From Pseudomonadota bacterium (lineage in GTDB: Bacteria; Desulfobacterota; Syntrophorhabdia; Syntrophorhabdales; Syntrophorhabdaceae): a DNA stretch of 34,258 bases. Shown one piece after another: positions 1-34,258 of this stretch. The notes under the pieces are model-generated. The model saw only the letters and a program-made list of their open reading frames with translations, did no database searches and had not been told where the DNA came from. The translations under genes were made by a program, and so were the position numbers. Numbering within the stretch: position 1 is the first letter of the stretch; the number at the start of each line of letters is the position of its first letter. Where the stretch lies: NCBI GenBank assembly GCA_026388315.1, contig JAPLKA010000129.1, forward strand, positions 1 through 34,258, in the 5' to 3' direction.

Positions 1-89
1 GCCTACCCGATAAGGAAATGCATATGTCTCCATAAGATGAGAGAACTTTTATAGAGATTGGCCGGTATAACTCGAAAGGAAGAAGGAAC

Positions 90-152
90 ATGCTTATGGA
101 AAAATTGATTATTTCACAGGTTCGTACCCGCTTGCGGGTCGAGCTTGGCTGA
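90..152 (+). other. Possible 20-residue peptide ORF upstream of the radical SAM gene
   Basis: An ATG at 90 follows a purine-rich AAGGAAGAAGGAA stretch that would make a good ribosome binding site, and the frame closes at a TGA at 150-152 after 20 codons. The peptide has no cysteine and no recognisable motif. Its last third is encoded by the palindromic repeat at 125-180, which argues that the reading frame may be accidental or a truncated remnant. It is listed only because SPASM-type radical SAM enzymes often modify a short peptide encoded just upstream. Confidence 0.2.
125..139. repeat. Short perfect palindrome module, copy 1
   Basis: The 15 bases TACCCGCTTGCGGGT form a 6-bp perfect GC-rich stem around a two-base centre. 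The identical 15-mer recurs at 18433-18447 inside the palindromic block after the potassium channel gene. Here it lies directly in front of the dispersed element at 142-180. Confidence 0.7.
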
Positions 153-180
153 CAGAGGGGGCGACGTGAGCCCCGGTAAT
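142..180. repeat. Dispersed palindromic element, copy A
   Basis: This 39-base stretch aligns without gaps to 12092-12130 with 7 mismatches, and its 20-base core (155-174) is identical in both copies. The core contains a GGGGC/GCCCC stem with a 7-base loop. Both copies are intergenic and accompanied by another GC-rich palindrome on the 5' side. This is the appearance of a REP-like intergenic element. Confidence 0.65.
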
Positions 181-186
181 AGTTTA

Positions 187-214
187 TTTACATTTTTTAC
201 ACTTATGCTACACT
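187..214 (+). promoter_or_regulatory. Putative sigma70-type promoter for the radical SAM gene
   Basis: TTTACA (187-192) and TACACT (209-214) are separated by 16 bases and lie about 35 bases before the start codon. The match is partial and there is no experimental support. Confidence 0.35.
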
Positions 215-245
215 GTGAAAATCCAAGAACCTTTGCAGGGTTGGG

Positions 246-1340
246 GTGAAAATGGGAATTTTACAGACACTGTTTCAAGGCAGGAAAACACGACAATTCG
301 CCGCATGGCAGATTGAGCTTACTACGCTTTGTCCGTTGCGGTGTACCATGTGCATCAAAGAAGAGTATAGAGACTGGCACCGGAAAGACATGGACATTAA
401 TGACTTCAAAAAGATTGTACCTTATATGAAAAACGTGAAAAGCGTGGTGCTTGAAGGATGGGGCGAATCACTGCTACACAAAGATTTGATAGAATGCATC
501 CATCTTGCAAAAAAGGAAGGGACACAGGTCGGTTTTGTTACAAGCGGTATGGGTCTTACTGATGAGTATACAACTAAGCTTATAAGAGCAGGGGTAGACT
601 TCATTGGATTTTCACTGTCGGGCGCCACACCTGAAACACATAATTCTATCAGGGTAAATTCCGATTTTGATACGCTGATTAATTCAATTAAACTTTTCAA
701 AAAGCTAAGTGACAAATATGCTCCGCCCAACAAACCCAAAATGCACATCGTTTATCTCATGCTGAAAGAAAATATCGGCGAGTTGCCCGTTCTCATCGAC
801 CTTGCAAAGGAAATCGACATTGAGGAAATCGTCCTATTAAATATCATTCAGATTTCTAATTCATGGCAGGACGACAAGAAGGTTTTTACATGCAATAACG
901 AGGAACCCTATAAAGAATTATTAATAAAAGCGGTGAATAAGGCCAGACGGTCAAATATCAGACTTGTTATACCCAACGTCACTCCCGATGAAGTATCCGT
1001 ATGCAGTGAAAACCCTCTTAAGAATCTTTATATATCGGTTGAAGGTGAGGTATCGCCATGCGTATATCTTTACCCTCCTGTAGCCTCCCCTTTTAAAAGG
1101 GTTTTTTGCGGGCAGGAGCACAATATCGACAAGGTGAGTTTTGGTAATATTTTTCGTGAACCATTTGAATCGATATGGAACAGAAAAGAATATGCCGATT
1201 TCAGGGGATGTTTTATTCAGCGGCAACAAAATTTTAAAGAAGCCTTTCAGTCTTTTCTCGACTTGAAGAAACCGGAAGTATCGGAACTGCCCCCGCCTCC
1301 CCTACCCTGCAGAACCTGTTATAAGATGTTAGGATTTTAA
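246..1340 (+). CDS. Radical SAM protein with C-terminal SPASM-type cysteines
   Basis: The N-terminal cluster motif CxxxCxxC is at Cys29, Cys33 and Cys36, ligating the [4Fe-4S] cluster that cleaves S-adenosylmethionine. The C-terminal third carries further cysteines (in SVEGEVSPC, then CG, CF and a final CRTC) and the SPASM-like phrase GNIFREPFESIWN, expected to hold auxiliary clusters. Members of this family modify peptides or proteins, or act as anaerobic sulfatase-maturase-like enzymes; the substrate here is unknown. The start is either GTG at 246 or ATG at 252; the GGGG run before the ATG and the CAGGG before the GTG do not decide it. The gene stands alone, convergent with the YeiH-family gene. 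Family assignment is firm and specific function is not. Confidence 0.85.
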   Translation: MKMGILQTLFQGRKTRQFAAWQIELTTLCPLRCTMCIKEEYRDWHRKDMDINDFKKIVPYMKNVKSVVLEGWGESLLHKDLIECIHLAKKEGTQVGFVTSGMGLTDEYTTKLIRAGVDFIGFSLSGATPETHNSIRVNSDFDTLINSIKLFKKLSDKYAPPNKPKMHIVYLMLKENIGELPVLIDLAKEIDIEEIVLLNIIQISNSWQDDKKVFTCNNEEPYKELLIKAVNKARRSNIRLVIPNVTPDEVSVCSENPLKNLYISVEGEVSPCVYLYPPVASPFKRVFCGQEHNIDKVSFGNIFREPFESIWNRKEYADFRGCFIQRQQNFKEAFQSFLDLKKPEVSELPPPPLPCRTCYKMLGF

Positions 1341-1357
1341 GGAGAAGATATGAGAAA

Positions 1358-1385
1358 GGGCAAACAGAGTTTATCCTGTCTGCCC
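1358..1385. terminator. Hairpin between convergent genes, possible bidirectional terminator
   Basis: A 10-bp inverted repeat with one mismatch (GGGCAAACAG / CTGTCTGCCC) and an 8-base loop sits between the stop codons of the radical SAM gene and the convergent YeiH-family gene. There is no clear T-run on either side, so termination is inferred from position only. Confidence 0.4.
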
Positions 1386-1432
1386 TTGGCTGCTTAGTGC
1401 CTACTGCTTGAGCACTTGGTTCGTTGTGCCAT

Positions 1433-2965
1433 TTAAAACGTCGGCACCGGGAAGAGTATACCGCCGAAAATCAGATATGCAAAAATGAGCGTCCAGACGA
1501 CATTGAAGGCCTGGGCAATGAGAAATACCGCTGCCGGTTTACCGCCACCCATTGCCACAAGCTCTTTGAATTTGGTGTCAAGACCGATGCATAAAAATGC
1601 AAGGGTAAACCACCAACCCCTCAGCCCTGCAGTAACACTGGTCACGGCCTTCGCTGAAGCTTCTGACATGAAGAAGGAAAATACAATGGACACTACGATA
1701 AAACCGACAACGAATTTTGGAAACCTGAACCATATATCCATAACACTTGGTTTTTCACCGGTTGCCTGCCCTTTAAAGCTGAACCATATGGCAAGCAGAA
1801 ACGCAGCAGCGCCGATCAAAACATTCTGCGCCATCTTTACAACGATAGCAACCGCCATTGCTGCATCCCCTGCTATTGCGCCTGCCGCAACAACAGCGCC
1901 CGTTGTATCAATGGTGCCGCCGATCCATGCGCCTGCCACCGCAGCAGACATACCCACTGCTTTCGCAATAAGGGGCTCAAAGATCAGCATAGGGATGGCA
2001 CAAAGAAGGACAAGAGAAATGGTATGGCTCACCTTCTTCTGATCCCCTTTTACAGCTCCGCCTGCAGCTATGGCAGCCGAAACACCGCAGATAGAAACCG
2101 CAGTTCCAAGGATCGATGAAAACTCATCATCAAGCCCCATTTTCCTTCCCACCCATAGGCAGACATAAAAAACAGCCCCGATGACTATAATGGACTGGAT
2201 CATGCCGTATGCCCCGACTTTCGCGATTGTGGTGAAGAGAACCTCGGCGCCCAGCAATACAAGGCCTATTTTAATGAAAAACTCCGTTTTTACTGCAGTC
2301 TTGAGCCATTCGGGTACACCGACTGTATTGCTGATCAGGAGTCCAAAAAGCAATGACCAGAAGACCACCTCAAGGCCATAATAGGATACTGTAGCGTTTC
2401 CTGCAACAAAGAATGATAAGGCGGAGAGTACATAGATGATCGGGAAGCCGGCGGTAAATTTGCCGACAGGCATCCCCATACAGGCCATGCCGATTGCACC
2501 GAGGATCCATAATCCAATGAGCAGATACAAGGTCTTAAGAAGGTTATCACCTGAAAGCACCTTTCCAATAGTGGCGCCTGCATCACCCTTTACACCTTTG
2601 GCGATTTTATCTGCCTTCTTCTTTACGTCTTTATCTTTTGCTTCTTTTGCTGCCTTCTCAAGCTTACCGGCAACATCGCCGGCAGCCTTTCTGTCCCTCG
2701 CGCTAAATGCTGCTTTCAGAGCAAGGGTCTGGCTCTGAATCCCTGCTTCTCCCTTTGTTTCTGCCTCCTTTGCGAGAGATTCAACCTTTGGCGCCAGTTC
2801 AGAGACCTTGTCAAAAAATGCCCCGTCTCCCATCCACTTCCACCCTGGAAGTTTAAATGTGGCCCCTGCCATAAACACGATGAGGATGATAAACCCGATC
2901 CACACAGACATCCAGTCATCCTTTTTCCAGAGCGTCGTCCAGTCAATACTTTTCTGCTCTGCCAT
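1433..2965 (-). CDS. YeiH-family (UPF0324) membrane transporter with N-terminal extension
   Basis: The C-terminal ~350 residues match the YeiH/UPF0324 family annotated as putative sulfate exporters: many glycine- and alanine-rich transmembrane helices, including a VCGVSAAIAAGGAVKGD-like segment and GAWIGGTIDTTGAVVAAG. The protein is 510 aa against about 350 for E. coli YeiH. The extra ~150 residues at the N-terminus hold one transmembrane helix (about 20-36), a lysine/alanine-rich likely coiled coil (about 50-130) and a second helix (about 140-160). The ATG at 2965 is chosen because AAGGGGG stands seven bases upstream; the frame runs 30 codons further but without a better start. A role in sulfite or sulfate movement near the dsr genes is attractive but inferred. 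Confidence 0.8.
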   Translation of the reverse strand: MAEQKSIDWTTLWKKDDWMSVWIGFIILIVFMAGATFKLPGWKWMGDGAFFDKVSELAPKVESLAKEAETKGEAGIQSQTLALKAAFSARDRKAAGDVAGKLEKAAKEAKDKDVKKKADKIAKGVKGDAGATIGKVLSGDNLLKTLYLLIGLWILGAIGMACMGMPVGKFTAGFPIIYVLSALSFFVAGNATVSYYGLEVVFWSLLFGLLISNTVGVPEWLKTAVKTEFFIKIGLVLLGAEVLFTTIAKVGAYGMIQSIIVIGAVFYVCLWVGRKMGLDDEFSSILGTAVSICGVSAAIAAGGAVKGDQKKVSHTISLVLLCAIPMLIFEPLIAKAVGMSAAVAGAWIGGTIDTTGAVVAAGAIAGDAAMAVAIVVKMAQNVLIGAAAFLLAIWFSFKGQATGEKPSVMDIWFRFPKFVVGFIVVSIVFSFFMSEASAKAVTSVTAGLRGWWFTLAFLCIGLDTKFKELVAMGGGKPAAVFLIAQAFNVVWTLIFAYLIFGGILFPVPTF

Positions 2966-3026
2966 AATTACCCCCTTGTCTCGAAGATTGTTTAAACAAA
3001 TAGCTACATTATAATCCTTAAATACC

Positions 3027-3055
3027 TTATTAGCGTAGATTAACAAACTTGTCAA
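3027..3055 (-). promoter_or_regulatory. Putative promoter for the YeiH-family gene
   Basis: On the minus strand a perfect TTGACA (3055-3050) is followed after 17 bases by TAATAA (3032-3027). A TATAAT at 3013-3008 also lies downstream but has no well-placed -35. The site is about 60-90 bases upstream of the chosen start. Confidence 0.4.
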
Positions 3056-3098
3056 CCCTCTTTTGGAAAATCAAATCCTAAATCCGAATATCGTAATT

Positions 3099-3118
3099 GA
3101 ATTTAGAATTTAGAATTG
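3099..3118. repeat. Heptamer tandem repeat GAATTTA, almost three copies
   Basis: GAATTTA is present at 3099-3105 and 3106-3112, followed by GAATTG. It belongs to the same 7-base periodic class as the repeats at 19837, 20035 and 31941, though the unit sequence differs. Confidence 0.7.
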
Positions 3119-3145
3119 TTTGGAATTTGTATCTATACTTATCCC

Positions 3146-3173
3146 TTGCAAAATCAGTGAAATACGTTATATT
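3146..3173 (+). promoter_or_regulatory. Putative promoter for the nifU-like/nifS-like pair
   Basis: TTGCAA (3146-3151) and TATATT (3168-3173) are separated by 16 bases, about 105 bases upstream of the NifU-like start. An imperfect hairpin at 3204-3233 (CCTG..CAGG outer stem) lies in the leader between promoter and gene. Confidence 0.45.
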
Positions 3174-3278
3174 TAGATAACCAAATAACAATATCCAAAC
3201 TTTCCTGCCTGTGCCTTGGACGAGGCAGACAGGTGTAATTTGGAAGATTGATGATTGGTTATTTTCAAGGAGGTACAC

Positions 3279-3797
3279 ATGGAGTATTCTGAAATGGTAA
3301 TGGATCACTTTAAGAACCCACGCAACAAGGGCATAATCAAAAATCCGGATGGCATCGGAGAGGTAGGTAATCCGATTTGCGGCGACATGATGAAAATTAT
3401 GATAAAGGTCGAAGATGAACGGATTATTGATATAAAGTTCAGCACCCTTGGATGTGGCGCAGCCATTGCGGTCTCAAGTATAGTGACAGATATGGCCAAA
3501 GGGAAGACCCTGAAAGAAGCCATGAAGATCACAAAACAGGAAGTCGCTAAAACCCTTGGGGAATTGCCAAAGAATGAATTGCACTGCGCAAACCTCGGGG
3601 CTGATGCGCTTCACATGGCTATTATAGATTACTACAACCGGATAGCGGGAAAACAAAAGGATACATCCAGGGAAAAGGTTGATTATATCGGTAAAAGAAA
3701 AGGCAAATGCTACTGCCCTTATTGTGATACGGTATTCCTTAGTGAAACGCTTTTCTGTGCAAAATGCGGTAAGCCAACTGCAGGCCAGAATAAGTAA
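3279..3797 (+). CDS. NifU/IscU-like Fe-S scaffold with C-terminal zinc ribbon
   Basis: The first ~125 residues are an IscU-type scaffold domain. The three ligand cysteines are present: Cys34 in NPICGD, Cys59 in LGCGAA and Cys103 in LHCANLG. Residues ~140-165 add a zinc-ribbon-like tail with CxC..C and CxxC (Cys144, 146, 149 and Cys160, 163), which ordinary IscU lacks. The ATG at 3279 is chosen because AAGGAGG ends five bases upstream; the frame extends eight codons further but then the ribosome site would lie inside the gene. It is followed by a NifS-like gene after 62 bases, probably in one transcript. The likely role is assembly or transfer of Fe-S clusters or sulfur, possibly for the Fe-S-rich Dsr proteins. 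Confidence 0.85.
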   Translation: MEYSEMVMDHFKNPRNKGIIKNPDGIGEVGNPICGDMMKIMIKVEDERIIDIKFSTLGCGAAIAVSSIVTDMAKGKTLKEAMKITKQEVAKTLGELPKNELHCANLGADALHMAIIDYYNRIAGKQKDTSREKVDYIGKRKGKCYCPYCDTVFLSETLFCAKCGKPTAGQNK

Positions 3798-3859
3798 TTG
3801 CCCATGTTTTATATCACATTACCATTTTATATCACGTTACCAAATAAGGAGCTTAAGAG

Positions 3860-5023
3860 ATGAATACCATCTATTTTGATCATATATCTGCCACACCGCT
3901 TCATCCTTTAGTAAAGGAAACAATGATCAATTTTATACAGAATGACAACTTTGGAAACCCTTTGAGTCAGCACCATATTGGCGATGCCGCTGTCGAGGCA
4001 CTGGAAGGAGCGCGTGACCAGGTGGCGCAACTCATTCATGCAAATCCTGAGGAAATCGTCTTCACATCAAGTGGCACCGAATCAATCAATCACGCCATAA
4101 AAGGGGTTGCCTTTGCAAAGTTTAAAAAGGGGAAACATATTGTAAGTACAAATATTGAACATCAGTCGGTAGCAAGGACATTGAGGGTACTTATGCGCCT
4201 GGGATACCAGGTCACTGCTATTCCCGTTGATAAATATGGCCTTGTTGACCCGAAAGACGTTGAAAAAGCGATTACCGAAGATACGATACTCGTATCCATC
4301 ATGCATGCAAACAATGAAATAGGGACGATAGAACCTATCGCCGAAATCGGGAAAATCACCAGTGCAAAGAACGTGCTATTTCATACAGATGCTGTGGCAT
4401 CGGGAGGGAATATCCCTATCAATGTTGACGAACTGGGCGTTGACCTCCTCAGTATGGCAGCCAACCAGTTTTATGGACCATCCGGCGCAGGAGCCCTCTA
4501 CATACGCCCGAAAACGGAAATATTTCCCCTCATTGATGGCGGCACCCAGGAGAACAACAGGCGTGCCGGGACACAAAACATACTCGGCAACGTAGGGATG
4601 GGCAAGGCCGCTGAGCTGGCCCGTATGGAGATGCCCCAGCGCACAGAACACCTGCTCAAACTCAAAAAAGCATTCATTGAAAAGCTAAACACCCTTGAGG
4701 AGATTCACATTAACGGGCATCCTGAGCTTTCTCTCCCCGGTCTTGTTTCCGTTTCTGTAGAATATGTTGAAGGGGAGTCCATGATGATCATGCTCGAGGG
4801 GGAAGGCATCTGCGTTTCCACCCGTTCAGCCTGTGCAGCGGGTTCTTTAAGGGCATCACACGTCCTCATTGCTACCGGCTGCGATTATGTTACAGCCCAG
4901 GGAACACTCATCTTCTCTTTTGGCACCGGAAATACCCTTGATGATATTGATAAGGCCTTTGCAGCGCTTAACAAGAGCGTCACATTCCTGAGGAGCATGT
5001 CACCGCTTTACAAGAAAAAATAG
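3860..5023 (+). CDS. NifS/IscS-like class V aminotransferase homologue lacking the PLP lysine
   Basis: Length (387 aa) and overall pattern are those of group I cysteine desulfurases: SGTES (71-75), His101 in IEHQSV, NNEIG (151-155), Asp177 in HTDAV, the RRAGTQN loop and the catalytic-loop Cys325 in RSACAAGS. The segment that should read S-G-H-K before xYGPKG reads A-A-N-Q before FYGPSG, so the Schiff-base lysine is Gln203 (codon CAG, 4466-4468), the phosphate-binding His is Asn202 and the Ser is Ala200. The Gln that contacts the PLP ring is Ala180. Normal desulfurase chemistry therefore looks impossible. The frame is intact and well conserved elsewhere, so this is not simple decay. It may be a partner or persulfide carrier for the neighbouring scaffold protein; that is inference. 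Confidence 0.85.
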   Translation: MNTIYFDHISATPLHPLVKETMINFIQNDNFGNPLSQHHIGDAAVEALEGARDQVAQLIHANPEEIVFTSSGTESINHAIKGVAFAKFKKGKHIVSTNIEHQSVARTLRVLMRLGYQVTAIPVDKYGLVDPKDVEKAITEDTILVSIMHANNEIGTIEPIAEIGKITSAKNVLFHTDAVASGGNIPINVDELGVDLLSMAANQFYGPSGAGALYIRPKTEIFPLIDGGTQENNRRAGTQNILGNVGMGKAAELARMEMPQRTEHLLKLKKAFIEKLNTLEEIHINGHPELSLPGLVSVSVEYVEGESMMIMLEGEGICVSTRSACAAGSLRASHVLIATGCDYVTAQGTLIFSFGTGNTLDDIDKAFAALNKSVTFLRSMSPLYKKK

Positions 5024-5024
5024 T

Positions 5025-6074
5025 TCATGGCTCTACATACCGTAATCTGCGGAGTTTGACAATAACGTAAACCTCTTTCCCCACATCAAGGTTCATCTCG
5101 TCGAAAGCGCTTTTTTGAAGCTCGGTGAGGAGATTATTGCTGCCAACGGCAACACGCACCCGTATGGTAGAATTTATAGGTAATATTTCCGTAATAATGC
5201 CTTTGTAGCGATTAAGGGCCGGGCCGGGGGGTTTTGTGTCCGAGATGTAAATATCGTGGGGCGGGATTGCAAGCTTTTTTATGCTGCTACCCTCATAGGG
5301 AAGGATAATGCTCATATCTCCCGAAACGACTTCAACAAGACCTGTCGATAGAATATGGCAGTGATCGCAATTCAGGATGTTGGGCATACCGATAAATTCA
5401 GAGACTATGTCTGTTCTGGGATTAAAGAAAATATCATTCGGCGTTGCCAGTTGCTCAATCTGGCCCTTATGAATGATGGCTATCCTGTCGGCCATTTCTT
5501 CAGCCCCCAGAAGATCATGTATCACAAAAACCGATGTAATCTCCAATCTCTTCAGGAGAACACACAACTCTGTCCTTAAGTATTTCGATGTCTGGGGATC
5601 AAGACCTGACAGGGGCTCATCAAGGAGCAGAATCTTCTGAAAAGGGGCAATAGCCCTGGCAATAGCAACCCTCTGTTTTTCACCTCCACTCAGGTTATGG
5701 GGATGCCTCTCTCTAAGGCCTCCGATATGGAGTGCATCAAGTAATGCCTCAACCCTCTTCTTTATTACCTTTTCCGGATAGCCCTGAACCTTTAATCCAT
5801 AGGCAATATTAGAAGATACATTTAGATGGGGGAAAAGTGCCAGGTCCTGAAAAAGGTACCCTACCCCTCTTTTATGCGGGGGTGTTTGATCCATCTTTTT
5901 CTCATCGAAAAAGACTTCGCCCCTGTAATCTGTAAGACCGGCTATGACGTTGAGCAGTGTGGACTTCCCTGCCCCGTTGGGACCAACAAGTACAAGCAGT
6001 TCTTTATCCTCAATCTCAAGATTTACATCATTGAGAACGTATTTACTGATATGTTTTAATTCTATGTGCGACAT
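5025..6074 (-). CDS. modC: Molybdate/tungstate-type ABC transporter ATPase
   Basis: All nucleotide-binding motifs are present: Walker A GPNGAGKST (31-39), Q-loop in YLFQDLAL, signature LSGGEKQR (128-135), Walker B ILLLDEP (148-154) and switch His186. The C-terminal ~100 residues after the ATPase domain resemble the small oxyanion-binding or regulatory (TOBE/MOP-like) extension of ModC and related importers. It is the last gene of a three-gene minus-strand operon (binding protein, permease, ATPase), 36 bases after the permease. Its stop codon is one base from the stop of the convergent NifS-like gene. The transported oxyanion (molybdate, tungstate, less likely sulfate) cannot be decided from the ATPase. 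Confidence 0.85.
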   Translation of the reverse strand: MSHIELKHISKYVLNDVNLEIEDKELLVLVGPNGAGKSTLLNVIAGLTDYRGEVFFDEKKMDQTPPHKRGVGYLFQDLALFPHLNVSSNIAYGLKVQGYPEKVIKKRVEALLDALHIGGLRERHPHNLSGGEKQRVAIARAIAPFQKILLLDEPLSGLDPQTSKYLRTELCVLLKRLEITSVFVIHDLLGAEEMADRIAIIHKGQIEQLATPNDIFFNPRTDIVSEFIGMPNILNCDHCHILSTGLVEVVSGDMSIILPYEGSSIKKLAIPPHDIYISDTKPPGPALNRYKGIITEILPINSTIRVRVAVGSNNLLTELQKSAFDEMNLDVGKEVYVIVKLRRLRYVEP

Positions 6075-6110
6075 GCTTCCTTTTTTTAAAAAGCGTTCAA
6101 GGTTCGAGAT

Positions 6111-6887
6111 TCACGCATACGGTGTTTTTGCAGTAAACAGTCTCACCGCATATAAAATGCTCAGCCCTATCCCTACCAATATAAGTACAAGGACTACAGT
6201 ACCCTCAATATCAGCGCTGGCAAGTCTCATAAAAATAGCCACAGGAATGGTCTCGGTTTTCATGGCCATGGAACCGGCGATAGTAATTGTTGCACCGAAC
6301 TCACCAAGCGCTTTTGCCCACGTCAGTATTGAAGCGGCGATAATTCCATTTTTGCTCAATGGTAGGGTCACGTTAAAAAACGCCTTTGAAGGCGAAGCAC
6401 CGAGCGTTTTCGCCACCTCCTCATATCTCTGGGGAATTTCATCCATAGCGGCCTTAACAAGTCTGGTTGCTATGCCTGCCGTGGTAATAAATTGTGCGAT
6501 AAGTATCCCGTAAACGGTAAACACAAATTGCATTCCCTGCTCTTGAATAGCAAGACCGGCAGGTGTGTTAAAAAAAATAAGAACCATGGCGCCGAGGGCT
6601 ACGGGAGAAACAATCATGGGAAGTTCAAGCACTGTATCAACAAATTGCCTCCCGAAAAAATTATACCTGGAGAGTGCATATGCAGATGGAATGGCAAAGA
6701 ACATAGACAGAAGCGTGGCAATGGTGGCGGTAACAATGCTTAACCGTATGGAAAATAATGTCCTTTCAGAAAACAGTATCTCAAGGAATAGCGATCCTCT
6801 GTAAAAGTAAAGGAGCGAGAGAATCAGAGTCACATACAATAAAAATGTAACAAAGCTGAATGTTATGGCAAGACGCTTAAAGCTCAT
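6111..6887 (-). CDS. modB: ABC transporter permease, ModB-type
   Basis: A 258-aa integral membrane protein with about six hydrophobic helices and the binding-protein-dependent permease EAA loop (EVAKTLGASPSKAFFNVTLP) that docks on the ATPase. The size and loop match single-subunit molybdate/tungstate/sulfate permeases, which work as homodimers. The start codon overlaps the stop of the binding-protein gene by four bases (ATGA), a sign of translational coupling. Confidence 0.88.
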   Translation of the reverse strand: MSFKRLAITFSFVTFLLYVTLILSLLYFYRGSLFLEILFSERTLFSIRLSIVTATIATLLSMFFAIPSAYALSRYNFFGRQFVDTVLELPMIVSPVALGAMVLIFFNTPAGLAIQEQGMQFVFTVYGILIAQFITTAGIATRLVKAAMDEIPQRYEEVAKTLGASPSKAFFNVTLPLSKNGIIAASILTWAKALGEFGATITIAGSMAMKTETIPVAIFMRLASADIEGTVVLVLILVGIGLSILYAVRLFTAKTPYA

Positions 6888-7738
6888 CTCTTAAGCCAGT
6901 CCTCAGGCACCGTATACTCTCCGCCGACAGGCTTCTTCTGTCCGATCCATTCAAATGCTTCGTCGGGACTCATGAAGTAATGGTATTTCCTGAAAGTTGC
7001 TTTACCTTCATCGGAAAGGACAAAATCTATGAATTTTTGAGAAAGCGCCTTATTTTTCGTAAATTTAGAAATTGCGATGGGGATATATCCAACCCTTACT
7101 ACTTCATGCTTTTTTAACGGAACGGTCTCAATTCTTTCAGGGTCCCAGTATTGAAAAACCCTCCAGCCGAGAACGGCATCAACTGTCTTTAATGAAATAG
7201 CTGTTGCCGTCTTCTCACAGCTTTCCGTGTAATTTACAAGATTTTGCCTGAACGCTGCCTTTTGTTCTGAATTAAGATTTTTCTGTATAATTTCAACAGC
7301 GTATAATCCTACACAAACCCCTTCCGGGTTTGCTATGGCAACACGCAAGCCCGGTCTGACAAGGTCAGCAAGCAGCTTTATGCCTTTTGGATTTCCCTTT
7401 TGTACATTGATTGCAGGTACAAGATACACAACATATTTTTCTGTTTCAGGAAAAACAAACCCTTTCTTCTTGGCAAGTTCCATATAATCTGACGAACCGG
7501 GTAAATAGATATCCCCTTTTTTTGCAAGGGACATCTGGGAAAGGACAAAACCGGACCCGCCAAAAGTGATATTAACTTTTACGCCTGTTTTCTTTTCAAA
7601 TGCCTTTGCAATTTCTTCCGCTGGCGGTTTGCTTGCAGCGCCGGCAAAAACCAACAATTCCTCCCCGAAAGATTTTAACGGGATAGTGCAGGAAACACAT
7701 ATGAAAATAGCAGCAACCGCGAATTGAATCATCTTCAT
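6884..7738 (-). CDS. modA: Periplasmic oxyanion-binding protein, ModA-like
   Basis: The 284-aa protein begins with a signal peptide (hydrophobic stretch about 5-20, likely cleavage after residue ~25). The mature protein starts with ELLVFAGAASKPPAEEIAKAF and contains TFGGSGFVLSQMS, both typical of the ModA/WtpA fold in which Ser and backbone amides hold a tetrahedral oxyanion. GGGAGG nine bases upstream supports the ATG at 7738. It heads the modABC-like operon, divergent from dsrA. Molybdate or tungstate is the most likely ligand, supplying molybdo/tungsto-enzymes not seen here. Confidence 0.82.
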   Translation of the reverse strand: MKMIQFAVAAIFICVSCTIPLKSFGEELLVFAGAASKPPAEEIAKAFEKKTGVKVNITFGGSGFVLSQMSLAKKGDIYLPGSSDYMELAKKKGFVFPETEKYVVYLVPAINVQKGNPKGIKLLADLVRPGLRVAIANPEGVCVGLYAVEIIQKNLNSEQKAAFRQNLVNYTESCEKTATAISLKTVDAVLGWRVFQYWDPERIETVPLKKHEVVRVGYIPIAISKFTKNKALSQKFIDFVLSDEGKATFRKYHYFMSPDEAFEWIGQKKPVGGEYTVPEDWLKR

Positions 7739-7772
7739 TTAAAAAAACCTCCCATTTTGTCAACTATACGGA

Positions 7773-7801
7773 ATAATATCCGACTTTACCTTTGTTTTCA
7801 A
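7773..7801 (-). promoter_or_regulatory. Putative promoter for modABC
   Basis: On the minus strand TTGAAA (7801-7796), a 17-base spacer and TATTAT (7778-7773) give a good sigma70-like promoter about 35 bases before modA. The -10 lies inside a small CGGA/TCCG inverted repeat that could be an operator. Confidence 0.5.
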
Positions 7802-7849
7802 TTCCAATCTTACATTGTTTCGAGTTTCACTATTTTATTTACATCCAAA

Positions 7850-7878
7850 TTGACAAGTTTTGTTTTCGTTGCTATATA
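7850..7878 (+). promoter_or_regulatory. Strong sigma70-like promoter for the dsr cluster
   Basis: A perfect TTGACA (7850-7855), a 17-base spacer and TATATA (7873-7878) lie about 105 bases upstream of dsrA. It is one of the best promoter matches in the window and points away from the modA promoter, leaving about 50 bases between the two. Confidence 0.6.
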
Positions 7879-7923
7879 TTAATCTATTGAGCCGTTTTCC
7901 TCACGTAAGGCTTTTGGGTTTTC

Positions 7924-7949
7924 ATGCCCCGCTTTCAGGGGGCGTTTTT
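7924..7949 (+). terminator. Terminator-like hairpin in the dsrA leader (possible attenuator)
   Basis: GCCCC (7926-7930) pairs with GGGGC (7939-7943), extended by flanking A-T and G-T pairs, and is followed by TTTTT (7945-7949). It sits between the dsr promoter and the dsrA ribosome binding site, so it could attenuate transcription of the operon. A smaller AGCC/GGCT hairpin followed by TTTT precedes it. Confidence 0.35.
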
Positions 7950-7984
7950 CATACAGGCAATTAAATCTTTAGGGAGGTGGATGA

Positions 7985-9148
7985 ATGGACGAAGATACCC
8001 CTTTACTCGATGAACTGGAGAAGGGACCCTGGCCAAGCTACGTAAAAGAGATCAAGCGCATGGCCAAAAAGAACAAGGCAGCGAAAGATTTGCTCGGCAT
8101 CCAGGAATTGTCCTACAAAGACAGGGTAACTCACTGGAAACACGGCGGGATCGTGGGAGTAACAGGCTATGGGAGCGGCGTAATCGGGAGATACTGCGAT
8201 GTTCCGGAAAAGTTCCCTGATGCGGCAGCATTCCACACCATGCGTGTTAATCATCCTGCCGGATGGTTCTATTCAACGAAAAGTCTGCGTAAATTGTGCG
8301 ACATCTGGGAGCAATACGGAAGCGGTATGACAAATATGCATGGCTCAACCGGTGACGCTATTCTCCTTGGAACCACTACAGACAACCTGCAGCCGTGTTT
8401 TGACAGTTTGACGGAAGCAGGTTTTGACCTTGGTGGCTCCGGTTCTGCACTGCGGACAATTGCCGGTTGTGTTGGTCAGGCACGCTGCGAGTGGTCCAAC
8501 TTTGATACGCTCAAGCTTGTCCACGATCTTACCATGGAGTTTCAGGATGAGATCCACAGACCTCGCTGGCCTTATAAGTTCAAGATCAAGGCCTCAGGCT
8601 GTCCCAACGATTGTGTAGCAGCCATCGCAAGGGCAGATTTCACGATAATCGGTACATGGAGAGATACCCTCCGCATTGATCAAAATGCAGTCAGGAATTA
8701 CGTAGACAACGGGTTCGACATTAAAACGCTTGTAGTCGATAAGTGCCCCTCCGAAGCCCTTGAATGGGATGAGAAAAACAAGGAATTAAAACTCCAGGCG
8801 GACGACTGTGTCAGGTGCATGCATTGCATCAACAAGATGACCAAGGCGATAAGGCCTGGTGTCGAAGGCGGCGCTACAATTCTCATTGGCGGTAAGGCTC
8901 CTATTATTAAAGGCGCATACCTGTCATGGGTTTTAGTACCTTTTATGAAAATCGAACCCCCCTATGATGAAATCAAAGATCTGCTCCGTAAGATATGGGA
9001 TTGGTGGGATGAAAATGGTCGTACCAGGGAAAGGCTTGCGGAACTCATCGAAAGAATCGGCCTTAAGAATTTTCTTAAGGAAATGGGCATACCACCCGTT
9101 CCACAGATGGTCTATAAACCAAGGGCAAATCCGTATGTGTATTTTTAA
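7985..9148 (+). CDS. dsrA: Dissimilatory sulfite reductase alpha subunit
   Basis: DsrA forms the alpha2beta2 enzyme with DsrB and reduces sulfite with six electrons in the cytoplasm. The siroheme-[4Fe-4S] motifs are present as CX5C (Cys162, Cys168 in CVGQARC) and CX3C (Cys206, Cys210 in CPNDC). The inserted ferredoxin domain has its ligands at Cys254, 275, 278 and 281 (CPSEAL, CVRCMHC). The 387 aa are slightly short of the usual ~400-440, mostly at the N-terminus, with nothing catalytic missing. GGGAGGTGG just upstream supports ATG 7985. First gene of the dsr transcription unit, 55 bases before dsrB. Confidence 0.97.
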
Positions 9149-9151
9149 GAA

Positions 9152-9167
9152 CGCTATGCGCATAGCG
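9152..9167. repeat. 16-bp perfect palindrome between dsrA and dsrB
   Basis: CGCTATGCGCATAGCG is its own reverse complement. It lies three bases after the dsrA stop and could form a short mRNA hairpin protecting or processing the dsrA 3' end. The half-site CGCATAGCG also occurs at 12061-12069 in the repeat before dsrC. Confidence 0.6.
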
Positions 9168-9203
9168 CCAAGCGCAAAGTGTATTAACCAGTAGGAGGAT
9201 AGG

Positions 9204-10268
9204 ATGAACAGAACGGACATAGGACCACCCGATTACCGGGATATGCTCCCTGATGCAATAAAAATGAATTATGGCAAATGGAAATATCATGAAAATGTAC
9301 GTGCAGGTGTTTTAAAGCACGTCTCTGAAACAGGCGATGAAGTCTACACGGTAAGGGTCGGCTCTCCAAGACTCGTAAGCATCGATTTTATCCGGGACAT
9401 ATGCGACATTGCGGACAAATATTGTGATGGCCATCTGAGGTTCACAAGCCGTTCCAACATTGAATTCATCACCGATAACAAATCAAATGTAAACGGGATT
9501 ATAGAGGAAGCAGCGAAACTAGGTCTCCCTGCTGGCGGCACAGGGAACGGCATTTCGAATATTATCCATACCCAGGGATGGATACACTGTCACAGTGCAG
9601 CGACAGACGCTTCAGGTCTCGTGAAGGCGATAATGGATGAGATGTACGAATATTTTACCAGCATGAAATTGCCCGCCTATGTGAGGATCGCTGTGGCATG
9701 CTGCATCAATATGTGCGGCGCTGTCCACTGCTCTGATCTGGCAGTAGTGGGTATACACAGACGGCCGCCAAAAGTCGACAACGAAAAGGTGCTGGCACAA
9801 TGCGAGATACCGACGACCATACAATCCTGCCCGACAGGTGCAATAAGAAGGAATCCCGACCCCAACATAAAGAGCGTTGTCGTAAGGGAAGACCTCTGTA
9901 TGTACTGCGCTAATTGTTTTACTGTATGTCCTGCCATGCCGCTTGCCGATGCCGAGGGCGACGGTGTAGCCATCTATGTGGGCGGGAAGGTTTCCAATGC
10001 GAGGAAACCTCCGATGTTTTCGCGTATGGTTGTGCCATTCCTCCCCAATACCCCGCCCCGCTGGACAGAGGTTGTGGATGTATTAAAAAAGATTGTGGAA
10101 ATATATGCCGGGAGTGCAAAAAAATATGAAAGAATGGGCGAGTGGATAGAAAGGATAGGCTGGGAAAAATTCTTCAGGTTGACAGAGATACCATTTACAG
10201 ACCAGCATATTGACGATTTCACGCACGCCGTGGAGACTTACAGGACAACCACCCAGTTTAAGTGGTAA
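9204..10268 (+). CDS. dsrB: Dissimilatory sulfite reductase beta subunit
   Basis: DsrB pairs with DsrA. The siroheme-cluster cysteines are Cys129 ([14 protein letters not shown]), Cys166, Cys167 and Cys171 ([11 protein letters not shown]), with the same internal spacing (37, 1, 4) as in Desulfovibrio DsrB. The ferredoxin domain has Cys209 and Cys232, 235, 238, 242 ([17 protein letters not shown]). The 354-aa length is normal. AGGAGG six bases upstream fixes ATG 9204. It follows dsrA and precedes dsrD by 21 bases, the usual order in sulfite and sulfate reducers. Confidence 0.97.
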
Positions 10269-10289
10269 GGGGAAAAGGAGGTAAGGATA

Positions 10290-10493
10290 TTGGCAGACGA
10301 GATCAGCAGCGAACTGAAACAAAAGGTAATCGATTATCTTAAAACGGTGTCGAAAGCAAAAAATAAAGAAGTGGCCCATGAGCTCGGGATAGATAAACAC
10401 CTTGTGGACAAGGCAATTTCTGAACTGAGCAAGGAAGGCAAAATAGAATATTTATACCTTGGCGCCTCCTTTATAAAGCTCAAGGACACATAA
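10290..10493 (+). CDS. dsrD: DsrD-like winged-helix activator of DsrAB
   Basis: A 67-aa winged-helix protein immediately after dsrB. DsrD is known in reductive Dsr systems as a small activator of DsrAB; the pattern VIDYLKTVSKAK and the EGKIEYLYLGASF wing fit. The start is a TTG at 10290, eight bases after AAGGAGG; no ATG or GTG fits in frame. The stop TAA is directly followed by the dsrN ATG with no gap, implying coupled translation. Its presence argues for the reductive rather than sulfur-oxidising type. A generic DNA-binding winged helix is the alternative. Confidence 0.8.
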   Translation: MADEISSELKQKVIDYLKTVSKAKNKEVAHELGIDKHLVDKAISELSKEGKIEYLYLGASFIKLKDT

Positions 10494-11933
10494 ATGCCGC
10501 CACGGATCATGATTGCTGCCCCCGGCGGACGTTCCGGGAAGACCATCGTGAGCATCGGCCTCTGTGATGCCTTCAGAAGACGGGGGTTTACCGTACAACC
10601 ATTTAAAAAGGGGCCTGATTATATCGATGCGTCATGGCTTACTGCAGCATCCGGCAGGAACTGCCGTAACCTTGACGCATTTCTCATGGATGAAAAAACG
10701 CTCCTCCGGAGTTTTGAGCAAACCACCAATAAGGCTGACCTCGTTCTCATTGAAGGAAACATGGGGTTTTACGATGGAATAGACCCGGACGGCACAGGAA
10801 GTTCTGCCCACTTATCAAGATTGCTCAAGACTCCTGTAATCCTCGTCGTTAATACCTCCAGGATGAGCCGAAGCGCAGCAGCCCTCATAAAGGGTTTTCA
10901 GAACTTCGAACCGGAAACGCAGATCGCAGGAGTAATTCTTAACAACGTTTCAGGTGAAAGACACAAATCAAAGCTCATACAGGCAATAGAACGGTATTGC
11001 CATATCCCTGTGGTTGGAGCCATACCGAAAATACAGAACCTCAGCATTACGGAACGTCATCTGGGGCTTATACCTTTCAATGAAAGCACATCGGGAGCAT
11101 CAGACATTACCGATATAGGCACATTCGTTGAGCGCCACCTGGATCTTGATGCAATATTATCGATTGCACAGAACGAACAGAGCGAACAGAGCGAACAAAT
11201 TAATTCATCTGATGGTCCGGGGGATTCTCAGAAGACAAATCCTGTCGTTCGCATCGGCGTCGTGTTTGACAAGATTTTCAATTTCTATTACCCGGAAAAC
11301 CTTGAAGCCTTGACGCAGGCAGGGGCTGAGATCGTATATATTGACTCGCTGAAAGACAGGATACTGCCGGAAATTGATGGCCTTTACATCGGTGGCGGTT
11401 TCCCTGAGCTTCACCTCGAAGAGTTGTGGGACAATAGGTCTCTCATGAACGATATTGTCGTTGCAATCGAAGGCGGTCTCACAGTCTATGCCGAATGCGC
11501 AGGGCTTATGTATCTCAGCAGAGGGATAAGGACAAATGGCAAACTATACAAAATGGCAGGCATCATACCATCCGAAGCAGAGTTGTCCAGGCGGCCATTC
11601 GGACACGGATACGTAGAGGCGGAAATCGTTCATGAGAACCCTTTCTTTCCCATGGGTACCATATTGCGCGGTCATGAGTTTCACCATTCAAAACTTTCCA
11701 GCGTCAATGACCTTCGATGCGCCATAAGAATTAAAAGAGGTTATGGAATCAACGGCACAGTTGATGGTATTGTTTACAAGAATATGTTTGCCGCATATAC
11801 ACATCTCCATGCCCTCGGTACACCGGAATGGGCTGATGCTTTCGTATCTTCTGTATTGAAACATAAGAAATATGCTTACAAAGAAATTACAAAGGAGGGT
11901 CTATGGCAGCAGTCTGTCCAGTATGTAAAGTAG
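10494..11933 (+). CDS. dsrN: DsrN, CobB/CbiA-type amidotransferase (siroheme amidase)
   Basis: The 479-aa protein has the cobyrinate a,c-diamide synthase layout: an ATP-binding domain starting with the P-loop GGRSGKT (11-17) and a C-terminal glutamine amidotransferase domain with YIGGGFPELHLEEL and the nucleophile Cys335 in YAECAGLMYL, then a GHEFHHS histidine motif. In dsr operons this protein is called DsrN and is thought to amidate siroheme for DsrAB. About residues 226-245 is a low-complexity linker made by a 9-base repeat (QSEQSEQ). Directly abuts dsrD and overlaps the YHS gene by 31 bases. A cobalamin role is possible but no cobalamin genes are nearby. Confidence 0.88.
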   Translation: MPPRIMIAAPGGRSGKTIVSIGLCDAFRRRGFTVQPFKKGPDYIDASWLTAASGRNCRNLDAFLMDEKTLLRSFEQTTNKADLVLIEGNMGFYDGIDPDGTGSSAHLSRLLKTPVILVVNTSRMSRSAAALIKGFQNFEPETQIAGVILNNVSGERHKSKLIQAIERYCHIPVVGAIPKIQNLSITERHLGLIPFNESTSGASDITDIGTFVERHLDLDAILSIAQNEQSEQSEQINSSDGPGDSQKTNPVVRIGVVFDKIFNFYYPENLEALTQAGAEIVYIDSLKDRILPEIDGLYIGGGFPELHLEELWDNRSLMNDIVVAIEGGLTVYAECAGLMYLSRGIRTNGKLYKMAGIIPSEAELSRRPFGHGYVEAEIVHENPFFPMGTILRGHEFHHSKLSSVNDLRCAIRIKRGYGINGTVDGIVYKNMFAAYTHLHALGTPEWADAFVSSVLKHKKYAYKEITKEGLWQQSVQYVK

Positions 11934-12058
11934 AAGTTGAAGAGAAAAAGGCACGAGGGACAAGCAGCTACAAAGAGCAGACTTACTATTTCTGCAGCAA
12001 GGCCTGTAAGAAAAAATTCGACGAGGAACCTGAAAAATACACAAAAAAGGGTAAATAG
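11903..12058 (+). CDS. 51-aa YHS/TRASH-like cysteine protein in the dsr operon
   Basis: This gene has an excellent ribosome site (AAAGGAGGG, ending three bases before ATG 11903) and overlaps the end of dsrN by 31 bases in another frame. The product has Cys5, Cys8 (CPVC), Cys31 and Cys35 (CSKAC), followed by KKFDEEPEKY. This is the YHS/TRASH pattern (C, about 22 residues, C-x3-C), which binds a metal ion. In P-type ATPases and regulators such domains sense or hand over heavy metals. In this operon it could protect or load the Fe-S or siroheme centres; that is inferred from position only. It ends in the first base of the palindromic repeat before dsrC. Confidence 0.85.
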   Translation: MAAVCPVCKVEVEEKKARGTSSYKEQTYYFCSKACKKKFDEEPEKYTKKGK

Positions 12059-12072
12059 CCCGCATAGCGGGC
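12058..12072. repeat. GC-rich palindrome after the YHS gene
   Basis: GCCCGC (12058-12063) and GCGGGC (12067-12072) form a perfect 6-bp stem with an ATA loop, starting on the last base of the YHS stop codon. There is no T-run. It precedes copy B of the dispersed element, as a similar palindrome precedes copy A. Confidence 0.6.
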
Positions 12073-12091
12073 GAGAAGGGGTGGCTCCGAC

Positions 12092-12130
12092 AGCTCCGCT
12101 GATGGAGGGGGCGACGTGAGCCCCATAAAT
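12092..12130. repeat. Dispersed palindromic element, copy B
   Basis: Matches 142-180 over 39 bases with 7 mismatches and an identical 20-base core at 12105-12124 (stem GGGGC/GCCCC). It fills most of the gap between the YHS gene and dsrC, ending just before the dsrC ribosome site. Confidence 0.65.
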
Positions 12131-12148
12131 TGAAATAGGAGGTAATAC

Positions 12149-12466
12149 ATGGCAAAGACAACCCTTGGCGGAATTGAAATGGAGATTGATGAGGACGGTT
12201 TTATACAGGAACCGGATAAATGGAATAAGGAGATCGCAGAGGACATCGCAAAACTGGAAAGCGCTTACCCCATGACTGAAGAGCACTGGAAATTAGTGAA
12301 CTACCTGAGGGATTATTTTTTGAAGTATGAAATTGCCCCACCAATAAGAATGCTTGTCAAACAGACAGGAATCGATTTAAAAAGAATCTATCAATTATTC
12401 CCTGGAGGTCCGGCAAAAGGGGCATGTAAGATAGCCGGGTTACCCAAACCCACAGGATGCGTGTAA
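12149..12466 (+). CDS. dsrC: DsrC sulfur-carrier protein (DsrC/TusE family)
   Basis: DsrC accepts sulfur from DsrAB as a trisulfide between two C-terminal cysteines, which is then reduced by the membrane complex. Both are present: Cys93 in KGACKIAG and the penultimate Cys104 in PTGCV, separated by 10 residues exactly as in functional DsrC and unlike one-cysteine TusE/RspA homologues. The 105-aa length is normal. AGGAGG at 12137-12142 sets ATG 12149. It is downstream of the dispersed repeat and followed by a repeat hairpin with a T-run, so it may be expressed at a different level from its neighbours. Confidence 0.96.
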   Translation: MAKTTLGGIEMEIDEDGFIQEPDKWNKEIAEDIAKLESAYPMTEEHWKLVNYLRDYFLKYEIAPPIRMLVKQTGIDLKRIYQLFPGGPAKGACKIAGLPKPTGCV

Positions 12467-12471
12467 AACCT

Positions 12472-12560
12472 AAGGGGTCAAGGGGTCAAGGGGCCAAGGG
12501 TTCAAGTGTTTCGGAAACCCCTCGGACCCTGGAACCCTGGAACCCTGGAACCCTTTTTTT
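12472..12560 (+). terminator. Repeat-built hairpin with T-run abutting the dsrM start
   Basis: Four 8-base units of AAGGGGTC type (12472-12503) face three units of CCCTGGAA plus CCCT (12527-12554), with an intervening loop. The arms are roughly three-quarters complementary and are followed by seven T (12554-12560). It resembles a rho-independent terminator for dsrC, but the dsrM ATG is at 12561, so no space is left for a normal ribosome binding site. It is related in sequence to the GGGGTC repeats at 19837 and 20908. Confidence 0.5.
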
Positions 12561-13481
12561 ATGAAAATCTTCTTGGCTATCCTCACCTATTTCTCATACA
12601 CCTTCATCATCGCCATGTATACCATCAAGGCGGTAAAATACTTGAAGCTGCCTACACATCTCAGGTGGGAGCTCTACCCTGTTATGCATGAAGAAAAATA
12701 TCGGTACGGGGGTTCGTATTTCGAGCAGGTGGACTGGTGGACAAGAATACGGCAAAAACGTTATTTGCGTGGATTTCTATTTTTACTCAAAGAGTACTTT
12801 GTCCTTAATGAATATTTTCAAAAAAACAAAACCTACTGGTACTTTCTCTATCCATGGCATATAGGGTTCATTCTGATCATTACCTTCCATATGCTCTGCT
12901 TTTTCGGGGCGGTTGCCATGGTTTTCGGCATTACAATATCATCATCGTCGCAAAGTATGACAGGCATCGTATTTTATTATGCTATCCTCTTTACCGGGGT
13001 TGTGAGTTTCGTTACTGGTGCATTCGGGAGTGTTGGCTTACTGATAAAAAGGATCTATGATGAAAATCTAAAACAGTATGCTACGCCCCTGCATTACTTT
13101 ACCTATATTTTCACCTTTATAGTTTTTATCAGTGGACTCTATGCATGGTATTTTATAGACCCGACATTGTCCGAATACAGGGAATTCTGGAAAGGTCTCA
13201 TTACATTTAAATTCATTGATGTAGAATTTGGTGCAGCAGCGCATATCATACTCTTCAACCTTTTTCTCGTTTACCTCCCCTATACACGGTCTATGCATTA
13301 TATCACGAGATTCTTTGCATTTTATTTGATCAGATGGGATGATGAACCTAACATCAGAGGCAGTAAACTTGAACGCAAATTACAGGCACTTTTGAATCAA
13401 AAGGTTTCCTGGTCAGCACTACATATCAAATCGGGAAAAACGTGGGGCGAACAGGTTGAAGAACCGAAGATGCGAAGTTGA
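12561..13481 (+). CDS. dsrM: DsrM-like membrane cytochrome b (NarI-like)
   Basis: DsrM is the quinone-reactive membrane subunit that passes electrons to DsrK. The 306-aa protein has about five to six hydrophobic helices. Four histidines have the spacing of the NarI diheme b: His100 and His110 (10 apart, in WHIGFILIITFH) and His228 and His246 (18 apart). The ATG at 12561 fits the start of the first helix, but the sequence before it is a T-run of a repeat hairpin with no Shine-Dalgarno site, so translation may be weak, leaderless after processing, or start elsewhere. dsrK follows after 32 bases. No dsrJ, dsrO or dsrP is present, giving the simple DsrMK form. Confidence 0.85.
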   Translation: MKIFLAILTYFSYTFIIAMYTIKAVKYLKLPTHLRWELYPVMHEEKYRYGGSYFEQVDWWTRIRQKRYLRGFLFLLKEYFVLNEYFQKNKTYWYFLYPWHIGFILIITFHMLCFFGAVAMVFGITISSSSQSMTGIVFYYAILFTGVVSFVTGAFGSVGLLIKRIYDENLKQYATPLHYFTYIFTFIVFISGLYAWYFIDPTLSEYREFWKGLITFKFIDVEFGAAAHIILFNLFLVYLPYTRSMHYITRFFAFYLIRWDDEPNIRGSKLERKLQALLNQKVSWSALHIKSGKTWGEQVEEPKMRS

Positions 13482-13513
13482 GAGGATAAGAAGTTGAGAA
13501 AACAGGCAAAAAT

Positions 13514-15109
13514 ATGCAGATAGAAGATATAAGTAAAAAGAGCGAACAACTGATCAGGATAAAACCTGAAGACCTCATGCCCCTTCCCTGTCCTTACGAT
13601 ACACCCGATGCAGACCCGGCCATTAGAGAACTGACTCAGGATCAAAAGAATCGTTATGAAGCTTCTCTTGACGGCGTCCTCGCCATAGGCATACCCAAAC
13701 CCGAAACAAAAGAAAAAGAAGAAGAGCTTATAAAAAAATTCCTTTCAGGTCTTGCCAAACTCCTCACAAAAGAAAACAACTGGACATTTCTCCAGCCCCT
13801 CTTGCATTCACTTGAGTATTGTGTCAAATGTCAGATTTGTAATGATTCATGTCCTACCTATGTGGCAAGCGGAAAACAGGAAATTTACCGGCCTACATAC
13901 CGTCCGGAGATATTGCGCCGCATTATCAATAAATACCTGAAAAAGCAAAGCATCCTATCCTTGAAACTGACAGGAAGCGATATTGAGCTTAACTGGACAC
14001 TCATTGCAAGGCTCGCCGAGCTTGCATACCGGTGCACCCTTTGCAGACGGTGTGCTCAGATATGCCCTCTGGGGGTGGACAATGGCCTTATAAGCCACGA
14101 GATAAGAAAAATATTCAGTCAGGAGATGGGAATAGCCCCGAAAGAATTACATGAATCCGGAACTGTTCAACAATTAAAGGCCGGATCTTCTACTGGTATC
14201 GCACCAAAGGCATTGGTCAATATTATAAGCTTTATGGAAGATGAAATAGAGGAAAAAACGGGTAAGAAAATCAAGATTCCCGTTGATAAAGAAGGGGCGG
14301 ACATCCTCCTTCTCCATAACGCAGGGGAATTCATGGCATGGCCGGAAAACACAGAGGCCTTTGCTATTATCTTCGAAGCTGCCGGATTAAACTGGACCCT
14401 TTCGAGTGAGCTTGTTGGATATGATGCGGTGAATTATGGTGTCTGGTATGATGACTTCCAGTTTGCAAAGATCGCACTAAGACATGCCGAGGTTGCAAAG
14501 ACATTAAAGGTAAAGAAAATATCTGTCGGTGAATGCGGTCATGCCCATAAGGCAATGATGGTCATTGCTGACAGGATATTAACGGGAGATTTGAATATAC
14601 CGAGAGAAAGCGCCATTCCCTTACTGGCAGACCTCGTCATGAATAATAAAATTAAGCTTGACCCGGGCAGAAATAACTTCCCTATCACACTCCATGATCC
14701 ATGTAATATGGTAAGGCTCATGGGCATCGTAGAACCACAGAGGCAGATTTTACGTAAAATCTGCCCGCAGTTCCGGGAAATGGAGCCTCATGGAGTGGAA
14801 AATTACTGCTGCGGTGGTGGAAGCGGCTTCGCAATTATGCAATCGATGAATTTTCCTGACTGGAGAAGCGCAATATCGGGGCGCGTAAAACTGAAGCAGG
14901 TCCTCGAAACCTTCCAGGATGTTATTTCACCCGGTATCCCAAAGTATGTTTGCGCACCCTGTTCAAACTGTAAAGGGCAGATAAGGGATCTTTTCAATTA
15001 TTATTCTGTTTTTGAAAAGTGCAACATCTTTTATGGCGGGCTTGTCGAGTTGATAGCTAATGCAATGGTGGATATAAAAAAACCTTTTATTGAGTGGGAA
15101 TGGCATTAG
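13514..15109 (+). CDS. dsrK: DsrK-like HdrD-type Fe-S subunit
   Basis: DsrK is the cytoplasmic, heterodisulfide-reductase-like catalytic subunit thought to reduce the DsrC trisulfide. Two [4Fe-4S] motifs are complete: Cys103, 106, 109, 113 (CVKCQICNDSC) and Cys174, 177, 180, 184 (CTLCRRCAQIC). The C-terminal half holds CCG-type ligands of the special non-cubane cluster: Cys341, Cys397 (HDPC), Cys432-433 (CCGGGSG) and Cys480, 483, 486 (CAPCSNC). The 531-aa length is normal. The ribosome site before ATG 13514 is weak (only scattered purines). It follows dsrM and with it forms the membrane module. Confidence 0.9.
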   Translation: MQIEDISKKSEQLIRIKPEDLMPLPCPYDTPDADPAIRELTQDQKNRYEASLDGVLAIGIPKPETKEKEEELIKKFLSGLAKLLTKENNWTFLQPLLHSLEYCVKCQICNDSCPTYVASGKQEIYRPTYRPEILRRIINKYLKKQSILSLKLTGSDIELNWTLIARLAELAYRCTLCRRCAQICPLGVDNGLISHEIRKIFSQEMGIAPKELHESGTVQQLKAGSSTGIAPKALVNIISFMEDEIEEKTGKKIKIPVDKEGADILLLHNAGEFMAWPENTEAFAIIFEAAGLNWTLSSELVGYDAVNYGVWYDDFQFAKIALRHAEVAKTLKVKKISVGECGHAHKAMMVIADRILTGDLNIPRESAIPLLADLVMNNKIKLDPGRNNFPITLHDPCNMVRLMGIVEPQRQILRKICPQFREMEPHGVENYCCGGGSGFAIMQSMNFPDWRSAISGRVKLKQVLETFQDVISPGIPKYVCAPCSNCKGQIRDLFNYYSVFEKCNIFYGGLVELIANAMVDIKKPFIEWEWH

Positions 15110-15129
15110 TCGCAGGCTTGAGCCTGCGA
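15110..15129. repeat. Perfect 8-bp hairpin after dsrK
   Basis: TCGCAGGC (15110-15117) pairs perfectly with GCCTGCGA (15122-15129) around a TTGA loop, starting on the base after the dsrK stop codon. There is no T-run, so it is more likely an mRNA stability or processing element, or a dispersed palindrome, than a terminator. Confidence 0.5.
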
Positions 15130-15157
15130 GTGTTGAGTTGACAAAGGAAGGTACGTT

Positions 15158-15502
15158 ATGGATAACCCGAAAGGTAAAGTAATTATACTGGGGTCTGAAT
15201 ATGTTGGTCGGGGTGATGATATCCTTGGATTTGAAATCCTTATGACCCTTCTCGATGCCCTTGCAAAACGTGATGACAGACCTCGTGCAATAATATTCTG
15301 GAACACGGCTGTAAAACTTTTAGTGGAAGGCTCGCCTGCCATTACAAGGCTAAAAACCCTTGAAGAAAAAGGCGTTACCATTCTTGCAGGAAGATTCTGC
15401 CTGGTGGATTTATGCATTGCCGACACGGTCGCCGTCGGCAAGGCCGCTTCAATGGATGAAATCCTCGACCTTATGCTGAATAACGAAGTCATAAATCTGT
15501 AA
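15158..15502 (+). CDS. DsrE/YedF-like sulfur-relay protein
   Basis: A 114-aa protein of the DsrE/F-like fold, closest by eye to the C-terminal domain of YedF-type proteins associated with sulfur and selenium handling (GSEYVGRGDDILG near the start, then IIFWNTAVKLL and LEEKGVTILAGRFC). The N-terminal TusA-like domain that YedF usually carries is absent. Cys81 is at the position of the active cysteine, and Cys86 follows. GGAAGG eight bases upstream supports the start. As the last gene of the dsr run, 48 bases after dsrK, it may carry persulfide sulfur to or from DsrC or DsrAB. It is not a member of a DsrEFH set of sulfur oxidisers. Confidence 0.75.
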   Translation: MDNPKGKVIILGSEYVGRGDDILGFEILMTLLDALAKRDDRPRAIIFWNTAVKLLVEGSPAITRLKTLEEKGVTILAGRFCLVDLCIADTVAVGKAASMDEILDLMLNNEVINL

Positions 15503-15528
15503 CAGCCTTAATCACAAACGGTGATTTC

Positions 15529-17226
15529 ATGAAAATTGAGCCGGTAAGAAAACCCTTTGAATTATGCCCTTTGAATGAACTGCTCGAAAAAAGTGCAAGA
15601 TCATTCCCTTCCCGTATTGCCCTCAGAAAAAGGGAAAAACAGGGGTGGAATGCATATACCTATGGACAATTTATTGATGCCGTAAAGAAGGTTGCGGGAT
15701 TTCTCAGATACAGCGGTTATCAGAAGGGCGATCTTATCGGCATCCTTGGAGATAACTGTCCTGAATGGATCATGTGTTTTATGGCTGTACAATGGATTGG
15801 CGGAATCGCCGTTCCCCTCGACACCCGGGCAAAGGAATTTGAACACAGTCACATAATAACCCACTCCGGCATAAAAGCCTTATTCAGCAATACACGCTAC
15901 CTCGAAGGAATCAAGAACATTAAGCCTCAACTTTTTTTGATATCCATGGATAAAAATAATGCCTATCCCGATCTCCCCGATATTTTCAACAAATTCGATA
16001 GTTATTCTGAACGGGAAGAACTGCATATTAGCGAGACAGCCGTGATTTTTTATACATCAGGAACTACCGGCAATCAAAAGGGGGTTGTTCTATCTCATCG
16101 GAATATTGTATCCGATATAAATTCTATTTATCAATCAGTCATCTTTGACGAAAACGACCGGTTCTTTTCAGTATTACCTATATCCCATGCATATGAAAAT
16201 ACCGCAGGCAACCTTCTTCCGCTCAGCGTTGGTGCATCAATCACCTATTCGCAACCGTTAAAGCCAAGAGAAATGCTTGAAGATATTCAGGATGCCAAAC
16301 CCACAATCATGCTCGCTGTCCCGCTCCTTCTGGAGAAACTTCTCGCGGGTATTCGTAAAAAAATGGACAATGTGCCCCTGCACATCAAGGGCCTTTTGGG
16401 ATTGATCAAGGGGTCTGCCACAATTTTAAATGCATGCCGACAAGGCCTGGGAGGCCGGCTTCTTTACAAAAATATACGGGGAAAGATGGGGTTAGAAAAT
16501 TTGAGGTTCTTTGTCTCAGGAGGCGCAGCACTATCGCCGTGGGTTCAGAAAGGTATGGAAGGATTCGGCTTTGTGGTTTTACAGGGCTATGGACTTACCG
16601 AAGCATCACCCGTTGCTACAGTGAACCCGCCCCATAAGCAAAAAACCGGTAGTGTTGGACCTGCCATTCCTGACACAGAAATAAAAATTATTGATCCAGA
16701 CGCTGAAGGAATAGGAGAGATTGCAATTAAAGGCCCAAATGTCTTTAAAAAATACTATAAAAACGAAGGCGCAACGAAGGATGTCTTTTTGCCCGACGGG
16801 TTTTTCTTGACAGGCGATATCGGCTATATCGACGAAGAAGGCTTCCTCTATATAACAGGCAGGAAAAAATCGGTGATTATTACGCGAAGCGGTCTCAACA
16901 TCTTTCCCGAAGAGATTGAAAGCATTATACTTGAATCACCTTTCGTTGAAGAAATTCTTGTTATAAAAGGACAAAACCGCATCACGGGCGATGAAGAAGC
17001 CCATGCCGTAATCTATCCGAACTTTGATGCAATCGATGAATATTATTCAGATAATAAAACTGTTACCTGGCCAGATGAGCAGTTAAAGATACTCCTGCAG
17101 AGAGAAATCGACGAGAGAAGCAAAAAACTTGCTGATTACAAAAAAATCCGTAGCCTTACCTTACGGAACGAGGAATTCCCCAAAACATCTACAAACAAGA
17201 TTAAACGTTATTTATTCGAAAGTTAA
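15529..17226 (+). CDS. AMP-forming acyl-CoA synthetase (long-chain fatty acid-CoA ligase-like)
   Basis: A 565-aa ANL-superfamily enzyme that activates a carboxylic acid via acyl-adenylate to the CoA thioester. Visible motifs: the phosphate loop YTSGTTGNQKG (about 175-185), GYGLTEASP (about 353-361), TGDIGYIDEEGFLYITGRKKS with the hinge, NIFPEEIE, and the C-terminal lysine region KTSTNKIKR. The layout is that of long-chain fatty acyl-CoA or acyl-ACP synthetases. Start ATG 15529 has only a weak GGTGA site. It sits 26 bases after the DsrE-like gene and may be read through from the dsr operon, but a link to sulfur metabolism is not evident; fatty or aromatic acid activation is plausible. Confidence 0.85.
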   Translation: MKIEPVRKPFELCPLNELLEKSARSFPSRIALRKREKQGWNAYTYGQFIDAVKKVAGFLRYSGYQKGDLIGILGDNCPEWIMCFMAVQWIGGIAVPLDTRAKEFEHSHIITHSGIKALFSNTRYLEGIKNIKPQLFLISMDKNNAYPDLPDIFNKFDSYSEREELHISETAVIFYTSGTTGNQKGVVLSHRNIVSDINSIYQSVIFDENDRFFSVLPISHAYENTAGNLLPLSVGASITYSQPLKPREMLEDIQDAKPTIMLAVPLLLEKLLAGIRKKMDNVPLHIKGLLGLIKGSATILNACRQGLGGRLLYKNIRGKMGLENLRFFVSGGAALSPWVQKGMEGFGFVVLQGYGLTEASPVATVNPPHKQKTGSVGPAIPDTEIKIIDPDAEGIGEIAIKGPNVFKKYYKNEGATKDVFLPDGFFLTGDIGYIDEEGFLYITGRKKSVIITRSGLNIFPEEIESIILESPFVEEILVIKGQNRITGDEEAHAVIYPNFDAIDEYYSDNKTVTWPDEQLKILLQREIDERSKKLADYKKIRSLTLRNEEFPKTSTNKIKRYLFES

Positions 17227-17284
17227 AACTGAAATTTAAAATTTCATTGTTATAGGGCGGGTTTCTGGTATATCATGAATCCAC

Positions 17285-18106
17285 ATGATGCATGCTATCA
17301 AGACACGCCTGAAAATATTACTCATTGTCTTCTTTTCTCTCATTGTCGCCGGCACAATCGGTTTTATGGCAATTGAAGACAGATCTCTCCTTGATGCAGC
17401 CTATTACGTCATTGTAACTGTGGCTACGGTGGGATATGGAGACATTCACCCTGTAACGCCGGCAGGTAAACTATTCGCAATTGTCCTGATTATAACGGGT
17501 GTAGGTATTTTTCTGGGCGTTATTGCAAATGTCACGGAAATCATGCTCGCCAAAAGAGAGATTGAAAGCCGCATGGAGAAGCTTAACATGGTCATTGGCG
17601 TCTTTTTCAGTGAGGTGGGAATGAAGCTTTTATCCACCTTCACCGGCTATGACCCCAATTTCGAGAAGATACGGGAAGAACTGGTCGTGAAGGCAACATG
17701 GACTGATGAAAATTTTTTGGCTGTCAGCAAGGACCTCAAAAATTATGACTATAGTGTCGATATCCATCTTGTTGACCTTGAAGGCATGAGAACATTTCTC
17801 CTCGATAAAAGGGGGTTTTTATTGGGCTTGCTGGAAAATCCTGTACTGCTGGAACACCAGTCTTTTACAGACTTGCTCAGGGCAGTATTCCATGTTCTTG
17901 AAGAACTTTCTTCCAGAGATAATTTAACGGATCTCCCGGAAAGTGACAAAACGCACCTGGCAGGTGATATCAAAAGGGCTTATAATTTTCTCATTAACGA
18001 ATGGCTCGATTACATGCAGTATCTGAAAAACAATTACCCGTACCTCTTTTCTCTCGCCATGCGAACCAACCCCTTTGACCACAGCGCCTCCATTATCATT
18101 AAGTAA
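17285..18106 (+). CDS. Two-helix potassium channel with unidentified cytoplasmic domain
   Basis: Residues 8-28 and about 62-85 are membrane helices flanking a pore loop with the potassium filter TVGYGD (48-53). This is the two-helix Ion_trans_2 pore found in KcsA- and MthK-like channels. Residues about 90-273 are a soluble domain that lacks the Gly-rich Rossmann motif of RCK/TrkA_N domains; I do not recognise it. The ATG at 17285 or the adjacent ATG at 17288 starts the gene, without an obvious ribosome site. It stands 58 bases after the acyl-CoA synthetase gene and ahead of the palindromic intergenic block. Confidence 0.82.
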   Translation: MMHAIKTRLKILLIVFFSLIVAGTIGFMAIEDRSLLDAAYYVIVTVATVGYGDIHPVTPAGKLFAIVLIITGVGIFLGVIANVTEIMLAKREIESRMEKLNMVIGVFFSEVGMKLLSTFTGYDPNFEKIREELVVKATWTDENFLAVSKDLKNYDYSVDIHLVDLEGMRTFLLDKRGFLLGLLENPVLLEHQSFTDLLRAVFHVLEELSSRDNLTDLPESDKTHLAGDIKRAYNFLINEWLDYMQYLKNNYPYLFSLAMRTNPFDHSASIIIK

Positions 18107-18183
18107 TAAACGGTCGTTCCGTATTGGCCTTTCTTATGTACACAACGCAAAGCTCACCCATCAACTTTGGTGTCCACTAAAAG

Positions 18184-18547
18184 GGGCCTGTTGCCCAAAT
18201 ATACATATAACAATAATAATGGAATATGAGCAGGAAGAACTTTGCAGCTCCTTCGTCGCTGGAACCCGTTTCGCGAGTCGCGCCTTCGAGCATTTTTGGG
18301 TACCCACTCGGCGAGAATAAACGCCCCGAAGGGCAATGTTGCTCGACAATGCTCGCAATGAAACCGTACGCATGTCTGAGTCCCGTTATTTCGGGACGAA
18401 TTTGCGAAATTGAGTGAAATTCGAGCCTCGGGTACCCGCTTGCGGGTGCGGTAAAAAGCGCAGCGAAGCAGGGAGCGTAAGGTTTAATTGCGAACACGGT
18501 GAGCAACAACAGTGTTCCTGCGAAAACAATGTTTGGGCAACAGGCCC
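18184..18547. repeat. Element bounded by 16-bp perfect inverted repeats
   Basis: The left arm GGGCCTGTTGCCCAAA (18184-18199) is the exact reverse complement of the right arm at 18532-18547, enclosing 332 bases. Each arm can itself fold into a small GGGC/GCCC hairpin. There is no transposase frame inside, so a MITE-like or non-autonomous element, or a large structured transcript, are the options. Confidence 0.55.
18433..18447. repeat. Short perfect palindrome module, copy 2
   Basis: TACCCGCTTGCGGGT, identical to 125-139. Here it lies inside the inverted-repeat-bounded element. Confidence 0.7.
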
Positions 18548-18636
18548 AAAGCATCTTACATCACATAAACAGGGTCAATATCAGCTCCGGCTTGACTCTT
18601 GTGTTGAAAAAATCAGACCACTCTTAAAAGTAAAAA

Positions 18637-18645
18637 TGCTATAAT
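18637..18645 (+). promoter_or_regulatory. Extended -10 promoter for the glutaredoxin/FTR operon
   Basis: TGCTATAAT is a perfect extended -10 element (TGnTATAAT) 37 bases before the glutaredoxin start. No good -35 is placed 17 bases upstream, which extended -10 promoters do not need. Confidence 0.55.
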
Positions 18646-18682
18646 AGCGAGGGAAGAGTAAAAATCATGAGGAGGGCTATTT

Positions 18683-18964
18683 ATGATAATGAAGCATATT
18701 GACGGAGACGACAAAGTAAAATTGTCTCTGTATACTCTGAGCACCTGCATCTGGTGCAAAATGACGAAAAAGCTTCTCAGCGATCTCGGTGTAGGTTACG
18801 ACTATGTGGACATGGACAGCCTCGAAGGGGAAGAGAAGGAAAAAACCCTGGAAGACCTGAAGCGCTGGAATCCGAGATGCTCATTCCCTTCCCTCGTAAT
18901 CAATAATGAAACATGCATAGTCGGTTATGATGATAAAAGGATCAAGGAAGCGATGGGACGATGA
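18683..18964 (+). CDS. Glutaredoxin-like thiol-disulfide protein
   Basis: A 93-aa thioredoxin-fold protein with the redox pair Cys22-Cys25 (CIWC), the cis-proline Pro69 in SFPSLVIN and a GYDDKR C-terminal motif, as in NrdH/glutaredoxin-like proteins. GGAGGG upstream supports ATG 18683. Its stop overlaps the next start by four bases (ATGA), coupling it to the FTR-like gene, so it is probably the disulfide protein that this reductase reduces, in place of a classical thioredoxin. Confidence 0.85.
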
Positions 18965-19473
18965 TTCACGAAAACGAAATTGACCCAAAAGATGTCGATA
19001 CGCTCTACGAAAAACTATCAAAAGACGCCGGATCATCAGGATACTACCTCAACCCTGACATAGAATTTACAAAAGCGCTTATCAGCGGTCTCATTACCAA
19101 CCAGAAAAGGTATGGATATTCTTCATGTCCATGCAGGCTTGCCGCTGGAAATAAAGCAGACGACCTCGACATTATATGCCCCTGTGATTACAGGGACCAG
19201 GACCTCAACGAATACGGCGCCTGTTATTGTGCCCTCTATGTTTCTAAGGCGGTTGTCGGCGGGGAGAGGAAAGTCTCTCCCATCCCAGAGAGGAGACCAC
19301 CAATAGAAGAGAGGAAAAAGGGCAAAGCGAATAATCCTAAGGGTGTTAACCCCTCTCTATCCTATCCTGTCTGGAGATGCAAGGTATGCGGATACTTATG
19401 TGCCAGAGAAAATCCTCCTGAGGTGTGTCCCATATGCAAGGCAAAACAGGAAAGATTCGAGAGGTTCATATAA
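18961..19473 (+). CDS. Ferredoxin:thioredoxin reductase catalytic-chain-like protein fused to rubredoxin
   Basis: Residues 1-105 match the catalytic beta chain of ferredoxin:thioredoxin reductase, with the six cysteines as CPC (56,58), CPC (73,75) and CYC (88,90), which hold a [4Fe-4S] cluster next to an active disulfide. The plant enzyme has CHC in the last motif; here the histidine is Tyr89. Residues ~136-170 are a rubredoxin-like domain with CxxC pairs at Cys140/143 and Cys156/159. The middle (~101-135) is a charged, proline-rich linker. With the glutaredoxin it forms a two-gene electron route from ferredoxin or rubredoxin to protein disulfides. Confidence 0.85.
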
Positions 19474-19504
19474 ACACTGGGTTACCGCAACACAACAACT
19501 GATT

Positions 19505-20029
19505 ATGAGCTTACAGGACAAAATAAAACAAAAGAAAAAGGCAATCTCCGAGAGATGTTTTAACCTCATTGCCGGCACCTACCCTCCCGCAACATCTCAA
19601 CTATTAAAACGGGAAAAAGACAGATTTTTAAATCCAGTTGGATATACCATACAAAATGAAATAGAGACCATTTTCGACGAGCTTACAGGGGAAATGAATT
19701 CAAACAAATTACATACGGCGCTCGAAAGCATCATTAAGATAAGAGCGGTTCAGGATTTTACTCCATCTGAAGCCATTGGGTTCGTTTTTCTCCTCAAGGA
19801 GGCGGTAAGGGAAGAAACGACGAAAGACAGGTTTCAAGGGGTCAGGGGTCAGGGGTCAGGGGTCAAAGATAATGAGGCAGAAATATTTGAAGAATTGCTT
19901 GAGTTTGAACAGAGAATAGACAGAATTGCATTGATGGCCTTTGATATATATATGGAGTGCCGCGAAAAAATATATGAAATAAAGACTAAAGAAATAGAAC
20001 TAAGAGTGAAGGTAAATTATGGAAAATAA
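19505..20029 (+). CDS. RsbRD_N-domain protein of the dsr-associated type
   Basis: The phrases YPPATSQLLKREKDRF, NPVGYTI and IRAVQDFTPSEAIGFVFLLKEAVREE are the signature of the RsbRD N-terminal domain, a globin-like sensor fold; I recall such genes beside dsrMKJOP in sulfate reducers. Function is unknown; a redox or partner sensor is inferred. The frame extends upstream to 19343 but overlaps the FTR gene, so ATG 19505 (174 aa) is preferred; there is no clear ribosome site. Residues ~110-121 are encoded by four AGGGGTC repeats, an apparent insertion between the domain and the C-terminal helix EFEQRIDRIALMAFDIYMEC. It overlaps the next gene by 11 bases. Confidence 0.72.
   Translation: MSLQDKIKQKKKAISERCFNLIAGTYPPATSQLLKREKDRFLNPVGYTIQNEIETIFDELTGEMNSNKLHTALESIIKIRAVQDFTPSEAIGFVFLLKEAVREETTKDRFQGVRGQGSGVKDNEAEIFEELLEFEQRIDRIALMAFDIYMECREKIYEIKTKEIELRVKVNYGK
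19837..19864 (+). repeat. Four AGGGGTC heptamers inside a coding sequence
   Basis: Four exact tandem copies (19837-19843, 19844-19850, 19851-19857, 19858-19864) lie within the RsbRD_N gene. Because the unit is 7 bases, gain or loss of one copy would shift the frame. Related GGGGTC-type units occur at 12472-12495 and, on the other strand, at 20908-20955. Confidence 0.85.
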
Positions 20030-20891
20030 AAACTCAACACGCAACACGCAACACTCAAAACAGATTCTCGGCCTTGTCGGTTCTCCCCGCAAACTCGGCA
20101 ATTGTGAGGTATTTATCAAAGAGATATCCAGCAAAATAGAGGTTCCTCATGAGCTGAACCTCATAAGGTTGCCTTCACTGAATATACTCCCCTGCCATGC
20201 CTGTTATGGGTGTATCATGGGAAACCCATGTCCGAATAAAGACGATATGGATTTTCTGCTGGAATCAATCACACGATCCGATGCAATCCTTGTTGCTACA
20301 CCGGTCTATTATCTCGGCGCTCACAGCATCTTTAAAAGGATACTCGACAGGGGATTCCTTTTTTACAATTATATTGAAAAAACCTACAATAAACCTTGCA
20401 TTCTTATAAATATTTACGGCATTGAAGACAGAATAGGCATCTCTCCGCAAACGCTGATGACCTTCGCATCATTCCTCTGTTTAAACATTAAAGAAAGCGC
20501 GAACATTAAAGCAGCTCTTCCAGGCGAAATTCTGATGGACACAGGGAACAGGCAAAAGGCAGAAACATTGGCCGGAATGTTGTTTTCCGATAAAGAGGTA
20601 AAGAGTAAATCCGGTTGCCCTTATTGCGGGTGCGACATTGTAAGAATAGAAAAAGAAAGATTCATTTGCACATTGTGTCACAGTCATTTTTTCGTGGACA
20701 ATCAGGGAAGTAGATTTAAAATAAAAGACGGGGGTATATTAGGACCCCCTGAACATATGAACACCCACAGGGAATGGCTGAAGGGGATGAAAAACAGGTT
20801 TCTTGAAAAAAGGAAGGAAATACTTAAAAATTCCATTCCCTACAAAGACATGGGTAAATGGATCGAACCAAACAAAAGCAGTAAGGAGTAA
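20019..20891 (+). CDS. Iron-sulfur flavoprotein-like NADPH:FMN reductase with zinc ribbon
   Basis: Residues ~14-190 are a flavodoxin-like FMN domain starting with ILGLVGSPRKLGNCE and containing the cluster motif Cys59, 62, 65, 71 (CHACYGCIMGNPC), as in archaeal-type iron-sulfur flavoproteins, and VATPVYYLGAHSIFKRILDR. Residues ~200-230 add a zinc ribbon (CPYC ... CTLC). It is expected to move electrons between reduced ferredoxin or rubredoxin and an unknown acceptor in the cytoplasm. The first 13 residues come from CAACACG heptamer repeats, so the true original start may have been replaced; ATG 20019 overlaps the previous gene by 11 bases. Confidence 0.82.
   Translation: MENKNSTRNTQHSKQILGLVGSPRKLGNCEVFIKEISSKIEVPHELNLIRLPSLNILPCHACYGCIMGNPCPNKDDMDFLLESITRSDAILVATPVYYLGAHSIFKRILDRGFLFYNYIEKTYNKPCILINIYGIEDRIGISPQTLMTFASFLCLNIKESANIKAALPGEILMDTGNRQKAETLAGMLFSDKEVKSKSGCPYCGCDIVRIEKERFICTLCHSHFFVDNQGSRFKIKDGGILGPPEHMNTHREWLKGMKNRFLEKRKEILKNSIPYKDMGKWIEPNKSSKE
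20035..20062 (+). repeat. CAACACG-type heptamers at the start of a gene
   Basis: CAACACG twice (20035-20041, 20042-20048), then the variants CAACACT (20049-20055) and CAAAACA (20056-20062). They encode the NSTRNTQHSK-like N-terminal stretch of the flavoprotein and would change its frame if a copy were lost. Confidence 0.75.
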
Positions 20892-20907
20892 GGAATGAGG
20901 AGTTAAA

Positions 20908-20961
20908 AACCCTTGACCCCTCGAACCCTTGACCCCTCGAACCCTTGACCCCTCGAACCCT
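20908..20961. repeat. 16-base tandem repeat between convergent genes
   Basis: AACCCTTGACCCCTCG occurs three times exactly (20908-20923, 20924-20939, 20940-20955), followed by a partial copy and a run of seven T (20963-20969). It lies between the stop codons of the flavoprotein gene and the convergent CBS gene. The strand is C-rich with few G, so no strong hairpin is visible despite the T-run. Confidence 0.85.
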
Positions 20962-20974
20962 GTTTTTTTGTCTG

Positions 20975-21616
20975 CTACGCTGTATATTCCCTTAAATCAA
21001 CTGTGTAACCGAGGTCTCTTAACTCTTTCATGATGGAGGTTGCGTCATCCGTTTCAAGATGCAGCACAAGGTCAAATTTGTCCTGATCTGGTGGAATCCA
21101 GAATGTTTTTACCTTTAAGCCTGCTTTGATTATTACATCCATAACCTTATGAGATTCTTCTCTTGCTCCGGCGCCATAAACAATGATACGTGTACCGGTG
21201 GCTCCAATCCCCAAAAGCGGGTAGAGTATTTTATTGAAGGCGTCCGTTGAGGATATTATGCCTATAAGCCTGTCCCCTTCAACCACAGGGAGACAGCCAA
21301 CCTTATTCTTTTGTGCTATAGCCACTGCTTTCTCGATAGTCGTGTCCGGTGAAACAGTCAAAACATTCGTTTTCATAATTTCTTTTACGGTAAGTTTTGA
21401 CATGAGATAAAAAAGCTGTCTCTGGTTTGCTGGTGTCGCTGTAGAAGGGCTCGCTTTCAGAATATCATCTTTTGTGATCAGTCCAACTAACATCCCCTTG
21501 TCAACAACCGGTAATCTGCCGATCCCGTGAAACACCATAATTCTCTCCGCATCAAGCGCATAAGTATCGCTGGAAACTGTAACTACATTGTAAACCATTA
21601 TGTCTTTTACTAACAT
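20975..21616 (-). CDS. Tandem-CBS-domain protein with ACT-like tail
   Basis: Two CBS domains (about residues 5-60 and 78-135) with the usual phrases VKDIMVYNVVTVS and VKEIMKTNVLTVS form a Bateman module that binds adenine nucleotides or SAM. Residues ~140-213 look like an ACT-type regulatory fold, as in AcuB-like proteins. Effector and partner are unknown. It is the most downstream gene of the minus-strand block but has its own promoter in the 70-base gap after the YacP-like gene. Confidence 0.8.
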   Translation of the reverse strand: MLVKDIMVYNVVTVSSDTYALDAERIMVFHGIGRLPVVDKGMLVGLITKDDILKASPSTATPANQRQLFYLMSKLTVKEIMKTNVLTVSPDTTIEKAVAIAQKNKVGCLPVVEGDRLIGIISSTDAFNKILYPLLGIGATGTRIIVYGAGAREESHKVMDVIIKAGLKVKTFWIPPDQDKFDLVLHLETDDATSIMKELRDLGYTVDLREYTA

Positions 21617-21649
21617 GATTCCCTCTCATTTATTTATTTTTTTGGTAAA

Positions 21650-21678
21650 TATTTAGATTTTTTTTCCTTTGGTGTCAA
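21650..21678 (-). promoter_or_regulatory. Putative promoter for the CBS-domain gene
   Basis: A perfect TTGACA on the minus strand (21678-21673) is followed after 17 bases by the weaker TAAATA (21655-21650). It lies between the YacP-like gene and the CBS gene. Confidence 0.42.
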
Positions 21679-21686
21679 GATGTTTA

Positions 21687-22193
21687 TTAAATTTTACTGA
21701 TAACCTTTGACGCTTTCCTCAATTTCTTCGGGAGTTTTCTCGGGTTACCTTTTTTCCTGACAGAATATGCCTCTTCCTCGACCGCTTCTTCATCCTTGCT
21801 GATACCCACTTGAAAAATCATCATTTCCAGTTTGGCCGGTACAACAAAGGCAACCCCGTATCTTTTTGCCTCATCAATTATAGCACGATCAGAGGTTACT
21901 ATGACCATACCTGCCTTCTTCTCGCGTATCCACCCTATCATGACATCGTCAGCAGTCTCATTCTCCCTCGAATATACAACGTCAATACCCTTATAATTCT
22001 CTCTTTGCCTTCCAGTGGAAAAGCTATTGTAGGCGTCAAAAACAACGGTTATTCTCATACCTTTTTGTTTCTTATATTGAACAAATTTATCCAGGAAAAC
22101 CCTCCGGATCATATCCATATTTGTATCAGCCGGTATACTTGAAGACCTTATTCTGTGTATATAATTATATCCATCGATGATTATGTGAGGCAT
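21687..22193 (-). CDS. YacP-like NYN/PIN-domain RNase
   Basis: A 168-aa protein of the YacP/Rae1 NYN family: it begins [10 protein letters not shown] and carries the acidic residues of the nuclease core (Asp in [19 protein letters not shown] and TSDRAI). B. subtilis Rae1 is a ribosome-associated mRNA endonuclease; other homologues are uncharacterised. The C-terminus is basic ([17 protein letters not shown]), suggesting RNA contact. The start overlaps the nusB end by 13 bases. Confidence 0.85.
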
Positions 22194-22600
22194 GGCTTCT
22201 TATAATAGTCCTTAAAAACCCTATCCAGAACACCGTTGATAAAATTTCCGGAGTCTTCATTTCCATACTTTTTTGCCAGCTCTATCGCTTCATCAATGGC
22301 AACTTTGGGAGGAACATCATCAGAGAACAGCATCTCATAAATACCGATTCTCAAAATGTTTTTATCAACAAAGGCGATTCTGTTGATCTTCCAATGCTCA
22401 CTGGCATCCTGAATATATGTGTCTATAATTTCCCTATCCTTTTTGACGCCAAGCATCAACGATTCGGCATAATCGACTACATCCTGCTGATAGGGAAAGA
22501 TATTGCAGTAATTTTCTAATGCAAGCTCTGGATTTGAACTGTTGGTTTCTAACTGATACAGCATCCTCAAAGCTAATTCCCTGGATTTTCTTCTGCGCAC
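22181..22600 (-). CDS. nusB: Transcription antitermination factor NusB
   Basis: The 139-aa all-helical protein begins [17 protein letters not shown] and contains the family phrases [14 protein letters not shown] and [30 protein letters not shown]. NusB with NusE (S10) binds boxA RNA and promotes rRNA antitermination. Its gene overlaps the ribH end by 28 bases; the ribH-nusB pairing is common in bacteria. Confidence 0.95.
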
Positions 22601-23061
22601 AAAGCATTATCCTTTATAAGATTCACCATCTCAATGGCGGTAATGGCTGCATCATATCCTTTATTCCCGGACTTTGTACCGGCCCTTTCTATTGCCTGTT
22701 CAATATTTTCGCTGGTTATAATGCCAAATGCAACAGGCTTATCAAACTCAAGGGAAACCTGGGCTATACCTTTGGCAACCTCTGATGCAACATAATGGAA
22801 ATGAGATGTTGCGCCTTTTATAACAGTGCCGAGACAAATAACAGCATCAATATCCTTTTTCTTAGCGAGTAACTTTGCCATAAGCGGTATTTCGAATGAG
22901 CCTGGAATCTTGTATATATCAATCTTTTTTTCATCGGCGCCATGTCTTTTTAAGGCATCGAGCGCGCCTTCAAGAAGCCTTTCCGTGATAAAGCTATTAA
23001 ATCTGCTCACCACAATGGCAAATTTAAATCCCTTTGCATTAAGCTTGCCTTCTCTTATCAT
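22573..23061 (-). CDS. ribH: 6,7-dimethyl-8-ribityllumazine synthase
   Basis: The 162-aa protein shows the lumazine synthase motifs [10 protein letters not shown], the PGSFEIP loop, [16 protein letters not shown] with the catalytic His, and [13 protein letters not shown]. It condenses the ribitylaminopyrimidine with dihydroxybutanone phosphate, the penultimate step of riboflavin synthesis, in a capsid-like cytoplasmic assembly. It follows ribBA by nine bases. Confidence 0.97.
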
Positions 23062-23070
23062 ATATGCTCC

Positions 23071-24276
23071 TTACAGGTTATTTAAAATATGGCCAAGCTT
23101 CTTCTGCTTGGTCTTCAGATATGCAATATTGTCTTTTGTGGGTGATATTTCAAGGGGAACTCTCTCAGCAACAGTAAGCCCATACCCTTCAAGTCCCTTT
23201 ATCTTCCTTGGATTATTTGTGAGCAATCTCATCTTTCTTACACCAATGTCATTTAATATCTGGGCGCCAATGCCATAATCCCTTAAATCCGGGGAAAAAC
23301 CAAGGGCAATATTCGCCTCAACTGTATCGTGCCCAAGGTCTTGAAGGTTATACGCTTTCAGTTTATTCAACAGTCCGATCCCCCTGCCCTCCTGCCTCAT
23401 GTAAAGAAAGACACCTTTGCCCTCCTTTTCGATCATTTTCAATGCAGAATGCAGTTGATCACCGCAATCGCATCGCATTGACCCGAGCACGTCTCCGGTA
23501 AAACATTCAGAATGAACCCTCACGAGAACGTTATCATCCGGTGAAATATCACCTTTTACAAGTGCCAGGTGCGTCTTTTTATCTAAGTCGTTCTCATAGC
23601 ATATGAGCCTGAATTCACCACCGTACCGCGTGGGGATCCTCGTTTCAGTAACGCGCCTCACTAATTTCTCATTCTTTGTCTTATATTTAATCAAATCTGC
23701 AATGCTGACAATTTTCAATCCGTGTTTTTCTGCAAATATCTCCAGGTCTGGAAGTCGTGCCATAGTACCGTCTTCCTTCATAACCTCGCATATAACTCCC
23801 GAAGGTTTCAGCCCTGCAAGCTTTGCCAGGTCCATCGATGCTTCGGTATGTCCGACCCTGACAAGCACCCCTCCATTTCGTGCCATGAGCGGGAAGATAT
23901 GGCCTGGTCTTGCCAGGTCATCAGCCGTAGCTTCATCGTCTATGGCCACCAGTATCGTCTTTGCCCTGTCATAGGCAGAAATCCCGGTGGTCACCCCTTC
24001 TTTTGCCTCTATTGATACCGTAAAGGCAGTGTTATACGGAGAGGTGTTCTCCTGAACCATGAGGGGAAGATCGAGGCGCCTTGCCCTTTCCTCGGTCAGG
24101 GAGAGACATATAAGTCCACAGGCATATCTTGCCATAAATGTTATTGCCTCAGGAGTTGCTTTCTCTGCGGCAACCATTACATCCCCTTCATTTTCCCTGT
24201 CTTCATCATCAACAATGATGACCATTTTGCCTTCACGAACATCGTCAATAATATCTTCAATTCTCGAAATCGCCAT
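23071..24276 (-). CDS. ribBA: Bifunctional DHBP synthase / GTP cyclohydrolase II
   Basis: The N-terminal ~200 residues are RibB ([10 protein letters not shown] and [14 protein letters not shown]), forming dihydroxybutanone phosphate from ribulose 5-phosphate. The C-terminal ~200 are RibA with the zinc cysteines in [15 protein letters not shown] and RQEGRGIGL, opening GTP. Both active sites look complete. 401 aa is the usual fusion length. It begins three bases after ribE. Confidence 0.97.
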
Positions 24277-24279
24277 TTC

Positions 24280-24927
24280 TTAATCCCCTTTTGCAAAACC
24301 ATGTTCGTAAAGGAAATTCATGTCTACACCCTTACACTGGTCCTTATTTACAAAACTCTGTACATATTTACCAATAATGTCGGCTTCTATGTTTACCTTA
24401 TCACGAAGGCTTCTATCGCCTATTGTAGTTTTAGAGGCCGTGTATGGAATTATATTAACTGTAATAATATTACCATGTTGCTCGTTTACAGTCAAACTTA
24501 TTCCGTCTATGGCAATAGATCCCTTCTTAACAAGATATTGAGAAGCATCCGGGGGAATTTCCACCTCCAGCTTTATCGAATCCCCTTCTTTCTTCATATT
24601 GACTATCGTTCCCATCCCATCGATATGACCCATGACAAAATGGCCGCCGAATCTTCCACCGGCACTTATCGCCCTTTCAATATTCACCCTGCTTCCCGCC
24701 TTTTTATGCTGGAGTGTCGTCAATTTTAACGTTTCAAGTGAGGCATCGGCATGGAGCATATCATTCTCCACCTTTGTTGCCGTTAAACAGACGCCATCAA
24801 TTGCTACACTATCGCCTTCCCGTACGCCTCCGTTCAGGAGTTTTGTGGCAACCTTAAGCTCCCACTTTCCGCCCGTCCTGTTGATACCGACTATTTTTCC
24901 AATATCCTCAATAATCCCTGTGAACAT
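24280..24927 (-). CDS. ribE: Riboflavin synthase alpha chain
   Basis: The 215-aa protein starts with the hallmark MFTGIIEDIGKI and has two lumazine-binding repeats, each with a GHFVMGHIDG- or GDSVAIDGVCLT-type segment. It dismutates two lumazines into riboflavin. The start overlaps the ribD end by 20 bases. Confidence 0.96.
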   Translation of the reverse strand: MFTGIIEDIGKIVGINRTGGKWELKVATKLLNGGVREGDSVAIDGVCLTATKVENDMLHADASLETLKLTTLQHKKAGSRVNIERAISAGGRFGGHFVMGHIDGMGTIVNMKKEGDSIKLEVEIPPDASQYLVKKGSIAIDGISLTVNEQHGNIITVNIIPYTASKTTIGDRSLRDKVNIEADIIGKYVQSFVNKDQCKGVDMNFLYEHGFAKGD

Positions 24928-26011
24928 ATCCCTCTATATATATATCCTCTTTAAACCGTTTAATTGCGGATATATCAATTTTATGTGCATCTTTTAAAAA
25001 ATCTATCCCTTTACCGCCTATAAGGTTTAATGCGCCCTTGCCGCCTATGATAATAGGGGCATAGAACAAGAGGATTTTATCCATGAGCCCTTCTCTCAGA
25101 AGACTGCTGTTTGTTTCGCCACCACCCTCAACAAGAACGTTCACGATCTCTCTTCTATATAGTTCTTCACACACGTGTTTCAACGATACCCTTCCGCTCT
25201 CCTCTTTGGGAACCCCGATAATCTCCACACCCAGCGAACTCAGCTTACTGCTCTTATCATGCCTTGATTCTTCTGAGGTAAATATCCAGGTTTTATACTT
25301 CTCTGAGGTTTTAACAATATCACAGGACAAAGGTATCCTGAGCTTAGAATCAAGAATAATACGGACAGGAGTCCTGTTTGACTTCAATACCCTTGGTACA
25401 AGTAAAGGATTATCGGTAATAACCGTATTAATGCCAACCATTATACCATCCGTCATGGACCGCAGTCTGTTTACATATTTTCTCGATTCTTCATTTGAAA
25501 TCCATTTCGAATCGCATGTTTTCGTAGCAATTTTACCATCAAGGCTTACAGCGGCCTTCATGGTGAAAAAGGGTCTCTTTTTTTCCATATAAACAACAAA
25601 CGATTCATTTAACTTTCGTGCTTCCTCTTCAAGAAGGCCTACTTTTATATCAATATCTGCCTTTCTCAGCGCTTCAACGCCTTTTCCGTTTACATTCGGA
25701 TTCGGGTCAAGCATTGAGATTACTACCTTTTTAATCCCTGCCTTTTTAATTGCATCAACACAGGGGGGTGTTCTTCCGGTATGCGTACATGGCTCGAGAT
25801 TTATATAAAGCGCCGAACCCAGCGCCTCTCCTTTCGCATCGGCAATAGCATTCACCTCTGCATGAGGAAGGCCTGCCTTTTTATGATAACCCTTACCGAT
25901 GATCTTTTTCGATTTTACTAAAACCGCGCCTACCATCGGATTCGGGGATGTTGAACCAATACCTCTTTTAGCAAGGGAAAGCGCCATGCGCATATATTCT
26001 TCTTCTTTCAC
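24908..26011 (-). CDS. ribD: Bifunctional pyrimidine deaminase/reductase
   Basis: The N-terminal deaminase domain has His50 and Glu52 (HAEVNA) and zinc ligands Cys75 and Cys84 (EPCTHTGRTPPC). The C-terminal reductase domain shows KAAVSLDGKIAT, IMVGINTVITDNP and NVLVEGGGETNSSLL. Together they perform the second and third steps from GTP to riboflavin. 367 aa is normal. It begins 27 bases after nrdR, which leaves no room for an FMN riboswitch directly in front. Confidence 0.97.
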   Translation of the reverse strand: MKEEEYMRMALSLAKRGIGSTSPNPMVGAVLVKSKKIIGKGYHKKAGLPHAEVNAIADAKGEALGSALYINLEPCTHTGRTPPCVDAIKKAGIKKVVISMLDPNPNVNGKGVEALRKADIDIKVGLLEEEARKLNESFVVYMEKKRPFFTMKAAVSLDGKIATKTCDSKWISNEESRKYVNRLRSMTDGIMVGINTVITDNPLLVPRVLKSNRTPVRIILDSKLRIPLSCDIVKTSEKYKTWIFTSEESRHDKSSKLSSLGVEIIGVPKEESGRVSLKHVCEELYRREIVNVLVEGGGETNSSLLREGLMDKILLFYAPIIIGGKGALNLIGGKGIDFLKDAHKIDISAIKRFKEDIYIEGYVHRDY

Positions 26012-26038
26012 ATCATTAACCCCTCAATTGACTCTTTA

Positions 26039-26503
26039 CTATTGTTCCCCTTTTTTTATGAGAAGGTCTTTCAACTCTTCCATAAACTCATTTATATCCC
26101 TGAACTGCCTGTATACTGAAGCGAATCTTACATATGCCACTTCATCAAGCTTTCTTAGCTCTTCCATCACCATTTCGCCAATCTCTGCACCTTTTATTTC
26201 CCTCTCGCCCTTTTCGAGGAGATTATACTCAATCCGTGAGACTATTTTTTCAAGATTCGTTATACTGATTGGCCTCTTCTCGCATGCCTTCTTTAAGCCA
26301 TTTAAAATTTTTGCCCTGTCAAAAACTTCCCTCCGCCCATCTTTTTTTATAACAAGGGGAAGGCCTTCTTCAATCCGCTCAGCTGTGGTAAAGCGTTTTC
26401 CGCATTTAAGACACTCCCGGCGCCTTCGTATGGCATCCAGTTCCTTGCTTACTCTTGAATCAAGGACTTTACTCTCTGAATCATCACAGTAAGGACATTT
26501 CAT
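26039..26503 (-). CDS. nrdR: Ribonucleotide reductase repressor NrdR
   Basis: The zinc ribbon is intact (Cys3, Cys6, Cys31, Cys34; CPYC ... CLKC) and is followed by an ATP-cone domain (residues ~45-135, starting [16 protein letters not shown]). The 154-aa protein senses ATP/dATP and represses ribonucleotide reductase operons. NrdR next to a dCMP deaminase and glyA gives a nucleotide theme. The start overlaps the deaminase stop by four bases. Confidence 0.97.
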
Positions 26504-26958
26504 GTTTTCATTTCCACTTTCTTCAAAACTATTCCCGATTCATTTACAAGTTCCATGGCGAGATCATCAGAATAACCGTCAAGATAAAAAACCCTTGTAA
26601 TCCCGGCGTTGATAATCATTTTTATGCATATTGAACATGGAAGGTGTGTCGAATAGATGTCGGCTCCATTTATACTGACACCGTGGTATGCAGCCTGAAT
26701 GATGGCATTCTGTTCGGCATGTAAGCCTCTGCATAACTCATGTCTCTCTCCTGATGCTACATTTAATCTTTCCCGCAAGCATCCGGAGTCGATGCAATGT
26801 GTTAAACCAATTGGGGCACCATTATAACCGGTTGAGAGAATTCTTTTGTCTTTTACCGCTACTGCCCCGACATTTCTTCTTTTACATGTAGACCTTTTCG
26901 ATACTATTCCCGCAATCTCCATGAAGTAAACATCCCATGTAGGGCGATCTTTTTTCAT
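26500..26958 (-). CDS. Deoxycytidylate deaminase (ComEB-like)
   Basis: The 152-aa protein has the zinc-binding cytidine/deoxycytidylate deaminase motifs: His80 and Glu82 (HAEQNAI) and Cys108 and Cys111 (PCSIC). The insert with Cys25, Cys55 and Cys60 matches the second zinc site of dCMP deaminases. It makes dUMP from dCMP for thymidylate synthesis. The gene overlaps glyA by four bases. Confidence 0.93.
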
Positions 26959-28205
26959 ATCTGATATATGCGGGAATAAAAGGGGAACTTCTTACATAAG
27001 GCTTTTACTTCTTCTTTTATTTCAAGGTGTAACGATTCATTGTCAATTTCTTTCAATGCTCTATCGATGAGATCACATATTAATTCCATCTCGTTTTCTT
27101 TCATCCCTCGGGTTGTTATTGCCGGAGTCCCTATTCTGATACCGCTTGCCACATTAGGGCTCTTGGTATCAAAGGGGATCAGGTTTTTATTCACCATAAT
27201 ACCGCTTCTCTCAAGGGCCTCCTGTGCCACCATTCCCGTTATTCCCTTGCTTGACAACAGGTCGACGAGAAAAAGATGATTGTCGGTTCCGCCTGACACC
27301 ATTCTGTAACCACGCTTTTGCATGCAGTTACTCAGGTATTTAGCATTACGTATGATCTGTGCCTGATATTCTTTGAACTCCTCACTCATGGCATTTTTTA
27401 ACGCAACGGCCTTTGCGGCAATCACATGCATGAGTGGCCCGCCCTGGATACCAGGAAAAACAGCAGAGTCAATTTTTTTTGCAAATTGTTTTTTGCAGAG
27501 TATCAAGCCTCCCCGTGGTCCACGGAGCGTTTTGTGTGTCGTTGTAGTAACAAAATCTGCATATTCTACGGGGCTCTGGTGCCATCCGGCAACCACAAGA
27601 CCTGCAATATGCGCAATATCTGCCATGAGATAGGCGCCTGCTTCGTCTGCAATCTCTCTGAATTTTTTAAAATCAATAATCCTCGGGTAGGCACTTGCAC
27701 CGGCAATGATCATCTTTGGTTTTTCACGAAGGGCAATTCGCCTGATCTCATCATAGTCCAGTATCTCGTCTTTGCTTGAAACGGTATAGCCGAGCGCCCT
27801 GTAAAACTTGCCTGAAAAACTCACTTTTGCACCATGGGTAAGGTGTCCGCCGTGGGCTATATCCATACCGAGGATTGTATCGCCTATGTTGAGGACAGCA
27901 TAAAAAACAGCCATGTTTGCAGAGGAACCGGAGTGCGGCTGGACATTTGCATGTTCAGCCTTAAATAATGCCTTCGCCCTTTCTATGGCAATATCTTCTA
28001 TCTCATCGTAAAATGTGCACCCGCTGTAGTACCGCTTTGTGGGATACCCTTCAGCATATTTATTTGTTAACACACAGCCCTGTGCCTCAAGGATTTCTTC
28101 ATCTACGTAATTCTCGGATGCTATAAGGATAAGGCTGTATTCTTCCCTTTCGGTTTCCTTTCTTATGAGCCTGTATATTTCGCTGTCTTTCTCTGCAAGT
28201 TTCAT
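26955..28205 (-). CDS. glyA: Serine hydroxymethyltransferase
   Basis: The 416-aa PLP enzyme carries the Schiff-base Lys225 in [13 protein letters not shown] and the family phrases [10 protein letters not shown]-like [16 protein letters not shown] and [17 protein letters not shown]. It converts serine to glycine and methylene-tetrahydrofolate, feeding thymidylate and purine synthesis. It starts 28 bases after rpiB. Confidence 0.98.
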
Positions 28206-28233
28206 TTCTTCTATGATTTTCCTTGTTTTCTCG

Positions 28234-28683
28234 TTACTTCAAATGCTCCGCTTCATATTGCATTATCTTCTCAATTCTCTTTTCGTGCCTGCCGCCTTCG
28301 AATAATGTATTGAGCCAGACATTTACAATCTCTTCTGCAAGCCCTTGGCCAGTAACCCTGGAGCCAAGAACAAGTATATTGGCATCGAGGTGTTTCCGGC
28401 TCTGCATGGCAGTGTACAGATCAAAAGCTAATGAAGCTCTGATCCCTTTTACCTTGTTCGCCACAATGCTCATGCCAACACCCGTACCACATATGAGGAT
28501 TCCCCTATCAACCTCTCCCCCGGATACAAGGTTCGCAACCTTAAAACCAAAATCGGAATAATCAACCGAGTTGCTTGTATCGGTACCTGCATCAATAAGT
28601 GCGTATCCTTTTGTCGCTAACACACGTTTGATATATTCTTTCAGCTCAAAGCCGGCATGGTCAGATCCTATGGCTAACTTCAA
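28234..28683 (-). CDS. rpiB: Ribose-5-phosphate isomerase B
   Basis: A 149-aa protein of the RpiB/LacAB family, starting [15 protein letters not shown], with Cys65 in [14 protein letters not shown] (general base) and [13 protein letters not shown]. It interconverts ribose and ribulose 5-phosphate, the latter being the RibBA substrate encoded downstream. The start overlaps the fabF stop by four bases; rpiB-glyA adjacency is a common bacterial arrangement. Confidence 0.95.
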
Positions 28684-29930
28684 AACACAGGTCTCCTGAA
28701 AATAAGCGTGGAATTGGTGCCGCCAAACCCGAATGAATTCGAAAGGACTACATTTATTGTGTGGCTCCTTGCCTTATTTGGTACGTAGTCGAGGTCACAT
28801 TGAGGGTCGGGTGTCTCATAATTAATCGTGGGGGGACATACCTGATCCCTTATGCTCAGGATAGAAAAAACAGCCTCCACCGCCCCTGCCGCACCCAGTA
28901 AATGGCCTGTCATCGATTTGGTAGAACTGACAGGGATTTTATACGCCTTTTCTTTAAAAACTTCTTTTATGGCAAGCGTTTCTGTATAATCATTTAATTC
29001 CGTCGATGTACCGTGTGCATTGATATAATCTACCTCTTCCGGCGGCATTCCTGCATCCCTCAAGGCCATTCTTATACAACGTATAAAACCTTCCCCATCT
29101 GGACTTGGTGCCGTTATGTGGTATGCATCCCCGTTATATCCGTATCCAACGATTTCCGCATATATTCTGGCGCCTCTTTTCAAAGCATGTTCAAGCTCTT
29201 CCATAATGATGATGCCGCTGCCTTCTGCAACAACAAAACCATCCCGGTCCTTTTCAAAGGGGCGTGATGCCTTTTCCGGCGCATCGTTTCTCGTGGAAAG
29301 TGCCTTCATGGCATTGAAGCCTCCAACAGTTAGAGGGGTAAGATTTGCCTCTGTACCTCCTGCCACCATCACATCTGCATCGCCATACTGGATAATCCTT
29401 AGAGACTCTCCTATGCAATGTGAGCCTGTTGCACAGGCGGTCACAATACATAGATTCGGACCCTTCATCCCATGCTGGATAGCTATATGTCCGGGTGCCT
29501 CATTTGCTATAAGCATAGGAATAAAAAAGGGTGAGATCCTTCCGGGCCCTCTTTCTAACAGGATGCTGTGATATTTTTCGAGGGTCGGTAATCCTCCGAG
29601 ACCCGTACCTACAACAACCCCTGCCCTTTCAGCATTCTCTTTGCTCATATCGAGTCCGGAATCTTCAATGGCTATCTTTGTTGCAGCAAGGGCATACTGG
29701 ATGAAAAGGTCTATTCTTTTAATCTCTTTTGGTGAAATATAATCCTCAGCCTTAAAATCTCTGACCTCCCCGGCAAACTTTGTATCGTGCCGGGTCACAT
29801 CAAACCTTGTTGTTGGGGCTATTCCTGACTCACCATTGAGAATTCTCTTCCATACATTGTCTATACCTACACCGAGAGGTGTAACAAGACCAACCCCTGT
29901 CACAACGACTCTTCTTTTCAACGTATCCAC
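28680..29930 (-). CDS. fabF: 3-oxoacyl-ACP synthase II
   Basis: The 416-aa condensing enzyme has the catalytic Cys166 (TACATGSH) and the two histidines in [11 protein letters not shown] and [12 protein letters not shown]. FabF elongates acyl-ACP with malonyl-ACP. It follows acpP by eight bases, the usual acpP-fabF order. Confidence 0.97.
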
Positions 29931-29938
29931 CTCTTATT

Positions 29939-30190
<252 letters not shown>

Positions 30191-30228
30191 CTAATTTTTT
30201 AAAAACAGCCATTAGTTGCCGGCCATTA

Positions 30229-30954
30229 TTACATATGCAAACCACCGTTAACATTTATCACCTCCCCTGTAATATAACTTCCGTAATCTGAAAGCAGGAA
30301 ATATACCACATAAGCCACATTCAAGGGGTCACCAAATTTTTTCATAGGAATTGCTTTTAGCATCTCTTCTTTTGCCCTGTCATCTAAAGCATCCGTCATT
30401 TTCGTTTTAATAAATCCAGGGGCAATTGCGTTTACCCTGATTCCCCTCTCCCCGTATTCCTTTGCAACAGTTTTTGTAAAACCGATAATGCCTGCCTTGC
30501 TTGCAGCATAGTTTGCCTGGCCGGCATTCCCCATGACGCCTGCAATGGATGAGATATTTACAATAGAGCCGCCCGTCTTCAACATGTGTCTGATAACAAA
30601 CCTGGTGCAGTTAAAAACACTTTTAAGGTTTACCTGCATTACCCTGTCCCAATCGTCTTCCTTCATCCGTAATAACAACTTGTCTATAGTAATCCCTGCA
30701 TTATTCACCAGGTTATTAATCTTTCCCATCTTTTTTAACACATTTTCAACGCCCTCTTCAACAGCATGAAAATCTGACACATCCACACTAAAAAACTCGG
30801 CAGACACCCCCTTTGAACGCATCACTTCTACTGCTTCATTTCCATCAAGAATATCAAATATGGCGATATTCCCGCCTTTTTCTGCAAGAAACTCTGCTAT
30901 ACATCTGCCGATACCCTGCGAACCACCGGTAACTATTGTAATGGTGTCTTTCAC
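30229..30954 (-). CDS. fabG: 3-oxoacyl-ACP reductase
   Basis: A 241-aa short-chain dehydrogenase with the NAD(P) motif TGGSQGIG (9-16), NNAG (84-87), catalytic Ser136, Tyr149 and Lys153 (NYAASKAG), and the family C-terminus VINVNGGLHM. It reduces 3-oxoacyl-ACP in fatty acid elongation. The start overlaps the fabD stop by four bases. Confidence 0.96.
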   Translation of the reverse strand: MKDTITIVTGGSQGIGRCIAEFLAEKGGNIAIFDILDGNEAVEVMRSKGVSAEFFSVDVSDFHAVEEGVENVLKKMGKINNLVNNAGITIDKLLLRMKEDDWDRVMQVNLKSVFNCTRFVIRHMLKTGGSIVNISSIAGVMGNAGQANYAASKAGIIGFTKTVAKEYGERGIRVNAIAPGFIKTKMTDALDDRAKEEMLKAIPMKKFGDPLNVAYVVYFLLSDYGSYITGEVINVNGGLHM

Positions 30955-31889
30955 GATATAGCTCCTTTCAATGCTTCAATATCCTCAATTTCTTCCACGT
31001 TGTAGCATGGAATATCCGGCGCTATTCTCTTTATCAGATTCGAAAGGACCTTCTGCGGGCCCACCTCCAAAAACACCTCCACACCTTCTTTTGCCATTCT
31101 CTTTACACAACTTTCCCATAAAACAGGTGAAAACATCTGTCTGTAAAGCTTGTCCTGGATTCTATTCTTATCCTGTTCAGGAACAGCATCCACGTTACAA
31201 ACAACGGGCATAAGCATATCGTTTTTTGAAATTTTGCTCAACTCTTCTTTTAATTTCTCTGCAGCTTTCCCCATGAGCGGGCTATGAAAAGGGCCTGAAA
31301 CATTTAAAAAAACTGCCTTCCTGTACCCTATACCCTTTAACCTCTCTACGCTTTCTTTCAGGGCATCAACATCCCCTGACAATACAACCTGCTCGGAAGA
31401 ATTGAGATTAGCCGGCACAGCAACATAATCGCCATGAGAAACCTCTTTCAAAACAGGTTCTACTTTATCCATGACTGCACCAATCAGAGCCACCATGCCA
31501 CCTTTTCCTTTGGGGCAGGCATCCTCCATGAGCAGGCCTCTCTTCCTGGTTATCTTTAATGCATCCTCAAAGGTAAAAAAACCACTGGCAAGCAAAGCCG
31601 TATATTCGCCGAGACTGTGCCCGGCAAAAAGAAATGGCTTAATGCCTGTCTCTTTCTCCAGTACCTGCCAGACAGCATAACTTACCATGAGCAAAGAAGG
31701 CTGGGTATTGTACGTCTGTCTTAACTCGTCCTCGGGTCCCTCAAAGCACAGGTTTGTGATGGGGAAATCAAGTATATCATCTGCCATTTTAAACAGTTGT
31801 TTGACACTATCAAATTGGTCGTAGAGTTTTTTCCCCATACCAACATGTTGTGAACCCTGCCCCGGAAAAACAACACCTACTCTCTTCAT
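30951..31889 (-). CDS. fabD: Malonyl-CoA:ACP transacylase
   Basis: The 312-aa protein has VFPGQGSQHVGMG at the N-terminus and the nucleophile Ser92 in AGHSLGEYTAL, plus the later His in SGPFHSPLM. ATG 31889 preceded by GGAGAG is preferred to an in-frame GTG four codons upstream, which has no ribosome site. Confidence 0.96.
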   Translation of the reverse strand: MKRVGVVFPGQGSQHVGMGKKLYDQFDSVKQLFKMADDILDFPITNLCFEGPEDELRQTYNTQPSLLMVSYAVWQVLEKETGIKPFLFAGHSLGEYTALLASGFFTFEDALKITRKRGLLMEDACPKGKGGMVALIGAVMDKVEPVLKEVSHGDYVAVPANLNSSEQVVLSGDVDALKESVERLKGIGYRKAVFLNVSGPFHSPLMGKAAEKLKEELSKISKNDMLMPVVCNVDAVPEQDKNRIQDKLYRQMFSPVLWESCVKRMAKEGVEVFLEVGPQKVLSNLIKRIAPDIPCYNVEEIEDIEALKGAIS

Positions 31890-31940
31890 ACATCTCTCCA
31901 CATGTTATTATGAGCTTTTTATTTTGATCTTAATTTACAA

Positions 31941-31963
31941 CTCAAAACTCAAAACTCAAAACT
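31941..31963. repeat. CTCAAAA heptamers between genes
   Basis: Three exact copies (31941-31947, 31948-31954, 31955-31961) lie in the 78-base gap between the acyl-CoA dehydrogenase stop and the fabD start. Same 7-base period as the repeats at 3099, 19837 and 20035. Confidence 0.8.
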
Positions 31964-31967
31964 GTCT

Positions 31968-33131
31968 TTACTTTTTCCTCTTCGATGCCGCCTCTTTAAT
32001 GAGTTCGAGGGAAATTACGTTTCTCTGAATCTGATTTGTACCTTCATAAATCTGGAGTATTTTTGCATCCCTCATCATCTTTTCAACAGGATATTCCTTC
32101 ATGTAACCGTAGCCTCCAAATATCTGGATCGCATCGACGGTTACCTTCATCGCTACATCACTCGGGAAAACCTTGGCCATGGCCGAAACCTTTGAAAAAT
32201 CCTTTGGATTGCTGTCAATATGCCTGGCAACCGCATACACAAGGGCGCGGGCAGCTTCAACCTGCATTGCCATGTCGGCAAGCATATGCTGAATTGCCTG
32301 GAATGAGATGATTTTCCTTTCGAACTGTTCCCTTACCCTCGCGTAACTTACTGCTGCCTCCAGCGCACCCTGGGCAACTCCCACTGCCTGGGCTCCTATG
32401 CCGGGCCTCGTTCTGTCAAAGGTCCTCATGACAAGGATAAAACCCAATCCCTCCCTACCTATAACATTTTCTTTAGGAACTTTGCAATCCTGAAATACAA
32501 GCTCTCGTGTCGCAGAAGCCCTGATACCAAGCTTGTTCTCCTTTTTTCCAAACGAAAAACCTTCCATGCCCTTTTCAACAATAAAGGCTGTTGCGCCTCT
32601 CCCGCCTTTGCTTTTGTCGGTCATTGCTACAACACTGTAAATCTCTGCCTCTCCGCCGTTTGTAATCCACTGCTTTGTGCCGTTAAGGATATATTCATTT
32701 CCAACCTTTTTTGCCTCGGTCCTTATACCCTGAGCATCACTTCCTGCGTTTGCCTCGGTCAACCCGAAAGCCCCGAGTTTCCTTCCACTCGCTATCTCAG
32801 GAATATATTTCTTTTTCTGTTCTTCTGAACCACCAAGCAGAATAGGATATGCACCGAGAAGACTCGCCGCATAACTCACTGAAACACCGAGGCACGCCCT
32901 GCTCAATTCCTCGACAACAATACAGTTCTCAAAGGTTCCACCGCCTATTCCTCCGTATTCTTCGGGTATATTTACACCAAAAAGACCTGTTTCCGCACAG
33001 GTTTTCATAATACTCCATGGAAATTCCTGTTTTTCATCAAGTTCCGCCCTTATGGGGACAACCTTTTCCTCTGCAATCCTTCGGGCCAATGTTTGAATAT
33101 GCTTTTGTTCTTCTGTTAAGAAGTAATCCAT
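31968..33131 (-). CDS. Acyl-CoA dehydrogenase in the fatty-acid-synthesis cluster
   Basis: A 387-aa flavoenzyme with the family motifs FGLTEANAGSDA and KQWITNGGEA, FAD contacts near QIFGGYGYMKEYPVEKMMRDAK, and the catalytic base Glu363 in YEGTNQIQR. It oxidises an acyl-CoA to the enoyl-CoA with an electron-transfer flavoprotein; by sequence it is of the short/medium-chain or butyryl-CoA type. It begins one base after the plsX stop, with its AAGGAG ribosome site inside plsX. It stands where fabH is usually found (plsX-fabH-fabD), and no fabH is in the window. Its substrate is unknown. Confidence 0.93.
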   Translation of the reverse strand: MDYFLTEEQKHIQTLARRIAEEKVVPIRAELDEKQEFPWSIMKTCAETGLFGVNIPEEYGGIGGGTFENCIVVEELSRACLGVSVSYAASLLGAYPILLGGSEEQKKKYIPEIASGRKLGAFGLTEANAGSDAQGIRTEAKKVGNEYILNGTKQWITNGGEAEIYSVVAMTDKSKGGRGATAFIVEKGMEGFSFGKKENKLGIRASATRELVFQDCKVPKENVIGREGLGFILVMRTFDRTRPGIGAQAVGVAQGALEAAVSYARVREQFERKIISFQAIQHMLADMAMQVEAARALVYAVARHIDSNPKDFSKVSAMAKVFPSDVAMKVTVDAIQIFGGYGYMKEYPVEKMMRDAKILQIYEGTNQIQRNVISLELIKEAASKRKK

Positions 33132-33132
33132 T

Positions 33133-34143
33133 TCATCTCTCCTTTATCCGCTGAAGTGACTGATAACTTTGTATTTTCTCTTTGATGGCATTATTTAATC
33201 CTTTTTCTACAAAACCCTTTGCCATTCCAATGGCGTTCTTTATGGCCTTTTCATTTGATCTTCCGTGACATATGACGCAGACACCATCTACCCCGAGAAG
33301 GGGCGCCCCACCGTATTCGGAAAAATCTATTCTCCGGCGAAGCTCTTTGAACACATCCTTCATAAAAAAATAACCGATCTTTCCCCGGAGACTTTTACCG
33401 ATATTATCTTTGAAAAATGTCATTAATACCTCTGCCACACCCTCACTTACCTTCAAGACTACATTCCCTACAAAACCGTCTGTCACAACGACATCAGCAT
33501 TGCCTTTATACATATCCATGCCTTCCACATACCCGATATAATTTAAATCAAGGTCTTTCACAATGGCATGCGCTTCCCTTGTCAGCTCATTCCCCTTCGT
33601 CTCTTCTTCCGCATTACTCAGGATGCCAACCCGCGGAGCCTCAATTCCAAGAACACTCCTTGCAAAGGCATCGCCCATAACAGCAAACTGGGCAAGATGT
33701 CCGGGCTTACAATCAACATTTCCTCCCGCATCAAGAAGGATCGATATACCGCCTTTTACGTTCGGGTTTAACGTTGCTATCGCAGGTCTGTCAACTGACT
33801 GAAACCTCCCAAGCGTAAAGATGGCAAAAGCCATTGCCGCTCCGGAATTGCCCGCCGTAACAACACCCTGCACTTTATCTTCCTTGAGTAACTCAAAGGC
33901 CTTATTCATGGAAGATTCTCTTTTTTTCCTCAGGGCAGTTGAAGGAGATACATCCATCTCCACATATGTTGAGGTATGGACAATTTCAATACCTTCTGAA
34001 TTACCTATTAAGGGCCTTATAACATTTTCATCGCCCAGAAGGACTACATCAGCCAACCCCTCCCTGCATGCCAGTTCTGCCCCTTTCACAACAGCATGGG
34101 GGGCAAAATCCCCTCCCATCGCATCAACCGCTATCTTTACCAT
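33133..34143 (-). CDS. plsX: Phosphate acyltransferase PlsX
   Basis: The 336-aa protein starts MVKIAVDAMGGDFAP and contains the family segments SSMNKAFELLKEDKVQGVVTAGNSGA-type loop, ILLDAGGNVDCKP and VVVTDGFVGNVVLK. PlsX makes acyl phosphate from acyl-ACP for phospholipid synthesis and is usually encoded next to rpmF and the fab genes, as here. Confidence 0.96.
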   Translation of the reverse strand: MVKIAVDAMGGDFAPHAVVKGAELACREGLADVVLLGDENVIRPLIGNSEGIEIVHTSTYVEMDVSPSTALRKKRESSMNKAFELLKEDKVQGVVTAGNSGAAMAFAIFTLGRFQSVDRPAIATLNPNVKGGISILLDAGGNVDCKPGHLAQFAVMGDAFARSVLGIEAPRVGILSNAEEETKGNELTREAHAIVKDLDLNYIGYVEGMDMYKGNADVVVTDGFVGNVVLKVSEGVAEVLMTFFKDNIGKSLRGKIGYFFMKDVFKELRRRIDFSEYGGAPLLGVDGVCVICHGRSNEKAIKNAIGMAKGFVEKGLNNAIKEKIQSYQSLQRIKER

Positions 34144-34148
34144 TGATG

Positions 34149-34258
34149 TTATAATTCTTCTACTTTAAGATATTTTTTACCTTTGTAGTAGCCGCATTTC
34201 GGACAAACAATATGCGGCAGTTTGGGCTCTTTACAATTCGGGCAAAGCCCGACATTCA
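34149..34258 (-). CDS. rpmF: 50S ribosomal protein L32 (bL32), 3' part
   Basis: The last 35 codons lie in the window; the start is beyond the right edge. The visible sequence has the bL32 zinc ribbon (CPNC ... CPKCGYYKGKKYL) and ends in VEEL. It precedes plsX by five bases, the common rpmF-plsX pairing, and marks the 5' side of the long operon. Confidence 0.93.
   Translation of the reverse strand, partial: NVGLCPNCKEPKLPHIVCPKCGYYKGKKYLKVEEL

Follow-up and report, generated by a model that had tools for sequence, protein, structure and literature searches.

An IscS/NifS-like protein without the PLP lysine, encoded beside IscU and a dissimilatory sulfite reductase block

The locus

The window, that is, the whole stretch of 34,258 nt that was analysed, carries a gene for an IscS/NifS-like protein without the PLP lysine, and a gene for an IscU/NifU_N scaffold protein ends 62 nt upstream of its start (Table 1). 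The iscS-like gene is translated as a single unbroken frame. Pfam Aminotran_5 matches the protein from end to end (249 bits). The TIGR03402 (NifS) and TIGR02006 (IscS) models are also matched over their full length, with scores of 426.3 and 370 bits against equivalog cut-offs of 530.75 and 643.2 bits, respectively. An AlphaFold2 model made from 27 relatives has a mean pLDDT of 89, with low values in the loop segment 326–330 immediately after Cys325. It fits the structures of E. coli IscS, A. fulgidus IscS and human NFS1 with TM-scores of 0.92–0.96. With a full-length Aminotran_5 fold and the cysteine of a type I active loop, the protein qualifies as a member of the group I IscS/NifS fold.

The lysine-less gene of the window lies in a dsr block. 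A YeiH-like putative sulfate exporter is encoded on the other side of the module; its N-terminal part contains a long stretch rich in Ala and Lys, and a YeiH-like gene adjoins the module in about 11 relatives. Farther along, a ferredoxin-thioredoxin reductase beta-like protein is fused to a rubredoxin-like domain.

Table 1. Coordinates of the features within the window
Feature	Position	Strand	Basis
YeiH-like putative sulfate exporter	1433–2965	−	
IscU/NifU_N scaffold partner	3279–3797	+	profile matches, neighbour survey
Zinc-ribbon-like C-terminal tail of IscU partner (CYCPYC...CAKCGK)	3708–3770	+	
IscS/NifS-like protein without PLP lysine, 387 aa	3860–5023	+	translation, profile and structure matches
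Codon 180 (Ala), Gln183 position	4397–4399	+	alignment
Codon 200, GCA (Ala for Ser203)	4457–4459	+	codon reading, alignment
Codon 202, AAC (Asn for His205)	4463–4465	+	codon reading, alignment
Codon 203, CAG (Gln), E. coli IscS Lys206 position	4466–4468	+	codon reading, alignment
Codon 325 (Cys), retained loop cysteine, Cys328 position	4832–4834	+	alignment
Codon 351 (Ile), Arg354 position	4910–4912	+	alignment
Sulfite-reduction block: dsrA-dsrB, small ORF, cobB/dsrN-like, dsrM-like, dsrK-like	7985–15109		
dsrA, dissimilatory sulfite reductase alpha	7985–9148	+	profile match
dsrB	9204–10268	+	
Small ORF of the block	10290–10493		
Ferredoxin-thioredoxin reductase beta-like protein fused to rubredoxin-like domain	18961–19473		

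Active-site residues

The overall fold, the loop cysteine and the IscU partner are shared with E. coli IscS and human NFS1. However, Gln203, Ala180, Ala200, Asn202 and Ile351 stand in place of E. coli IscS Lys206, Gln183, Ser203, His205 and Arg354, respectively, whereas His104, Asp180, Thr243 and Cys328 are kept as His101, Asp177, Thr238 and Cys325. The lysine column is shown by alignments to PDB chains as well. A sequence-only reading of the locus had listed the changes at positions 203, 202, 200 and 180, all of which are real, along with the retained loop cysteine; the loss of the arginine had been missed. Thus two of the residues expected of a cysteine desulfurase, the aldimine lysine and the arginine for the substrate carboxylate, are absent.

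Gln183 bonds to O3′ of PLP, and Arg354 is reported to hold the carboxylate of the cysteine substrate (PMC9978102). Desulfurase activity is lost in the K206A and Q183E variants of E. coli IscS, but some PLP remains bound to K206A (PMC9978102). Loss of cysteine desulfuration is therefore inferred for the lysine-less proteins from their residues, activity not having been assayed. Loss of the cofactor need not follow, because His101 and Asp177 are kept and the E. coli K206A variant retains some PLP; PLP binding in the window protein may or may not persist.

Conservation across the lysine-less clade

The nearest relatives in the genome contigs (47–95 % identity) show the same lysine loss. Among 46 genomes of the order to which the source genome belongs, 21 clade members were found and all 21 carry Asn202-Gln203; the change is neither a chance event nor peculiar to one strain. 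In a careful tree, computed with the trait columns left out, the bacterial lysine-less proteins form one clade with support of 100/99. Record titles within this clade include Syntrophorhabdus, Desulfobacterales, Nitrospirae, Scalindua, Dehalococcoidia, WOR-3 and Aerophobetes. Conservation of Gln203 itself holds within the order and fails beyond it: the position is Q in 45 of the 57 bacterial sequences, S in 5, P and T in 2 each, and A, M and L in 1 each. The conserved trait is thus the absence of the lysine, not the presence of glutamine.

The 93 lysine-less sequences compared (57 bacterial and 36 of the Archaeoglobus type) were set against 104 lysine-bearing homologues, and the scan was restricted to columns fixed in the latter. 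Lys206 and Arg354 are each present in 104/104 lysine-bearing and 0/93 lysine-less sequences, and Gln183 in 103/104 and 0/93. His205 is missing from all Archaeoglobus-type and most bacterial lysine-less sequences. Conversely, the loop cysteine is retained in 92/93 lysine-less sequences (104/104 lysine-bearing), and His104, Asp180 and Thr243 are nearly constant in both lysine-less groups. No substitute lysine was found in the clade among invariant columns or those conserved at ≥90 %. The conserved PLP contacts His101 and Asp177, together with the PLP held by E. coli K206A, leave some room for an enzyme that still uses PLP or PMP but catalyses a different reaction or relies on a changed catalytic residue. 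Such an enzyme would have to accommodate a variable residue at the lysine position, no conserved lysine elsewhere and no substrate arginine, and we regard it as improbable.

Codon comparisons show that the lysine-less gene is under purifying selection, with pairwise dN/dS within the clade of about 0.03–0.08 where dS could be estimated. The proposal that PLP chemistry had been lost under selection is well supported as far as desulfuration is concerned, given the clade-wide loss of Lys206, Gln183 and Arg354 and these ratios; the loss need not extend to PLP binding. The ratios and the identical residues across the 21 members of the order also rule out a sequencing error. A decaying pseudogene or a faulty assembly could be suspected from an in-frame deletion in one relative, yet the frames are open at full length across a clade of many phyla, the operon with IscU is conserved and dN/dS is low; this reading is already contradicted by the data and can be given almost no weight.

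The deletion, in a relative of about 95 % identity (G027; loci L009, L109 and L214), spans 42 nt and removes 14 residues including loop Cys325; it accounts for the single lysine-less sequence of the 93 in which the loop cysteine is absent. Unless it is an assembly error, it speaks against an essential loop cysteine.

Relation to known lysine-less IscS proteins

Proteins of this kind are already known. A. fulgidus IscS has no desulfurase activity, and one of its cysteines serves as a ligand of the cluster held by IscU (PMC7585200); its structures are available as PDB 4eb5, 4eb7 and 4hvk, with the D199K mutant as 4r5f. The window protein meets the features of the A. fulgidus type, namely replaced lysine, Gln183 and Arg354, a kept loop cysteine and an adjacent iscU. 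Both proteins have the same fold, and both have Ala for Gln183 and Asn for His205. They differ at the lysine position (Asp199 in A. fulgidus, Gln in the window protein), at the Arg354 position (Leu and Ile, respectively) and at Ser203, which is kept in A. fulgidus and is Ala200 here. Additionally, A. fulgidus IscU is without the zinc-ribbon tail of the window IscU, and the operon context is TusA/DsrE in the former and dsrAB in the latter.

IscS1 of Methanosarcina acetivorans (MA0808) is likewise without the PLP lysine and is clustered with iscU and additional genes, the cluster having been described with four genes of unknown function (PMC7585200). A Methanosarcina type was found among our loci (T-type), with Thr at the lysine position, Arg354 kept and His104 replaced by Asp. 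These loci share the active-loop motif of M. acetivorans IscS1 and have TusA and DsrE adjoining.

The bacterial and A. fulgidus types form separate supported clades in the careful tree; the AU test nevertheless leaves their union unrejected (p 0.556). Overall the trees show three lysine changes, and AU tests do not reject one lysine-less clade (p 0.568, 0.556 and 0.315), so the number of losses can be stated only as one to three. Because the lysine-less loci were selected for their resemblance to the window protein or A. fulgidus IscS, their number is not a frequency. The open-licence papers that were searched describe neither the bacterial clade nor the accompanying loss of Arg354, and mention neither the TusA/DsrE nor the dsrAB association. 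What appears to be new is the bacterial breadth and this gene context.

Pairing with IscU

An IscU gene lies just upstream of the lysine-less gene in 21/21 clade members of the order. Where a locus had 1.4 kb or more of flanking sequence in each direction, the survey placed IscU within 3 kb on the same strand in 71 of 77 lysine-less and 53 of 91 lysine-bearing loci. The partner IscUs of lysine-less loci retain all three cluster cysteines and the Asp of IscU, as does that of the window. A zinc-ribbon-like IscU tail is present in 26/50 bacterial lysine-less loci and in 0/58 lysine-bearing loci. The suggestion that the protein is a functional partner of the adjacent NifU-like (IscU) protein is supported by the near-universal gene pairing and by the A. 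fulgidus IscS-IscU structures.

The source genome also encodes a lysine-bearing NifS beside a full-length NifU (contig C110) and a further lysine-bearing IscS (C52). Contig C53 (54245–55423; L003/L221) encodes another lysine-less member of this bacterial clade, which has a longer active loop and an IscU gene downstream. SUF was considered as the main Fe-S pathway of this genome and was rejected, there being no SufBD match; Fe-S assembly here appears to rest on NifU/NifS- and IscU/IscS-type genes.

All genomes of the order that carry the lysine-less gene and were inspected for lysine-bearing paralogues have them (L002 and L004 in the source genome). They would be needed by a regulatory or decoy subunit, forming heterodimers with a lysine-bearing IscS/NifS or competing with it for IscU and so tuning sulfur flow. 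Such a role is unlikely: the lysine-less gene comes with an IscU of its own, and outside the order it is the sole match at E ≤ 1e-60 in two genomes (G049 and G060).

Sulfur-carrier genes

TusA or DsrE is encoded within 3 kb on the same strand, flank lengths having been checked, at 48/77 lysine-less loci and at 0/91 lysine-bearing loci. By type, the adjacency is 11/40 for bacterial, 32/32 for Archaeoglobus-type and 5/5 for Methanosarcina-type loci. The archaeal gene order is TusA-DsrE-IscS-IscU; bacterial orders are IscS-IscU-DsrE-TusA or TusA-IscS. In one genome, which encodes the crystallised A. fulgidus chain at 100 % identity, the order is DsrE-IscS-IscU for one copy and TusA-DsrE-IscS-IscU for the second (L257 and L258). 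The neighbouring TusA proteins keep their cysteine, and the DsrE neighbours have one in common.

Several points limit the contrast. The losses number only one to three, so it is not a count of independent events, and a test on independent pairs found only 3 pairs, with which significance is impossible. Most of the sequences behind the TusA and DsrE models came from lysine-less neighbourhoods, which is a bias, although two TusA genes of the source genome that had no part in the model are also detected. One TusA gene of that genome is some 5 kb away from the lysine-bearing nifS of C110, beyond the 3 kb limit. Additionally, neither gene is adjacent to the lysine-less gene in the window's lineage, and a role for TusA/DsrE there is therefore by analogy.

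DsrE accepts sulfur from sulfide as a persulfide (PMC3397948), and IscS is a docking site for TusA (PMC2854127). Since TusA is displaced from IscS by IscU in E. coli (PMC2854127), a relay from TusA to IscU would need alternating docking.

Sulfite reduction and other neighbours in the order

Within the order, 19 of the 22 genomes that carry the lysine-less gene also have dsrA, as do 2 of the 24 that lack it (Fisher p ~1e-7, kinship uncorrected). The 22 include one genome (G039) counted from a contig-end fragment in which the lysine position is unreadable. The exceptions are three genomes with the gene and without dsrA, and two with dsrA only. In three genomes (G022, G025 and G041) dsrA directly follows the iscS-like gene.

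Other neighbours raise the possibility of molybdenum/tungsten cofactor sulfuration, or another use of a sulfur carrier, in the window's lineage rather than general Fe-S assembly. In several relatives of the order the iscS-like gene has a MoaE-like gene immediately after it, and in one family (f2) the iscU-iscS pair has a MoaD/ThiS-like gene ahead of it. The window gene is flanked by a molybdate/tungstate-type ABC transporter and by a radical SAM/SPASM protein with weak similarity to a tungsten-cofactor maturase. However, the constant partner is IscU, neither MoaD nor MoaE, and the Mo/W-type neighbours are missing from most relatives outside the order. We consider this role unlikely also.

A possible role in cluster assembly

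The reading we favour, with moderate confidence, is that of a desulfurase-dead IscS that helps the neighbouring IscU to build clusters from sulfide or carrier-bound sulfur by means of its loop cysteine. On this reading the window protein could not draw sulfur from cysteine; it would dock on IscU as a dimer and present Cys325. This cysteine would either ligate the cluster, which is what has been reported for A. fulgidus, or relay a persulfide. A persulfide carrier and a scaffold or ligand partner cannot be told apart from sequence. The sulfur would be sulfide or carrier-bound sulfur; the carriers would be TusA/DsrE in most archaeal relatives and in some bacterial ones, and in the window's lineage the source would probably be products of sulfite reduction by DsrAB. 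The lysine-bearing NifS beside the full-length NifU may cover the ordinary, cysteine-dependent supply. IscU is fed by sulfide in an E. coli iscS mutant (PMC13015791). The relay, the ligand, the identity of the donor and any Dsr-specific role are inferred, none having been assayed in any bacterial member.

A broader proposal, more tentative and somewhat short of an even chance in our judgement, is that these proteins constitute a widespread cysteine-independent ISC branch in sulfidic anaerobes, in which a dead IscS takes up sulfane sulfur on its loop cysteine, from TusA/DsrE carriers or from sulfite respiration linked to DsrAB, and hands it on to IscU. Where the A. fulgidus IscS-IscU complex obtains its sulfur is an open question, and this branch, if it exists, would answer it in a testable way.

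In the textbook scheme a cysteine desulfurase carries out the first step of Fe-S assembly. An IscU partner that, judged by its residues, cannot desulfurate cysteine is retained in a large set of anaerobes, and the neighbourhood of the lysine-less genes points to inorganic sulfur carriers as the donor. Where automatic pipelines label such a protein 'cysteine desulfurase', the label is probably wrong.
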